DNA from: Thermosediminibacter litoriperuensis
GTDB lineage: Bacteria; Bacillota; Thermosediminibacteria; Thermosediminibacterales; Thermosediminibacteraceae
Reading direction: 5' to 3'
DNA: 54,630 nucleotides
Assembly (NCBI RefSeq): GCF_008124715.1
Contig: NZ_VNHO01000015.1
Location: forward strand, 1 to 54,630
The notes under the pieces were generated by a model. That model searched no databases, was not told where the DNA came from, and saw only the letters and a program-made list of their open reading frames with translations. A program made the translations under genes and the position numbers. This document shows, piece after piece, positions 1-54,630 of the stretch (positions within the stretch are counted from its first letter, which is position 1; every line of letters starts with the position of its first letter).

Positions 1-337
1 GCTGACTCCTGCCGGTTCAGCTGTGCCTTTCAGCACGGGTTACCAGCTTTACCTGGCGTTACCGGCAGGCCTCCCCGGGTAAGAGCGTTAACCTTCGCCC
101 CGCGCCCGCCCCATATACTCTACCGCCCCTTGGCAGCCTGGGATTTCGCTGTGTTATGCCAGCTCATCCGAACGGTCTAGCCTCCTATGGGGTTCTTGTT
201 CATCAGGCCGTGGCTTTGCCTCCAACTTCCTTCAGATTCCACCTCGCAGTGGACACCCTTGCCTTCGGCTAGCGGGCTAGTGCTGCCTCGCCTGCAGTGG
301 ACTTTCACCACCGAGTTAACGCCCATGCCGGGCGCAC
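1..337 (-). mobile_element. Group II intron, 5' portion (domain I region)
   Basis: Read on the minus strand, the element begins at 337 with GTGCGCCCGGCATGGGC, the GUGYG-type 5' end of bacterial group II introns. It continues with blocks I recognise from Firmicute group II introns, such as GGTGAAAGTCC, CCGAAGGCAAGGGTGTCC, GGCAAAGCCACG and AACAAGAACCCC. Only the catalytic RNA 5' part lies in the window; the reverse transcriptase/maturase and domains V-VI would lie beyond position 1. The short reading frames here are not genes. The insertion point is immediately downstream of the hairpin and T-rich tail that end the CoA-disulfide reductase gene. Recognition rests on memory of the intron family, not on a covariance search. 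Confidence 0.8.
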
Positions 338-346
338 ATAAAAGGA

Positions 347-370
347 AAAGGCGGGCGCATGCCCGCCTTT
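347..370 (-). terminator. Terminator of the CoA-disulfide reductase gene
   Basis: A perfect 10-bp stem, AAAGGCGGGC with GCCCGCCTTT, has a four-base loop. On the minus strand it is followed by TTTTCCTTTTAT, giving an intrinsic terminator a few bases after the stop codon at 377. The group II intron starts at 337, right after this tail. Confidence 0.85.
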
Positions 371-376
371 CTGTCA

Positions 377-2893
377 TCATATAAACAGCGTCATATTCGA
401 CTTTTCGGCGGAATTGAGGAAGGTGGCCACGCCGCCTATCTCCACTCCGTCGATCAGTTCCTCGCGCTTGATTCCCATTACATCCATGGACATGTTGCAG
501 GCCACCAGCTTCACGCCGAGGCGCCGGGCCTGGGCTATCAATTCTTCCAGCGACGAGATGTTCTTTTTCTTCATCACCATGCGGATCATGCGCGGGCCCA
601 TCCCCAGCATGTTCATCCTGGAAAGCGGCAGCTTTTTGCTTCCCCTGGGCATCATCATGCCGAACATCCTGTCCATAAAGCCTTTTTTAACGGGTACATA
701 TTGATCTCTGCGCAGGATGTTAAGCCCCCAGAAGGTGAAGAACATGGTCACCGGTTTGCCCATCGAGGCGGCGCCGTTGGCGATGATGAAGGCGGCTATT
801 GCTTTGTCCAGGTCCCCGCTGAAGACCACCATGGTTTTCTCTTCGGCGGATTTTGCTAAAGGAGCCGGTGAACAGCAGGTGGACGGGGCGGCACCTCCTT
901 GTGCGCTTTCGAGCCCCTTGCGGATGCAGGCTACGTAAACACTGCCCTGCTTTTCGGCTTTTAAAAGCTCGTTGCCGGTGGTCTCGCACCAGGAGCGAAT
1001 GTCGCTGAGGAATCCTGGATCGGTGGCGGTCACCTCCAGGATGGTGCCTTCCTTCAGGGTTTTCATATGTTGGAAAACCTGGACGATGGGGCCTGGGCAC
1101 TGTAAGCCGGTGGCGTCCAGCTTTACGGTCTCGCCCGTGACGGCCGTCTCGTTCACGCCTGCCTGAACCGCCGGTTGGCCGCTTCCCGAAGGGCCCGGGG
1201 CTGCTGTAACGGGGGGCTGCGATCCCAGCCTTTTTTTCTCTTCCGCAGCGGCTTTATAGGTCTTCCAGCCGCCGCTCAGGTTTCTAACCCGGGTGTACCC
1301 GTGCTGGGTGAGAATCCTGCAGGCGATGTATCCCCGCAGGCCCACCTGGCAGTATATTACGATATCCCTGTCTTTCGGAAGTTCCGCCAGGCGGCTGCGC
1401 AGCTCATCCACGGGGATGTTGATGGAGCCCTCGATATGGCCCAGTTCGTGCTCCAACCGGGTGCGCACGTCCACCAGCAACGTCCTGCTGCGGTCCAGTT
1501 TATCGATCTCGTGCCAGTGAATGACGGATACGTCGCCGTTTACGATATTGCCGGCCACATAACCCGCCATGTTCACCGGGTCTTTGGCGGAAGAGAAAGG
1601 CGGTGCGTAGGCCAGTTCCAGTTCCTGCAGATCGAAGACCGTGTCGCCCCGGCGGATGGCGGCGGCGATAACATCGATCCTCTTGTCAACTCCGTCGCAA
1701 CCCACGATCTGCCCGCCAAGAATTTTACCGCTCTGCGGATCGAATATCAATTTAATGGACATGGTGGTGGCACCGGGGTAGTAGCCGGCATGGGAACCCG
1801 GGTGGGTGTAGGAAACGGCGTAGGGTATCCCGAGCTTCCTTAGGGTTTTTTCGTTGGCACCGGTGGATGCCGCCACGCAGTCGAATACCTTGACTATGGC
1901 AGTACCCTGGGTGCCTTCGTATCTTGCATCCCGCCCGGCGATGACATCGGCCACGATCCGTCCCTGTTTGTTGGCCGGACCCGCCAGGGGGATTAAAGTA
2001 TAGGTGCCGGTCACAAAGTCCTTAACTTCGATAGCGTCGCCGATGGCGAAAATGTAAGGGTTGGAGGTCTGAAGTTTTTCGTTTACCCTTATTCCGCCCC
2101 GCTCGCCGATCTCGAGGCCCGCTTCTTTAGCCAGTTTCACTTCGGGTTTGACGCCGATAGCAAGAATCACCATATCCGAAGGGATGCGGCGGCCGCTCTG
2201 CAGCTCCACCTCATTCGCCCGGTAATTTTCGGTGATGAAGGATTTTACCCCGTCTTTCAGCACCAGTTCAATGCCGTTAGCCCGGATATGGCCGTGAACG
2301 AGGGCCGCCATTTCAAAATCCAGCGGTGCCAGCACCTGGTCCATCATTTCCACGATGGTGGTCTTGACGCCGCGGGTGTGAAGGTTTTCCGCCATTTCCA
2401 GGCCGATGAACCCGCCGCCGACCACTACGGCACGAGCCGGCTTTTGCTGATCAACGAATTGTTTCACCCTGTCTATGTCCGGGATGTTGCGCACGGTAAA
2501 GATATTTTCGGCCTCGATCCCGGGAATGGGCGGACGCACCGGTGCGGCTCCGGGAGAGAGGATAAGATAATCGTAAGATTCACGGTAGGTGTGGCCGCCT
2601 TTTTCCTGCACCTCGACTTCTTTTTTGTCCGGGAAAATCCGCGTGACTTCACTGTTGATCCTGACGTCGACGCCGAAGCGGGCCTTAAATTTTTCCGGGG
2701 TCTGCACCAGGAGTTTTTCGCGCTCGGCGATTACTCCGCTCACGTAGTAGGGCAGGCCGCAGTTCGCAAAAGAGATGTGTTCTCCCCTCTCAAACATAAT
2801 GATTTGCGCACTTTCGTCCAGCCGGCGAAGCCGTGCGGCGGCGCTGGCTCCTCCGGCTACACCCCCCACTATCAGCACTTTCTTGCCCATCAT
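377..2893 (-). CDS. CoA-disulfide reductase with rhodanese, TusA and DsrE-like domains
   Basis: An 838-aa four-domain cytoplasmic sulfur protein. Residues 1-445 are a FAD/NAD(P)H pyridine-nucleotide disulfide oxidoreductase with the N-terminal GGVAGG dinucleotide motif and the CoA-disulfide reductase active site SFANCGLPYYVSG, with one redox Cys near residue 43. About 455-555 is a rhodanese domain with the CQVGLRG active loop. About 595-665 is a TusA/SirA-like domain with LQCPGP. About 690-838 is a DsrE/DsrF-like domain with the conserved ACNMSMD cysteine. The combination implies reduction of CoA disulfides or persulfides and relay of sulfane sulfur between cysteines; the exact substrate is inferred. 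The ATG at 2893 is preferred over the in-frame TTG three bases upstream because GGGGG lies 8 bases before it. It follows the ArsR-type gene and is probably co-regulated with it. Confidence 0.92.
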   Translation of the reverse strand: MMGKKVLIVGGVAGGASAAARLRRLDESAQIIMFERGEHISFANCGLPYYVSGVIAEREKLLVQTPEKFKARFGVDVRINSEVTRIFPDKKEVEVQEKGGHTYRESYDYLILSPGAAPVRPPIPGIEAENIFTVRNIPDIDRVKQFVDQQKPARAVVVGGGFIGLEMAENLHTRGVKTTIVEMMDQVLAPLDFEMAALVHGHIRANGIELVLKDGVKSFITENYRANEVELQSGRRIPSDMVILAIGVKPEVKLAKEAGLEIGERGGIRVNEKLQTSNPYIFAIGDAIEVKDFVTGTYTLIPLAGPANKQGRIVADVIAGRDARYEGTQGTAIVKVFDCVAASTGANEKTLRKLGIPYAVSYTHPGSHAGYYPGATTMSIKLIFDPQSGKILGGQIVGCDGVDKRIDVIAAAIRRGDTVFDLQELELAYAPPFSSAKDPVNMAGYVAGNIVNGDVSVIHWHEIDKLDRSRTLLVDVRTRLEHELGHIEGSINIPVDELRSRLAELPKDRDIVIYCQVGLRGYIACRILTQHGYTRVRNLSGGWKTYKAAAEEKKRLGSQPPVTAAPGPSGSGQPAVQAGVNETAVTGETVKLDATGLQCPGPIVQVFQHMKTLKEGTILEVTATDPGFLSDIRSWCETTGNELLKAEKQGSVYVACIRKGLESAQGGAAPSTCCSPAPLAKSAEEKTMVVFSGDLDKAIAAFIIANGAASMGKPVTMFFTFWGLNILRRDQYVPVKKGFMDRMFGMMMPRGSKKLPLSRMNMLGMGPRMIRMVMKKKNISSLEELIAQARRLGVKLVACNMSMDVMGIKREELIDGVEIGGVATFLNSAEKSNMTLFI

Positions 2894-2899
2894 CAATCT

Positions 2900-2960
2900 A
2901 CCCCCAATATATTTATATATATAGAATATTAGATATATGTGTTAAAAACTTTTTCCCTGC
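2900..2960 (-). promoter_or_regulatory. Probable second promoter/operator before the CoA-disulfide reductase gene
   Basis: On the minus strand a TTAACA box is followed 17-18 bases later by a TATATA-type -10. The spacer carries ATATATCTAATATT, nearly the same as the sequence inside the arsR promoter spacer. This suggests that the ArsR-type protein binds here as well. Confidence 0.45.
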
Positions 2961-2980
2961 TCCTTACTGTTTAATAATAA

Positions 2981-3289
2981 TTATGGAAACAGGGCTTTGA
3001 CTATTCGTTTGGCGTCTTCATTGACCACCGAGTAGTAGACTTCTACGCCTTCGCGCCGGCCTTCGATGATCCCGGCTGCCCGCAGCCTGGCCAGGTGCTG
3101 GGAGATGGTGGATTGCGGCATGTCGAGGCAGGTCTGTATTTGGGTGACGTTCGCGCTTTCTTGCGCCATCAATCCCCGTACAATGCAAAGCCGTACCGGA
3201 TGGGCTATAACTTTTAATAATTCCGCCTTCTCTTCGAACAATTTGGGGTCGGTGCGGTATGTTTCCAGCAGTGACAAACTGTTCACCAC
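2981..3289 (-). CDS. ArsR/SmtB-family transcriptional regulator
   Basis: A 102-aa winged-helix repressor. The sequence shows the ArsR core with recognition-helix motif MPQSTISQHLARLRAAGI (about 57-74) followed by the wing (GRREGVEVYYSV). It starts at GTG 3289, with AAGG a few bases upstream. There is no canonical metal-site motif; its only cysteines are C35 in the HPVRLC segment and C54 in QTCLDMPQ. Two cysteines in a repressor sitting next to a persulfide-handling reductase suggest thiol or sulfur sensing, as in the SqrR/BigR branch of the family. That is inference, and the cysteine positions differ from the textbook SqrR pair. It lies 87 nt upstream of the reductase gene on the same strand. 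Confidence 0.88.
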   Translation of the reverse strand: MVNSLSLLETYRTDPKLFEEKAELLKVIAHPVRLCIVRGLMAQESANVTQIQTCLDMPQSTISQHLARLRAAGIIEGRREGVEVYYSVVNEDAKRIVKALFP

Positions 3290-3317
3290 CTGACCTTGGA
3301 TTTACTCTCATATATTC

Positions 3318-3350
3318 AAATATTACAATATTGAGATATATATGTCAAGA
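3318..3350 (-). promoter_or_regulatory. Promoter and operator-like palindrome of the arsR gene
   Basis: On the minus strand TTGACA (3348-3343) is followed after exactly 17 bases by TAATAT (3325-3320). The spacer and -10 contain the AT-rich imperfect inverted repeat TCAATATTGTAATATTTGA, a typical layout for ArsR autoregulation. Confidence 0.65.
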
Positions 3351-3514
3351 TCAACACTTTACCATAGCAGACTTTGGATGTTTAGGCAGAGGTCCTGCTT
3401 TGTAAATAAGAGAGTTTGTATAGTAATGGGCTCATATGCATGATATAATTAATATTAATTAATATTATGACTTTTTGGCAATATAGTTTCACACAATGGA
3501 AGAAGGTGGCATGG

Positions 3515-5215
3515 GTGGAAGGTAAACGGCGGCTGGGGGACTTGCTGGTGAAGGCGGGTATGATTACCCCCGAACAGCTGGAGAAGGCCTTAAATGAACA
3601 AAAGCGGAGCGGGGAGCGCCTGGGCAAGATACTGGTGCGCCTGGGCTATGTGAGCGAGAAAGACATCCTGGAGGTCCTGGAATTTCAGTTGGGTATACCT
3701 AAAGTGGTAGTGGAGGATTACCAGCTGGAACCCGAAGTGGTACAGCTGATACCGGAACGCCTGGCTCGCCGCTATATGGCTGTACCTGTCCGCCGGGACG
3801 GGAACAGGTTGCTGGTGGCCATGGCGGACCCCTTAAACCTTACAGCCCTGGACGACCTGCGCCTGGCTGCGGGGTTGGAAATTATACCGGCCATCGCCTC
3901 GGAACGAGAGATTGAAGCTGCCTTGTCCCGTTTCTGGCAGCCTTCCCTGGAGAGCCAGGCCATGGCCGGTCTGGAAGAGATGACAGCGGTGGACGCCTCC
4001 GCAGCAGGGCGGGACTCTTTCGACCTGGATGTTGCGGCGCAGGCTGGTATGGAAGGCGCGCCGGCAGTTCAGCTGGTGAACCGGCTGATTGCTCAGGCGG
4101 TACACTCCAGGGCCAGCGATATTCATATCGAACCTCAGGAAGGGGCCGTGCTGGTGCGTTTCCGGGTGGACGGGCTTTTACGGGAAGTACTGCGCCTGCC
4201 GCCGGGCGTACTTAGCAGTCTGATTTCACGAATCAAAATCATGGGGGGTATGGATATCGCCGAAAAGCGGCTGCCGCAGGACGGCCGGTTCCAGGTAACG
4301 CTGGAAAGGCGCAGCATTGACCTGCGCGTTTCCACCATGCCTACTGTTTACGGCGAAAAAGTTGTGCTCCGTATACTGGATAAAGCAAACATGCTTCTTA
4401 CTCTCGATAGTCTGGGCTTTTCCGCAGCCGCCAGGGAGCAGTATGAAAGTATGATACACAGCGCCTACGGCATGATTTTGATCACCGGTCCCACCGGCAG
4501 CGGCAAGACCACTACTCTCTACGCCACTTTAAACGCCTTGAGTTCCCCGGAAAAAAATATAATTACCATAGAAGATCCTGTGGAGTACCTTTTGCCCGGC
4601 ATCAATCAGGTGCGGGTGAACCCGAAAGTCGGCCTGGATTTTGCAGCGGGCTTGAGGGCTATTTTGCGCCAGGACCCTGACATTATAATGGTAGGGGAGA
4701 TCCGCGACAGGGAGACAGCTGATATAGCCGTCCGGGCAGCTACAACGGGTCACCTGGTTTTTAGCACGCTGCACACCAATGACGCGGCCGGAGCGGTAAC
4801 CAGGCTGCTGGATATGGGGATAGAACCGTTTCTCGTCAATTCTTCCCTTATCGGTGTGGTAGCCCAGCGCCTGGTGCGCCTCATCTGCCCGCGGTGCCGC
4901 GAACTCTACGAGCCGGTACCTGGCGATGCGTCCTACGCCTTCCTGAGTGAAAGCGCAGGGAAAAAGTTTTACCGGGGCCGCGGCTGCCAGCAGTGCAATT
5001 TCACAGGATACCAGGGCAGGACGGCTATTCAGGAAATCCTGGTGATGACCGATGAGATCCGCGCCTTGGTGGCTGCCAAAGCGCCCGCCACGGAGATAAA
5101 AAAGGCCGCCGTTGCCGGTGGAATGGTTACCTTGCGGGAGGACGGGCTGCTCAAGGCCGGCCAGGGATTAACCACTGTGGAAGAAGTCATCCGCGTATCC
5201 TTGGGCGGATATTAA
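3515..5215 (+). CDS. pilB: Type IV pilus assembly ATPase PilB/GspE
   Basis: A 566-aa hexameric motor ATPase that powers pilin polymerisation at the inner face of the membrane. An MshEN-like N-terminal domain spans about residues 1-150. The secretion ATPase core has Walker A GPTGSGKTTT, followed by ITIEDPVEY, DPDIIMVGEIRD and the His-box region GHLVFSTLHTND. Near the C terminus a tetracysteine zinc site is visible (CPRC and CQQC). An in-frame ATG at 3467 exists, but the GTG at 3515 has AGAAGGTGG five bases upstream and gives the usual N terminus. It is the first gene of the pilus operon, followed by pilT. Confidence 0.94.
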   Translation: MEGKRRLGDLLVKAGMITPEQLEKALNEQKRSGERLGKILVRLGYVSEKDILEVLEFQLGIPKVVVEDYQLEPEVVQLIPERLARRYMAVPVRRDGNRLLVAMADPLNLTALDDLRLAAGLEIIPAIASEREIEAALSRFWQPSLESQAMAGLEEMTAVDASAAGRDSFDLDVAAQAGMEGAPAVQLVNRLIAQAVHSRASDIHIEPQEGAVLVRFRVDGLLREVLRLPPGVLSSLISRIKIMGGMDIAEKRLPQDGRFQVTLERRSIDLRVSTMPTVYGEKVVLRILDKANMLLTLDSLGFSAAAREQYESMIHSAYGMILITGPTGSGKTTTLYATLNALSSPEKNIITIEDPVEYLLPGINQVRVNPKVGLDFAAGLRAILRQDPDIIMVGEIRDRETADIAVRAATTGHLVFSTLHTNDAAGAVTRLLDMGIEPFLVNSSLIGVVAQRLVRLICPRCRELYEPVPGDASYAFLSESAGKKFYRGRGCQQCNFTGYQGRTAIQEILVMTDEIRALVAAKAPATEIKKAAVAGGMVTLREDGLLKAGQGLTTVEEVIRVSLGGY

Positions 5216-5254
5216 GAAACTATTTTTACAAGTAAAGGCCGGGTGGTAATTTTG

Positions 5255-6283
5255 GTGCACGTACAGGAAATTCTGGCAGAAGCGGTAAGAAAAGGGGCTT
5301 CGGATATACATTTGACGGTGGGTTTACCGCCGGTCTTCCGGCAACATGGAAGGCTCGAACCTCAGGGGCAGTGTCCTCCTTTGACTGCTTCTGATACTGA
5401 AGCGCTGGCGAGGGAAATTTTGGCCGATAGATGGGAAGAATTTATTAAGCGAAAGGAACTGGACCTGGCCTACTCGATAGCAGGACTGGGGCGTTTCCGG
5501 GTGAATATTTTTTACCAGCGCGGCAGCGTAGGGGTGGCTATCCGCCTGGTAGGCGAGGTTATTCGCAGCCTTGACGAACTGGGGCTACCCCCGGTGGTAG
5601 GTGAGCTGGCCGACCAGCCCCACGGCCTGGTCCTGGTTACCGGGCCTACCGGCAGCGGTAAGACCACTACGCTGGCGGCTATGATCGACCGAATTAACGA
5701 GCGGCGCAGCTGTCATATAATTACGCTGGAGGACCCTATAGAGTACCTGCACCAGCACAAAAAGAGTATCGTGAACCAGCGGGAGATTGGGAGCGACTCT
5801 CCTTCCTTTGCGAGCGCATTGAGGGCTGCCCTGAGACAGGACCCCGATGTTATTCTGGTAGGCGAGATGCGGGACCTGGAGACAGTAGCCACGGCCATTA
5901 CTGCGGCGGAAACCGGGCACCTGGTGCTGGCTACCCTCCATACCGGCAGTGCCGTTCAGAGCATTGACCGAATTATAGACGTCTTTCCCCCGCACCAGCA
6001 GAACCAGATCAGAATCCAGCTGGCGGATACTCTGACCGGGGTTATTACTCAGCAACTGCTGCCCCGCGCTGATGGCAAAGGACGGGTGGTGGCGGTTGAA
6101 ATTCTAATTGCTACTCCTGCTGTGCGCAATCTTATAAGGGAAGGGAAAACCCACCAGATTGTTTCTTTGATGCAGACGGGCAGCCGTTTCGGAATGCAAA
6201 CCATGGAAATGTCGCTCAGGCAATTGCGGGAAAAGGGAATAATTAACCTGGATTTATGCCAAATCAAGAAGGAATTTGGATAA
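5255..6283 (+). CDS. pilT: Type IV pilus retraction ATPase PilT
   Basis: A 342-aa twitching-motility motor that depolymerises the pilus. Diagnostic segments are ASDIHLTVGLPP at the N terminus, Walker A GPTGSGKTTT, the Walker B region DPDVILVGEMRD, the His box (ETGHLVLATLHTG), and the PilT-type tail starting near ALL-like residues in QLLPRADG. The GTG at 5255, about 8 bases after GGGTGGT, gives a start of MHVQEI, typical of the family; an in-frame GTG at 5243 is possible but overlaps that ribosome site. It lies 40 nt after pilB. The next gene, pilC, is separated by a c-di-GMP riboswitch. Confidence 0.94.
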   Translation: MHVQEILAEAVRKGASDIHLTVGLPPVFRQHGRLEPQGQCPPLTASDTEALAREILADRWEEFIKRKELDLAYSIAGLGRFRVNIFYQRGSVGVAIRLVGEVIRSLDELGLPPVVGELADQPHGLVLVTGPTGSGKTTTLAAMIDRINERRSCHIITLEDPIEYLHQHKKSIVNQREIGSDSPSFASALRAALRQDPDVILVGEMRDLETVATAITAAETGHLVLATLHTGSAVQSIDRIIDVFPPHQQNQIRIQLADTLTGVITQQLLPRADGKGRVVAVEILIATPAVRNLIREGKTHQIVSLMQTGSRFGMQTMEMSLRQLREKGIINLDLCQIKKEFG

Positions 6284-6302
6284 TATTGCCGAAATAATTT
6301 AT

Positions 6303-6400
6303 AAACACCCTGTAAAGGGCAAACCCGGTGAAAGCCGGGGGCGCAAAGCTACGGGCCTAAGGGTGAAAATGCCTATTGGCCGCCGGGCTGCCGGGGAACG
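6303..6400 (+). promoter_or_regulatory. Cyclic di-GMP-I (GEMM) riboswitch
   Basis: The conserved GEMM-I skeleton is present: AGGGCAAACC, a GGTGAAAGCC hairpin with GAAA-type loop, GCGCAAAGC, GGGCCTAAGG, and a 3' domain containing GCCGCCGGGCTGCC. It sits inside the pilus operon between pilT and pilC. The last helix overlaps the left arm of a terminator hairpin (6384-6391), so c-di-GMP binding would be expected to control read-through into pilC and the pilins. The likely sense is ON when bound, because the aptamer competes for the terminator arm; this direction is inferred. Confidence 0.88.
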
Positions 6401-6439
6401 GTATGAAATCGTTCTTCCAAGCAGCCCGTGCGTGTTTTT
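6384..6439 (+). terminator. Riboswitch expression-platform terminator
   Basis: CGGGCTGC (6384-6391) pairs perfectly with GCAGCCCG (6421-6428). An inner pairing of GGAACG with CGTTC and TTCC extends the hairpin. A TTTTT run follows at 6435-6439. The left arm belongs to the 3' domain of the c-di-GMP aptamer, so the two structures should exclude each other. Confidence 0.7.
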
Positions 6440-6459
6440 ACGGCAGTGTAGGTGGAGAT

Positions 6460-7671
6460 ATGGCGATTTACAGTTTTCGCGCTCGCGATACTTTAGGTCA
6501 ACCGGTGGTAGGTACTGTAGAAGCGGAAAATGAGGCGGCCGTTATCCGGCAGTTAAGGGATAAGGGCTTGTTTATCGTGGAAGTTCGCCCTGTGCGTGGG
6601 TGGTTTGCCATAAATTCAGAACGCACTTTTTTACGCCGTATTGGAAAGCGAGATCTCTCGGTTTTTTGCCGGCAACTGGCCACCATGCTGGGGGCCGGAC
6701 TTCCAATCGTCCCGGCCCTCCAAATCCTGGCCAGCCAGGCTGAAAATAAAGCATTGCGCCGGAGCATCGAAGAGATTTTGAGAAGCCTCGAAGAAGGCGG
6801 GACTTTTCACGAAGCGCTGGGGCGGTCGCAGGGGATTTTCCCTCCAGTCATGGTGCATGCAGTAGAGGCGGCTGAGGTAGGAGGATCCCTCGATGAGGCC
6901 CTCGAAGAGTTAGCTGCCCACCTGGAACGCGAGCACGAGCTTGAGGAGAAGGTCAAGTCGGCTCTCATGTATCCTGCTATAGTTGTATCGGCAGCTTTAG
7001 CGGTTTTGATTGTTTTACTGACCTTCGTGCTTCCGGCTTTTCAAAACATGCTGGACGCGCTGGGAGTTCCCTTGCCGCTTCCAACCCGGGTCGTGATGGG
7101 CGTCAGCAGAGTTCTCCGGCGGGGATGGTTAATCCTGATCTTTGCTACAGGTATTCTGGCTTACGTGGTTTACCGTGTCCTCAAAACAGAGAGTGCCAGA
7201 TACCGCCTGGACGGCATTTTGCTGAAACTGCCGGTATTTGGCCCGCTCTACCAGAAGGCTGTCCTTTCCCGCTTCAGCCGTACTCTGGGCACGCTACTGC
7301 GAAGCGGGGTTCCGATTCTCCAGGCCATGGATGTAGTACGGCGAACGGTGGGCAACCGGGTGGTAGCTGAAGCGGTAGCGCGGGCACAGGAAAGTGTCAG
7401 GGATGGGAAGGGCATCGCGGGCCCGCTAGAGGAGAGCGGCCTCTTTCATCCAATGATCATTGGAATGATCGCCGTAGGCGAGGAAACCGGTGCCCTCGAC
7501 TCTCTTCTTGGGAAAATCAGCGCTTTTTACGATCGTGAAGTCAGAGAGACCGTCCGCCGCCTGTCTGCCTTGATAGAGCCTATATTGATCGTCGTGCTGG
7601 GCGCGGCAGTGGGATTCATTGTGATTTCCATATTGCTGCCGTACTTCCAGATACTTGGAAATATAGGATAA
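6460..7671 (+). CDS. pilC: Type IV pilus inner-membrane platform protein PilC/GspF
   Basis: A 403-aa membrane platform protein that couples the PilB and PilT motors to pilin movement. Two GspF domains are seen, with the paired motif FCRQLATMLGAGLPI near residue 70 and FSRTLGTLLRSGVPI near residue 270. Transmembrane segments occur about 170-190, 220-240 and at the C terminus (LIVVLGAAVGFIVISIL). The longer frame reaching back to 6376 would run into the riboswitch. The ATG at 6460 has AGGTGG just upstream and yields MAIYSFRARD, a normal PilC start. Expression is probably c-di-GMP-dependent. Confidence 0.93.
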   Translation: MAIYSFRARDTLGQPVVGTVEAENEAAVIRQLRDKGLFIVEVRPVRGWFAINSERTFLRRIGKRDLSVFCRQLATMLGAGLPIVPALQILASQAENKALRRSIEEILRSLEEGGTFHEALGRSQGIFPPVMVHAVEAAEVGGSLDEALEELAAHLEREHELEEKVKSALMYPAIVVSAALAVLIVLLTFVLPAFQNMLDALGVPLPLPTRVVMGVSRVLRRGWLILIFATGILAYVVYRVLKTESARYRLDGILLKLPVFGPLYQKAVLSRFSRTLGTLLRSGVPILQAMDVVRRTVGNRVVAEAVARAQESVRDGKGIAGPLEESGLFHPMIIGMIAVGEETGALDSLLGKISAFYDREVRETVRRLSALIEPILIVVLGAAVGFIVISILLPYFQILGNIG

Positions 7672-7775
7672 TATGTGATAATGAAGGGGGGTCGGAAATC
7701 GGCGAAAAAACAGTGACGTACTCTGAACCATCATGTTCATAAAACCAAATGTGTTATAGGGGGGCGTTATTTATT

Positions 7776-8288
7776 ATGTGGAAATCCATTTGGAAAAAAG
7801 TCAAAGACCAGCGCGGCTTTACCCTGGTGGAGCTTCTAGTGGTTATCGCCATCATCGGCATCCTGGCTGCCATAATTCTTCCCAGCGCCTTCAATGCCAT
7901 CGAGAAGAGCAAGGTAGTGGCGGCGGAGGCAGATTATAAATCGATTAAGGCTGCGACAATGAATTTTTATGCGGATATTGGAAAGTGGCCAGAGGATAAT
8001 GCAGATGGAACGGATCCTGGACTTGTGAGCAATCCGTTTGATGAAGACAACGATCCAGAATATAAACATTGGAACGGCCCCTACCTGGATCGCTGGCCGA
8101 CAAAGAACCCGTGGGGCGGGAAATACACTTTTAAAAATGATGGTTCGGAAAGATATCTTGAACTTGATTCTGTCCCAGAAAAAGCTGCAAATAGCATGGA
8201 AACTGACCTTGGCGATGATATAGTAAAAGTAGAGGAAACGGGTTCTAGCAATACCTATACTGTCAAAATCACAATCTCGAAAGACTAA
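7776..8288 (+). CDS. Major type IV pilin / GspG-like prepilin
   Basis: A 170-aa class III signal protein. A short basic leader ends at G15, followed by FTLVELLVVIAIIGILAAII, the classic prepilin hydrophobic helix with Glu at mature position 5; PilD would cut after G. The C-terminal part has a GspG-like layout with alternating acidic and aromatic residues (KWPEDNADGTDPG, GPYLDRWPTKNPWGGKYTF), which in pseudopilins forms a calcium-binding loop. ATG 7776 is preferred over the ATG at 7749 because AGGGGGG lies nine bases upstream. The position right after pilC and the length suggest the main fibre subunit. Confidence 0.9.
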   Translation: MWKSIWKKVKDQRGFTLVELLVVIAIIGILAAIILPSAFNAIEKSKVVAAEADYKSIKAATMNFYADIGKWPEDNADGTDPGLVSNPFDEDNDPEYKHWNGPYLDRWPTKNPWGGKYTFKNDGSERYLELDSVPEKAANSMETDLGDDIVKVEETGSSNTYTVKITISKD

Positions 8289-8336
8289 ATATTAACAAAT
8301 AGTGCTGCGTAACAACGTAGTTCAACAGACAAGAAA

Positions 8337-8393
8337 ATGACTTTCACTCTGATGGAGCTTCTGGTGTTCATTGCCATCATAGTATGCCGGTAG
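8337..8393 (+). pseudogene. Remnant of a prepilin N-terminal segment
   Basis: Eighteen codons read MTFTLMELLVFIAIIVCR followed by a stop. This matches the signal-helix core FTLVELLVVIAIIG of the pilin just upstream with a few substitutions, after which the frame ends. It has no good ribosome site and no globular domain. I read it as the leftover of a duplicated pilin gene between the major pilin and pilD. Confidence 0.6.
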
Positions 8394-8458
8394 GGTAGAG
8401 TTAGGACTTACATAGTACTTATAAAATTATCTAATAGGAATTCGCCAAAAGGGGAAGT

Positions 8459-9214
8459 ATGCTTTTGATGGGAGTTTTTTTCTTCTTATTGGGTCTTATC
8501 ACCGGTAGTTTCCTGAATGTGGTCATCTACCGCCTGCCGCGGGGAGAGACGGTAATTTGGGGGCGATCCCATTGCCCCGCTTGCGGGCGGGTGCTGGCCT
8601 GGTACGATCTCGTGCCGGTGGCAAGTTACCTCGCCCTGCGGGGGAGGTGCCGCTACTGCGGGACGCAAATTTCCCCGCGGTATCCTGTGGTGGAACTGTT
8701 GACAGGCGCGGTGTTTGCCGCGCTGTTTTATCGTTACGGGCCCACACCGGCCTTGGCCAAGTATCTTTTTCTCGGTGCCGTCTTGATAGCGGCCGCCTTT
8801 ATCGACCTGGAACACTACCTGATCCCGGACCGCCTTGTACTGGCCGGGCTGGCGGGAGCCGCAATTCTGGGGTTTGCGGCCCGGGATGTGGGAGTATGGT
8901 CGTCTCTGGCGGGAAGCGCGGCGGGAGCAGGATTTTTATTTGCTGTTGTCGTATTTAGTAAAGGCGGGATGGGCTGCGGCGACGTAAAGCTGGCCGCGGT
9001 AGCGGGGCTCTTTCTCGGATGGCCGCTGGCGGCTCTAGCCCTGTTTCTGGCTGTGGTTACCGGCGGTCTGGCAGCGGCCGCTCTCCTGCTGCTCGGGTTG
9101 AAGGGGCGGAAGGATGCTATTCCCTTTGGCCCCTTTATTGCAGCGGGCGCGCTTGCAGCGATCCTCTGGGGTTGGCATATTATTAACTGGTACAGGCAGG
9201 TTTTTCTGTTCTAG
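8459..9214 (+). CDS. pilD: Prepilin peptidase / N-methyltransferase PilD
   Basis: A 251-aa membrane aspartic protease of family A24 that cleaves and N-methylates the prepilins encoded around it. The N-terminal domain carries the zinc-binding CPACG and CRYCG pairs typical of bifunctional enzymes. The two catalytic aspartates are visible in IDLEHYLIPDR and in the GxGD motif GCGDVKLA. Seven or eight hydrophobic helices are apparent. ATG 8459 follows AAGGGG. It lies inside the pilus operon. Confidence 0.94.
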   Translation: MLLMGVFFFLLGLITGSFLNVVIYRLPRGETVIWGRSHCPACGRVLAWYDLVPVASYLALRGRCRYCGTQISPRYPVVELLTGAVFAALFYRYGPTPALAKYLFLGAVLIAAAFIDLEHYLIPDRLVLAGLAGAAILGFAARDVGVWSSLAGSAAGAGFLFAVVVFSKGGMGCGDVKLAAVAGLFLGWPLAALALFLAVVTGGLAAAALLLLGLKGRKDAIPFGPFIAAGALAAILWGWHIINWYRQVFLF

Positions 9215-9322
9215 TCGGCGCGGTGCCGTAGCGGGGTACATGAGGCCAGGAAAGGCGGATCACCCGAAATCCGGTAACACTGCAGGAGAAACGCCTTTAT
9301 CGTTAAGGGAGGGTGCGGGTAA

Positions 9323-9751
9323 GTGATTTCGGCACGAAAAGTTGGGGGAAAAAGCAGTCAGTGGGATGACACGAATAACAGTGGTTTTACCCTGATAGAG
9401 GTGTTAATAGCCACTCTGATTCTCGTGGCTGCTATTGTTCCCTTGATGACCGCATTTATCCACGGCGCGCGCTGGACGGCCGAGTCGCGCGACCTGATAA
9501 CGGCCGTAAATCTGGCCCAGGGTAAGCTGGAGGAATTGAAAAACAGGCCCTATGCAAGTCTTGAGTCAGGGGAACCGGTAGATCCTAATCAACCGCCGCG
9601 TCCCTTTACCGGTTATCCGGAATATACTTACCGGCTTGCCGTCATCGAAAATGATGAAAAAAACTTAAAAACGATAACGATTAAAATTTACGAAGCCGCC
9701 ACCGGCAAGGAGGTCGTCTCCCTGACAATGGACAGGGGTGACTGGAAATGA
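9323..9751 (+). CDS. Minor prepilin, PilV/GspI-like
   Basis: A 142-aa protein with a polar leader ending at G21 and then FTLIEVLIATLILVAAIVPL, a type III prepilin signal with Glu5. A short globular part follows, including NLAQGKLEELKNRPY, which resembles the GspI/PilV group. The GTG at 9323 follows AGGGAGGG by about nine bases. It overlaps the next minor pilin gene by four bases, so the two are translationally coupled. It is probably a tip or priming subunit, which is inferred from the family. Confidence 0.82.
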   Translation: MISARKVGGKSSQWDDTNNSGFTLIEVLIATLILVAAIVPLMTAFIHGARWTAESRDLITAVNLAQGKLEELKNRPYASLESGEPVDPNQPPRPFTGYPEYTYRLAVIENDEKNLKTITIKIYEAATGKEVVSLTMDRGDWK

Positions 9752-10287
9752 CGGGCAGGTGCGCGGGGGAGCGCGGTTTTACCCTGGTAGAGGTCGTCGT
9801 GGCAGTGTCCATCTTCAGCCTGGTGGTGGGAGCGGCACTGGCCTTATATCAGCAGGCGGTGCTGTCCTGGCATAAGGATGAGGCAAGAGTCGATGTTCAG
9901 GAAAGCCTGCGCATCGCCTTGGAAAGGATGAGCGGGGAAATAAGGTCCGCCCGGGAACTGGTCGAAGCCGGGGAATCGAGGATAGGTTTGGCTGTTATAG
10001 AACCGGGGGGAGATTCGGATAATGCTACGAAGTATATATATTATTACCTGGATTCCGCCCAAAAACGATTGGTTCGCGAACTGGACGGGAAAAAAGACCC
10101 GGCGGCCGGCCATGTGACGGCTTTTCAGCTGGCATACTACGATGAAAATGACCATAGATTGGAAGGTCAATTGTCCGGTGAGGAGCTCAAAAAAGTCCGC
10201 CGGGTTGAGATCACCCTCACCGGGCGGAAGGGCAGCGGACCTGAGGTCAGGATAACTACTTCCGTCAGGGTAAGGGCCCTTGACTGA
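9748..10287 (+). CDS. Minor prepilin, PilW/GspJ-like
   Basis: A 179-aa prepilin. The leader ends at G10, then FTLVEVVVAVSIFSLVVGAALALYQ forms the signal helix. The region LRIALERMSGEIRSARELVEAG is typical of GspJ/PilW proteins. The start codon overlaps the stop of the preceding minor pilin (ATGA). Together with 9323-9751 and the PilX-like product that follows, it forms the usual minor-pilin trio that primes assembly. Confidence 0.82.
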   Translation: MTGRCAGERGFTLVEVVVAVSIFSLVVGAALALYQQAVLSWHKDEARVDVQESLRIALERMSGEIRSARELVEAGESRIGLAVIEPGGDSDNATKYIYYYLDSAQKRLVRELDGKKDPAAGHVTAFQLAYYDENDHRLEGQLSGEELKKVRRVEITLTGRKGSGPEVRITTSVRVRALD

Positions 10288-10301
10288 GGAGGTGCCGGGG
10301 T

Positions 10302-11477
10302 TTGCAGCGGAATACCGTTATGCAGGGGGTGCGGGGCGCTGAACAGGGACAGGCCCTCGTCCTGGTCATGCTTGTGCTGATGGTGGTGGTTATACTCGGC
10401 AGCGCCACAGTAACTTTGACTGCCAGCCACCGGCAGACAGCAGCCAGGCAGCGAAACCGCCTGCAGGCATACTACGCAGCCGACGCCGGCGTGGAGAGGG
10501 CCTTGGTGATTATAAAGCAGAATCCATCGGGTTTCTGGAGCAGGTTTCCTCTGATGGTACCTTATGCCGGCGGCAGCATTGAAAGGGTAACCGTCGAAGA
10601 AATTCCGGGAGGACCCGGTACCGGTGTGAAGATAACTTCCGTGGGAGCTTTTAATAATGCCCGTAGGACTTTGGTCGTAAGGGCGCGGGTTTATACCTCC
10701 GGCGGCCCGTCAGAATTGCTTAAAGGTGTCAGCCTCTTACCGGAGGACCGGGATTATATACAAAAACTTAACGGTAGTGTTATTTTATCAAGTGCTTCAG
10801 TGAAATCCAGGCCGGTATTTTATATTAATGGAAATCTTCAAATTAATGGTTCGGCTGCAATTAACGGCTTTGACATATATGCTTCAGGTTATATTGATAC
10901 TAAAGGGAGTATGAGCCTGTATGACTGTGATGTCCAGGAAAACTATTCCGATATTCCGCCCTTTCCGGAATTAGACGAAGAATGGTACCGGGATCAGGCC
11001 GTTAAAACCAACCAGTATTACAGTGATGAGGATGGCAAGAAGAATTATACAAAGTCTTTTTCACAGACCGATTACAGCGGCGTGTATTTTGTGGAGGGAA
11101 ACGGTGAAATCTCCGGTACATACGGAGGAAATGCCGTTATCGTGGCGACGGGAGATATAGAGGTCACTTCATCACTTACAGCTGAAAACCCCGGCAGTGA
11201 TTTACTGGTTCTTATTTCATTAAACCCCGACGGTGGTGTGAAAGTAAATGGTAGTGCTTCGGTTGATGCTTTGATCATAACCAGCGGTGCGTTAAGGGTT
11301 CACGGGTCCGCTAGAATTTACGGAGGAATAATAGCGCGGATATTGGATATAAATGGCAGAGCTGCAATAATTTGTGACCCTGATCTGATTGACAGCCGTC
11401 CGGAATTAATTGGATTGGCTTTTGGCGGCGGCAGCAGCCCCACAGGCATTAAAATTGAAAGCTGGAGCGAGCAATAG
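10302..11477 (+). CDS. PilX-like pilus-associated protein with beta-helix-type repeats
   Basis: A 391-aa protein. A PilX-type N terminus has hydrophobic helix ALVLVMLVLMVVVILGSATV at about residues 18-37, and then YYAADAGVERAL, a motif common in PilX proteins. It lacks the Glu5 prepilin cleavage motif. The C-terminal two thirds contain short repeats built around NGS (LNGSVILSS, INGSAAINGF, VNGSASVDAL, VHGSARIYGG), which look like a polymer-forming, bactofilin-like beta-helix. The TTG start is supported by GGAGGT about ten bases upstream. It is probably exposed on the cell surface or pilus; the exact role is not known. Confidence 0.72.
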   Translation: MQRNTVMQGVRGAEQGQALVLVMLVLMVVVILGSATVTLTASHRQTAARQRNRLQAYYAADAGVERALVIIKQNPSGFWSRFPLMVPYAGGSIERVTVEEIPGGPGTGVKITSVGAFNNARRTLVVRARVYTSGGPSELLKGVSLLPEDRDYIQKLNGSVILSSASVKSRPVFYINGNLQINGSAAINGFDIYASGYIDTKGSMSLYDCDVQENYSDIPPFPELDEEWYRDQAVKTNQYYSDEDGKKNYTKSFSQTDYSGVYFVEGNGEISGTYGGNAVIVATGDIEVTSSLTAENPGSDLLVLISLNPDGGVKVNGSASVDALIITSGALRVHGSARIYGGIIARILDINGRAAIICDPDLIDSRPELIGLAFGGGSSPTGIKIESWSEQ

Positions 11478-11531
11478 GTATTTTAAAGTTTTCGATCAAC
11501 CGCGCGATGTTGAAAGATTGGAGGTCAAAAA

Positions 11532-12428
11532 GTGAACTGGCTTAGGTTGAGGGGGCAGAAAGGATTGCTGGGGGTGGATCTGGGGACTGCCCGGATTAAA
11601 GTAGCGGTGGTAAAGGGAGACTGCCTGCTGGCTAAAGGGGCGGTTTCTGCTCCTGCCGGCGGATGGGATAATATAACGGAAATGGTAGCCGCCCTGGCCG
11701 AAGCGGTACAGGAAACAGGCTGGCGGGGCCGGAAGGCAGTGGGCGCCGTTAGCGGTGAGCGGGTGGTTGTGCGCTACCTGCGCCTGCCCCGCATGCCGGA
11801 AAAGGACTTGCGGGCCGGGTTACAGTATGAGGCGGAACGCTATCTTCCCGTGGGGACCCAGGATATGGTGATAGATTTCGCCATACTGGATGAGGAGCCG
11901 GCCGGCCAGCCCGGCCAGATGCTGGTCCTGCTGGCGGCAGCGCCCAGAGAACAGGTAATCCAGTATTATCACCTTTTTCAGGAAGCCGGTCTTGAGCTGG
12001 AAGCTTTAGACCTCATACCCGCAGCCCTGTGCCGCGCCCTGGGAACCACCGGTGGAGAAGAGGAATCCATCATCCTGGACCTGGGTGAGCAGTGGAGCCA
12101 GGTGGTGCTGGCTCGAGGGGACCGGCTTCTTTTCAGCCGGGCAGTTAGAGTAGGTTGCCGCCAACTGGTAGGGGGCACCCTGTCTTCCGGTTTAAACCGC
12201 GCCGTAGACCTAATCCAGGAAGTGCGGCGTTCCGTGGATTTTTACCGTTCCCAGGGTGGAGGCGGTTTTAATCCGGTCAGGTTATGGCTGACAGGCGGAG
12301 GAGCCTACCTTGAAGGTATAAAGGATCATTTCAGTTTAGAACTTGATTTACCGGCGGAGATTGCCAGCCCATTTTCGCTGGGGCCGGAATTTGCAGTGGC
12401 GGCAGGGCTGGCCTTAAGGGAGAGATAA
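11532..12428 (+). CDS. pilM: Type IV pilus assembly protein PilM
   Basis: A 298-aa actin-like ATPase-fold cytoplasmic protein of the pilus alignment complex. The N terminus LLGVDLGTARIKVAVV is the phosphate-1 segment of the actin/FtsA fold. Further conserved pieces are LRAGLQYEAERYLP and the IILDLGEQWSQVVL phosphate-2 region, and a LTGGGAYLEGI motif lies near the end. The GTG at 11532 is preceded by GGAGGT. It is followed by pilN and pilO, which it is known to bind in other systems. Confidence 0.9.
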   Translation: MNWLRLRGQKGLLGVDLGTARIKVAVVKGDCLLAKGAVSAPAGGWDNITEMVAALAEAVQETGWRGRKAVGAVSGERVVVRYLRLPRMPEKDLRAGLQYEAERYLPVGTQDMVIDFAILDEEPAGQPGQMLVLLAAAPREQVIQYYHLFQEAGLELEALDLIPAALCRALGTTGGEEESIILDLGEQWSQVVLARGDRLLFSRAVRVGCRQLVGGTLSSGLNRAVDLIQEVRRSVDFYRSQGGGGFNPVRLWLTGGGAYLEGIKDHFSLELDLPAEIASPFSLGPEFAVAAGLALRER

Positions 12429-12434
12429 AAGATT

Positions 12435-13001
12435 ATGGCGTCTATCAACTTGCTTCCGCAGGAGTTAAGGCCTTCCAACAAGCGGATTTTTTTGGTCCGG
12501 TCCAAGCCGGTTTTAGCCCTGATCTCGGTATTTATGCTTATCTTTTCTGCATATTTGTTTCTCCTGGTGCATACATGGTTGCTGGAAAAGCGCCTGGCGG
12601 AAATAGAAAAAGAGGTCGCTTTTTACCGGCAACAGGAAGAAACGGTGAAAGAGGAGGAGAAGAAACTAAACAGCTTTCGTCAACAAAAGACGGAGCTGGA
12701 AAAACTCGTTAAAGGTCATCAAAAATGGTCGGAGCTGCTGATGACTTTGAGTGATGCAATTCCGCCGGAAGTATGGCTGACAGGGCTGGAGATAAACCGG
12801 GAACAGGAAGTTAAAATTACGGGGCGGTCTGTCAGTCTGGAAGCGGCGGGGAGGTTTCTTTTCGCCCTGCGAAACCAGCCGTTTCTGGAAAACGTAAGAT
12901 TAGAATCGGCACGGGATGTATCCGGAGAAGAAGTACTGGAATTCAGCATAACGGCGGACGTAATAAAGCCTGATGCGCCGGCCGGAAAAGAAAAGCAGTA
13001 A
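12435..13001 (+). CDS. pilN: Type IV pilus assembly protein PilN
   Basis: A 188-aa single-pass membrane protein. The N terminus has the PilN signature INLLPQELRP, which docks in PilM, then a transmembrane helix at about residues 28-48. A coiled coil of Glu, Lys and Gln follows (about 50-95), and a ferredoxin-like domain contains PPEVWLTGLEI. It starts 6 nt after pilM. Its 3' end overlaps an upstream extension of the pilO frame, but the likely pilO start is 38 nt downstream. Confidence 0.9.
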   Translation: MASINLLPQELRPSNKRIFLVRSKPVLALISVFMLIFSAYLFLLVHTWLLEKRLAEIEKEVAFYRQQEETVKEEEKKLNSFRQQKTELEKLVKGHQKWSELLMTLSDAIPPEVWLTGLEINREQEVKITGRSVSLEAAGRFLFALRNQPFLENVRLESARDVSGEEVLEFSITADVIKPDAPAGKEKQ

Positions 13002-13038
13002 GACTTCCAGACGCGAGGTAGAGGAAGGAAGGATCAGG

Positions 13039-14277
13039 ATGAGGTTACCGAACATAAACTTAAGCCGGCGGGAAAAATTCTTGATAATAATACTGCTGAT
13101 GGCGCTCACCCTGTTTTTTATACAGAGGTTGATCTTCGCACAACGGTTGCCCTACTATATCCAGTTAAAAGCCCGGCTGCGGGATGAAACGGCAAAGCTG
13201 GATTCTGCCCGGGAGACTGCCGGCAACTTACCAGTTCTGAAGAAAGATGTGGAAAGGGCAGAAGCGGAACTGGCTGCCGTCATGGAAAAGCTTGGCCTTG
13301 CTTTCGATGACAGGGATTCTTTTTTTCTGGCGGCCCAGCCCAAGGAACCGGCAGTCCGGGTGATGCTTTTTCAGCCATTGCAGGAGGAAAAGAGAGGAAT
13401 TTTCAGTGTGCAGCCGTTCCAGGTTACCGTGTCCGGGGATTACCCGAGGATTGTGAGCTATTTGCTGTACCTTGAGACGTTGCCCGCGTTGACGGAAATC
13501 AGGGAGCTCAAAATTTCGGCCGGGGGTGAAAAGCCGGGGGAAGTGGAAGCCGGTTTTGTCATAGATCTATATGAAATAGGGTTGGAAGGAGAAAGCATTC
13601 CTTTTAGTAATGACTATAATGATAAAAAAACAAGCTTTTCCCAGAACCGAAAGAATATCTTTGAACCGGTGGCGATCAACCGGCCGGGGAAAGCGCAGGA
13701 GCAATTACCCCAACTGTCTCCTTCTTCACCCGAAGCACCCGGTGGTTCAGAGAAAAAGACCGGGCCTCTTGCGATTCCCAGTACCGCCAGCTATGCCTTT
13801 CCATCCCTTGACGGAAAAAGCAATCAGGTACCGCTTCCGTGGCTTGAGGGGGCAAAGGTGTTGCGCAATGTGGGGCCCTTTTATTCCGTTGGTTCCAGGA
13901 AAATAGCCATAGCAGCAAGGGAGTTTAACCGCGGTGTAGTTGTGGAAGTTGATGAAGGCAGGCCGGTGGCGGAAGCGGTTATGGATTTGCAGGCGCGATA
14001 TCGTGTTTTGCGTGGTTTTGCCGGGGTCGAGGATGAAACCCAAAACAGCAGCGGCAGTTTCATACTGACTTTTTTGGGCGATGAGCGGGAACTACTGAAG
14101 ACGCCCGTTCTTAAGCCCGGCGGTTATCCCCATTACGTGGAATTGAACGTAACAGGTGTAAAACGCCTGACAGTACGGGTTGAATGGCAGGAAAGCGGAC
14201 CAGGAGACTATGACCGTATTGCGGCGGCCCTGGCAAATATGATATTTCAGGCGGAAGATCAACCGGCGCAAAAATAA
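13039..14277 (+). CDS. pilO: PilO-like protein with an extra NPCBM-like domain
   Basis: A 412-aa protein in the PilO position. Residues 13-33 form a transmembrane helix, 40-90 a coiled coil, and about 100-185 a PilO-type ferredoxin-like domain (FQVTVSGDYPRIVSYLLYLETLP). PilO usually ends near 200 residues. Here a Pro- and Ser-rich linker leads to a C-terminal region (about 270-405) resembling the NPCBM carbohydrate-binding fold: YSVGSRKIAIA, MDLQARYRVLRGFAGVEDET, LTFLGDEREL and VELNVTGVKRLTVRV. The assignment comes from motif order, not from a search. The ATG at 13039 has GGAAGG upstream and removes a polar extension present in the longer frame. It is the last gene of the pilus operon. Confidence 0.8.
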   Translation: MRLPNINLSRREKFLIIILLMALTLFFIQRLIFAQRLPYYIQLKARLRDETAKLDSARETAGNLPVLKKDVERAEAELAAVMEKLGLAFDDRDSFFLAAQPKEPAVRVMLFQPLQEEKRGIFSVQPFQVTVSGDYPRIVSYLLYLETLPALTEIRELKISAGGEKPGEVEAGFVIDLYEIGLEGESIPFSNDYNDKKTSFSQNRKNIFEPVAINRPGKAQEQLPQLSPSSPEAPGGSEKKTGPLAIPSTASYAFPSLDGKSNQVPLPWLEGAKVLRNVGPFYSVGSRKIAIAAREFNRGVVVEVDEGRPVAEAVMDLQARYRVLRGFAGVEDETQNSSGSFILTFLGDERELLKTPVLKPGGYPHYVELNVTGVKRLTVRVEWQESGPGDYDRIAAALANMIFQAEDQPAQK

Positions 14278-14298
14278 TAAATGCAGCGGCAAAACAAA

Positions 14299-14323
14299 AA
14301 GGTTGGGCGCCATACCCAACCTT
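14299..14323. terminator. Terminator between the pilus operon and hsp20
   Basis: AAGGTTGGG (14299-14307) pairs with CCCAACCTT (14315-14323) around a seven-base loop. On the minus strand it is followed by TTTTTGTTTT, a good hsp20 terminator. On the plus strand only a weak TTAAATTT follows. Confidence 0.75.
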
Positions 14324-14331
14324 AAATTTCA

Positions 14332-14766
14332 TTATTCTATTTCTATCCTGCGGCCGGTGGGTTTGCTCGGAGTGATCTTGGGGAGGATTACCCGCAGTAC
14401 GCCATTGTTGTAACTGGCCTTTATCTTTTCGGCGTCCACGTTTTCGGGTACCGGGATGGTCCTTCTGAAGCTGCCCCTGCGCCGTTCCCTGTGGATGTAG
14501 TTGTCGCGCTTTTCCTCGGTAAACTCGTCCTGCTGCCCGGAAATGGTGAGCAGGTTGTTTTCATAGCGAATCTCGATACTGTTCTTGTCATAACCGGGCA
14601 TATCGGCTTCGACAATGTATTCGCTTTCGGTTTCCCTCATGTCAATCCTTATGGCCTGGGGGTAGATGGAGTCGAAGAAATTGTCCAGGAAACTCTCCAC
14701 ATCGAATTCGAAAACGGCGGGGAAAAAGCTCCTTCTCCTCCAGGGAGACAAATCCCGACCCCGCAT
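14332..14766 (-). CDS. hsp20: Small heat shock protein, Hsp20/alpha-crystallin family
   Basis: A 144-aa ATP-independent holdase. The alpha-crystallin domain runs from about residue 42 (IRIDMRETESEYIVEADMPG) to the conserved NGVLRVILPK motif, followed by an IEIE tail of the IxI/V type that contacts neighbouring subunits. The frame begins with an ATG one base after AGGAGG. The second in-frame ATG (14766), seven bases away, is a better start. The upstream region has a CtsR operator across the promoter, so heat-shock induction is expected. Confidence 0.93.
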   Translation of the reverse strand: MRGRDLSPWRRRSFFPAVFEFDVESFLDNFFDSIYPQAIRIDMRETESEYIVEADMPGYDKNSIEIRYENNLLTISGQQDEFTEEKRDNYIHRERRRGSFRRTIPVPENVDAEKIKASYNNGVLRVILPKITPSKPTGRRIEIE

Positions 14767-14807
14767 AACCATGCCTCCTTTTACAAATTTTACTATTTGT
14801 AATTATT

Positions 14808-14837
14808 ATTATAAAACAAAGGTCAAAGAAGGTCAAT
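14808..14837 (-). promoter_or_regulatory. hsp20 promoter overlapped by a CtsR operator
   Basis: On the minus strand TTGACC (14836-14831) and TATAAT (14813-14808) are separated by exactly 17 bases. On the plus strand 14821-14837 read GGTCAAAGAAGGTCAAT, matching the tandem heptad recognised by CtsR (RGTCAAA, 3-base spacer, RGTCAAA) at all but the last position. Operator and -35 overlap, so bound CtsR should block RNA polymerase. Confidence 0.8.
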
Positions 14838-14994
14838 ATTACCCGCGTGTAAAAATTTTTTAATTTCGGAAGGTATTGCGGGCGGGATATAGAATTTATA
14901 TTATATAATATTTCTCCCGGTATAGTGTTTCACTTTTTTCTCCGCGTTATTACATATATTATGAAAAGCCGCTTTCAGAGGTGAATTTTTATTC

Positions 14995-15423
14995 ATGGAA
15001 ATAGGTGTTGACATAGTAGAGGTCGACAGAATAAAAGAGGTCCTTAAAAATGAGAAATTCTTACGGCGAATTTTCACCGAAAGGGAAATAAATTTTTTTA
15101 AAGACAAAAAAGGAGAGGGCTACTGCCGGCATATAGCCGGCAGGTTCGCTGCCAAGGAGGCGGTGAGCAAAGCGCTGGGTACCGGTATCAGGTTTTTCGG
15201 GTGGCACGATATCGAAATCCTGGGAGACGCCCTGGGAAAACCGCAAGTGAGGCTTTCCGGCAGGGCTTTTGAGATACTCAAAGCCAAGGGATATTCCCGG
15301 GTTCTCGTCACCATTTCGCATTCCAGGGATTACGCCGTGGCTTTTTCTATTGCGAAGGGGGGGAATCGATGTGAAGGTTGTCAGCCCGTCGACTATGAGG
15401 GAGATCGACAGGAGGGCCATTGA
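14995..15423 (+). CDS. acpS: Holo-[acyl-carrier-protein] synthase
   Basis: A 142-aa phosphopantetheinyl transferase that moves 4'-phosphopantetheine from CoA to apo-ACP. The two magnesium-binding motifs are visible: GVDIVEVDRI at the N terminus and RFAAKEAVSKAL in the middle, followed by VTISHSRDYAVAFSIA. It is about 15-20 residues longer than usual because its frame continues 53 bases into the next gene; the tail after about residue 127 is probably not conserved. ATG 14995 follows AGAGGTG. It is the first gene of a run including nnrE/D, alr and ndoAI-ndoA. Confidence 0.94.
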   Translation: MEIGVDIVEVDRIKEVLKNEKFLRRIFTEREINFFKDKKGEGYCRHIAGRFAAKEAVSKALGTGIRFFGWHDIEILGDALGKPQVRLSGRAFEILKAKGYSRVLVTISHSRDYAVAFSIAKGGNRCEGCQPVDYEGDRQEGH

Positions 15424-16984
15424 AGATTTCGGCGTGCCCGGCGTAGTGCTCATGGAAAACGCCAGCCGGGAAGTGGCCGCGGCGGTATGGCGGATATGGG
15501 AGCGGGTCAAGGATAACCGCCGTATCCCTCCGAAAGTGGCCGTGTTCTGCGGTAGAGGAAACAACGGGGGAGACGGTTTCGGGGCCGCCCGGCATCTTGC
15601 CAATATGGGGTTTGAAGTGCGGGTGTTTGTCGCAGCAGATCCGACGGAAATAACCGGTGATGCAGCGGTGAATTTCGAGATCGTCAGGAGGATGGGGATT
15701 CCGGTAATCCCATTGCGGGGTGAAAACGACCTGGAAAAGGCCCGCGGGTTTTACACGGAATCGTTCGCCGGCGTAGACGCCCTCTTCGGCACCGGCCTCA
15801 GGGGAGAGATAACGGGGTTTCACCGGAAGGTGATAGAATTCATAAATGAAGGCGGCTGCCCCGTGGTGGCTGTGGACATACCTTCCGGGATATGCGGTCT
15901 GACCGGGAAAATCCTGGGAGCTGCGGTGCGCGCCGAGGTGACGGTGACCATGGGGCTGCCCAAGATCGGCCTGCTGCTTTATCCGGGCGCATCCTATGCG
16001 GGGATAATCACGCTGGCGGATATAGGCCTGCCGGCGAAAATTCTGGATGATGTGAAGGCCGAGGGCCTCCTCCTGGACCGGCAGGTGATCTCATGTTATT
16101 TCAAGCCCTACGCTCCGGACGCCCACAAGGGCGATTTCGGCAGGGTGTTTATCATTGCCGGGTCGAAGGGAATGACGGGAGCCGCAGTCCTGGCAGGTCT
16201 CGGGGCCGCCAGGTGCGGCGCCGGCCTTGTGACTCTGGGTGTCCCCGAGGGGCTGAACGATATCCTGGAGGTAAAGGTTACCGAGGTGATGACCCTGCCC
16301 CTTCCCCAGACGCCCGCGGGAAGCCTGTCTATAAAGGCGCTGGAGCCTGCGCTGGAATTTGCAAGAAAGTGCGATGCCGTGGCCATGGGGCCGGGCTTAT
16401 CCCGCCATGAGGAGACTGCAGAGTTCGTAAAGAAATTTGTGACCGAGAGCCCGGTGCCGGTGGTGATCGATGCCGACGGGCTGAATGCCCTTTCCGAATA
16501 CCCGGGTATGCTGAAAAAAGCGAAAGCTCCTGTTGTAATTACTCCGCACCCGGGGGAGATGGCCAGGCTGCTTTCGATAACCGCCGGAGAAGTGCAGGAG
16601 AACAGGTGGGATGCAGTGCGCGAAGCCTGCGACCGGTTCGGGTGCACCGTGGTATTAAAGGGTGCCCGCACTCTGGTGGCCTCGCCGGATCATCCGGTCA
16701 GCATCAACCCCACCGGCAATCCCGGGATGGCCACCGGCGGCAGCGGGGACGTGCTCACCGGCATGATAGCTGCCCTTGCGGCAAGAGGCCTGAAATGCCA
16801 TGAGGCGGCCGCCGCAGGGGTCTACCTGCACGGTCTGGCCGGAGATCTGGCGGCCCGGGAAAAAGGAGAAATCCCCCTGATCGCCGGGGATATTATAGAT
16901 CATATCCATGAAGCCTTTAAATACGCATTAGAAGGGGAGAGCTTGAATGGATGTGAAGGTCAGGCCCACCAGGGCCGAGATTAA
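15371..16984 (+). CDS. nnr: Bifunctional NAD(P)H-hydrate epimerase / ADP-dependent dehydratase
   Basis: A 537-aa metabolite-repair enzyme that restores NAD(P)H from its hydrated forms. The N-terminal half (about 1-215) is the YjeF_N/NnrE epimerase, with MENASREVA and the GRGNNGGDGFGAARHL loop. The C-terminal half (about 225-530) is the NnrD ribokinase-like dehydratase, with HKGDFGRVFIIAGSKGMTGAA, ITPHPGEMARL and the GSGDVLTGMIAAL catalytic segment. A frame opens at 15269, but the GTG at 15371, preceded by AGGGGGG, gives the typical N terminus SPSTMREIDRRAI. It overlaps acpS by 53 bases and alr by 38. Confidence 0.95.
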   Translation: MKVVSPSTMREIDRRAIEDFGVPGVVLMENASREVAAAVWRIWERVKDNRRIPPKVAVFCGRGNNGGDGFGAARHLANMGFEVRVFVAADPTEITGDAAVNFEIVRRMGIPVIPLRGENDLEKARGFYTESFAGVDALFGTGLRGEITGFHRKVIEFINEGGCPVVAVDIPSGICGLTGKILGAAVRAEVTVTMGLPKIGLLLYPGASYAGIITLADIGLPAKILDDVKAEGLLLDRQVISCYFKPYAPDAHKGDFGRVFIIAGSKGMTGAAVLAGLGAARCGAGLVTLGVPEGLNDILEVKVTEVMTLPLPQTPAGSLSIKALEPALEFARKCDAVAMGPGLSRHEETAEFVKKFVTESPVPVVIDADGLNALSEYPGMLKKAKAPVVITPHPGEMARLLSITAGEVQENRWDAVREACDRFGCTVVLKGARTLVASPDHPVSINPTGNPGMATGGSGDVLTGMIAALAARGLKCHEAAAAGVYLHGLAGDLAAREKGEIPLIAGDIIDHIHEAFKYALEGESLNGCEGQAHQGRD

Positions 16985-18122
16985 CCTGGACAACCTGGAG
17001 CACAACTTGAAGGAGATAAGGCGGATAACCAGCCCGGACGCCGGCATATGCGCGGTAGTCAAGGCCGACGCCTACGGTCACGGTGCCGTGGAAGTGGCCA
17101 TGACCGCCCTTTCGTGCGGGGCGAAGTACCTCGCCGTTGCCTTCCTGGACGAGGCCGTCGTCCTCAGGGAAGCGGGGATCAGGGCCCCCATCCTAATTTT
17201 GGGTTTTACACCGGAAGACCAGTTTGATAAAATATTAGAGTATGGCATAACGCAGACCGTCTATAACTTGAGGTCCGCGGAGGTACTGTCCCAGGAAGCC
17301 CAAAAGCGCGGCGTAAAGGCAAGGGTTCACATAAAGCTCGACACCGGGATGAGCCGCATTGGCTTTCCGGCCGAACCGTCATCCCTTTCCGACATCGAGA
17401 AAATATTTTCGCTGCCCGGAATAGAGGTTGAGGGTATTTTCACCCATTTTGCGAGAGCCGACGAGGAAGACAAGAGCTTTACCGAGGAGCAGTTCAGAAA
17501 GTACCGCGAGATAACCGGCGCCCTGGAAAGCCGCGGTCTTCGGGTTCCCGTGAAGCACGTGGCCAACAGCGCCGCTATTATAGACCTGCATCAGCTTCAC
17601 ATGGATATGGTCAGGCCGGGTATAATCCTTTACGGTATATACCCCTCGGAGGAGGTACAAAAGAGCAAAATCGCCTTGAAGCCGGTAATGACCTTTAAAA
17701 CAAGAGTATCCCATGTAAAAACCGTGCTCGCCGGTACGCCCATCAGCTACGGCGGCACCTTTGTCACGAAAAGGCCCAGTGTTATAGCCACCCTGCCGGT
17801 GGGCTATGCGGACGGCTACCCCAGGCTCCTGTCGTCCAGGGCCGAAGTCGTCATAAAAGACCGGAGGGCACCGCTGGTCGGAAGGGTCTGCATGGACCAG
17901 TGCATGGTCGATGTCACCGACATACCCGGAGTTCAGCCCGGAGACGAAGTGGAGCTTTTCGGCACCGGTGAAAACGGCGGCGTTACCGCCGATGAAATAG
18001 CAAAAATCGTGGGAACCATCCCCTACGAGATCGTCTGCGGCATTTCTAAAAGAGTCCCCAGAGTATATATTAAAGATGGTAGAATGATAAAAATAAAAAA
18101 TTATTTGGCAGCAAAGGTATAA
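16947..18122 (+). CDS. alr: Alanine racemase
   Basis: A 391-aa PLP enzyme that makes D-alanine for peptidoglycan. The PLP lysine lies in the N-terminal motif VVKADAYGHGAV. The phosphate-binding and catalytic regions HIKLDTGMSRIGF, DMVRPGIILYGIYP and the tyrosine-containing ISYGGTF follow, and the C-terminal domain includes GRVCMDQCMVDVT. The ATG at 16947 follows GAAGGGGAG and lies inside the nnr 3' end. The downstream position of the ndoAI-ndoA pair is the same as in Bacillus. Confidence 0.95.
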   Translation: MDVKVRPTRAEINLDNLEHNLKEIRRITSPDAGICAVVKADAYGHGAVEVAMTALSCGAKYLAVAFLDEAVVLREAGIRAPILILGFTPEDQFDKILEYGITQTVYNLRSAEVLSQEAQKRGVKARVHIKLDTGMSRIGFPAEPSSLSDIEKIFSLPGIEVEGIFTHFARADEEDKSFTEEQFRKYREITGALESRGLRVPVKHVANSAAIIDLHQLHMDMVRPGIILYGIYPSEEVQKSKIALKPVMTFKTRVSHVKTVLAGTPISYGGTFVTKRPSVIATLPVGYADGYPRLLSSRAEVVIKDRRAPLVGRVCMDQCMVDVTDIPGVQPGDEVELFGTGENGGVTADEIAKIVGTIPYEIVCGISKRVPRVYIKDGRMIKIKNYLAAKV

Positions 18123-18182
18123 TTTACATACACTATTCACATAATGATACTGACTTGCCATTATTTTGAGGGGGGTGCCGCT

Positions 18183-18458
18183 GTGGCTGAGTTAAAAAGG
18201 ATAGTCGTCAGCTTACCGGACAGCCTGTTAAAGCAGGTGGATGGTATAATATCTAAGGAAAAAAAGAACCGCAGCGAATTTATTCAGGATGCGATGAGAT
18301 TATATATTCGAGAAAGGGAAAGGATAAGAATGAGAGAACAGCTTAAGAACGGTTACCAGGAAATGGCCGATATCAACGTTAGGATCGCTGAATTCGGGAT
18401 AAACGAGGATTTTAGAGATCTGGCGCTGTACGAGATAAGGCTTTCGGAGAGTGAATAA
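18183..18458 (+). CDS. ndoAI: Antitoxin EndoAI, ribbon-helix-helix (MazE-type)
   Basis: A 91-aa antitoxin. The N-terminal ribbon-helix-helix of the CopG/MetJ type is visible ([15 protein letters not shown] then [12 protein letters not shown]); the C-terminal tail would wrap the toxin. The GTG at 18183 with GAGGGGGGTG upstream is better than the ATG at 18144. It ends one base before the likely toxin start, as expected for a coupled pair. The order alr-ndoAI-ndoA matches Bacillus subtilis. Confidence 0.9.
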
Positions 18459-18459
18459 C

Positions 18460-18810
18460 GTGCTGGTGAGGCGCGGAGATGTGTTCTATGCGGATTTAAA
18501 CCCGGTTGTGGGTTCCGAGCAGGGCGGTGTAAGGCCCGTCCTCGTCGTGCAAAACGACGTGGGAAATAAGTACAGCCCTACCGTAATTGTTGCTGCAATT
18601 ACGTCCCAGATTGACAAGGCCAAGCTGCCGACTCACGTGGAACTGAAGCGGGGAGATTACGGCCTGGAAAAAGATTCGGTAATCCTTCTGGAACAGCTCA
18701 GGACCATCGACAAGAGGCGGTTAAGGGAGAAGATAACCTTCCTTGACCAGGACATCATGGCCAAGGTGAATGAAGCGCTGAAAATAAGCCTGGGACTGGT
18801 GGACTTTTAA
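18460..18810 (+). CDS. ndoA: Endoribonuclease toxin EndoA/NdoA (MazF family)
   Basis: A 116-aa sequence-specific mRNA interferase, the same length as the Bacillus EndoA. The N-terminal [26 protein letters not shown] is characteristic of the family and contains the catalytic Arg; [16 protein letters not shown] and the helix starting [15 protein letters not shown] complete the PemK/MazF fold. A GTG exists at 18451, but GTG 18460 has GGAGAG at suitable distance and gives MLVRRGDV, the usual start. A stem-loop terminator follows. Confidence 0.92.
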
Positions 18811-18824
18811 CGATGAATTTCATG

Positions 18825-18852
18825 AAGCCCGTTAAGGGCTTTTTAGTTTTTT
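18825..18852 (+). terminator. Terminator after ndoA
   Basis: AAGCCC (18825-18830) pairs with GGGCTT (18836-18841) around a five-base loop, followed by TTTTAGTTTTTT. It ends the acpS-nnr-alr-ndoAI-ndoA transcript. Confidence 0.75.
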
Positions 18853-18937
18853 AAAGCAGGATATTTCAATTTTTGTTAGAATATATACATTGCTGTCGAT
18901 TTTGTACGGAGTTTTTATTTCAGCATTGGAGGTTTGC

Positions 18938-20218
18938 ATGGAGATTAAGGATAAAATTTTTACCGAATTAATGGCCGCGCTCTCCTTGATGATGGACCTG
19001 GACGAGAATCGGAAGCTCTACCACGCCTGGAGGGTGGGTGTGCTGGCCGAAAAAATGGCCCGGAAGGTAGTGCCGGAATGCGCCAGCCAAATATTTTACG
19101 CCGGCCTTTTGCACGACATCGGCGCCATATCCCTACCCGACCACGTGGTGCACTATACCGATCCGGAAGATCATCTTCGCTATCCGGTGATTTTCAACCA
19201 TCCCCACAAGGGAGCTCAAATAGTGGGGGAGATCGAGCCGCTGAAAGGTGTGGCGGCGATGATCCTGGACCACCACGAGCACTGGGACGGCAGCGGATAC
19301 CCGCGCGGTATCAGGGGCAACAGGATAAGCCTGGGGGGTCAGATTCTCAGGATCTGTGATACCTTTGACGTGCTCTCCAGGGTAAAACCACCCCTCGACA
19401 TCGGCGGTATGAAAACCCTCCTTGCTGCCAGAAGAGGGTCGGAGTTTTCGGACCAGATCTTTGAGCTTATGATTGCTGTCCTGGAGGAAGGCAATTTCTT
19501 CTACGAGATCATGGATGATCAGAAGGTTGGAGAAATGGTGGTCAAAACGGTTGAAAGCATGCCGCACCCCCAAACCGGATACTGCGAGAGGGGCATATCT
19601 AAGATTATACAGGTCTTCGGCCGGGTCATAGACGCCAAGCACGAATACACCGCCGGCCATTCCAGCCGGGTGGCCTTCTATACGTCCCTCATAGCCCAAA
19701 ACCTGGGTCTTGCCGGGAGCGAGGTTAAAAAACTCGAGTTTGCTGCATACCTGCACGATGCGGGCAAGGTGGCCATCCCACCGGCAATACTCGATAAGCC
19801 GGGACGCCTCACCCTGGAAGAGTTCAAGGTAATGAAGCGACATCCAGTCTATACGATGGAGATATTGAGCATGGTCAGCGCCCTGAAGGAGCTGGCTCCC
19901 ATATCCGGACACCACCACGAGAAGTACGACGGTTCCGGCTACCCCGACGGCCTGTCCAGGGACGTCATCCCGCTGGGCGCCCGCATAATGGCGGTGGCTG
20001 ACGCCTTCGACGCCATGACGTCGGCGAGACCCTACCAGAAGATGAAAGACGGCTGGGAGGCAAAAGAGGAGCTTGTAAAAAGAGCGGGCTCCCAGTTCGA
20101 CCCGGAGGTGGTGAAGGTGGCCGTCAGGGCTCTGCCGGATCATCCACAGTCAGTAGAATCGGGGAGAGTGATAAGCGGTGAAACCTCTGATAGCGATAAC
20201 ATGTTCGTTGGCAGATGA
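18938..20218 (+). CDS. Tandem HD-GYP domain protein (probable c-di-GMP phosphodiesterase)
   Basis: A 426-aa cytoplasmic protein with two HD-type domains. The first (about 30-180) has LLHDIGAISLP and HHEHWDGSGYPRGI. The second (about 225-400) has YLHDAGKVAIP, KRHPVYT, HHHEKYDGSGYPDGL and the ADAFDAMTSARPY helix. Both retain the HD pair and the GYP-type loop, so both may bind metals; HD-GYP enzymes hydrolyse c-di-GMP. No sensor domain is seen. The ATG at 18938 follows GGAGG by five bases and removes an upstream extension. A c-di-GMP riboswitch controls pilus genes 12 kb away, so this enzyme could lower the signal read there. It overlaps the following gene by 41 bases. Confidence 0.9.
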   Translation: MEIKDKIFTELMAALSLMMDLDENRKLYHAWRVGVLAEKMARKVVPECASQIFYAGLLHDIGAISLPDHVVHYTDPEDHLRYPVIFNHPHKGAQIVGEIEPLKGVAAMILDHHEHWDGSGYPRGIRGNRISLGGQILRICDTFDVLSRVKPPLDIGGMKTLLAARRGSEFSDQIFELMIAVLEEGNFFYEIMDDQKVGEMVVKTVESMPHPQTGYCERGISKIIQVFGRVIDAKHEYTAGHSSRVAFYTSLIAQNLGLAGSEVKKLEFAAYLHDAGKVAIPPAILDKPGRLTLEEFKVMKRHPVYTMEILSMVSALKELAPISGHHHEKYDGSGYPDGLSRDVIPLGARIMAVADAFDAMTSARPYQKMKDGWEAKEELVKRAGSQFDPEVVKVAVRALPDHPQSVESGRVISGETSDSDNMFVGR

Positions 20219-20888
20219 AAGGATTTTTCTAAATCACGGCTATTACAGGGCCGTAGAGAGGGCCGGCGGGATACCCGTCACCGTCCCGCCGCTGGGGAGG
20301 GAGCAGGACCTCGGCGAGCTGCTCGAAAGAGTCGACGGCCTGCTGCTTTCCGGGGGGCCCGACGTGGACCCGCGCCACTTCAACGAGAGTCCGCGGCCCG
20401 GACTTGGAGAAATAAACCCGAAGCGCGACGCTGCCGAACTTTACCTCTGCCGGGAGGCTGTTAGGAGGAAGAAGCCGGTATTCGGCATCTGCCGGGGCAT
20501 GCAGGTAATTAACATCGCCCTGGGAGGCAGCGTCTACCAGGATATCGGATTGGAAATAGTAAAGCCGTTGAAGCACAGGCAGGAGGCCCCAAGGTGGTAC
20601 GGCAGCCACGAAGTCAGGGTAGAGAAAGATTCGATGCTTTACGGCCTGTTCAAAGGGGAGAAACTCCTGGTGAACAGCTTTCACCACCAGGCCCTGAAGG
20701 ATATCGCCCGTCCTCTGAAGCCCGCGGCCTTCGCGCCGGACGGTGTAGTGGAAGCCGTTGAGGGTGTTTCGGAGGATGCGTTTCTGGTGGGAGTGCAGTG
20801 GCACCCGGAAGAGATGTGGGAAGTCTACCCGGAGCAGCTCGAGTTGTTCAAAAGCTTCGTCGAGGCTGCCGCCCGGATTAACGAATAA
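20178..20888 (+). CDS. Class I glutamine-amidotransferase-like peptidase C26 (gamma-glutamyl hydrolase, PuuD-like)
   Basis: A 236-aa hydrolase. The catalytic triad is recognisable: nucleophile Cys in FGICRGMQVINIALGG, and His with Glu in VGVQWHPEEMWE. The oxyanion region GLLLSGGPDVDP is typical of PuuD-type gamma-glutamyl hydrolases. The GTG start at 20178 lies inside the HD-GYP gene. It precedes a D-aminopeptidase and an amidohydrolase, so it may act on gamma-glutamyl or cell-wall peptides; the substrate is not shown by the sequence. Confidence 0.85.
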   Translation: MKPLIAITCSLADERIFLNHGYYRAVERAGGIPVTVPPLGREQDLGELLERVDGLLLSGGPDVDPRHFNESPRPGLGEINPKRDAAELYLCREAVRRKKPVFGICRGMQVINIALGGSVYQDIGLEIVKPLKHRQEAPRWYGSHEVRVEKDSMLYGLFKGEKLLVNSFHHQALKDIARPLKPAAFAPDGVVEAVEGVSEDAFLVGVQWHPEEMWEVYPEQLELFKSFVEAAARINE

Positions 20889-20948
20889 TATTGAACGGAC
20901 TTTAATAACTTTTTAATAGCCATTTTAATCAAGGGAGGAGGGGCTCTT

Positions 20949-21767
20949 TTGAAGATCTACATATCCGCCGACATGGAAGGCATTTCTGGAGTCGTCTCGC
21001 TGGCTCACGTGGAACCTGGGTCAGGGGAATACGAGAGGTTCAGGCGGCTGATGACCAGGGAGGTAAACGCGGTGGTGGAGGCCGCCTTTGAATTTGGGGC
21101 CTCTGAAGTCGTTGTGAACGATTCTCACAATAACATGGACAATATCCTGGTGGAAGAACTCCATCCCCGGACTTCCCTGATAAGCGGTAGTCCGAAACCC
21201 CTCAGCATGATGCAGGGAATCGATGGGAGTTTCGATGCGGTATTTTTCATCGGATACCACGCCCGGGCCGGTAGTTCCGAAGCCATAATGGACCATACCT
21301 ATACCGGCAGGGTGATGTGCGCTAAAATAAACGGCAAATCCATGAGCGAGGCCGGATTGAACGGCAGGCTGGCGGGTTACTACGGCGTGCCCGTGGTGCT
21401 GGTGACCGGAGACCAGAACGCGGTAAAGTGCGCCAGGGAGGAGCTCGACGATCCGGTGGGAGTGGTGGTGAAAGAGGCTGTCACCAGGTATTCGGCCAGG
21501 GTTTACCCCTTCGATGTGGTGAAAGAGCGGATCCGGGAAGGGGTAAGGCAGGCCCTTGAGGACGTCTCGCGTTTCAGGCCAACCGTCGAGGAGGGAATCG
21601 TCGAGCTGGAAGTTACCTTTAACCAGTCGATTCTGGCCGATATGGCCCTTCTTATTCCCGGCATGACAAAAAAGGATGCCAGGACCGTGGTTTACACCGC
21701 TGCGGATTATTTAGAGGCGTATAAAGCGTTCAGAGCGGCTTTGGCCATAAATTCCGGGATACGATAA
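20949..21767 (+). CDS. M55 family D-aminopeptidase, DppA-like
   Basis: A 272-aa zinc peptidase that releases N-terminal D-amino acids. The metal-binding start IYISADMEGISGV (SxDxEG) is intact. The conserved NDSHNNMDN, FIGYHARAG and MDHTYTG segments, which hold further His ligands and the catalytic His, are also present. It starts at TTG 20949, preceded by GGGAGGAGG. It follows the C26 peptidase with a 60-nt gap and is 19 nt before the amidohydrolase, suggesting one catabolic operon for D-Ala- or gamma-Glu-containing peptides. Confidence 0.9.
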   Translation: MKIYISADMEGISGVVSLAHVEPGSGEYERFRRLMTREVNAVVEAAFEFGASEVVVNDSHNNMDNILVEELHPRTSLISGSPKPLSMMQGIDGSFDAVFFIGYHARAGSSEAIMDHTYTGRVMCAKINGKSMSEAGLNGRLAGYYGVPVVLVTGDQNAVKCAREELDDPVGVVVKEAVTRYSARVYPFDVVKERIREGVRQALEDVSRFRPTVEEGIVELEVTFNQSILADMALLIPGMTKKDARTVVYTAADYLEAYKAFRAALAINSGIR

Positions 21768-21786
21768 AAAGGCTGGAGGGATGAGT

Positions 21787-22947
21787 ATGATAGCCATAAA
21801 AGGCGGCACGGTTTACACCATGAAAGGCGAGGTTCTGGAAAACGGAATTGTGCTGGTCGAAGGCGGCAGGATCAGTAAGGTCGGTAAAAATTTGCGGATT
21901 CCGTCAGGCTGCGAGGTAATAGACGCGAGGGGTAAGTACGTGTTCCCCGGTTTCATCGACGCCCACAGCCACGTGGGCATTTTCGAGGAGGCTGTCGGGG
22001 CCATCGGCGAAGACGGCAACGAGTGGACGGACCCCCTCACACCGCATCTCAGGGCCCTTGACGCGGTAAATCCCAGGGATAAGGCCTTTGAAGACGCGGT
22101 GAAGGGCGGCGTTACCTGCGTCTTTACAGGGCCGGGTAGTGCCAACGTCATAGGTGGTCAGGCTATAGCCGTAAAAACCTACGGCCGGGTCATAGATAAG
22201 ATGGTGGTCAAAGCCCCCGCGGGGTTGAAGGTAGCCTTCGGGGAAAATCCGAAGCGCGTTTACGGTGACCAAAAAAAGATGCCGTCTACCCGCATGGGCA
22301 CCGCCGCTCTTCTGCGGGAAGCTCTGGTTAAGGCCAGAAACTACAAGGAGAAACGGGACCGGGAGAGGAAGGAGAATGAGGTCTTTGAAAGGGACCTGAA
22401 GATGGAAGTTCTGTGTGACGTGCTGGAGAAGAAGATTCCCCTCAGGGCTCACGCTCACAGAGCCGACGACATAATGACGGCCGTCAGGATAGCTCGGGAG
22501 TTCGATGTGGACATAGCTATTGAACACTGCACCGAGGGGCACCTGATAGCCGGCGAACTGGCCGAGCTGGGCGTAGCCGCCGTTGTAGGCCCGTCGCTCA
22601 CGTCCCGCTCCAAGGTGGAATTGAAGGACCTGAGCTTTAAGACTCCAGGGATACTGGCGAGCAGGGGCGTTAAAGTGGCCATAATGACCGACCATCCGGT
22701 TATACCCATCCAGTATTTGAACATATGCGCCGCCCTGGCGGTAAAAGAGGGAATGCGCACCGAGGACGCCCTGGCCGCCATTACCATCAATGCGGCCGAG
22801 ATAATAGGCATCGCCGACAGGGTGGGCAGCATCGAAGAAGGCAAGGACGCCGATATAGTGGTATGGGACGGCTTCCCCCTGGAGATAATGTCAAAGCCGG
22901 AGCTCGTAATGATAGAGGGCCAGGTGGTGTATAAGAACTCTGAGTAG
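21787..22947 (+). CDS. Metal-dependent amidohydrolase, imidazolonepropionase-like
   Basis: A 386-aa amidohydrolase-superfamily enzyme with a TIM barrel. The first metal motif is FIDAHSHVG, and further His ligands lie in RAHAHRADD and EHCTEGH. The catalytic Asp is in TDHPVIP, and the C-terminal SIEEGKDADIVVWDG is typical. The ATG at 21787 has GGAGGG six bases upstream, whereas the ATG at 21781 abuts that site. The likely role is hydrolysis of a peptide-like or cyclic amide in the same pathway as the two peptidases; the substrate is unknown. Confidence 0.85.
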   Translation: MIAIKGGTVYTMKGEVLENGIVLVEGGRISKVGKNLRIPSGCEVIDARGKYVFPGFIDAHSHVGIFEEAVGAIGEDGNEWTDPLTPHLRALDAVNPRDKAFEDAVKGGVTCVFTGPGSANVIGGQAIAVKTYGRVIDKMVVKAPAGLKVAFGENPKRVYGDQKKMPSTRMGTAALLREALVKARNYKEKRDRERKENEVFERDLKMEVLCDVLEKKIPLRAHAHRADDIMTAVRIAREFDVDIAIEHCTEGHLIAGELAELGVAAVVGPSLTSRSKVELKDLSFKTPGILASRGVKVAIMTDHPVIPIQYLNICAALAVKEGMRTEDALAAITINAAEIIGIADRVGSIEEGKDADIVVWDGFPLEIMSKPELVMIEGQVVYKNSE

Positions 22948-22982
22948 TTTTATTTAATAGGCTGATGGGTGTTTGATTTCAC

Positions 22983-23011
22983 TTGCACTTGTAAGGAGTG
23001 TGTGGTATACT
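22983..23011 (+). promoter_or_regulatory. Promoter of the FMN-riboswitch/ribU transcript
   Basis: TTGCAC (22983-22988) and TATACT (23006-23011) are spaced by exactly 17 bases and sit about 30 nt before the FMN aptamer. Confidence 0.65.
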
Positions 23012-23041
23012 AATTTAGGAAATAAGTAAATCAAGGGTTAA

Positions 23042-23164
23042 GCCTTCGGGGCAGGGTGAAATTCCCGACCGGCGGTAAGCCTTCATGGCGAGCCCGCGAG
23101 CCCTTTTAAGGGGTTGACCCGGTGAAAATCCGGGGCCGACGGTAAAGTCCGGATGGGAGAAGGC
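23042..23164 (+). promoter_or_regulatory. FMN riboswitch (RFN element)
   Basis: The conserved RFN blocks are all present: GGGGCAGGGTGAAATTCCCGACC, split here as the P2-P3 region, then GGCGGTAAGCC, AGCCCGCGAGCC, GGTGAAAATCCGG, GCCGACGGTAAAGTCCGGATGGGAGAAGG. The closing helix GCCTTC (23042-23047) pairs with GAAGGC (23159-23164). High FMN should stop expression of the downstream transporter through the hairpin that follows. Confidence 0.95.
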
Positions 23165-23188
23165 GATCATGAAGTAATTTGACGCTAT

Positions 23189-23220
23189 AGCCCCGGGGTG
23201 TGTCCCGGGGCTTCAAATTT
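23189..23220 (+). terminator. FMN riboswitch terminator
   Basis: AGCCCCGGG (23189-23197) and CCCGGGGCT (23204-23212) form a strong 9-bp hairpin followed by TCAAATTTT. It is the probable OFF structure formed when FMN is bound, located just before the ribU ribosome site. Confidence 0.75.
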
Positions 23221-23236
23221 TACTGGAGGTGTAAAT

Positions 23237-23854
23237 ATGAACGCTTTAAACCAGCCCAAAGCAGCAGCGTGGCGCGAGACCAAAAATATTACTAAGGTGG
23301 CGGTGCTCGGAGTAATGGCCTTTTTCATAATGACCTATCTTGAGTTTCCGCTGCCGTTATTTCCTGCCTTTCTGAAGATGGACCTGAGCGATCTGCCGGC
23401 ACTGCTCGCCGGTTTCGGGGTGGGCCCCTGGGCGGCGGTGCTGGTGGAGGTGCTCAAGAACATCCTGCACGCCATTTTTAAAAATCAGACCGCTTTTGTG
23501 GGAGAAGCCGCCAACCTGCTTACGGGCATACTTTTTGTGGTGCCGGCAGCCCTGTTGTATTCGGTGAGGAAGACCCGGCTGAACGCAATACTGGGAATGG
23601 CCGCGGGTACGGTCATAATGACCCTGGGTATGGCCTTGGCCAATTACTATGTTTTCATACCTCTGTACGCGAAGGTCTTCAACATTCCCGTGGATGCTAT
23701 TGTAGGTATGGGCACCAGTGTCAACAGTAGGGTCATAGACCTCAAGACGCTGGTCGTATACAGCATCGTGCCCTTCAACATCATAAAGGGCTTCATGCTT
23801 ACGGCCGTCACCATGCTGATCTACAAAAGGGTTTCGCCGCTATTGCATATGTAA
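23237..23854 (+). CDS. ribU: Riboflavin ECF transporter substrate-binding subunit RibU
   Basis: A 205-aa S component of an energy-coupling factor transporter that brings in riboflavin using a shared EcfAA'T module encoded elsewhere. Six hydrophobic helices are apparent. The motifs MTYLEFPLPLFPAFLKMDLSDLPALLAGF and VEVLKNILH fit the RibU family and its riboflavin pocket. The ATG at 23237 has GGAGGT six bases upstream. The upstream FMN riboswitch strongly supports the substrate. Confidence 0.93.
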   Translation: MNALNQPKAAAWRETKNITKVAVLGVMAFFIMTYLEFPLPLFPAFLKMDLSDLPALLAGFGVGPWAAVLVEVLKNILHAIFKNQTAFVGEAANLLTGILFVVPAALLYSVRKTRLNAILGMAAGTVIMTLGMALANYYVFIPLYAKVFNIPVDAIVGMGTSVNSRVIDLKTLVVYSIVPFNIIKGFMLTAVTMLIYKRVSPLLHM

Positions 23855-23871
23855 TAGGTATGGTAAATAAG

Positions 23872-23907
23872 AAGGCTGTCCCTAAGTGTAACAGGGGCAG
23901 CCTTTTT
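23872..23907. terminator. Terminator between ribU and hepT
   Basis: AAGGCTGTCCCT (23872-23883) pairs with AGGGGCAGCCTT (23893-23904), with a small mismatch, and TTTTTGTT follows. It lies between convergent genes and can serve ribU. Confidence 0.75.
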
Positions 23908-23908
23908 G

Positions 23909-24331
23909 TTAGCGATTTAAATACGTCATTATTGCTTTTACAAAATCTTTAATATCATCAAGGTCGTCGCATATTATTTGGTAAAGTTCTTCATTGGTTA
24001 TAAGGTTATATAAATGCACCATGCGATTCAGGTAACCCGCCATTTCCAGTAATTTTTGTCCTAATTCTTCGTCGACAATATTTTCTTTTTGCAATCCTTT
24101 CGCGATGGACTTGTATTCAAGGGTTAAGTCAATGTGCCCGGTTTTTGCAAGAATGTGCCTTCCTATATCAAAAATAGCTTCCAATGACCTCCTTAAATAA
24201 CTCTCAGCTGCTCCGGTATAGATTCCGCTTTTAAGAAACTCTTCTTTTGGAAATTTTTTTAATTCCTCTAATTCTTTTAGATATGATTGAATTAGCTCAA
24301 GCCGTTCTATAATAGCCATTTTATTAATCAT
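23909..24331 (-). CDS. hepT: HepT-like ribonuclease toxin (DUF86)
   Basis: A 140-aa all-alpha protein of the HepT/DUF86 HEPN family. The HEPN RNase motif is present as NRMVHLYN (R-x2-H-x-Y) near residue 100, and ESYLRRSLEAIFDIGRHIL is a typical preceding helix. It overlaps the MNT gene by four bases. The ATG has GGAGG seven bases upstream. In known pairs the MNT antitoxin AMPylates a Tyr of this motif to silence the RNase. If the antitoxin is broken here, as it appears to be, the toxin may be silent or inactive as well. Confidence 0.87.
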   Translation of the reverse strand: MINKMAIIERLELIQSYLKELEELKKFPKEEFLKSGIYTGAAESYLRRSLEAIFDIGRHILAKTGHIDLTLEYKSIAKGLQKENIVDEELGQKLLEMAGYLNRMVHLYNLITNEELYQIICDDLDDIKDFVKAIMTYLNR

Positions 24332-24723
24332 CGTAATTCCTCCAACCGTTCTTCGTAATATTTATTGAGGATGTATCTGAAGTCTGCGGCTCTAGCCAGT
24401 ATCTTGAGTTCATAGTCGTCCTTTAAACTTTCAGATTTGGCATATGCACAAATACCAAGTATAGCTTCCGCCTGAAAAACTGAATGAGTTTCCTGTAAAA
24501 AAACCAGATCAAGAGAAGGAAATATATCGATAAAATCATTATAAACGGCTGCATACAGTTTACGCCTGTCGACAATCTTATTTACATCAAACGAAAAAAC
24601 TACACCTACATCGATATCCGCCAACGGGTCAACAATAGTTACTTTTTCGCCGTTTATTATTTTTCGAGCGTTTTCCTTCTGTGAACCAAAGAGGTACACG
24701 AGTATAAGTCGTGTTTGTGACAT
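24328..24723 (-). CDS. mntA: MntA-like nucleotidyltransferase antitoxin, apparent 5' frameshift
   Basis: A 131-aa minimal nucleotidyltransferase partner of HepT. The core motif VYLFGS and the catalytic pair in ADIDVGVVF are seen; the spacing between GS and DxD is about 21 residues, longer than the usual 10 or so. The frame opens with only MSQTRLILVYLFGS and has no good ribosome site. Upstream, in another frame, the ATG at 24773 is preceded by GGAGAGAG and encodes MRHTDERNNLHKELEKICHK, which looks like the normal N-terminal helix. One missing base between about 24708 and 24700 would join the two. The annotated extent is the intact frame only. Confidence 0.7.
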   Translation of the reverse strand: MSQTRLILVYLFGSQKENARKIINGEKVTIVDPLADIDVGVVFSFDVNKIVDRRKLYAAVYNDFIDIFPSLDLVFLQETHSVFQAEAILGICAYAKSESLKDDYELKILARAADFRYILNKYYEERLEELR

Positions 24724-25007
24724 ATTTTTTCCAATTCTTTATGTAAATTGTTTCTTTCATCGGTATGCCGCATTTTATACTCTCTCCAATTAATTGTTAC
24801 AAGAATTTACCGTAGTCTATTATATCAAATCAAAAGGCAAAAAAGAAGCGGGATTTCACCCCGTGATAGCACCAATATTTTTAGCATCAATGAGTCTTAT
24901 GACAGCCGGAGGTTGGGCCCAAATGCCTGGGAGTGGAATTTATCTGATTTTACCATTAGGTAATTTGCGGTATAATGTAAATGTGAATATATATGAATGG
25001 AGAAAGA

Positions 25008-25475
25008 ATGAGGGAAATGAAGGCAACTTTTGAAACAAACGGTGTGCTGGAGACCGAAAAGCTGGGCGAAGCCCTGGGCAAACTGCTTTCGCCCGGGGAC
25101 TGCGTGGCTCTCCAAGGAGAGCTGGGCGCCGGTAAAACGGCCTTTACCAGGGGGCTTGCAAGGGGACTGGATGCCGTCGATTATGTGACGAGCCCCACTT
25201 TTACGATAATTAACGAGTACGGGGGTGATATACCCCTGGCCCACATGGACGTCTACCGGCTTAACGACGCCTTTGAACTGGAAGACATAGGGTTCAGGGA
25301 GTATCTAAGAAGCCATGTGGTGGTGGTGGAATGGGCCGGTAAGGTGGCGGATATCCTGCCGCCGGAAGTTCTCTGGGTAGAATTCGAAATCCTGGACGAT
25401 AAAAGGAGGAGAATAACCTTCACGGCAACGGCCGGGCGATACGAAAAAATAATACGGGAGTTGAAGCAGCAATGA
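25008..25475 (+). CDS. tsaE: tRNA t6A biosynthesis ATPase TsaE
   Basis: A 155-aa P-loop protein that binds the TsaB-TsaD complex in threonylcarbamoylation of A37 of ANN-decoding tRNAs. Walker A GELGAGKTAFTRGLARGL is intact, followed by SPTFTIINEY, HMDVYRL and VVVEWAGK. Three Met starts lie close together; ATG 25008 has GGAGA six bases upstream. A possible -10 (TATAAT near 24972) precedes it. It overlaps tsaB by four bases. Confidence 0.93.
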   Translation: MREMKATFETNGVLETEKLGEALGKLLSPGDCVALQGELGAGKTAFTRGLARGLDAVDYVTSPTFTIINEYGGDIPLAHMDVYRLNDAFELEDIGFREYLRSHVVVVEWAGKVADILPPEVLWVEFEILDDKRRRITFTATAGRYEKIIRELKQQ

Positions 25476-26206
25476 AGATTTTGGGAATAGATACATCTTC
25501 GGCGGTGGCAACAGCAGCGCTGCTCCATGAGGACAGGTTGGCGGCCGAATTCGTCCTGAACAACCGGCATCCTCACCTGGAAAAACTTATCTCTATGATA
25601 GACCGGCTGCTTACCGATTCCGGCACAGAACTGAAGGAGCTGGATGCCGTAGCGGTGGCCGTCGGGCCCGGGTCCTTTACAGGTATCAGGATAGGAATGG
25701 CCTGTGCCCAGGGGCTTTCTCACGTTTACGGTATACCTCTCGTGGGGGTCAATACCCTGGATGCCCTGGCATACAACTTAATGCATTGCGGCGACCTCAT
25801 ATGCCCCGCCGTCGACGCCCAGAGGGGAGAAGTTTATACCTGCCTCTACCGCTGGGAAGAAGGGGAGCTGAAGCGCCTCGGGAATTATGAAGTAGTTAAG
25901 GCGGAAAAACTTGCCGAGCGCCTGCTCAAACTGGACGAAAAAACCATACTGCTAGGGGACGGTGCGGGCCTGGTGACTGCAGCGCTGTCTGAAGGTCTAC
26001 CGGCCAGGGGGAGAATCAACGTTGCCCACCGGGTATTTGCCATGCCCAGGGCTTCTTCGGTGGCGGCGGCGGGATTAAAGGATTTTCTAAACGGCAAGAC
26101 CTGGAACTGTTTTTCCATCAGGCCCTTTTACATGAGAAAATCGCATGCGGAGGAAAAATGGGAGGAAAGATATGGAAAGGGCGGAACGGGAAAAGGTAAC
26201 CATTGA
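25472..26206 (+). CDS. tsaB: tRNA t6A biosynthesis protein TsaB
   Basis: A 244-aa ASKHA-fold scaffold partner of TsaD. The first phosphate loop ILGIDTSSAVATAAL and the family signature AVAVGPGSFTGIRIGMACAQGL are clear, with PAVDAQRGEVYTCLY further on. It starts in the stop codon of tsaE and overlaps the rimI reading frame at its 3' end. Confidence 0.94.
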   Translation: MKILGIDTSSAVATAALLHEDRLAAEFVLNNRHPHLEKLISMIDRLLTDSGTELKELDAVAVAVGPGSFTGIRIGMACAQGLSHVYGIPLVGVNTLDALAYNLMHCGDLICPAVDAQRGEVYTCLYRWEEGELKRLGNYEVVKAEKLAERLLKLDEKTILLGDGAGLVTAALSEGLPARGRINVAHRVFAMPRASSVAAAGLKDFLNGKTWNCFSIRPFYMRKSHAEEKWEERYGKGGTGKGNH

Positions 26207-26642
26207 TCTTATGAGGCTGGAAGACCTGGATCAGGTGATAGAGATAGAAAAGTTAAGCTTTACCAACCCCTGGTCCAGAAACGCCTTTGCCTCGGAGCTG
26301 ACGGACAACCATTTCTCCACCTACATAGTGGCCAAAGTTAACAGCACAATAGTGGGTTATGCCGGGATGTGGCTGATTGTGGACGAAGCCCACGTAACCA
26401 ATGTGGCGGTCCTGCCCGAGTACCGGGGAAGGGGGATAGGGGAGCTCCTGATGAGGTCTCTCATGGACATTGCCTGGAGAAACGGCGCCCGTAGAATGAC
26501 CCTTGAAGTAAGAAAGAGCAACTACGTTGCCCAGAACCTTTATTCAAAGCTGGGGTTTGAGCCCATGGGCATAAGGCGCGGCTATTATACCGACAACCGG
26601 GAAGATGCGGTCATCATGTGGACAGATTTGATTGAAAAGTAA
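26172..26642 (+). CDS. rimI: Ribosomal-protein-alanine N-acetyltransferase RimI
   Basis: A 156-aa GNAT acetyltransferase that acetylates the alpha-amino group of ribosomal protein S18. The acetyl-CoA loop VLPEYRGRGIGELLM is intact; VTNVAV before it and EVRKSNYVAQNLYSKLGF after it are typical of RimI. The ATG at 26172 follows GGAGGAAAG and is better than the upstream ATG at 26145. The tsaE-tsaB-rimI order is common in Firmicutes. Confidence 0.92.
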   Translation: MERAEREKVTIDLMRLEDLDQVIEIEKLSFTNPWSRNAFASELTDNHFSTYIVAKVNSTIVGYAGMWLIVDEAHVTNVAVLPEYRGRGIGELLMRSLMDIAWRNGARRMTLEVRKSNYVAQNLYSKLGFEPMGIRRGYYTDNREDAVIMWTDLIEK

Positions 26643-26645
26643 GTT

Positions 26646-26741
26646 TTATCCACATATCCACAGAGTTATCCACAGACAAAAATTAAAAAACCGCCCCTTG
26701 TACCCAACTTATCCACAATATCCCCAGATTCATTTTCCACA
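26646..26741 (+). promoter_or_regulatory. Cluster of DnaA boxes between rimI and tsaD
   Basis: Three perfect TTATCCACA sites (26646-26654, 26666-26674, 26709-26717) and two with one mismatch (ATATCCACA at 26654, TTTTCCACA at 26733) lie within 96 bases, all in the same direction. They are in the gap between convergent genes. This is a DnaA-binding cluster by sequence; whether it titrates DnaA or does something else is unknown. No dnaA, dnaN or unwinding region is near, so it is probably not the main origin. Confidence 0.75.
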
Positions 26742-26746
26742 GCTCA

Positions 26747-27760
26747 TTAAAAGAGCCTCAGGTTTGCATAGGCGTCAAGACCCAGATCTGAGGAAAACCC
26801 CTGCTTGTACCTGTAGTAACCCGCGCACGCTATCATAGCGGCGTTGTCGGTGCAGAGTTTGACCGGTGGGAAGCGGACTTCCAGATCCCCGCCAGCCCTA
26901 TTCAGCAGTTCCTCTCTAAGGCGGCTGTTGGCCGCGACTCCTCCCGCCAGCGCTATAACCTTCGAATTAACTCGCCTTGCCGCTTCCAGGGTGTTTTCCG
27001 CCAGGGCAGTTACCACCGCTTTCTGGAAACTGGCTGCTACGTCTTCTACTTTCACCGGAATCCCCTTCTGCCTGCTGTTGTTGAGGAAGTTCAGCACCGC
27101 CGACTTGAGCCCGCTGAAGCTGAAGTCCAGGTCCCCGTCCTTTATGCGGGCCACCGGAAATGCGATGGCGTTCTCGTCACCGGATCGTGCGATTTTATCG
27201 ATCAGCGGTCCGCCGGGATAACCCAGGCCTAGAGCCCGGGCTATTTTGTCGAAGGCTTCGCCCGCAGCATCGTCCAGTGTTCTACCCAGCACCTCGTATA
27301 CCCCGTGATCCCGCATGTGTATAAGGTGCGTATGTCCTCCCGAAACCACCAGGCAAATGAAGGGAGGTTCAAAATCGTTTTCAAGGAAGTTGGCGTATAT
27401 GTGCCCCTCTATATGGTTAACACCTATGAGGGGTTTTTTTATTGCGTAGGCCACGGCTTTTGCGTAGGACACCCCCACCAGTAGGGCTCCTATGAGGCCC
27501 GGACCGTTGGTAACGGCCACCAGGTCTACGTCTTTAAACCCTACGCCGGCTTCCAGCAGGGCTTTTTCGACAACGGCGCAGATCGACTCCAGGTGCTTTC
27601 TTGAAGCGATCTCGGGCACGACGCCGCCGAATCTCTCATGCCATTCAGTTTGCGAGAGTATGATATTGGAGAGGATATTCCTGCCGTCAGCTACTACAGC
27701 CGCCGAGGTCTCGTCGCAGGAGGTCTCTATGCCCAGGGTAATGAATGTGCCGTCTTTCAA
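26747..27760 (-). CDS. tsaD: tRNA N6-adenosine threonylcarbamoyltransferase TsaD
   Basis: A 337-aa ASKHA-fold metal enzyme that transfers threonylcarbamoyl to A37 of tRNA. The metal-binding HIEGH motif ([12 protein letters not shown]) is present, as are [13 protein letters not shown] at the N terminus, [23 protein letters not shown] and [13 protein letters not shown]. It starts at TTG 27760 with AGGAGAG upstream. It is convergent with tsaE-tsaB-rimI, so all the t6A partners except TsaC are in the window. Confidence 0.95.
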
Positions 27761-28034
27761 TTCTGCACTCTCCTTTCTATATCAATGTTAGCACACCGGA
27801 GCGACGGGTGCAATTTGTGAAAGTGCAGACGAATAAATCAAATATTTAAAAATTATACTGTATTCGGAGGATTTTAACAAAGAGCATCGAATATTTATAT
27901 TTGAAAATTTTGTTTTTGAGGAGGTGGTCTGCTACCTGCCGGCGATGGGCAAGAACCGCGTAACACCTGGGCGAGTTGAAGCGGGACATACTTAAGAGAA
28001 AGAATGGATAATTTGATGGCAAGGGGAGGATATG

Positions 28035-28340
28035 ATGCGGATCGAAGAGCACCCAATTCTGACCTTTGATAGGGGCAGAGAAGTAGAATTCACTTTCAAC
28101 GGCAGGAAGATGAAGGGTTACGAAGGAGAGCCTATAGCCGCAGCCTTACACGCCAACGGCGTGCGAGTGTTGAGCTACAGCAAGAAACTCCACAGGCCCC
28201 GGGGATTTTACTGCGCCATAGGCAACTGTTCCTCCTGTCTCATGACCGTAAACGGGGAACCTAATGTCAGGGTGTGCACCGAAAAACTCCGGGAGGGCAT
28301 GGTAATTGAAACACAGCAGGGCAGGGGGGATCTCAAGTGA
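28035..28340 (+). CDS. Small 2Fe-2S subunit, HcnA/sarcosine-oxidase-alpha-N-type
   Basis: A 101-aa ferredoxin-like protein. The cysteine pattern GFYCAIGNCSSCLMTVNG with a fourth Cys at VRVC is the 2Fe-2S site of HcnA and of the N terminus of dye-linked proline or opine dehydrogenases; ALHANGVRVLSYS is typical of that group. ATG 28035 has GGGGAGG five bases upstream, and ATG 28032 is possible. It overlaps the next gene by four bases. It is the first of five coupled genes encoding a membrane-free dehydrogenase complex. Confidence 0.85.
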   Translation: MRIEEHPILTFDRGREVEFTFNGRKMKGYEGEPIAAALHANGVRVLSYSKKLHRPRGFYCAIGNCSSCLMTVNGEPNVRVCTEKLREGMVIETQQGRGDLK

Positions 28341-29428
28341 AGCACGCGGAAATAGCAGTTATAGGCGGCGGGCCGGCTGGCCTGATGGCGGCGCTGGCGG
28401 CGGCGGAAATGGGGGCGAAGGTTACCCTTGTAGACAGGAATTCCAGGCTGGGCGGCCAGCTCGTAAAGCAGACCCACAAGTTTTTCGGCTCTGAGAAGGA
28501 ATACGCCTCCATCAGGGGTATTGACATAGGTAGGATACTCGCAACTGAAGTGCATAAAAACCCGAATATAGAGACGATGCTGAATTCCACTGTTGTCGCA
28601 TACTATCCCGATGACGGCGTGCTCGGGATAGAGGTGGAAGAGAAAAAGTGGGTCAAGATGAAGGCCGAAAGGATTGTGGTGGCCACGGGAGCGTCGGAAA
28701 AATACCTGCTCTTTGAAAACAACGATCTTCCCGGCATTTACGGAGCCGGCGCCGTTCAGACCCTCATGAACGAGCACGGGGTTGTGCCGGGGAAAAACGT
28801 GCTTATGGTCGGGGCCGGCAACATAGGACTGATTGTCAGTTATCAGTTAATGCAGGCCGGGGTGAACGTCAAGGCCATCATCGATGCCGCTCCTTCCATA
28901 GGCGGATACTGGGTGCACGCGTCAAAGGTGGCAAGGCTCGGGGTGCCCATACTCACCTCGTATACGGTGAAGGCAGCCTATCCCAATGAAATGACCGGAG
29001 CCCTGGAAAGAGCCGTCATATGGAGGGTGGATGACAGGTGGCAGCCTGTACCCGGTACAGAAAAGGTATTTAACGTAGATGTTATGTGCATAGCAGTGGG
29101 CTTGTCGCCGCTGGCCGAGCTTTTGTGGCAGGCCGGGTGTAAGATGATGTACGTCCCGGAACTGGGCGGGCACGTACCCGTAAGGAATGATAATATGGAG
29201 ACAACCGTTTCCGGGATTTACGTAGCCGGCGATGTGGCCGGAGTTGAAGAGGCCAGCAGCGCTATGATGGAAGGAAGGCTGGCGGGCCTTTCGGCGGCCA
29301 AGAGCCTGGGCTATGATGACGGAACCTACGAGGAGAAAAAAGCCGAGGCATTGAAAGAACTCGAAAATCTGCGTTCTGGGCCTGTGGGCGGAAAAATCCG
29401 CAAAGGCCTGGCACAATTAGCGTCGTGA
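28337..29428 (+). CDS. FAD/NAD(P)-binding dehydrogenase subunit, HcnB-like
   Basis: A 363-aa flavoprotein. The N-terminal Rossmann motif IAVIGGGPAGLMAALAAAEMG binds FAD, and a second nucleotide fold, VLMVGAGNIGLIVSYQLMQAG, lies near residue 160. The C-terminal GIYVAGDVAGVEEASSAMMEG is the FAD-closing segment. Family members pass electrons between a substrate-oxidising DAO-type subunit and iron-sulfur subunits. The GTG start overlaps the preceding stop codon. Confidence 0.87.
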   Translation: MKHAEIAVIGGGPAGLMAALAAAEMGAKVTLVDRNSRLGGQLVKQTHKFFGSEKEYASIRGIDIGRILATEVHKNPNIETMLNSTVVAYYPDDGVLGIEVEEKKWVKMKAERIVVATGASEKYLLFENNDLPGIYGAGAVQTLMNEHGVVPGKNVLMVGAGNIGLIVSYQLMQAGVNVKAIIDAAPSIGGYWVHASKVARLGVPILTSYTVKAAYPNEMTGALERAVIWRVDDRWQPVPGTEKVFNVDVMCIAVGLSPLAELLWQAGCKMMYVPELGGHVPVRNDNMETTVSGIYVAGDVAGVEEASSAMMEGRLAGLSAAKSLGYDDGTYEEKKAEALKELENLRSGPVGGKIRKGLAQLAS

Positions 29429-29443
29429 GGGAGGTGGCTAAGT

Positions 29444-29941
29444 ATGCTCGCTACCAACGGTATTCCGACAGCGGAGGAACTGGCTCCCAGGATTCCGCCG
29501 GCCGAAAGACTTAAAAAGGGACCGGTAGCTATTATAGAGTGTTTCCAGAAAATCCCTTGTAACCCCTGCTCTACCGCGTGCAAAACCGGTGCGATAGAGA
29601 AGTTCGAAGACATAAATGACCTTCCCTCCGTCGATCTTGAAAAATGCACCGGTTGTGGTCTTTGCATAAGCAAGTGCCCGGGCCTGGCGATATTCGTCGT
29701 CGATGAGACTTATTCGGAGATGGAAGCAGCCGTATCGCTACCCTTCGAGTTTCTGCCGCTTCCCGCCGAGGGCGAAGAAGTAGACGTGCTGGACAGGAGC
29801 GGAAAGACGGTGGGAAGGGGTAAGGTTATCAGGGTGAGGAACGGTAAATACGAGGACAGAACCCCGGTCGTCACGGTTGCCGTTCCCAAAGAGCTTTCCA
29901 TGGTAGTGAGGAATATAAGGGTCGGAGGGGATAGGAGATGA
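29444..29941 (+). CDS. 4Fe-4S ferredoxin-type subunit
   Basis: A 165-aa iron-sulfur protein. The Cys set CTGCGLCISKCPG (about residues 69-81) is a clear 4Fe-4S motif, and an earlier set, CNPCSTAC near residue 38, may hold a second cluster. The C-terminal third (LPLPAEGEEVDVLDRSG) is not a standard ferredoxin and resembles a small beta domain. GGGAGGTGG lies just upstream of its ATG. It belongs to the same operon as the flavoproteins on both sides. Confidence 0.85.
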   Translation: MLATNGIPTAEELAPRIPPAERLKKGPVAIIECFQKIPCNPCSTACKTGAIEKFEDINDLPSVDLEKCTGCGLCISKCPGLAIFVVDETYSEMEAAVSLPFEFLPLPAEGEEVDVLDRSGKTVGRGKVIRVRNGKYEDRTPVVTVAVPKELSMVVRNIRVGGDRR

Positions 29942-30222
29942 AGAGCAAGACCGTAATTTGCCGGTGCGAGGATGTGACCCTCGAGGAAATTGAGGAGTTG
30001 ATGGAAAAGGGATATACCTCGATGGATGAGATAAAGCGCATCACCCGTTGCGGCATGGGCCAGTGCCAAGGCCGCACCTGCAGGACACTGCTTTTGGCCG
30101 AACTGGCAAAGGCTGTGAAAACCCATCCGGCCGAAATCAAGATAACCACGTTCCGGCCCCCTGCCAAAAACATCAAGATGTCGGTGATACTGGGAGGTAT
30201 TGATAATGAACAGAACGGCTGA
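29938..30222 (+). CDS. BFD-like 2Fe-2S subunit
   Basis: A 94-aa protein with the bacterioferritin-associated-ferredoxin-like Cys pattern: VICRCEDVTLEEI at the N terminus and RCGMGQCQGRTC near residue 45. This domain occurs in NirB, sarcosine oxidase alpha and dye-linked proline dehydrogenases. It overlaps the preceding gene by four bases, and its end overlaps the start of the DAO-type gene. Confidence 0.88.
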   Translation: MKSKTVICRCEDVTLEEIEELMEKGYTSMDEIKRITRCGMGQCQGRTCRTLLLAELAKAVKTHPAEIKITTFRPPAKNIKMSVILGGIDNEQNG

Positions 30223-31351
30223 AATCGTAATAATCGGCGGGGGTATTTCGGGGCTTGCTACGGCGTATAACCTGGCGGCTATGGGTATGAAGGACGTGGT
30301 GGTTCTCGAAAAGAGTTATCTCATGAGCGGTTCCACCGGCCGCTGCGGCGCGGGTGTCAGGCAGCAGTGGGGGACCGAAATGAACTGCCTGCTGGCCAAA
30401 GCTTCCTGCGAGATATTCGAAAATCTAAACGAGATTCTGGACTACGAAGGGGATATCGAGTTCAAGCAGGGCGGCTACCTGCTCATGGCCGTCACCGAAA
30501 AAGAAGTCGAACAGTTCAAGAAGAACGTAGCCCTTCAGAACAGCCTGGGCATAAAATCGGTGCTTCTAAGCCCGGAAGAAGCGTTGGAAATAGTGCCGGA
30601 CCTCAACATAGAAGGTATACTGGCGTGCGCCTTTCACCATAAGGACGGTCACGCAAACCCGTTCCATACCATGATAGCTTATGCGGAAGCTGCCAAAAGG
30701 CTCGGCGTAAAGATTTATACCTATACCGAAGTTACGGGCATTATGGTCGAAGGCGGCAGGATTAGGGGAGTGAAAACCAACAGGGGAGATATATTTACCG
30801 GCAGGGTGCTCATCGCTGCCGGCGCCTGGTCCAGAGAAGTCGGCGCGATGGCCGGCGTAGACATACCCGTCAGGCCGGAGCGCCACCAGATACTAGTGAC
30901 AGAGCCGGTGAACCACCGGCTGGGTCCCATGATAATGTCCTTTGCAGGCAATATATACTGTCAGCAGGAGCCGGGCGGTGAATTCATAATGGGTTACGGT
31001 CCGGCCGAGCACGAAACATACAGCATAACCTCCTCCTGGGATTTTCTGGAGGTTATGTGCCGGAAGGCGGTGCGCTTCCTGCCCTATCTCAGGAACATCA
31101 GGATTGTGCGCCAGTGGTCGGGCCTGTATGAAATCTCCCCCGACGCCCAGCCCATCCTGGGAAGGGTGGAACAGGTGGAGGGACTTTATGTTGCCACCGG
31201 TTTTTCCGGCCACGGATTTATGTTCGGCCCCATCACCGGTGTGCTCATGGCTCAATGTATCCTGGGCCTTCCCACGACGATACCCATCGACAAACTGGAC
31301 CTGGCGAGGTTCGAGAGAGGAGAGCTTATCTTCGAACCGTCTGTCGTATGA
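30206..31351 (+). CDS. DAO-family FAD-dependent oxidoreductase (catalytic dehydrogenase subunit)
   Basis: A 381-aa amino-acid oxidase-like flavoprotein that probably carries the substrate site. Residues 5-35 hold IVIIGGGISGLATAYNLAAMG (FAD Rossmann), then STGRCGAGVRQQWGTEMN. The C-terminal end has GLYVATGFSGHGFMFGPITG, the HGF/GP signature of sarcosine, proline and glycine oxidases. ATG 30206 has GGGAGGT seven bases upstream. The likely substrate is a secondary amine such as proline, sarcosine or an opine, but the sequence does not decide it. Confidence 0.88.
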   Translation: MNRTAEIVIIGGGISGLATAYNLAAMGMKDVVVLEKSYLMSGSTGRCGAGVRQQWGTEMNCLLAKASCEIFENLNEILDYEGDIEFKQGGYLLMAVTEKEVEQFKKNVALQNSLGIKSVLLSPEEALEIVPDLNIEGILACAFHHKDGHANPFHTMIAYAEAAKRLGVKIYTYTEVTGIMVEGGRIRGVKTNRGDIFTGRVLIAAGAWSREVGAMAGVDIPVRPERHQILVTEPVNHRLGPMIMSFAGNIYCQQEPGGEFIMGYGPAEHETYSITSSWDFLEVMCRKAVRFLPYLRNIRIVRQWSGLYEISPDAQPILGRVEQVEGLYVATGFSGHGFMFGPITGVLMAQCILGLPTTIPIDKLDLARFERGELIFEPSVV

Positions 31352-31385
31352 GGGGTGTTTTCACCCCTTATTTTTTTATATTTTT
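31351..31385 (+). terminator. Terminator of the dehydrogenase operon
   Basis: AGGGGTG (31351-31357), loop TTTT, CACCCCT (31362-31368), followed by TATTTTTTTATATTTTTT. Confidence 0.85.
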
Positions 31386-31441
31386 TATTAAAAGAGGGAA
31401 AATAACAAGACGGGAAGAAATAAAATTTTATGGTGATAGTC

Positions 31442-31981
31442 ATGAACTCCCTTTTATCGGAGCTATACGAGGTGGTACTAGACTACGGTTACGTCGCCAT
31501 CTTTGCTATACTGGCCTTCGAAGGCACGGGCATGCCCGCACCGGTCCAGGTGGTATTCCTGGCGGCGGCCTTCCTCATAAAAAAGGGTAAAATTTCTTTC
31601 TGGACGGCGGTGCTCACCATGGCTCTGGGCAACCTGCTGGGAAACGTGCTCGCGTATTATGCCGGCCGTATCAAGGGGAAACCCTTTTTCGACAGGTACG
31701 GGGAAAAAATCAAGCTATGGCGGGAAGGTTTTGACCGGATAAAGGAGTGGTACAGCCGCTACGGCGGCCTGGTGATCGTGGGCAGCCGCCTTATAGGCAT
31801 TCCGCGTACACCGGCCGTCTGGGCTTCGGGGATCATCGGGATCGATTTCAGGGTCTATGTAATTTATAGTTTTCTGGCAGATTTTATATGGGCATCCTTT
31901 TACACCTTCTTAATGTATAAAGGCCTGGCGCTGCTCCACCTGATCGGGCGGTTTATAATAAAAAGTAAGAGCCCGCAATGA
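31442..31981 (+). CDS. DedA/SNARE-associated family membrane protein
   Basis: A 179-aa inner-membrane protein of the DedA/VTT superfamily, whose members are thought to move lipids (undecaprenyl phosphate or phosphatidylethanolamine flipping). Key features are FEGTGMPAPVQVVFLAAAFLI, the GNLLGNVLAYYAGR motif, and the GSRLIGIPRTPAVWASGI conserved arginine loop, with a hydrophobic C-terminal helix. An ATG at 31430 also exists, but ATG 31442 has GGTGAT four bases upstream. Its last bases overlap the 3' arm of the closing helix of the minus-strand structured RNA. Confidence 0.88.
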   Translation: MNSLLSELYEVVLDYGYVAIFAILAFEGTGMPAPVQVVFLAAAFLIKKGKISFWTAVLTMALGNLLGNVLAYYAGRIKGKPFFDRYGEKIKLWREGFDRIKEWYSRYGGLVIVGSRLIGIPRTPAVWASGIIGIDFRVYVIYSFLADFIWASFYTFLMYKGLALLHLIGRFIIKSKSPQ

Positions 31982-32377
31982 CCTACGCTGCAGCTATCAG
32001 GGATCTCTACACAGCCCGCTGCAACCTTTCGGCTGCATGGGACCATCACAAAACCCCTGATAACCTCCGCTCGACTGCCATGAGTTCCTCAGAAGCCTGC
32101 AGCAATCTCTCGACTGCTGCAGACCTCCAGTTAAACCTTGTAAAAAAAGGTCCTAACCTGCGGAACCCATGACAATCTTAGCTCGAATGTTATACATCTC
32201 TTTTGACCCCAGAGTGACCCAAAAGGCCACTCTGAAGCCTTACAAGACGCATAACACTCTGCCCGCCGGCCGGTACCGAGCCTTTACCCGGTACCGACCT
32301 TTGGCCGACTACCGCAGAACCCCGTAAAGGGATCCTGCAGCAGTCTTGGCTCGGCCATTGCGAACCCCTACGTTTTT
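31965..32377 (-). ncRNA. Strongly structured RNA of about 400 nt, family not recognised
   Basis: The minus strand folds into an ordered set of helices. A 13-bp closing helix joins 32353-32365 to 31971-31983. Inside are a 17-bp hairpin (32307-32345), GGTACCGGG/CTCGGTACC (32272-32295), a 13-bp helix (32244-32256 with 32188-32202) enclosing a 10-bp hairpin (32210-32234), an 11-bp GAGA-loop hairpin (32097-32122), a GAAA-loop hairpin (32021-32036), and ATCAGGG/CCCTGAT (32055-32061 with 31996-32002). Many pairs are G-U only when read on the minus strand; on the plus strand they become A-C mismatches, so the minus strand is transcribed. The 3' end runs into CTTTTTATTAT. RNase P and tmRNA hallmarks are absent. 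It lies upstream of and divergent from the 32456 gene. Confidence 0.75.
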
Positions 32378-32378
32378 A

Positions 32379-32406
32379 TTGTACTCCTAAGATGAATTTA
32401 TATACT
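32379..32406 (+). promoter_or_regulatory. Promoter of the PEP/pyruvate-binding-domain gene
   Basis: TTGTAC (32379-32384) and TATACT (32401-32406) have a 16-base spacing. The site is divergent from the 5' end of the structured RNA. Confidence 0.45.
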
Positions 32407-32455
32407 TACTAAAATTTTTTTTTATGAAATAATTATAAAGCAGGAGGCGGTAAAA

Positions 32456-34183
32456 ATGGCGGAATACAGGAAACAAAAGCTCAAAGAATATATAGCCTTC
32501 GACCCGCTTCAATACGAGCGGTTCAGGCAGCAGACTCTGGGTTGCGGCACCATAGGCGGAAAGGCCAAAGGTTTTCTCTATTCCAAAATTATACTCAGAG
32601 AAAATAACGATGAGATTTTAGCAAATGTAATGATTCCCCCGAGTTATTTCATCGCCACCAGCGTGTACGAGGATTTTTTAGAAAAAAACGGTATTAGCAA
32701 AATTATAGAAGAATCGCCGCAGGATCTGGGGAGAATCCAGGGGGCAATTATGGAGGGTGAATTTCCCGGATATGTAAATGATTTCCTGAAAAGGGTTTTG
32801 AGCATAATGAAGTGTCCGCTGGCGATAAGGTCGTCTTCCATGCTGGAGGACAGTGTCAAATACTCCTTTGCGGGTAAGTACTTTACCACGTTCATACCCA
32901 ACAGGGGCGGCGAAAAGGAGAGATTGCACCAGCTGGCCGGCGCCATAAAACAGGTATACGCCAGCACCTTCGGCAAAAACGCGGTGGTTTACAGAAAAAA
33001 GCACGGGCTGGCGGAGGAGAAGATGGCGGTGATTATCCAGCAGCTTTTCGGAAAGCAGAGGGGCGACGGCTTTTATCCGGAAATCGCCGGTGTAGGTTTT
33101 TCCCAGAACTACCGCCGTTTTACCGAGAGGATAAGAAAGGAAGACGGGGTCGTCCGTATGGTGTTCGGGCTCGGCACCAGGAGCACCGGCAGGGGATATG
33201 CCAGGACCTTTTCTCTGACGAACCTGGAGCTGAGGCCCGAAGGCAACAACGCCCAGGAAATAGCCAAGTACTCTCAGGAGACCTTTGACATGCTCAATCT
33301 GGAGACGGGGAAGCTGGAATCGTATAATATAAATGAGAGGCTTGACCTGATACCCTATCACAGGGGTTTCAACAGGCTGTGTTCCCTGTATTCCGCAGCT
33401 GAAAACGCGATAAAGGACATTCCACCCGTAGTGACCTCTATCAGCCCGGGAGATAAGCTCATATTCACCTTCGACAGATTTCCGGCTTATAAACCGCGCT
33501 TTTTCACGCTTATGAAATATCTTTTTTCGGTGCTCGAAGACGCTATGGGGATCGCAGTGGACGTGGAATGGGCTTATGAGCTGGAAGAGCCCAGATTCGC
33601 CCTTATCCAGGTGAGGCCCATGTCGAGCTGGGAAGAGTACCGGAAGGTCAGGATTCCCGAAGGAATAAAGAAGGAGGATATCATCCTCGCCGGCGACCGG
33701 ATGCTGACCAACGGTATGGTGCAGGGCATCAAATACCTGGTGTACGTCGACCACGACGAATTCCACGCAAGCCCCGACAAATTCGCCATCGCCCGGGAAG
33801 TGGGCAGGGTGAACGAAAATCTGGCCGGCGAAAGATATATCCTGGTGGGGCCGGGGCGGTGGGGTTCCAGCAATCCCATGCTGGGTGTTCCCGTAAACTA
33901 CAATGAGATATGCAACTGCGGCGTGCTGATAGAAGTGGGAATCCAAAGGAAGAGCTTCACACCGGAGCTGTCTTACGGCACCCATTTTTTCGCTGGTTTG
34001 GAGCTGGACGGAATCCTCTATATGCCGGTTTTCGACAGCATCGAGACCAATATAATCAATTTCGACTGGTTCAGAAACGCCCCCAGAAAAGCCACCGGTC
34101 ACAGGGCAGTCTGGATTTACGAGGGGGAATTCGATGTTTACCTGGACGGGGATAACATGAAGGGAATTATATTAAAAAAATAA
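32456..34183 (+). CDS. PEP synthase/PPDK-type ATP-binding domain protein lacking the PEP domain
   Basis: A 575-aa cytoplasmic protein. The N terminus LGCGTIGGKAKGFLY and the segment CPLAIRSSSMLEDS, which continues into SFAGKYFTT, match the ATP-grasp pyruvate/PEP-binding domain of PEP synthase and pyruvate phosphate dikinase. EWAYELEEPRFALIQVRPMS is the end of that domain. There is no downstream swivelling phospho-His domain and no PEP-utilising barrel, so it cannot be a complete PEP synthase. The C-terminal 190 residues are conserved-looking (RYILVGPGRWGSSNPMLGVPV) but not recognised. ATG 32456 follows AGGAGGCGG. Its function is unknown; a phosphotransfer or regulatory role is a guess. Confidence 0.75.
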   Translation: MAEYRKQKLKEYIAFDPLQYERFRQQTLGCGTIGGKAKGFLYSKIILRENNDEILANVMIPPSYFIATSVYEDFLEKNGISKIIEESPQDLGRIQGAIMEGEFPGYVNDFLKRVLSIMKCPLAIRSSSMLEDSVKYSFAGKYFTTFIPNRGGEKERLHQLAGAIKQVYASTFGKNAVVYRKKHGLAEEKMAVIIQQLFGKQRGDGFYPEIAGVGFSQNYRRFTERIRKEDGVVRMVFGLGTRSTGRGYARTFSLTNLELRPEGNNAQEIAKYSQETFDMLNLETGKLESYNINERLDLIPYHRGFNRLCSLYSAAENAIKDIPPVVTSISPGDKLIFTFDRFPAYKPRFFTLMKYLFSVLEDAMGIAVDVEWAYELEEPRFALIQVRPMSSWEEYRKVRIPEGIKKEDIILAGDRMLTNGMVQGIKYLVYVDHDEFHASPDKFAIAREVGRVNENLAGERYILVGPGRWGSSNPMLGVPVNYNEICNCGVLIEVGIQRKSFTPELSYGTHFFAGLELDGILYMPVFDSIETNIINFDWFRNAPRKATGHRAVWIYEGEFDVYLDGDNMKGIILKK

Positions 34184-34186
34184 AGA

Positions 34187-34224
34187 CGGGTTAAACAGGC
34201 GCGAGCCAGTTTAACCCGCCTTTT
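34187..34224. terminator. Bidirectional terminator between convergent genes
   Basis: CGGGTTAAAC (34187-34196) pairs with GTTTAACCCG (34209-34218), with TTTT on the plus side and TCTTTATTTTTTT on the minus side. Confidence 0.85.
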
Positions 34225-34229
34225 ATGAC

Positions 34230-36401
34230 TTACCTTTCCGTACTCATAAATCGCACGACGACAGTGGCGGCCTGGGCTCTGGTAACCGGGGCCTGCGGCA
34301 GGAATCTGCCGGAAATGCCCTTAATGAGGCCGAGGCCCATAGCGATGGCCGCATGGCCCCTGTAAGCGGGATTAACCGATGCGGCGTCTCCCGCCTTGAT
34401 AACGTATATCTCCTGAAGGGAAGCGACCCTGTCGTACCCCATGGCTCTCACCAGGATTGCCGCCATCAGTTCCCGCGTAATGGGACCTTCAGCCTCGACT
34501 TCGCCCTTCTTAACAAATCCCGCCCTGACTGCGGCGTCGATGATCCTCTCGGCCTCTTCCCCGTCCTTTTCCGGCGGTACGGAGGTTCCGAACTTGAGGA
34601 TAATTCCCAGCTCTTTCCCGACCGGGTAATTACCGGTGGCGGTAAGCATCATTTTAAGGAATTCGGCGGCGGTGATTTTTTCGTCGGGGCCGAACTTTTC
34701 GCCCTGCGAATCGATGATACCCATATTTACCAGCAGCTGCACGTTTTTTTCGGCCCAGTGGCCTTTAATATCGGTGAATTCAGGTTTGGGCTTTTCCTCG
34801 ATGGGATTGCCGGCATAATCCAGGGGTTTCATGTCGAAGGCGTCGAAGGTGTACGAGGGCGACGGGCTGATACTATATACAAGCCTGTAGCCGCTTTTTT
34901 CCGGTTCAACAAAGCGCATGTAAGCCAGCTGCAGGCCTACTTTTTCGAGGAAGAGTTTTTCAGCCTGGCCTTCATCAACGACGCCTTCCGGTTCGGGGAA
35001 GGTGGTATCGTACCATCTGCTGTAATAACTTACGATCTTGCCGCTCTGGGCGTCGACAGTCACGCTGAAGCCGTTGTCCAGGAAGGGTATCCCGTTGACC
35101 TGCCTTGTGTAATTAAATACGAATTCTCTTGTTTTTTCCGGAACCGGCTGCGAATTTTCAGGGTTTTCGAGTTTAACCGTCAGGTACTTCTCGGGCTGAA
35201 CCTTTTTTAGGAAATCACCGGCTTTTTTCGCGGCGTCTTCTCGGTCGAGGTTCTGTTTGAAATCATTTCTGTAACGCGAGCTGTCGTATATATCAAAGCT
35301 CAGAAGTTCTGAGGTCGAAGCGTCGACCCGAGCGCTTATTGAGCCGTAATCGTCGGGCTTTCCGGAGGTTTTCTCCCAGCTTATACTCCACACCCTGCGC
35401 CCGGGGTTGTCGTAATCCTCGTAAAGCCCTGCATACCGCTGCTCGTAATCACCGGGTATTTCCACGTATTTTTTTACGACCTCAACGGCTTTTTCCTTGG
35501 GGATAAGCTTTTTTGTAGCCTCCAGTTCCTTCTGTTCCTGAGGCGTCAGTTCACTTTCAGCCTGCTTAGCTGCTCCGGCTCCTGCCCCGTCAAAGTATAT
35601 GGGATACCCGTAAGATCCCCGGCTCAGCACCTCTCCGGTGAAGGCGTCCACGTAAAAGTTGTGGGGATTGTTAACCTGATATACCAGTTTAACCTTTTGC
35701 TCTCTTGTTTCGTAATTGTAAAACCGCCTGTACATCAAAGTCAGTCCGGATTTTTCAAGGAATACCTTTTCAGCATCCTCTTTTGATATTATTTTTTCCG
35801 GAGACGGCAGTTCTTCAAAGGTCCACCGGAAGTTGTAGTTGATAATTTCGCCGGTAAAGGCGTCCACGGTGATATTAAAACCGTTATCGATTACCGGGAT
35901 ACCCTCATACATCCTTTGGAAATATAAGTTGTAATGGCGGGTGTAAATGTCGATTAGGGGCCTTACCGGCGGGACATCCTGCCGGCGGTAAACGGTCATT
36001 GCAAATTCTTGGGGCTGGAGTTTTGCCGCAAACTCTTGGGCAATCTTTTTCGCATCCTCTTCAGAAATCTTAGGCAAAAGAGTGCTCTTTCTAGTATCTT
36101 CTCCGGAGTAATTGGACAGCTGGATTATGTATCCCCTCTCGGCGTCCACCGTAACGTAGAGCCTCTTATAGGGTTCTTTGGAAGTACTCCAGTTCAGATT
36201 CCACATCCTGCCTTCTGGCGTTTCTCTAAAGTCTATAGAAAATTTGTCATAGATGCTGGTGTCGAAAAACTTTTTTACGAGCTCGACGGTCTGCTCCTGC
36301 GAGAATTTGGGATTTTCACCGGCCAGAGCAAGAGCGGGAACGGTTGAAAGAATGAAAAGAAGGATAAGCGCCCATACAAAAGGGGCCTTGAATCTCTTCA
36401 C
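34230..36401 (-). CDS. Secreted protein with YcdB/YcdC repeats and C-terminal SLH domains
   Basis: A 723-aa exported protein. A signal peptide is plain (FVWALILLFILSTVPALALAG). Two large repeats follow, each with the YcdB/YcdC plus PepSY-like layout: KISEEDAKKIAQEFA, then VYRRQD, and later EDAAKKAGDFLKKVQP. The first repeat ends with SKEDAEKVFLEKSGLTLMY and the second with GQAEKLFLEKVGLQLAYM. After residue about 540 there are SLH domains (FTDIKGHWAEKNVQLLVNMGII and VNPAYRGHAAIAMGLGLIKG), which anchor proteins to cell-wall pyruvylated polymers. GTG 36401 follows GGGAGGG at seven bases. It is probably a surface-located protein of the wall; the enzymatic role is not known. Confidence 0.87.
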   Translation of the reverse strand: MKRFKAPFVWALILLFILSTVPALALAGENPKFSQEQTVELVKKFFDTSIYDKFSIDFRETPEGRMWNLNWSTSKEPYKRLYVTVDAERGYIIQLSNYSGEDTRKSTLLPKISEEDAKKIAQEFAAKLQPQEFAMTVYRRQDVPPVRPLIDIYTRHYNLYFQRMYEGIPVIDNGFNITVDAFTGEIINYNFRWTFEELPSPEKIISKEDAEKVFLEKSGLTLMYRRFYNYETREQKVKLVYQVNNPHNFYVDAFTGEVLSRGSYGYPIYFDGAGAGAAKQAESELTPQEQKELEATKKLIPKEKAVEVVKKYVEIPGDYEQRYAGLYEDYDNPGRRVWSISWEKTSGKPDDYGSISARVDASTSELLSFDIYDSSRYRNDFKQNLDREDAAKKAGDFLKKVQPEKYLTVKLENPENSQPVPEKTREFVFNYTRQVNGIPFLDNGFSVTVDAQSGKIVSYYSRWYDTTFPEPEGVVDEGQAEKLFLEKVGLQLAYMRFVEPEKSGYRLVYSISPSPSYTFDAFDMKPLDYAGNPIEEKPKPEFTDIKGHWAEKNVQLLVNMGIIDSQGEKFGPDEKITAAEFLKMMLTATGNYPVGKELGIILKFGTSVPPEKDGEEAERIIDAAVRAGFVKKGEVEAEGPITRELMAAILVRAMGYDRVASLQEIYVIKAGDAASVNPAYRGHAAIAMGLGLIKGISGRFLPQAPVTRAQAATVVVRFMSTER

Positions 36402-36559
36402 ATGTTTTCCCTCCCTGATATGATATTTAAGGTGCGCTTTTCTGGAACCGTTCAAATCACCTCCCGTTATTGAAATTATAACATTATTTATAAAAGTCTT
36501 CTATCGGCAGGGGCCGATTTCCAGTTAATTTAATGTTACAAATTAATTATAAAAAATAA

Positions 36560-36576
36560 CGGGCCTGTCCGGCCCC
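36560..36576 (-). terminator. Terminator of the 34-aa small gene
   Basis: GGGCC (36561-36565) pairs with GGCCC (36571-36575). On the minus strand it is followed by GTTATTTTTTATAAT. It sits immediately after the stop codon. Confidence 0.65.
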
Positions 36577-36681
36577 TTAATTTTGTTCCCATACGATCTT
36601 AAGAATTTTTTCCGTATCTTTTATGGCTTTATGGATTTTTTCCATAGCCACCCGGTCCTCTGAAAATAGCAGCCGTAGCAT
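36577..36681 (-). CDS. Small protein of 34 residues, unknown
   Basis: A short frame with a good ribosome site (GGGAGG eight bases before its ATG) and its own terminator right after the stop. The sequence begins MLRLLFSEDRVAME and continues as a charged amphipathic helix of Lys, Ile and Glu (KIHKAIKDTEKILKIVW). No family is recognised; Spo0E-type motifs are absent. The ribosome site, compact size and terminator together make it likely to be a real gene. Confidence 0.55.
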   Translation of the reverse strand: MLRLLFSEDRVAMEKIHKAIKDTEKILKIVWEQN

Positions 36682-36750
36682 TATAGTCGCCTCCCGTTGA
36701 TAATTATTATCAATATTGCTGCTGGTTATATTATAACATGAAAACAATTC

Positions 36751-37044
36751 TCAATCAAGAATATGTTGAGAATTTTTATCATCCAGCTGGTATAGGAAGG
36801 CGAGAATTTCGGCAACCGCTCTGTAGAGTTCGAGTGGAATTTCAAATCCGACTTCCACTGAAAGAAGGGCCTGGGCCAGCTCCGGGTCCGAGTGGATGGG
36901 AACTCCGTATTCCTTTGCTGTTTCTATTATCCTTTCGGCGGTTTCACCCCTGCCCGAAGCCACCACCTTGGGAGCACCGTCCCTTTCGGGGTCGTATTTT
37001 AAAGCTACGGCTTTCTTTTGGGGAAATTTTTCCCTTTCACTCAC
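36751..37044 (-). CDS. FlhB-like export-switch domain protein
   Basis: A 97-aa protein similar to the cytoplasmic C-terminal domain of FlhB (EscU/YscU family), with KKAVALKYDPERDGAPKVVASG, ETAKEYGVPIHSDPELAQAL and VEVGFEIPLELYRAVAEILAF. The NPTH cleavage motif is replaced, so it would not self-cleave. GTG 37044 follows GGAGAGG. It lies 28 nt after a FliK-like gene, the same order as ylqG-ylqH in Bacillus. No other flagellar genes are seen here. Confidence 0.85.
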   Translation of the reverse strand: MSEREKFPQKKAVALKYDPERDGAPKVVASGRGETAERIIETAKEYGVPIHSDPELAQALLSVEVGFEIPLELYRAVAEILAFLYQLDDKNSQHILD

Positions 37045-37072
37045 GACAACCTCTCCTTTTTCGCGGTTTTAT

Positions 37073-37999
37073 TCATACGGTGACGTCCACGCCGCTGTTG
37101 ACGCCTAGGGCGTCCAGGTCTTCTAAAAGGAATTTATCGGCTGCTATTCTGTGCCACTGCCAGCTGAGGGATTCGATCACCCGAGAAAAAGAGACCTTTT
37201 CCTTTATATTCTCGTATCTTTTCCTTGCAATGTCCAGCTTTTCCCGGTCTTCGAATACCAAACTACCGCCTATAACTCCCTTTGAATAAGTAAGATTAAC
37301 GAGAATTCTTCCCAGGCTGGCTGCGTTCACCAGGAAAGACAGGGTGACGGGTAATGAATCAGGGCCTTCTTCCCGCCGCTTTTTTACCTTCAGCAGGATA
37401 TTTCCAAAAAAGGGATGGTTCAAAGAGAAAAACGCCACCTGTACGTCTTTAAGGTTGGCGTGGGCCGCATTCAGAACCCTCACCGCGATCAGGGCGGAGG
37501 TGGTGGGTTCCGTAGATTCCCGGGTCACAGCACCGGTGGTTTCTTCGACCGAATTATTTCGAAGGCTCCCGGGCTCCCGGAATTGGGCTCGTTCGGACCG
37601 GGCCGGGTTTTCACCGGGACGGTCGATTTCCTCCAGCAATTGTTCAATGAACCGGGAGAGTATTTTCAGCCTGTTACGAGTTATGGGTATGTTCAGTTTT
37701 GACAGGGTAAGGAGAGATAAAAAATCCCCGGCAGTGGGGGCGGCGGTCTGAGTCTGGCCGGATGCTTTATCCTGCCGGTTTAAGACTTTAAACACGACCT
37801 GATTCTCAAAAAACCGGACTGGCTTTAGAGTGACGGTCTGCCCTTCCGCAAACAAGAGGCCGGTCCTGGCAAAGATTTTTTCCCCGTTTATATCAATGAT
37901 ATAGCCGCCTTCAACTTTATTGCAGACAACGGCCCTGCAGGTCATATCCATCGATACCGGAAGGTTCGTACTCAGGTTCTCGACCAGGAAGGTTCTCAT
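37073..37999 (-). CDS. FliK-like (YlqG-type) protein
   Basis: A 308-aa protein. An N-terminal part (about 1-90) ends with FFENQVVFKVLN, a Ser/Thr/Glu-rich linker spans about 95-165, and a C-terminal domain (LPVTLSFLVNAASLGRILVNLTYSKG) resembles the FliK or flagellar hook-length control C-terminal fold. Assignment is mainly by order: it precedes the FlhB-like gene as ylqG precedes ylqH in Bacillus. ATG 37999 with AAAGGGTGA upstream replaces the long 38077 frame. Confidence 0.65.
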   Translation of the reverse strand: MRTFLVENLSTNLPVSMDMTCRAVVCNKVEGGYIIDINGEKIFARTGLLFAEGQTVTLKPVRFFENQVVFKVLNRQDKASGQTQTAAPTAGDFLSLLTLSKLNIPITRNRLKILSRFIEQLLEEIDRPGENPARSERAQFREPGSLRNNSVEETTGAVTRESTEPTTSALIAVRVLNAAHANLKDVQVAFFSLNHPFFGNILLKVKKRREEGPDSLPVTLSFLVNAASLGRILVNLTYSKGVIGGSLVFEDREKLDIARKRYENIKEKVSFSRVIESLSWQWHRIAADKFLLEDLDALGVNSGVDVTV

Positions 38000-38112
38000 A
38001 GCGTTGTCACCCTTTAATATATTTACCTTTATTATATAAAAATTTTTCCATTTAAGATACAGTATATGAGCGAACAATCACGAAAAATTTCTATTAAATG
38101 TTCGATTATATA

Positions 38113-38141
38113 TTGACTTTATCGACGGTATCTGGTAATAT
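38113..38141 (+). promoter_or_regulatory. Promoter of the guanine riboswitch/permease transcript
   Basis: TTGACT (38113-38118) and TAATAT (38136-38141) have 17-base spacing and lie about 30 bases before the aptamer. Confidence 0.7.
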
Positions 38142-38170
38142 ATATTCATAAAAAATCGTTCATCCTTTAA

Positions 38171-38245
38171 CCCCCTATATAATTCCGGGAATATGGCCCG
38201 GAAGTCTCTACCGGGTGGCCGTAAACCACCGCAGGCTATAGGGGA
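38171..38245 (+). promoter_or_regulatory. Purine (guanine-type) riboswitch
   Basis: The purine aptamer is clear: P1 CCCCTATA with TATAGGGG, the conserved TATAATTCCGGGAATATGG then AAGTCTCTACCGGG, CCGTAAA and the loop-loop partners. The base corresponding to position 74 is C (GGCTATAG), the guanine- or hypoxanthine-type choice and not adenine. Downstream GGGGAAA can pair with TTTCCCC as antiterminator, while CCCC(C)ATAGTCGGGG followed by TTTTTTC is the terminator. Guanine binding should turn the permease off. Confidence 0.93.
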
Positions 38246-38251
38246 AAGTTT

Positions 38252-38285
38252 ATTTCCCCCATAGTCGGGGACTTTTTTCTTTTTA
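38252..38285 (+). terminator. Guanine riboswitch terminator
   Basis: TCCCC (about 38255-38259) pairs with GGGGA (38267-38271) and the hairpin is followed by CTTTTTTCTTTTT. Its left arm is also the partner of the antiterminator GGGGAAA (38241-38247). Confidence 0.7.
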
Positions 38286-38318
38286 ACAGGGGGAATAATA
38301 AACCATGGAGGGATTCAG

Positions 38319-39656
38319 TTGAAGGAGGAGATGGCGATTTCCAGCAAAACATCCGGTAGTCTGGCGGACAGGTTCTTTAACCTCTCCGAAAGCGGAACCG
38401 ACGTCAAGACTGAAGTCACCGCAGGTCTCACCACTTTTGTCACGATGGCCTATATACTCCTGGTCAATCCGATAATCCTCAAGGATGCGGGCCTGGACCA
38501 GGGGGCGGTGTTTATGGCTACCGCTCTGGCTGCCGCAGTGTCGACCCTGTTCATGGGGCTCTATGCCAATTACCCCTTTGCCCTTGCGCCCGGGATGGGC
38601 CTCAACGCCTTCTTCGCTTACGTAATGGTAGGCAATATGCAGATTCCATGGCAGACCGCTCTTGGTGCAGTATTTATCTCGGGTATAATCGCCGTAATCG
38701 TTACGCTGACCGGCCTCAGGGAGATGCTTATCAGAGCGATTCCGCTGCACCTGAAGCACGCCGTGGGCGCCGGTATAGGACTTTTCATAGCATTTATAGG
38801 CTTTAAAAACGCAGGTATAATAGTGTCAAATCCGGCCACTTTCGTGGATCTGGGCAACTTCAAGGATCCGGGCACTCTGCTCGCCACCATCGGCCTCGTC
38901 GTTACGGCGGTTCTGGTGGCGCGGGGGGTCAGGGGCGGAATGCTCCTGGGAATAATAATAACCACCATAATCGGGATACCCATGGGAATAACGAAATTAC
39001 CCGGTTCTCTGATATCCGCACCCCCCAGCATGGCGCCCGGCCTTTTAAAGCTCGATATAGCTGGAGCCCTGAAGTTCTCGATGTATCCGGTGATATTCTC
39101 CCTTTTCTTTGCCGATCTCTTCGATACCATCGGCACCTTCGTCGGGGTTGCCAGCCGCACCGGTATGATAGATGAGAAGGGCAATTTAAAGAATGGCAAC
39201 AAAGCCCTGTTTGCCGATTCCCTGGGTACCGTCATAGGTTCACTGCTGGGCACCAGTAACACTACCACCTATGTGGAAAGCGCCGCCGGCGTCAGCGCGG
39301 GGGGCAGGACGGGCCTCACTTCGGTGGTGGTATCGCTGCTTTTCACAGCCAGCATAATATTCTCGCCCTTAGCGCTGGCTGTACCGGCCCAGGCCACCGC
39401 TCCGGCCCTGATAATAGTAGGTATTTTCATGGCGAGCAGCCTTAATGAGATAAAATTCGACAACTTTTACGAGGCTTTCCCCGCCTTTATCACCGCCGTG
39501 CTCATGCCCTTGACCTTCAGCATCTCGATGGGACTTGCCGTAGGCTTCATATCCTATACCCTGCTGATGTTCCTGTCGGGCAGGGGAAAAGATGTCCACT
39601 GGATGATGTACGTGCTCACGGTGACCTTCGCGCTGTATTTCGTGTTCGTAAGATAA
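38319..39656 (+). CDS. pbuG: NCS2-type guanine/hypoxanthine permease
   Basis: A 445-aa membrane transporter with about 12 helices that takes up purine bases with protons. The segments TAGLTTFVTMAYILLVNPIIL, FALAPGMGLNAFFAY and FSLFFADLFDTIGTFVG and the GTSNTTTYVESAAGV motif are typical of the AzgA-like PbuG/PbuO group. The TTG at 38319 has GGAGGG six bases upstream; the ATG at 38331 abuts another Shine-Dalgarno-like run. The guanine riboswitch in its leader supports the substrate class. Confidence 0.92.
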   Translation: MKEEMAISSKTSGSLADRFFNLSESGTDVKTEVTAGLTTFVTMAYILLVNPIILKDAGLDQGAVFMATALAAAVSTLFMGLYANYPFALAPGMGLNAFFAYVMVGNMQIPWQTALGAVFISGIIAVIVTLTGLREMLIRAIPLHLKHAVGAGIGLFIAFIGFKNAGIIVSNPATFVDLGNFKDPGTLLATIGLVVTAVLVARGVRGGMLLGIIITTIIGIPMGITKLPGSLISAPPSMAPGLLKLDIAGALKFSMYPVIFSLFFADLFDTIGTFVGVASRTGMIDEKGNLKNGNKALFADSLGTVIGSLLGTSNTTTYVESAAGVSAGGRTGLTSVVVSLLFTASIIFSPLALAVPAQATAPALIIVGIFMASSLNEIKFDNFYEAFPAFITAVLMPLTFSISMGLAVGFISYTLLMFLSGRGKDVHWMMYVLTVTFALYFVFVR

Positions 39657-39676
39657 CAGGAGCGATGAGCGGGGAC

Positions 39677-39711
39677 TTTTAGCCCGCACCGACCAAGGGT
39701 GCGGGCTAAAA
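39677..39711 (+). terminator. Terminator after the purine permease
   Basis: A 14-bp hairpin, TTTTAGCCCGCACC with GGTGCGGGCTAAAA, followed by ATTTGG. Symmetry allows action in both directions. Confidence 0.8.
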
Positions 39712-39818
39712 ATTTGGACTTTGGAGGACCTGCAGGGTATCCGCGAGCTTCATGCAAATAGCGGCGTTTTTTGGTATAATTATAGAAAACACGGCATACA
39801 AAGGGTGGGGGTAATGCC

Positions 39819-40937
39819 ATGAGTGCAAAAGTATATTTTTTCAACATGCGCGCAAAGAGGAGGTCCGAAAGCCTTTCAGCGAAGGTCGCGAAGCTCTTCG
39901 ATGCCGCCGGATTTGCAAACATCATATCTGAAAACGACCTTGTAGCGATAAAGATTCATTTCGGAGAAAAGGGAAACAACGCCTACATAAACCCGGTATT
40001 CGTCCGGCAGGTTGTGGAAAAGATTAAAAATAGTGGAGGCAAACCTTTCCTCACGGATACGAACACCCTCTACAAGGGTTCCAGGAGCAACGGCATTGAC
40101 CATATTGTGACCGCAATTGAAAACGGTTTTGCGTATGCAGTGGCTGGGGCTCCTGTAGTCATCGCCGACGGGATTGTGAGCAAGGACTCTGTTGAGGTTA
40201 AGATAGAAAAAAAGCATTTCGAGACTGTGAAGATCGCTTCCGGCATTTATTACGCCAATTCCATGATAGTAATGTCCCATTTTAAAGGCCATGAGATGGC
40301 GGGTTTTGGCGGAGCCATAAAGAACCTGGCCATGGGATGCGCCCCTGCCGCGGGCAAGCAGCAGCAGCACTCCACCGTGAAGCCCTTCGTGGACAAAAAC
40401 TGCAGGAGGTGTCTCTCGTGTATCAGGAATTGCCCCGAGGAGGCAATTTCGCTGGTTGACGGGGCGGCGTACATCGATCCTGAAAAATGCGTCGGATGCG
40501 GCGAGTGCATCTCGATGTGCTACTTCGGCGTGATTAAACCCCAGTGGAAGACCGGTAACCGGGAGTTCATCGAGAGAATGACTGAGTACGCCTGCGGAGC
40601 CTTTCTCACAAAAAAGGGCAAAATAGCGTTTATGAACTTCGTAATGAACGTGACGCCGCTGTGCGATTGCACCCCCTGGAGCGACGCACCGCTGGTGCCC
40701 GATGTTGGCATCCTGGCGTCCCTGGACCCGGTGGCCATAGACCAGGCGAGCTATGACCTGGTAACGAACCAGCACGGCCACAGGAACAGTGCTCTGGGGG
40801 AGGCAAATAGGGGTTTCGAGCCCGGCGAGGACAAGTTCGCCGCTGTGCATCCGGAGGCCAACGGTCTGGTGCAGCTGGAATACGCCGAAAAACTGGGGAT
40901 GGGTACCAGGAAATACGAGCTGGTGGAGTTAAACTAG
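39819..40937 (+). CDS. DUF362 domain protein with ferredoxin domain
   Basis: A 372-aa iron-sulfur protein. DUF362 covers about 25-320: LVAIKIHFGEKGNNAYINP, MIVMSHFKGHEMAGFGGAIKNLAMG and a later SLDPVAIDQASYDLV. A ferredoxin insert at about 190-245 has two Cys sets, CRRCLSCIRNCP and CVGCGECISMC. The function of DUF362 proteins is poorly known; redox or sensing roles are assumed. ATG 39819 follows AGGGTGGGGG. A strong terminator follows the gene. Confidence 0.86.
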   Translation: MSAKVYFFNMRAKRRSESLSAKVAKLFDAAGFANIISENDLVAIKIHFGEKGNNAYINPVFVRQVVEKIKNSGGKPFLTDTNTLYKGSRSNGIDHIVTAIENGFAYAVAGAPVVIADGIVSKDSVEVKIEKKHFETVKIASGIYYANSMIVMSHFKGHEMAGFGGAIKNLAMGCAPAAGKQQQHSTVKPFVDKNCRRCLSCIRNCPEEAISLVDGAAYIDPEKCVGCGECISMCYFGVIKPQWKTGNREFIERMTEYACGAFLTKKGKIAFMNFVMNVTPLCDCTPWSDAPLVPDVGILASLDPVAIDQASYDLVTNQHGHRNSALGEANRGFEPGEDKFAAVHPEANGLVQLEYAEKLGMGTRKYELVELN

Positions 40938-40962
40938 AGAGGGAGGACAAAGGATCTACAAA

Positions 40963-40995
40963 AATAAGAGCCGTGCCTAGGGCACGGCTCTTATT
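40963..40995. terminator. Bidirectional terminator after the DUF362 gene
   Basis: AATAAGAGCCGTGCC (40963-40977) pairs with GGCACGGCTCTTATT (40981-40995), a 15-bp stem. It serves the DUF362 gene on the plus strand and the small genes at 40995-41289 on the minus strand. Confidence 0.88.
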
Positions 40996-41123
40996 TAGCA
41001 TTTATCATGAAAGTCTTTGTCTCTAAAGTCGCCCAACAGGAGAAGAATCAGTATCAGAAATACTAGAAACGCCCTGCGATCGTCAAAAAATCCCTTGCGG
41101 TCGTCAAAAAATCCACCGGTCAT
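40995..41123 (-). CDS. Small membrane protein of 42 residues
   Basis: A short frame with AAAGGAGG seven bases before its ATG. The peptide has a repeated charged block (GGFFDDRK then GFFDDRR) followed by one strong membrane helix, FLVFLILILLLLGDF, and a charged tail. It resembles tiny single-span sporulation proteins of the YjcZ type in size and design but lacks their Gly-rich start. A paralogous helix is in the neighbouring 28-residue gene. Too short for usual gene calls, but the ribosome site is excellent. Confidence 0.65.
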   Translation of the reverse strand: MTGGFFDDRKGFFDDRRAFLVFLILILLLLGDFRDKDFHDKC

Positions 41124-41202
41124 TCCGGTACCTCCTTTTCACATTTTCTAGTTATAATATATTATAAAGCGGTAATCGGGGTTACTTTTCTAAGGTAACA
41201 CT

Positions 41203-41289
41203 TTAATAGCCGAGGAAGAGAAGGATCAGTATCAGAAAAGCTATAAAAGCCTTGCGATGGCCCCAGTAAAGCCTCCGGCCATTCAGCAT
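41203..41289 (-). CDS. Small membrane protein of 28 residues
   Basis: A second tiny frame on the same strand with GGAGGAAGG upstream of its ATG. The basic start MLNGRRLYWGHRK precedes a membrane helix, FIAFLILILLFLGY, almost the same as that of the 42-residue protein 79 nt downstream. The two look like a duplicated pair of one-helix proteins, perhaps connected with spores or envelope stress; the role is unknown. Confidence 0.6.
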   Translation of the reverse strand: MLNGRRLYWGHRKAFIAFLILILLFLGY

Positions 41290-41358
41290 TTGAATCCTTC
41301 CTCCGGTGCTGTGGTTAATATATTATATGCCCTCGTATTTCCCCGAGTTACATAAAAA

Positions 41359-41388
41359 AAGAAGAGGGATATGAAATTCCCCCTTCTT
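41359..41388 (-). terminator. Terminator of the NAGPA-domain gene
   Basis: AAGAAGAGGG (41359-41368) pairs with CCCCTTCTT (41380-41388), and on the minus strand TTTTTTTATG follows. Confidence 0.75.
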
Positions 41389-41400
41389 ATTCAGTCGGAA

Positions 41401-44370
41401 CTAACGGCTTATTTCCACCGTTCTTGTGGCCGGGTCCCATAACACCTTTGCCCCGAGTACCTCACTCACGAACCTCAGCGGAACCATTGTCCTGGAGTTC
41501 TTCAGCTCGGCCTTGGTGTCGAAAGGCACGGTCCTGCCGTTCACGGTCGCTTTTTTATCGCCTACCTTCAGGCTGATTTTATGCCCGTTCCCCTCTATTA
41601 TGACCATCTTGTTTTTTTCGTCCCAGTTAACCCTGGCCCCCAAGCTCTCCGAGATGAACCTGACGGGCACCATGGTGCGATGTTCGCTGTTAATGTAGGG
41701 CTGCTGGTCCGGGAAGGCCATCTCGGCGCCGTTGACCTTCACGGTAAGGTCCACCACCTGAAGCCTTATTTTTTCGGTCAAACCCTCGGTTTTGACGGTG
41801 AGGTAAATTTCGCCGGTCTTTTGGGCGTTGATGATAAGGGTTTTTGCGTCGAACTTCACCGACTCGGCCGGTGACACGGCGTATTCTACGGAATACGAGT
41901 ATCCCAGCGGGATTTTGCGACCGGTCGGCGAGATACCGTAGACCTTAAGAGCCGCCGGCAGGCCTTTTTTAACCGCCGGCGTCTCGGTGATGATCTTTTC
42001 AAGTAACGGTACCACTCTGTAGTTGATCCTGTCTCCCTGAACATTGACCAGTACCGCTGCCGGTTCTCCGGCGTTTACTCCCGGCACGTTTACGTACCTG
42101 ATCCCATCCTGCATCCTGGTGGAGAATTTTTCTGCCCCGCCGGATATCACCCACACGTTCCGGTAAGCATCCCTGTGATTTGAAAGGATCTTTTTGAGGA
42201 GGTCGCCCTCCAGCGGGTCCTGGAAAGCCTCGGGAGCCCTGTCGAGGACCACCAGGAGGTTCTTGTATTTGGAGGCGGCGGATTTTACGTCCTCTTTAAG
42301 TTTTAACCACTGGCCGGGGTCCGTAAGCCTGAGGCTGCCCATCGAAGCGTCCAGGAATATAAAGAAGGTGCCGGCTTCGGCGTGGGTGGAATATCCGGAT
42401 CCAGCCATCCGGTAATTTTTTAAGGTCGCCGCAACACTGCCGTTTTGCGGTGTAGAGCCGCCTGCGTAGGTGCGTCCTGCAATGACGTTCAACCCTGTCT
42501 TGAAACGGTCAAAAACCGAAGACGCAATATTGAAGGTCTTTTGGTAGGCTGGGTTGTAATTTGCGCCCATCAAAAGGTCGCCGAAAACGCCGAAAGTTAC
42601 GCCTCCACTCTGGAACGGGGCGTTTGCCCCGTCAATCCGAAAAGTAACAGGGGGTAAAAGCGATTCGTCGAATTCGCCGGATTCTCCTACCTTTACCAGG
42701 GCGCCAGCCTTAAGATTCATGAACCGGGCGATCACCGCACCCGCCCCGGGACCGGTCGATGCAACAAATTCTCCGTTTTCAAAGTGTCCGGGGTTTCCCA
42801 TGACCTCCCAGGTAATGTCAACCGGATCAACAGGAGCTCTGTACCCCATTGCGTCGACCGCATAAACGGCGAAGGATTTCTTCCCGCCCGGTGAAAGCTG
42901 AACCCTGGCAGGTTCGACGGCGATTTCCGCCGCATCTCCCAGCACCCTGACGTCGACGGAGGCTTTGAGGTCACCCAGAGAAGCCGTAACGGTGCCGGTG
43001 CCGCTCTTTTCGGCGTAAAGCACGTTCCCGCTAAAAGTGCCCAGCCCTCCCGAAACGCTCCATCTGATAAGGTTAGGGTCTACGTCGATGGGATTGTAGT
43101 TCTCGTCGAAAGCCTTTATATCAAATACTCGGTGGCCTTTTTTCGGTATATTGAAGGAACTGGCGACTATTCTAAAGCCGTGGACCTTTCCCGAAGAAGG
43201 TAACTTGGCGAAGATGCCCAGGCCATTGACGACGGGCCTTTCGGTTTTTTCCGAAACGCTGTTTATGACGGCGGGAGCTTTTTCGCCCGGGGCCCTCACT
43301 ACCATGGTGGACGAGCCGCCGCCGTCCAGGTTAAGGGCGTTGTAAGCTCCCAGGTTCAGCATCAGTCGGGCCATCTCTTCCTGGGTCATACCCCTGCTTC
43401 CCGCCTGCCTTCCATCCACCACCGCCAGTATGAGAGTCCTGGCGTCTTTCGTAAAACCTATGGCGGTTCGGGGGTGTTGCCCGGCTATGTTGTGGGAGAA
43501 GGTAGGGGGTATGGCCCCGTTTTCCACAAGAACCGCGCCGCCGCCCAGGGCCATTTTTAAGTTGGAGATATCGGGCGTAATATGCAGGTCGATCTTTACC
43601 CTGTCTCCAATCGCGAACTTATTTTTTAAGAACGCCGAACCTTCTCCTCCGGCGGCGAGTATAAGAGAGTCCTGCGGAATTTCGGTCGATCTGCCGTCAA
43701 AGATATTTACAAGCTCGCCGTTTCTGACAACGGCGAAGGTTATGTCGGGAGTGGCCGCCGGGAGCGCCGGTGTCGTTTTTCCGAATTCGGGGGTGTAGAC
43801 CATTATCCTGCCGTATCCGTTACCGAGCTTATTTACACCGCCGATTTCAAAGGATGTGCCGTCGGGAGCCTCCAGCCTCCCGGTGAATTCCAGGCGCAGC
43901 AGCTGAGGTATCTTTTCATAGGTGAGGGCAAAAGCGGCCATGTCCTTTCTGCCGGATGGAGACGAAACCAGTTCGCCGTCAGTTACCTGCACGCCTATAG
44001 GCGAAGAGGGGTTGGCCATTACGAAGAAATCGCCGTTTACGCCGGCAACGGCGCCGTTTTCCGCCACCATCCTGCTCAGAATCTGGCGCTCTGAAAGCCC
44101 GTTCCTGTTCATTATGGCATCTATGTCCACATTTTGCGAAGCCAGGTCTACTTTCAGGATATGTATTTTTTGCCACCCGAGGGATGTGAATACCGTCCTG
44201 CCCTCATAGGTGACTCCGCGGGTTACCGGAAATCCGTCCACCTCTTCATGCAGGAGAATTTCCTGGGCGAAACCCTGGAATGCCGAAGTGAAAAGCAGCA
44301 GAAACACGAGAAAAGCCGGTAGAATCCGCCTGACGGCAATTCCCACGGGCTTTTGTAGTAAGCGGTGCAT
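41401..44370 (-). CDS. Secreted phosphodiester glycosidase (NAGPA) with stalk domain
   Basis: A 989-aa exported protein. The signal peptide spans about residues 10-36 (FLVFLLLFTSAFQGFAQ). The NAGPA domain (about 95-390) shows GAVAGVNGDFFVMANPSSPIG and the signature NLDGGGSSTMVV, typical of enzymes that release N-acetylglucosamine from phosphodiesters and of related bacterial exopolysaccharide proteins. Two immunoglobulin-like stretches follow (about 405-560), then a phosphoesterase-like region (about 575-790), and a copper-amine-oxidase-N stalk domain at the end (RTMVPVRFISESLGARVNW, with a repeat LRFVSEVLGAKVLWD). ATG 44370 has AAGGAG upstream. The likely place is the cell surface; the substrate is unknown. 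Confidence 0.87.
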   Translation of the reverse strand: MHRLLQKPVGIAVRRILPAFLVFLLLFTSAFQGFAQEILLHEEVDGFPVTRGVTYEGRTVFTSLGWQKIHILKVDLASQNVDIDAIMNRNGLSERQILSRMVAENGAVAGVNGDFFVMANPSSPIGVQVTDGELVSSPSGRKDMAAFALTYEKIPQLLRLEFTGRLEAPDGTSFEIGGVNKLGNGYGRIMVYTPEFGKTTPALPAATPDITFAVVRNGELVNIFDGRSTEIPQDSLILAAGGEGSAFLKNKFAIGDRVKIDLHITPDISNLKMALGGGAVLVENGAIPPTFSHNIAGQHPRTAIGFTKDARTLILAVVDGRQAGSRGMTQEEMARLMLNLGAYNALNLDGGGSSTMVVRAPGEKAPAVINSVSEKTERPVVNGLGIFAKLPSSGKVHGFRIVASSFNIPKKGHRVFDIKAFDENYNPIDVDPNLIRWSVSGGLGTFSGNVLYAEKSGTGTVTASLGDLKASVDVRVLGDAAEIAVEPARVQLSPGGKKSFAVYAVDAMGYRAPVDPVDITWEVMGNPGHFENGEFVASTGPGAGAVIARFMNLKAGALVKVGESGEFDESLLPPVTFRIDGANAPFQSGGVTFGVFGDLLMGANYNPAYQKTFNIASSVFDRFKTGLNVIAGRTYAGGSTPQNGSVAATLKNYRMAGSGYSTHAEAGTFFIFLDASMGSLRLTDPGQWLKLKEDVKSAASKYKNLLVVLDRAPEAFQDPLEGDLLKKILSNHRDAYRNVWVISGGAEKFSTRMQDGIRYVNVPGVNAGEPAAVLVNVQGDRINYRVVPLLEKIITETPAVKKGLPAALKVYGISPTGRKIPLGYSYSVEYAVSPAESVKFDAKTLIINAQKTGEIYLTVKTEGLTEKIRLQVVDLTVKVNGAEMAFPDQQPYINSEHRTMVPVRFISESLGARVNWDEKNKMVIIEGNGHKISLKVGDKKATVNGRTVPFDTKAELKNSRTMVPLRFVSEVLGAKVLWDPATRTVEISR

Positions 44371-44475
44371 TTTTAATTCAACTCCTTGTTAATTTTTTGC
44401 AGTGTCCCTATCTAAATATTCTATTTCTATGTCCCCGGGGAATTTCCTTTTTTTGTAACAAACTTGTAATATTCA

Positions 44476-45156
44476 TTATAAAAGACCCGTTCTCTCGGCG
44501 AGGTATAGCAGAAGCAGGAGGATAGGCTGGTGAACCAGGTAGATGAAAAGGGAGTGCCGGCCCAGGCGGGATAAGGGGTTGTCGGTAAGACCTCCAAGAA
44601 GCCTGAAGCCCCTGGCGTAAAACAGCCGCCCGAGAGCCGTGCCGTATAGGAAGACACCGAAGTAGGGTAAGAGGGGGTAGTAGTCCAGAGAAGCGAAAGA
44701 CCGGGTGGTAAGCCCGAAAGGGAAAAGATATGGATTCCGGACCGCAAGGGCATTGAAATAGATTCCGGTTGCAATTGCGGCGGTTCCGAGGAGGATCACC
44801 GCCGCCAGTTTCATTCTTTTTAGAGGCCCAGATATAGTATAGGCCGAGCCCAGGAAGTGCAGTATCCCGAATTTTATATAGTTGGTTTTATCCAGGGTGT
44901 AGGTTGCCGCCGTGAGGACCATTCCGAGCAGGAAGAGCCGGACGCCTCTTAAAACGGGGCGATGGCTGAAACAGGAGCTTACGCCGGCGATGGCGATGAA
45001 CATGATTGCTGAAAGCTTCCCTTCGTAGTACCAGAACCCTCTTGTATAATCTATGTCGATGCCGAAGTAGTATGAAAGGTCGAATACGGCATGGAATATT
45101 ACCATCAGGACGATGGCTATGCCGCGGAAATAGTCGAGTTCAACGATGCGCTTCAT
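44476..45156 (-). CDS. DUF1624 / heparan N-acetyltransferase-like membrane protein
   Basis: A 226-aa membrane protein with about seven helices. The N terminus RIVELDYFRGIAIVLMVIFHA contains the acyltransferase-3-like arginine and histidine motif, followed by WYYEGKLSAIMFIAIAGVSS and LLPYFGVFLYGTALGR. DUF1624 members resemble the lysosomal heparan-alpha-glucosaminide acetyltransferase core and probably acylate a sugar at the membrane. It lies 106 nt upstream of the NAGPA gene and may be co-transcribed with it. Confidence 0.78.
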   Translation of the reverse strand: MKRIVELDYFRGIAIVLMVIFHAVFDLSYYFGIDIDYTRGFWYYEGKLSAIMFIAIAGVSSCFSHRPVLRGVRLFLLGMVLTAATYTLDKTNYIKFGILHFLGSAYTISGPLKRMKLAAVILLGTAAIATGIYFNALAVRNPYLFPFGLTTRSFASLDYYPLLPYFGVFLYGTALGRLFYARGFRLLGGLTDNPLSRLGRHSLFIYLVHQPILLLLLYLAERTGLL

Positions 45157-45222
45157 AAAAATTCCAGCCCTCCGGGTTGTCTTTATCCTAGTATACCATC
45201 CCGGAGGGGAAAAATATAGTGC

Positions 45223-45253
45223 AAAATCCCCGGTCTCGAGGGCAGGGGATTTT
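45223..45253. terminator. Terminator of the glycosyltransferase gene
   Basis: AAAATCCCC (45223-45231) pairs with GGGGATTTT (45245-45253). It follows the 45262 stop codon on the minus strand and ends in TTTTGC. Confidence 0.65.
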
Positions 45254-45261
45254 ATATTTCG

Positions 45262-46416
45262 TCAATATCGAAAGGAAATCAATGCGGTTTTATTGCCGTG
45301 ATCCGCCAGGCTGAGTACTATTTCCGCCGCCTTCTCCGCCGACCGGGTCTTTTTTAAGCCTGCGGCGTTCCCTTTCATGGTATGAACGAGGTGCTTGTTG
45401 CGGATCAATTCTTTTACCAGACCTACCAGTTCTTTTGGATTTCCGGCCTTTTTTGCCACGCCTTTTTTAAGGAGGAACGCGGCGTTTCTCTCCTCCTGGC
45501 CGGGCAGGGGGTTATATACGACGACGGGCAACTCCTTTGAGATGGCTTCAGCGATGGTGAGACCGCCGGCTTTTGTGATGAGCAGATCGGCTGCTCCCAT
45601 GTAATCCCACATGTTTCCCACAAAGCCCAGCACCCTTACGTTGTCCAGGTTGTTTTCCGCGACGACTCTCCGAAGGGCCTGCCGCAGAGGCGGGTTTTTA
45701 CCGCAAATTATTGCGAGCTGTACCGGCGCCGAAGCCAGCTGTTTAACGGTATATTCATCCAGGACCGTGAGGCCGAGGCCTCCTCCGGTTACAAGCAAAA
45801 GGGGCAGGTCTTCCCTGAACCCTAACGCCCTTTTGGCGTCGGACCCGATCACCTCCCGGTCGAAATTGGGGTCTATGGGTATGCCGGTGGGGTGTATAAT
45901 GGCGGGATTGATCCCGAAATCCAGCATGGGTTTCAGCAGGGATTCGTCGGCGGTGATATAGGCATCCGTGTGGTCGTTTATCCAGAAGCCGTGGACGTCG
46001 AAGTCGGTGATCACGACGGCCAGCGGGGTTTCGAGTCCCTTCTGCTTCAAACGGGACGCCACGCAGGCTGGGAAGGGATGGGTGCAGGCGATTACATCGG
46101 GCCTCTCCCTTTCAAGGATTTCCCTGAGAAAAAAGGACATACCCACCCGGAGCAGTTTCTTTGCAAGCCCGGCCCTCTTTTTATTTCTTTCCCTCTCATA
46201 AAAATAGCCCCAGATTTCGGGCTTCATGTTGATGGCGTTCAGGTACATCTTCAGAGTGACTTTTGAAACATGAGGATGTAAAAATTGAAAAAAGTTGATA
46301 ACCCTGACTCTGGTGTTGGGCGATATATTCTTTATGCCTTTTGAGAGGGCGATGGCGGCCCTCTCGTGACCGGCCCCGAATTTCTCCGACAGTATCAGGA
46401 CTTTTTTGCTGTTCAT
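45262..46416 (-). CDS. MGDG synthase/UgtP-like glycosyltransferase
   Basis: A 384-aa GT-B type glycosyltransferase that adds sugar to diacylglycerol or a similar lipid. The N-terminal motif VLILSEKFGAGHERAAIAL is the GxGHxxAA nucleotide-sugar and lipid loop of MGDG synthase and MurG relatives. The C-terminal half has LLVTGGGLGLTVLDEY, GFVGNMWDYMGAADLLITKAGG and the PLPGQEERNA motif that holds the UDP-sugar. ATG 46416 follows GGGGG by eight bases. It probably acts on the membrane surface in anchor-lipid or glycolipid synthesis. Confidence 0.9.
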   Translation of the reverse strand: MNSKKVLILSEKFGAGHERAAIALSKGIKNISPNTRVRVINFFQFLHPHVSKVTLKMYLNAINMKPEIWGYFYERERNKKRAGLAKKLLRVGMSFFLREILERERPDVIACTHPFPACVASRLKQKGLETPLAVVITDFDVHGFWINDHTDAYITADESLLKPMLDFGINPAIIHPTGIPIDPNFDREVIGSDAKRALGFREDLPLLLVTGGGLGLTVLDEYTVKQLASAPVQLAIICGKNPPLRQALRRVVAENNLDNVRVLGFVGNMWDYMGAADLLITKAGGLTIAEAISKELPVVVYNPLPGQEERNAAFLLKKGVAKKAGNPKELVGLVKELIRNKHLVHTMKGNAAGLKKTRSAEKAAEIVLSLADHGNKTALISFRY

Positions 46417-46730
46417 CAAAATTACCCCCGTTTCTGAAGGGAATTAAGATAACATTAACACAAAATTAATATAGAGTAAAGCTTTAGGAATTTTTATGCC
46501 GTCGTGCCCGGACTTTTTTCGTCCGGTGTATTCGGGAGTGTTTCAAATACGGTCGAAAAAGAGACCTTCGACCGAAAATGGCTTGAAAACCCATGATAAT
46601 TTGAGTCATACGAGTTTTTACGAATATCTTTTTGCTTGCATAAATATAAAGTATTATATATAATTTTTCGCAATATCTCTGCGGAAGGGTCAAAGCAACT
46701 TTAATCCTATTTTTTTAAGGAGGGAAGAAC

Positions 46731-47936
46731 ATGAAAGAAATTCGAGAAGAAGTACAAAAAATTTTCCCGAAAGTGCAGGCTTTACGCCGCGATTTTCACG
46801 CGCATCCGGAGCTCGGCTTTGAGGAAGTGCGTACCTCAAAAATTGTAGCTGAAACCCTTAAAAGTCTGGGCCTTGAGGTGCAGACCGGAATCGCCAAAAC
46901 GGGGGTTGTTGGGCTGCTGGATACCGGAAAGCCCGGTCCAACGGTAGCCCTGCGGGCTGATATGGATGCCCTTCCGGTAAGGGATGCCAAAAAGGTACCT
47001 TATGCCTCTACCGTGGAAGGGGTCTGCCATGCCTGCGGTCATGACGGCCATACCGCCATGCTGTTAGGGGCGGCCATGGTTCTGTCATCGTTGAAAGACA
47101 CTTTTACCGGAAAAGTGAAATTCATCTTCCAACCCTGTGAAGAAATACTTCCCGGCGGGGCGAAATTTATGGTTGAAGCCGGGGTGCTGGAAAATCCTAA
47201 AGTGGATAACATGTTCGGCCTTCACCTGTGGACCAATTACCCTGCCGGCACTGTCGGGTTAAAAGCCGGTCCCTTTATGGCAGCCGTTGATTCATTTACA
47301 GCCGAGATCATCGGCAAAGGAGGGCACGGTTCCGCGCCCCATGAAACCGTTGATGCCGTGGTGGTGGCCGCTCAGGTGGTTACCGCCCTGCAGACCATTG
47401 TCAGCCGGTCTGTAAAACCAAGCGAACCGGCGGTAGTCAGCGTCGGTACATTGCAGGCGGGGTACACCTTCAACATAATCGCCGACATCGCCAAAATCTC
47501 CGGTACTGTTCGCAGCTACAGCGAGGAAGTGCGTACCCTCATTCAGAAGAGAATGGAGGAAATTCTGAAAGGGATAACTGGGGCTTATGGGGCCGATTAT
47601 CGCTTTAACTATACGCGTGGTTATCCGGCGGTTATTACCGACGAAAAGGTGACAGGCTACGCCCGGCAAATTGCCGCAGAGGTGGTGGGGGCGGAAAATG
47701 TCATCGACGCCGAACCGGTGATGGGCAGTGAAGACTTCGCTTACTATTTGCAGAAGGTTCCCGGTACCTTTGCCTTTGTGGGAGCTAAAAACGAGGCTAA
47801 AGGTATTGTGGCTCCCCATCACCACCCGGAATTTGACATTGATGAGGATGCCCTGGCTATTGGGGTGGAACTGTTTGCAAGTTATGTTTTAAATAATGAA
47901 AAAATATACAATAATAAGACGGAGGTATGCAGATGA
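46731..47936 (+). CDS. M20 family amidohydrolase (AbgA/hippurate hydrolase-like)
   Basis: A 401-aa zinc metallopeptidase. Metal-binding motifs are RRDFHAHPELGFEE, the ADMDALPV segment, HACGHDGHTAMLLG (metal His and Cys), FQPCEEILPGG and the late MGSEDFAYYLQKVPG. The lid domain (about 180-290) has GKGGHGSAPHETVD. This architecture matches amino-acid amidohydrolases such as hippurate hydrolase and AbgA-type aminobenzoyl-glutamate hydrolases. It ends in ATGA overlapping the AbgT-like transporter, whose substrate it may hydrolyse. ATG 46731 follows AAGGAGGG. Confidence 0.91.
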   Translation: MKEIREEVQKIFPKVQALRRDFHAHPELGFEEVRTSKIVAETLKSLGLEVQTGIAKTGVVGLLDTGKPGPTVALRADMDALPVRDAKKVPYASTVEGVCHACGHDGHTAMLLGAAMVLSSLKDTFTGKVKFIFQPCEEILPGGAKFMVEAGVLENPKVDNMFGLHLWTNYPAGTVGLKAGPFMAAVDSFTAEIIGKGGHGSAPHETVDAVVVAAQVVTALQTIVSRSVKPSEPAVVSVGTLQAGYTFNIIADIAKISGTVRSYSEEVRTLIQKRMEEILKGITGAYGADYRFNYTRGYPAVITDEKVTGYARQIAAEVVGAENVIDAEPVMGSEDFAYYLQKVPGTFAFVGAKNEAKGIVAPHHHPEFDIDEDALAIGVELFASYVLNNEKIYNNKTEVCR

Positions 47937-49477
47937 GCGTAGCAACAAAAAAATTAGCCGAAAAACCCGAAAAGACCAGAACATCTTTTTTGGATAAATT
48001 TTTGAATTTTATAGAAAAAAGCGGTAATAAACTGCCGGACCCCGCCACCATGTTCTTCGGGCTTGCAATGTTGGTAATTATTCTTTCCCATTTGGCTGCG
48101 GCTGCCGGGTGGCAGGCGGTGAATCCCGCAACTAAGGAAGTGGTGAAAGCGGTCAGCTTGCTTCAGAGAGAGAATATAGTCAGGATTCTCACAGAAATGG
48201 TCAATAACTTCGCCACATTTCCACCTCTGGGGCTGGTACTGGTAGTAATGTTAGGTGTCGGCGTCGCCGAGTACAGCGGTTTGATAAGTGCACTGCTTCG
48301 CAGGCTATTAATCGGCGCTTCTACGTCGGTTATCGTGCCGGCGGTGGTATTTACAGGAATTTTAGGAAACGCAGCCGGTGACTCGGCTCTCATAGTACTT
48401 CCGCCCCTGGCTGCCATGATTTTTCTAAGCGTCGGCAGGCATCCCATTGCCGGAATTGCAGCTGCTTATGCCGGAGTAGCCGCCGGTTTCAGTGCGAATC
48501 TATTTATTAATATGCTGGACGTACTGCTGGCAGGTTTTACGGAAAAGGCAGCTCAAATAATCGACCCCAAATATATTGCCAATCCGGCAATGAACTACTA
48601 CTTCTTCATCGCTTCCACATTCCTTCTCACCTTTGTGGGTAGCTGGGTGACCGTGAAAATCGTTGAACCCCGTTTGGGCGCCTTCCAGGGCCAGAATGAG
48701 AAGTTCCACCCCTTAAACGATGTAGAAAAGAAAGCCCTGGGGGTTGCCGGTCTCGTTGCCCTGGCCTATGTAGGTCTTATTGCTTATTTGACTTTGCCGC
48801 CACATGCGCTTTTGCGAGACCCTCAAACCGGCTCTTTGATCATCTCCCCATTTATGAAAAGCTTAGTGCCGATAATGACCGGATTTTTCCTGTTTCCGGC
48901 TATCGGCTACGGCATTGCTGCAGGAACCATAAAATCTGATAAAGATCTGGCCGTAATGATGGGGAAAGCTATGAGCACAATGGGATCGTATATCGTTTTA
49001 GCCTTCCTGGCCGCCCAGTTTATGGCTTATTTCAACTGGAGCAATATGGGTACTATCCTGGCTATCAAAGGTGCTGAACTCCTCCGGAATATCGGCTTTA
49101 CCGGTTTGCCCCTGTTGCTCGGCATAATTATCTTCTCCTCTATGATCAACCTGCTGGTTGCCAGTGCTTCAGCCAAGTGGGCTGTACTCGGGCCGGTCTT
49201 TGTTCCGATGCTCATGCTGCTGGGGTATTCCCCGGCCTTTACCCAGCTGGCCTACAGGATCGGGGACTCCATTACCAACCCCATCACCCCTCTGCTTGCC
49301 TATTTCCCCATTGTCCTTTCGCACGCGCGCAAATATGACGAAAAGTTGGGGATGGGAACGCTTATATCTACACTTCTTCCTTTTTCAATTTACTTTGCCG
49401 TGACATGGTTCATATTATTTTCTATCTGGTATTTCCTCGACCTGCCTCTGGGCCCGGGGAACATGATAAGGCTGTAG
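47933..49477 (+). CDS. AbgT-family transporter
   Basis: A 514-aa membrane transporter of about 11-13 helices. The N-terminal LNFIEKSGNKLPDPATMFFGLAM and segments GILGNAAGDSALIVLPPLAAMIF, GVAAGFSANLFINMLD, and the late YRIGDSITNPITPLLAYFPI are typical of AbgT. These take up p-aminobenzoyl-glutamate or related dipeptides, some acting as drug exporters. ATG 47933, overlapping the hydrolase stop, is preferred over the ATG at 47927 that abuts the GGAGGT. Confidence 0.92.
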   Translation: MSVATKKLAEKPEKTRTSFLDKFLNFIEKSGNKLPDPATMFFGLAMLVIILSHLAAAAGWQAVNPATKEVVKAVSLLQRENIVRILTEMVNNFATFPPLGLVLVVMLGVGVAEYSGLISALLRRLLIGASTSVIVPAVVFTGILGNAAGDSALIVLPPLAAMIFLSVGRHPIAGIAAAYAGVAAGFSANLFINMLDVLLAGFTEKAAQIIDPKYIANPAMNYYFFIASTFLLTFVGSWVTVKIVEPRLGAFQGQNEKFHPLNDVEKKALGVAGLVALAYVGLIAYLTLPPHALLRDPQTGSLIISPFMKSLVPIMTGFFLFPAIGYGIAAGTIKSDKDLAVMMGKAMSTMGSYIVLAFLAAQFMAYFNWSNMGTILAIKGAELLRNIGFTGLPLLLGIIIFSSMINLLVASASAKWAVLGPVFVPMLMLLGYSPAFTQLAYRIGDSITNPITPLLAYFPIVLSHARKYDEKLGMGTLISTLLPFSIYFAVTWFILFSIWYFLDLPLGPGNMIRL

Positions 49478-49490
49478 TAAATTTTTTTCG

Positions 49491-49531
49491 TCCCCGACCG
49501 GTTATATCGGTCGGGGATTTTGTTTTTTTTT
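49491..49531 (+). terminator. Terminator of the M20-AbgT operon
   Basis: TCCCCGACCG (49491-49500) pairs with CGGTCGGGGA (49508-49517) and is followed by TTTTGTTTTTTTTTT. Confidence 0.9.
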
Positions 49532-49539
49532 TAAAAGTG

Positions 49540-49760
49540 GTGACTGCCCCCTATAGTGCCGTTCCGATAGAATTTGTAGAACTGGTGGAGAAAGATGGAG
49601 GCATGTTCAGCGGCGGGTTCTTCGGTGGTAGAGAGGGTTATTTTTAAATATAATTCTGCAGTTAGTTTAGAAAGTTTGCTTTTATGATAAATTTTTTTGA
49701 TTTAATTAGCAGGAATTCTAAATCAAATGTCGAATTATATACAATAAAAAATTGGTTTAA
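49540..49760. other. Gap with no clear gene upstream of the LacI-type regulator
   Basis: About 220 bases of AT-rich DNA after the AbgT terminator. A short open stretch up to 49647 could be translated, but it lacks a ribosome site, begins in the terminator run, and matches nothing I know. The remainder before 49962 holds the two operator-like palindromes. Confidence 0.4.
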
Positions 49761-49767
49761 AATAAAA

Positions 49768-49869
49768 TGAAACCCCTTACAAAAAAGAAATTTCAGAAAA
49801 TGATTTTAATACCTCTTCTTTCCTAAAAGAGAAGGGGTGAATTAAAGTTACTAAATGAAACCGCTTACA
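49768..49869 (+). promoter_or_regulatory. Two cre/LacI-type operators before the regulator gene
   Basis: TGAAACCCCTTACA (49768-49781) and TGAAACCGCTTACA (49856-49869) are 88 bases apart. The second matches the CcpA cre and LacI-family consensus (TGAAANCGNTTNCA) completely and the first differs in the central pair. They may bind this LacI-type protein itself, CcpA, or both. Confidence 0.65.
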
Positions 49870-49961
49870 TTTATCTTACAAGATATACAATTAAAAATTA
49901 TTAGCCGAATAATGCAACACTGTAATAAAAAACGCAATGTTTAAACGAGAGGTGTACACGT

Positions 49962-50981
49962 ATGCCTGCTACTATTTACGATGTGGCTAAAAGGGCAAGA
50001 GTTTCTATAGCTACCGTATCGAGGGTTTTAAACAACAGCGATCTGGTTTCTGAAAAAACGCGAGAAAGAGTAAAAAAAGCAATGGAAGAATTGAATTATT
50101 CACCGAACGTAATCGCCTCCGCATTGACTAAAAAATCAATTCTAACTTTGGGCCTTTTAATCCCCGATATAGCAAACCCATTTTTCGCAGAACTAGCGCG
50201 AGGTGTGGAAGATGCAAGTGTGGATTTCGGCTTTAATATTATAATTTGTAATACCGACTACAGGTCCGATAAGGAAACCGAATATATTCGCCTACTGAAA
50301 CAGAAGAGCATCGATGGTTTTATTATATCTACAGCTTATTATAATGACGAGAATGTTATCAACCTTATCAAGTCAAATACACCACTGGTACTTATGGGTC
50401 GGGACATAGACCGTGCGGATATGCCGGTAGATGTGGTGGTATCCGATAACGTCAGGGGCGGTTATATCGCTACAAAACACCTGATAGACCTCGGACACAA
50501 GAATATCGCCTGCCTCCTCGGGCCTCCCCAAATAAAGGTGAATCTCGAGAGGGAAAAGGGTTACTTAAAGGCGTTGGAGGAAACGAATCTAAAAGTAAGG
50601 CCTGAACTGGTAGCGTTTGGAGAATTTAAGGTTGAGTTTGGTTTTAGAAAAGCCATAGAGATACTGAACTCGGTACACAAACCTACGGCATTTTTTGCTG
50701 CTAACGATCTAACGGCTATAGGGGTAATTAAGGCGGCCAGGTACATGGGCTTGGAAGTCCCACGGGATATATCGGTAGTGGGTTACGATAATACCATGCT
50801 GGCGGAAATGGTAGACCCACCGCTAACTACAATCAACCAGCAGATGAGGAAGATGGGTTACATGGCGACCGAGCTTTTGATAAAGAGGATAAAAGGTAAG
50901 AGGTCTCCGGGTCAGAAAATAGTACTTGATGTTGATCTCGTTGTTAGAAGGTCAACGGGTGAACTTTTTAATAGGGGTTGA
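49962..50981 (+). CDS. LacI-family transcriptional regulator
   Basis: A 339-aa sugar-responsive repressor. The N-terminal helix-turn-helix ATIYDVAKRARVSIATVSRVLNN and hinge (LNYSPNVIASALTKK) are canonical, and the sugar-binding domain follows (LGLLIPDIANPFFAELARGVEDA, PTAFFAANDLTAIGVIKAARYMG). Its neighbour is an RbsA/RbsC-like importer, so ribose or a similar pentose is a likely inducer, but this is inference. The two cre-like palindromes upstream suggest autoregulation. Confidence 0.92.
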   Translation: MPATIYDVAKRARVSIATVSRVLNNSDLVSEKTRERVKKAMEELNYSPNVIASALTKKSILTLGLLIPDIANPFFAELARGVEDASVDFGFNIIICNTDYRSDKETEYIRLLKQKSIDGFIISTAYYNDENVINLIKSNTPLVLMGRDIDRADMPVDVVVSDNVRGGYIATKHLIDLGHKNIACLLGPPQIKVNLEREKGYLKALEETNLKVRPELVAFGEFKVEFGFRKAIEILNSVHKPTAFFAANDLTAIGVIKAARYMGLEVPRDISVVGYDNTMLAEMVDPPLTTINQQMRKMGYMATELLIKRIKGKRSPGQKIVLDVDLVVRRSTGELFNRG

Positions 50982-50984
50982 ACA

Positions 50985-51893
50985 AATTAAGTTGGTCCAC
51001 GGCATTGAATACTTCGGCGAGATAACCGATATAGTCCTCACTGACAGAATGAAAACTGTAATAATGAGCACTGGCGGAAACAGAAAGCCCATATGGAACT
51101 CAATTTTCGAAGACCTGGCTGCAACCCTTGGATTTACCCCTAAAATATGCAGGGCACGACGTCTCCAGACCAAAGGCAAGGTAGAGGGCGGAATAGACTT
51201 TGTCAACAGCAACTTTCTGTCGGGTAAGAAGTTCATAGATTACGGAGACTTAAACCGTCTGGCAATAGTGTAGTGTAAAAAACAGGAGAATTCACCAGGG
51301 AAAGGCCACAAGAAGGCCTTTCGAGCTAAGATGCGGCGTTTCATTGCAGTATAGCGGAAAAGACGTAGTTGTGAGGGACAAAAACGGTAAAATTGAAATC
51401 CTCTATTATGGGAAGTGACGCTACTTACGAGAAGCATTACACTCAAGGACTGCGGTTTTCTCAAAGACCGGTATATAGGTCTAAAAGAAGTCGAAGGAAT
51501 GCTTTTTCCCAGATCGCGGGTAATTAAGTTATCTTCACCGAAGTTGAAAAGCGTTCTCTTGGGGTTTATGAAGGCCTGCTGGAGATGAGCAGAGCATGAT
51601 AGACCTTGAAAAAACCAAGCCCACCTTAAAGAATTGGGAATTTTTAAAAGCAGCGTCTTTCCTCAATGCCCTCCTTTAAAGAGCCCAGCGCAAAAATAGC
51701 AAGTATATAGCGTTCAAAAACAGCCTAATTGAAACTGAACTTGCTGATAGGAAAAGGCGAAAGTTTATCAATACTTTACGAGCTTCGCGCGGCTCATTGA
51801 AGACTTTATGAAGGGCAACAGCTACTGCCTGAAGGACAGGGTGGGTCAATTTAAAACCGGTGATAATAGGTCAATTTAAATTTACTATTGACA
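50985..51893 (+). mobile_element. Decayed IS21-family element (istA and istB remnants)
   Basis: An istA fragment follows the LacI stop: YFGEITDIVLTDRMKTVIM, NSIFEDLAATLGFTPKICR, RLQTKGKVEGGIDFVNSNFL, the integrase core of an IS21 transposase, ending in a stop at 51273. A little further on SLQYSGKDVVVRDKNGKIEI is the istA tail. From about 51590 frames such as RKNSKYIAFKNSLIE and AFKNSLIETELADRKRRKF resemble the istB N terminus. Frameshifts and stops break all of these. The end is marked by repeated GGTCAATTTAAA motifs and TTGACA at 51888-51893. The left end is missing, so it is dead. Confidence 0.75.
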
Positions 51894-52048
51894 TATTCAG
51901 CATTATTCATCAAGAATTATATATTCTCTTTTTGACCAGAGTAGGGTAATAGTACGCTAAAAAACTCAAGAATTCGAATAATTAAAGTAAATATCAACTA
52001 GTTTATTATGGTAACCCAAAACTTATGTAGGGAGGAGGTTAAACTTAA

Positions 52049-53548
52049 TTGGATTATATTCTAGAAATGAGAAATATTTCAAAGGACTTTCCTGGAATTA
52101 GAGCTTTGAACAGAGTAAATCTTTATATAAAACCAGGAGAAGTTCATGTCTTAGTTGGAGAAAATGGTGCAGGTAAATCTACGCTAATGAAAATCCTGAC
52201 AGGCGTCTATAGCAAAGATGAGGGGGAAATAATTTTTAAAGGAGAAAAAATAGATATAAAAAATCCGAAAGAAGCCCAAAACATAGGAATAAGCATAATT
52301 TATCAAGAGTTAAATTTGGTGCCACAATTAAGTATAGCCGAAAACATTTTTTTAGGTCGGGAACCACTTAATGGCAATGGTTTAATTGATTGGAAAAATA
52401 TGTATAAAAATACTGAAGAGTTATTAAAAAGGTTGAACCTCAATTTGGATCCCAGAGTTAAAGTAAAGAATCTTGGAATTGCCCAACAACAGATGATAGA
52501 AATCGCAAAGGCTTTATCGTTCAAGTCAGAGTTAATAATTATGGATGAACCTACTTCTGCTTTGGCGGAAAAGGAGATTGAACAACTTTTTAAAGTAATA
52601 AACCAATTAAAGAATTCGGGAGTATCGATAATATATATTTCACATAGATTGGAAGAAATAAAAAAAATTGGAGATCGATTAACTGTTTTAAGAGACGGCA
52701 CGTATATTGGAACTTATGAAGTGAACAGTCTCAATCTAGATAAAATAATACAGTTAATGGTAGGAAGGAAAATTGAAGAAAAATTCCCAAAAGAGATTGC
52801 TACTATCTCAGAAAAAGTTCTTGAGGTAAAAAACATTAATAGAGGAGGTATATTAAAAAACATATCTTTTTGTTTGAGAAAAGGTGAAGTTTTGGGTTTG
52901 TTTGGCTTAATGGGAGCTGGAAGAACTGAGCTAGCGAGAGCAATTTTTGGAGCAGATCCTATTGATAGTGGAGAAATTTATATAAATGGTGTTAAGGTAA
53001 ATATCAACTCACCATTAGAGGCCATAAAGCATGGGATAGGTTTATTACCTGAAGATAGAAAAATGCAGGGTTTAATTCAAATAATGAGCATTACGAGCAA
53101 TATTACACTCCCGAGTTTAAATAACTTCATAAAAAGATTTTTTATTAATAAAAAACTAGAAAAATGTACAACTGCTGAGTATATTAAAAAATTAAACATT
53201 AAAACCCCTTCTCCTTTAAGAGAGGTGCGTTATTTAAGCGGAGGTAATCAGCAAAAAGTTGTTTTAGCAAAATGGCTTTGCGCAAATGTTCAGGTGTTGA
53301 TATTTGACGAACCCACTAGAGGTATCGATGTAGGAGCGAAAGTTGAAATTTATAAATTAATAAATCAGCTTGTCCGAGAAGGAAAAGCTGTATTATTGAT
53401 ATCTTCGGAATTACCGGAGATACTTGGCATGAGTGATAGGATATTGGTAATGCATGAAGGGGAAATAACAGGGGAATTGTTGAGACAGGATGCAAGTGAA
53501 GAAAAAATATTAGCTTATGCTATGGGGAGGTTAAAGAAAGTTGGATAA
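52049..53548 (+). CDS. rbsA: Sugar ABC transporter ATPase, RbsA/MglA-like
   Basis: A 499-aa duplicated ATPase that powers uptake of ribose or a similar sugar. The first nucleotide domain has Walker A VGENGAGKSTLMKIL and Walker B region LIIMDEPTSAL with a NLGIAQQQMIEIAKAL signature. The second has FGLMGAGRTELARAIFG, the typical degenerate Walker A, then YLSGGNQQKVVLAKWL and VLIFDEPTRGIDVGAK. TTG 52049 with GGGAGGAGG upstream. It overlaps the permease gene by eight bases. Codon use is markedly AT-rich compared with neighbours. Confidence 0.92.
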   Translation: MDYILEMRNISKDFPGIRALNRVNLYIKPGEVHVLVGENGAGKSTLMKILTGVYSKDEGEIIFKGEKIDIKNPKEAQNIGISIIYQELNLVPQLSIAENIFLGREPLNGNGLIDWKNMYKNTEELLKRLNLNLDPRVKVKNLGIAQQQMIEIAKALSFKSELIIMDEPTSALAEKEIEQLFKVINQLKNSGVSIIYISHRLEEIKKIGDRLTVLRDGTYIGTYEVNSLNLDKIIQLMVGRKIEEKFPKEIATISEKVLEVKNINRGGILKNISFCLRKGEVLGLFGLMGAGRTELARAIFGADPIDSGEIYINGVKVNINSPLEAIKHGIGLLPEDRKMQGLIQIMSITSNITLPSLNNFIKRFFINKKLEKCTTAEYIKKLNIKTPSPLREVRYLSGGNQQKVVLAKWLCANVQVLIFDEPTRGIDVGAKVEIYKLINQLVREGKAVLLISSELPEILGMSDRILVMHEGEITGELLRQDASEEKILAYAMGRLKKVG

Positions 53549-54281
53549 AAGTCAAGGTCAAATTTTATTAAGAGAAAATGATAAAATAATAAATGAATTT
53601 AAAAAACTGACAAGCGTAGAATATTTACAAAAGTATGGAATACTATTAGCGCTATTTTTAATGTGCGCTATATTAAGCATAATTTCACCCCATTTCTTAA
53701 AAATAGGTAATATCATAAATATTCTATTACAATCTTCAATAAATGCAATTTTAGCATTCGGATTGACATTCGTAATCATTACTTCAGGTATAGATTTGTC
53801 GGTTGGTTCAATACTGGCGCTTGGCGGTGTTACTATGGGTATCGTTTTACAAAATCTGAGCAATGTATTTTTTGCAATTTTACTAGGTTTATTAGTAAGT
53901 TCATTGTGCGGTTTAACAAATGGCTTATTAATTACTAGGTTAGATCTTCCACCCTTTATAGTAACTCTAGGAATGATGAGTATAGCTCGTGGTTTTGCTC
54001 TGATCATTACGAAAGGTTATCCTATTTCTGGTTTACCCCCAATGGTGAGATTTTTAGGGGCAGGAAAGATATTGGGGATTCCAGTACCAGTCATAATAGG
54101 GGGTGGTATATATATAATTACCCATATTATTCTTTCACAAACAAAATTAGGTAGATATGCCTATGCAATTGGTGGTAATGAAGAAGCAACAAAGCTATCA
54201 GGTGTAGATGTTAATAAGTATAAAATAATAATTTATACAATATCTGGTATATTCGCTGGAATATCTGGTATAGTACTGGCT
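53541..54281 (+). pseudogene. rbsC: Sugar ABC permease, RbsC-like, cut by an IS element
   Basis: A permease with several membrane helices. About 247 codons read NVNILLQSSINAILAFGLTFVIITSGIDLSVGS-type motifs, here split as SINAILAFGLTFVII and TSGIDLSVGSILALGG, with LPPFIVTLGMMSIARGFAL and GGNEEATKLSGVDV. After GISGIVLA at about 54279 the frame enters an insertion sequence and ends in unrelated residues at 54371. RbsC is normally 310-330 residues, so about 70 codons are missing here. The TTG start overlaps rbsA. The importer is probably inactive. Confidence 0.85.
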
Positions 54282-54630
54282 GTTTTTTGCAAGAGGAAAT
54301 TCCCCATTTTTGCAAAGATTTTTCCCCAGGCACCGGTGGGGAATTTTTATGTTAACTTAATTGCCTCATGAGCGATTGCCTCATCCGGTAGCTTTGACCA
54401 TCAAAGATCAACAGGTAACTGTGGTGTATTAGTCGGTCAATCATTGCTGCTGTCATCTGCTCATCGTAGAAAATGCTCGCCCAGCGGCTGAATTCCAGGT
54501 TAGTGGTAATTACTACACTGCGACGTTCATAGCAGTCCGAAATCACCTGAAACAGCAGTTGCGCCCCTTCGCGGTCCAAAGGAACATAGCCCCATTCGTC
54601 GCAGATCAGAAGATCTGGTTTAGAAAGCTG
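54282..54630 (-). mobile_element. IS21-family insertion element, one end
   Basis: The element starts with TG at 54282 and shows two imperfect repeats, TTTTTTGCAAGAGGAAATTCCCCA then TTTTTGCAAAGATTTTTCCCCA split as terminal subrepeats, the multiple-site end typical of IS21. Inside is the istB gene reading out of the window. The other end is not visible. Confidence 0.75.
54352..54630 (-). CDS. istB: IstB-like ATPase of an IS21-type element (partial)
   Basis: 93 codons of the C-terminal half of IstB, continuing beyond position 54630. The Walker B region LLICDEWGYVPLDREGAQLLFQ is intact, followed by RSVVITTNLEFSRWASIF and the IDRLIHHSYLLIFDG end segment. IstB is the AAA+ helper that selects insertion targets for IstA. 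A hairpin, TTCCCC with GGGGAA, follows on the minus strand. No damage is seen, so this element may be active. Confidence 0.88.
   Translation of the reverse strand, partial: QLSKPDLLICDEWGYVPLDREGAQLLFQVISDCYERRSVVITTNLEFSRWASIFYDEQMTAAMIDRLIHHSYLLIFDGQSYRMRQSLMRQLS

Follow-up and report, generated by a model that had tools for sequence, protein, structure and literature searches.

A large structured RNA of an evidently undescribed class in Thermosediminibacter litoriperuensis, with a putative forespore promoter and a distribution confined, among the genomes sampled, to sporulation sigma factor carriers

We analysed a stretch of 54,630 nucleotides from Thermosediminibacter litoriperuensis (assembly GCF_008124715.1, contig NZ_VNHO01000015.1, positions 1-54,630), referred to here as the window; all bare coordinates are window positions. 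On its minus strand, between a dedA-like gene and a PEP-synthase-like gene, lies a structured RNA gene that is present once in the genome. The conserved unit runs from 32369 to 31963 (about 405 nt), while the likely transcript would start at 32369 ± 5 and end at about 31955, its 3′ end overlapping the final codons of the convergent dedA. The features of the locus are:

31430-31981, plus strand: dedA-like gene (VTT domain PF09335, by domain match), convergent with the RNA and outside its system; adjoins the RNA in close relatives only.
31955-32369, minus strand: structured RNA gene, likely transcript about 405-415 nt, identified from blastn homologues, alignment A1 (see below), covariation and covariance-model matches.
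31955-31966, minus strand: U-rich tail after the closing helix P1, probable intrinsic terminator (from homologue 3′ ends).
32377-32387, minus strand: -10 element GGAGTACAATA of a putative sigma-F/sigma-G promoter, with the same architecture as the SASP promoter of the T. litoriperuensis genome.
32401-32405, minus strand: -35 element GTATA of the same putative promoter (sequence GTATATAAATTCATCTTAGGAGTACAATA at 32405-32377), conserved in 119 homologue upstream regions.
32456-34183, plus strand: PEP-synthase-like gene (PPDK_N PF01326, by domain match), divergent from the RNA and outside its system; adjoins the RNA only in Thermosediminibacterales/Tepidanaerobacter-type genomes.

The two flanking genes are those named in the original prediction, which was made from the sequence of the window. 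Both are neighbours local to the clade, which makes the gene context uninformative. No gene neighbour is common to the RNA across families, and most neighbours lie on the opposite strand. Within the clade, the RNA often has upstream of it a relative of the protein encoded at 34230-36455 (minus strand), which carries YcdB/YcdC repeats, SLH domains and PepSY/YpeB-like segments. The window also holds part of a group II intron (D1-D4; 84-253, minus), a c-di-GMP-I-GGC RNA (6309-6396, plus), an FMN riboswitch (23038-23168, plus) and a purine riboswitch (38155-38258, plus).

Folding of the minus strand from 31945 to 32397 gave -263.7 kcal/mol, compared with a mean of -152.0 (s.d. 6.6) for shuffled sequences (z = -16.8; 0 of 100 shuffles equal), which bears out the minus-strand fold predicted at this position. 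No reading frame is conserved across the homologues, in which the longest stop-free run has a median of 48-70 codons; a coding gene was rejected because no frame is open throughout.

Structure and covariation were assessed on an alignment of 49 non-redundant homologues (A1). RNAalifold returned a single consensus of 140 pairs, 139 of which were counted directly. Across these, pairing is intact in 98.0% of pair cells, and double compensatory changes occur at 97 of the 139 pairs, with 1114 double-change cells compared with 296 in shuffles. The covariation score is 0.573, against 0.261 in shuffled alignments (none of 500 reached the observed score) and no more than 0.149 with partners slid. Sequence varies within the helices and indels are nearly absent. 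The comparative structure has 12 helices, arranged as a closing helix (P1), a central GC mini-helix, two hairpins (D1 and D2) and three two-storey arms (D3, D4 and D5), the arms being connected by a repeated GAGC-NAA motif:

32353-32367, minus strand: P1, 5′ strand of the 15-bp closing helix, pairing with 31983-31969 (100% of cells paired).
31969-31983, minus strand: P1, 3′ strand, followed by a U-rich stretch (comparative structure, covariation).
31987-32350, minus strand: central GC mini-helix (32350-32349 with 31988-31987) and the flanking GAGC-NAA junction motif repeated between arms (comparative structure).
32307-32345, minus strand: arm D1, 16-bp hairpin with a variable loop (11 of 16 pairs with double changes).
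32263-32304, minus strand: arm D2, CC/GG foot and 13-bp hairpin (comparative structure, covariation).
32185-32259, minus strand: arm D3, outer 16-bp and inner 14-bp helices around a 4x4 internal loop (comparative structure, covariation, match to model R1).
32069-32182, minus strand: arm D4, GC foot, outer 12-bp and inner 16-bp helices, GAGA loop and variable insert (comparative structure, covariation).
31992-32065, minus strand: arm D5, outer 16-bp and inner 15-bp helices, GUAA internal loop and GAAA loop (comparative structure, covariation).

The original prediction had described at least seven nested helices, a 13-bp helix closing the whole unit and a 17-bp hairpin at 32307-32345. The nested fold holds, with 12 helices as the count; the closing helix does enclose the unit, at 15 bp (32367-32353 with 31983-31969) rather than 13; and the hairpin coincides exactly with arm D1, at 16 bp rather than 17. 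The GAGA and GAAA loops that it pointed out are the apical loops of D4 and D5, which are GNRA loops in 46 and 48 of the 49 homologues, respectively. Its argument for strand, from G-U pairs, holds in the alignment: G-U makes up 27.7% of pair cells, and at 16 pairs an identical wobble recurs in 90% or more of the homologues. Read from the plus strand, these invariant G-U pairs would turn into A-C mismatches, so the minus strand is the RNA strand. A search for tertiary contacts by covariation recovered none, the output consisting of structure pairs and clade-split columns only; covarying columns outside the nested structure seem to reflect differences between clades.

In part, the arms repeat one another. 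R1, a covariance model built on arm D5, also matches D3 within the same molecule (58.5 bits, E = 1.4e-16) and gives weaker matches to D4 and D1. In addition, P1 and D1-D5 each contain one triplet of neighbouring pairs consisting of G-U, a Watson-Crick pair and U-G. All six triplets lie within 31970-32366 on the minus strand, with these first pairs:

32366-31970, minus strand: triplet in P1.
32334-32318, minus strand: triplet in D1.
32288-32279, minus strand: triplet in D2.
32238-32206, minus strand: triplet in D3.
32125-32094, minus strand: triplet in D4.
32044-32013, minus strand: triplet in D5.

Both wobbles are retained in 47-49 of the 49 A1 homologues at each of the six copies. The findings on the full set of arms and on the triplet apply to families short of the most distant ones (Desulfitobacteriaceae-like, Halanaerobiales-like). 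The middle pair covaries in several arms.

Among 101 related genomes, blastn found homologues at or close to full length (66-90% identity) in members of the family and, more widely, of its order, class and phylum, and full-length homologues extend across Clostridia and Negativicutes. A pattern taken from the conserved 5′ end identified 94 DNA stretches in genomes of named species, including Thermosediminibacterales, Tepidanaerobacter, Fervidicola, Pelotomaculum, Desulforudis, Desulfocucumis, Carboxydocella and Acetivibrio, and, in Negativicutes, Pelosinus, Propionispora and Lucifera, with three or four copies in some. One of the pattern matches, in Woeseiaceae (L085), was spurious and is no homologue. 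Several diverged copies per genome occur in Propionispora (three: L035, L049, L080) and Lucifera (four: L038, L051, L081, L095), each apparently with its own promoter element, and two copies (L037 and one on G099:C9) lie about 2.2 kb apart in one genome. Three loci of a single family (L158, L159 and L163, in G121, G356 and G038) have a different P1 sequence (GGGTCGGCC...GGCTCT), and their arms keep the class features.

The boundaries of the structured unit are marked on both sides. Averaged over 119 non-redundant homologue upstream regions, the upstream element reads GNATA...GGnCAnAATA, its -10-type box ending mostly 7-10 nt before the structured unit and its -35-type GNATA box lying upstream. 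Relative to random stretches of the same composition, a -10 box at the right distance was found in 107 of 119 regions (21 expected), the strict sigma-F pattern in 29 (1.1 expected) and the sigma-G pattern in 23 in strict form (1.2 expected) and 54 in relaxed form (3.4 expected). Two sigma-A patterns tried on the same 119 regions gave 5 matches against 3.4 and 11 against 2.5, and the element does not fit sigma-A. The sigma-F and sigma-G consensus forms are those of B. subtilis. As a positive control we used the alpha/beta SASP genes of the same genome and family: the T. litoriperuensis SASP promoter (L193) is GTATT-N15-GGTTATATTA, and the same element stands upstream of SASP genes in the family. 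Sigma-F and sigma-G elements are indistinguishable from sequence alone, and the two kinds of promoter overlap in C. difficile, SASP genes included (PMC7438776). On the 3′ side, a U-run follows P1 immediately in 38 of 77 homologues, and in another 27 a downstream hairpin and U-run occur within 60 nt. Since a promoter element and a terminator-like end flank the structured unit, the transcript is most likely the structured unit itself.

We then related the RNA to sporulation across 398 genomes of the phylum. A sigma-F model placed 340 genomes with a close sporulation sigma factor and 58 without one, the latter having a best E-value above 1e-60, a cut-off of our own set at a wide gap in the E-values. 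The R1 search found the RNA in 169 of the 398 genomes, and a broader model (R2) raised the count to 176 genomes in 68 families, all seven additions carrying the sigma factor. Carriers of the RNA thus number 176 among the 340 genomes that have the sigma factor and zero among the other 58; for the 169 R1-positive genomes a Fisher test, which ignores shared ancestry, gave p = 4e-16. The same split is seen within single families, for example f15 and f57. Within this sample, the RNA is confined to genomes with sporulation sigma factors. About half of the sampled sporulating genomes gave no match, through loss or divergence; either sporulation in general can do without the RNA, or those genomes have a form too diverged for the models to recognise. 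In the nearest relative, of the same genus (G001), only a remnant of about 135 nt persists (L176, G001:C1:1899658-1899792), in which P1, part of D1 and D5 are left; it has lost the intervening arms, and its P1 has a changed 5′ strand. This mostly arm-less remnant argues against an essential role there.

The original prediction had called the RNA unassigned and had named an Rfam search and covariation among homologues as its checks. At gathering thresholds no Rfam 15 family matched the locus, and with all 4227 families and E-values up to 10 only chance eukaryotic matches far below threshold appeared; the helices covary, as described above. An unassigned structured RNA selected for folding is therefore what the homologues in many families, the covariation and the invariant wobbles point to. 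The promoter type, the sporulation link, the internal repeats and the repeated wobble triplet go beyond that prediction. RNase P RNA, tmRNA and 6S RNA were rejected as candidates, each having its own copy elsewhere in the genome (C11:55991-56342, C14:1592-1941 and C26:13397-13580, respectively). We found no description of the RNA in the literature searched, which lay mostly outside subscription papers and preprints.

The closest known system in biology is CsfG, yet it is a different and shorter RNA. We take CsfG to be the Rfam family ylbH (RF00516). A passage of PMC9147052, citing Marchais 2011, presents CsfG as a forespore RNA of endospore formers; it is about 136 nt in B. subtilis and corresponds to the ylbH leader motif in the opposite orientation (PMC3574147). 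The ylbH model has no match to the RNA at its locus and a weak, below-threshold match on another contig of the T. litoriperuensis genome, beside a SASP gene; CsfG and the RNA thus appear to be separate genes. The RNA may share its time and place of action with CsfG without being a member of that family. Weak, below-threshold CsfG/ylbH matches occurred once per genome in all 13 genomes searched (including G000:C1:127955-128046, minus strand), lying just downstream of an alpha/beta SASP gene in the T. litoriperuensis genome and several others, which suggests that these anaerobes have CsfG too, perhaps transcribed together with the SASP gene.

Four other groups of RNAs invite comparison. Like the raiA motif RNA, or ModT, the RNA is structured and widespread in Bacillota, where ModT acts in trans and affects sporulation (PMC11706538); the raiA motif RNA differs in length (about 205 nt; PMC12286853), and ModT expression is largely exponential-phase in several clostridia (PMC11706538). 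OLE is likewise a large ornate RNA of anaerobic or extremophilic Bacillota, but measures about 600 nt (PMC9723947) and is located at cell membranes (PMC12265935). ROOL and GOLLD are large ornate bacterial RNAs with multi-arm folds; a ROOL example has 659 nt and both form RNA-only nanocages (PMC12286853). None of the raiA, OLE, ROOL and GOLLD models matched the RNA (Rfam 15, E up to 10). The smtA motif (Soda Lake RNA, HRC-65-1) also exceeds 350 nt and shows covariation (PMC11109978), but is reported only from the Gram-negative Thioalkalivibrio. Large structured bacterial RNAs of unknown function are already a known, loose category; the RNA is almost certainly new in the sense of a class with no detectable homology to any described one.

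Comparative analysis thus establishes a minus-strand RNA fold that is evidently under selection, with a clade-wide, putative two-box promoter element, a terminator-like end and no conserved neighbour. From the promoter type and the distribution, expression in the forespore is predicted with high confidence. We consider it likely that the gene specifies an independent noncoding RNA, belonging to a class not described before, that is produced in the forespore and acts in trans; we propose that it serves as a scaffold with repeated sites. Sigma-G and/or sigma-F RNA polymerase would transcribe it inside the developing spore, as for SASP genes, a step that is strongly inferred. The RNA would then fold into a rigid object, a closing helix and five arms joined by A-rich junctions and GNRA loops, in which the one wobble/Watson-Crick/wobble triplet per helix could provide six equivalent docking sites. 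Their partners might be a forespore protein, metal ions, the RNA's own A-rich elements or other copies of the RNA, and the scaffold would act in trans in the forespore or in the core of the maturing or dormant spore. That the RNA is a scaffold with repeated sites, rather than a catalyst or a regulator, is put forward tentatively, at somewhat less than an even chance.

A regulatory role is an unlikely alternative. A forespore RNA resembling 6S RNA or a protein sponge might bind RNA polymerase, ribosomes or an RNA-binding protein and shut down its activity as dormancy sets in. The timing predicted from the promoter element would be the same, trans action agrees with the lack of a conserved neighbour, and six identical wobble triplets could titrate one protein; yet the genome has its own 6S RNA, the arms show neither a long conserved single-stranded stretch nor an open-complex-like bulge, and conservation is located in junctions and wobble pairs. 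Of similarly low probability is an RNA-only homo-oligomer (cage or filament) in the manner of ROOL and GOLLD, in which copies would dock in the spore by way of their GNRA loops and wobble sites. Arms that vary in sequence with hardly any indels within helices, GNRA loops kept in 46/49 and 48/49 homologues and a repeated docking-like motif would all fit, and among bacterial RNAs ROOL and GOLLD need no protein to assemble (PMC12286853). Against it, no conserved kissing-loop complementarity was seen, the D1 and D2 loops vary freely, and the covariation analysis gave no intermolecular signal.

The size, complex fold and invariant junction nucleotides could also suit a ribozyme active in spore formation or germination, but we regard this as distinctly improbable: the invariant nucleotides are scattered over equivalent repeated junctions rather than gathered in one core, and no ribozyme family of Rfam 15 matched. 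That the RNA controls either neighbour, dedA or the PEP-synthase-like gene, as a structured leader or as an antisense RNA is very improbable; the 3′ overlap with the end of dedA at the T. litoriperuensis locus would be in keeping with it, but neighbours differ among families, commonly lie on the opposite strand and are not conserved, so the RNA is not a leader, and the structured unit coincides with both predicted transcript ends. A mobile, MITE-like element with the closing helix as its terminal inverted repeat has a negligible probability, since its long inverted repeat and the several diverged copies in some Negativicutes are outweighed by the single copy in T. litoriperuensis, the absence of any match in a plasmid-origin search, invariant G-U pairs specific to one strand and equivalent to A-C mismatches in its complement, a conserved external promoter and ordered divergence with covariation over 68 families.

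A bolder reading, with a modest chance of being correct, is that this RNA forms a particle in the spore core. An old forespore RNA shared by many Clostridia and Negativicutes would then present an identical wobble/Watson-Crick/wobble site on its closing helix and on each of its five arms, and might join with further copies of itself or with a forespore protein to build a regular structure that spores need for maturation or long dormancy. Large structured bacterial RNAs without a known function are few, and we found none tied to the forespore by promoter and distribution. With a single-copy gene in many genomes, a predicted expression window and a repeated invariant motif, the role of this RNA is directly testable. 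The RNA appears to be an old part of endospore formation in anaerobic Bacillota that work on model organisms has missed.
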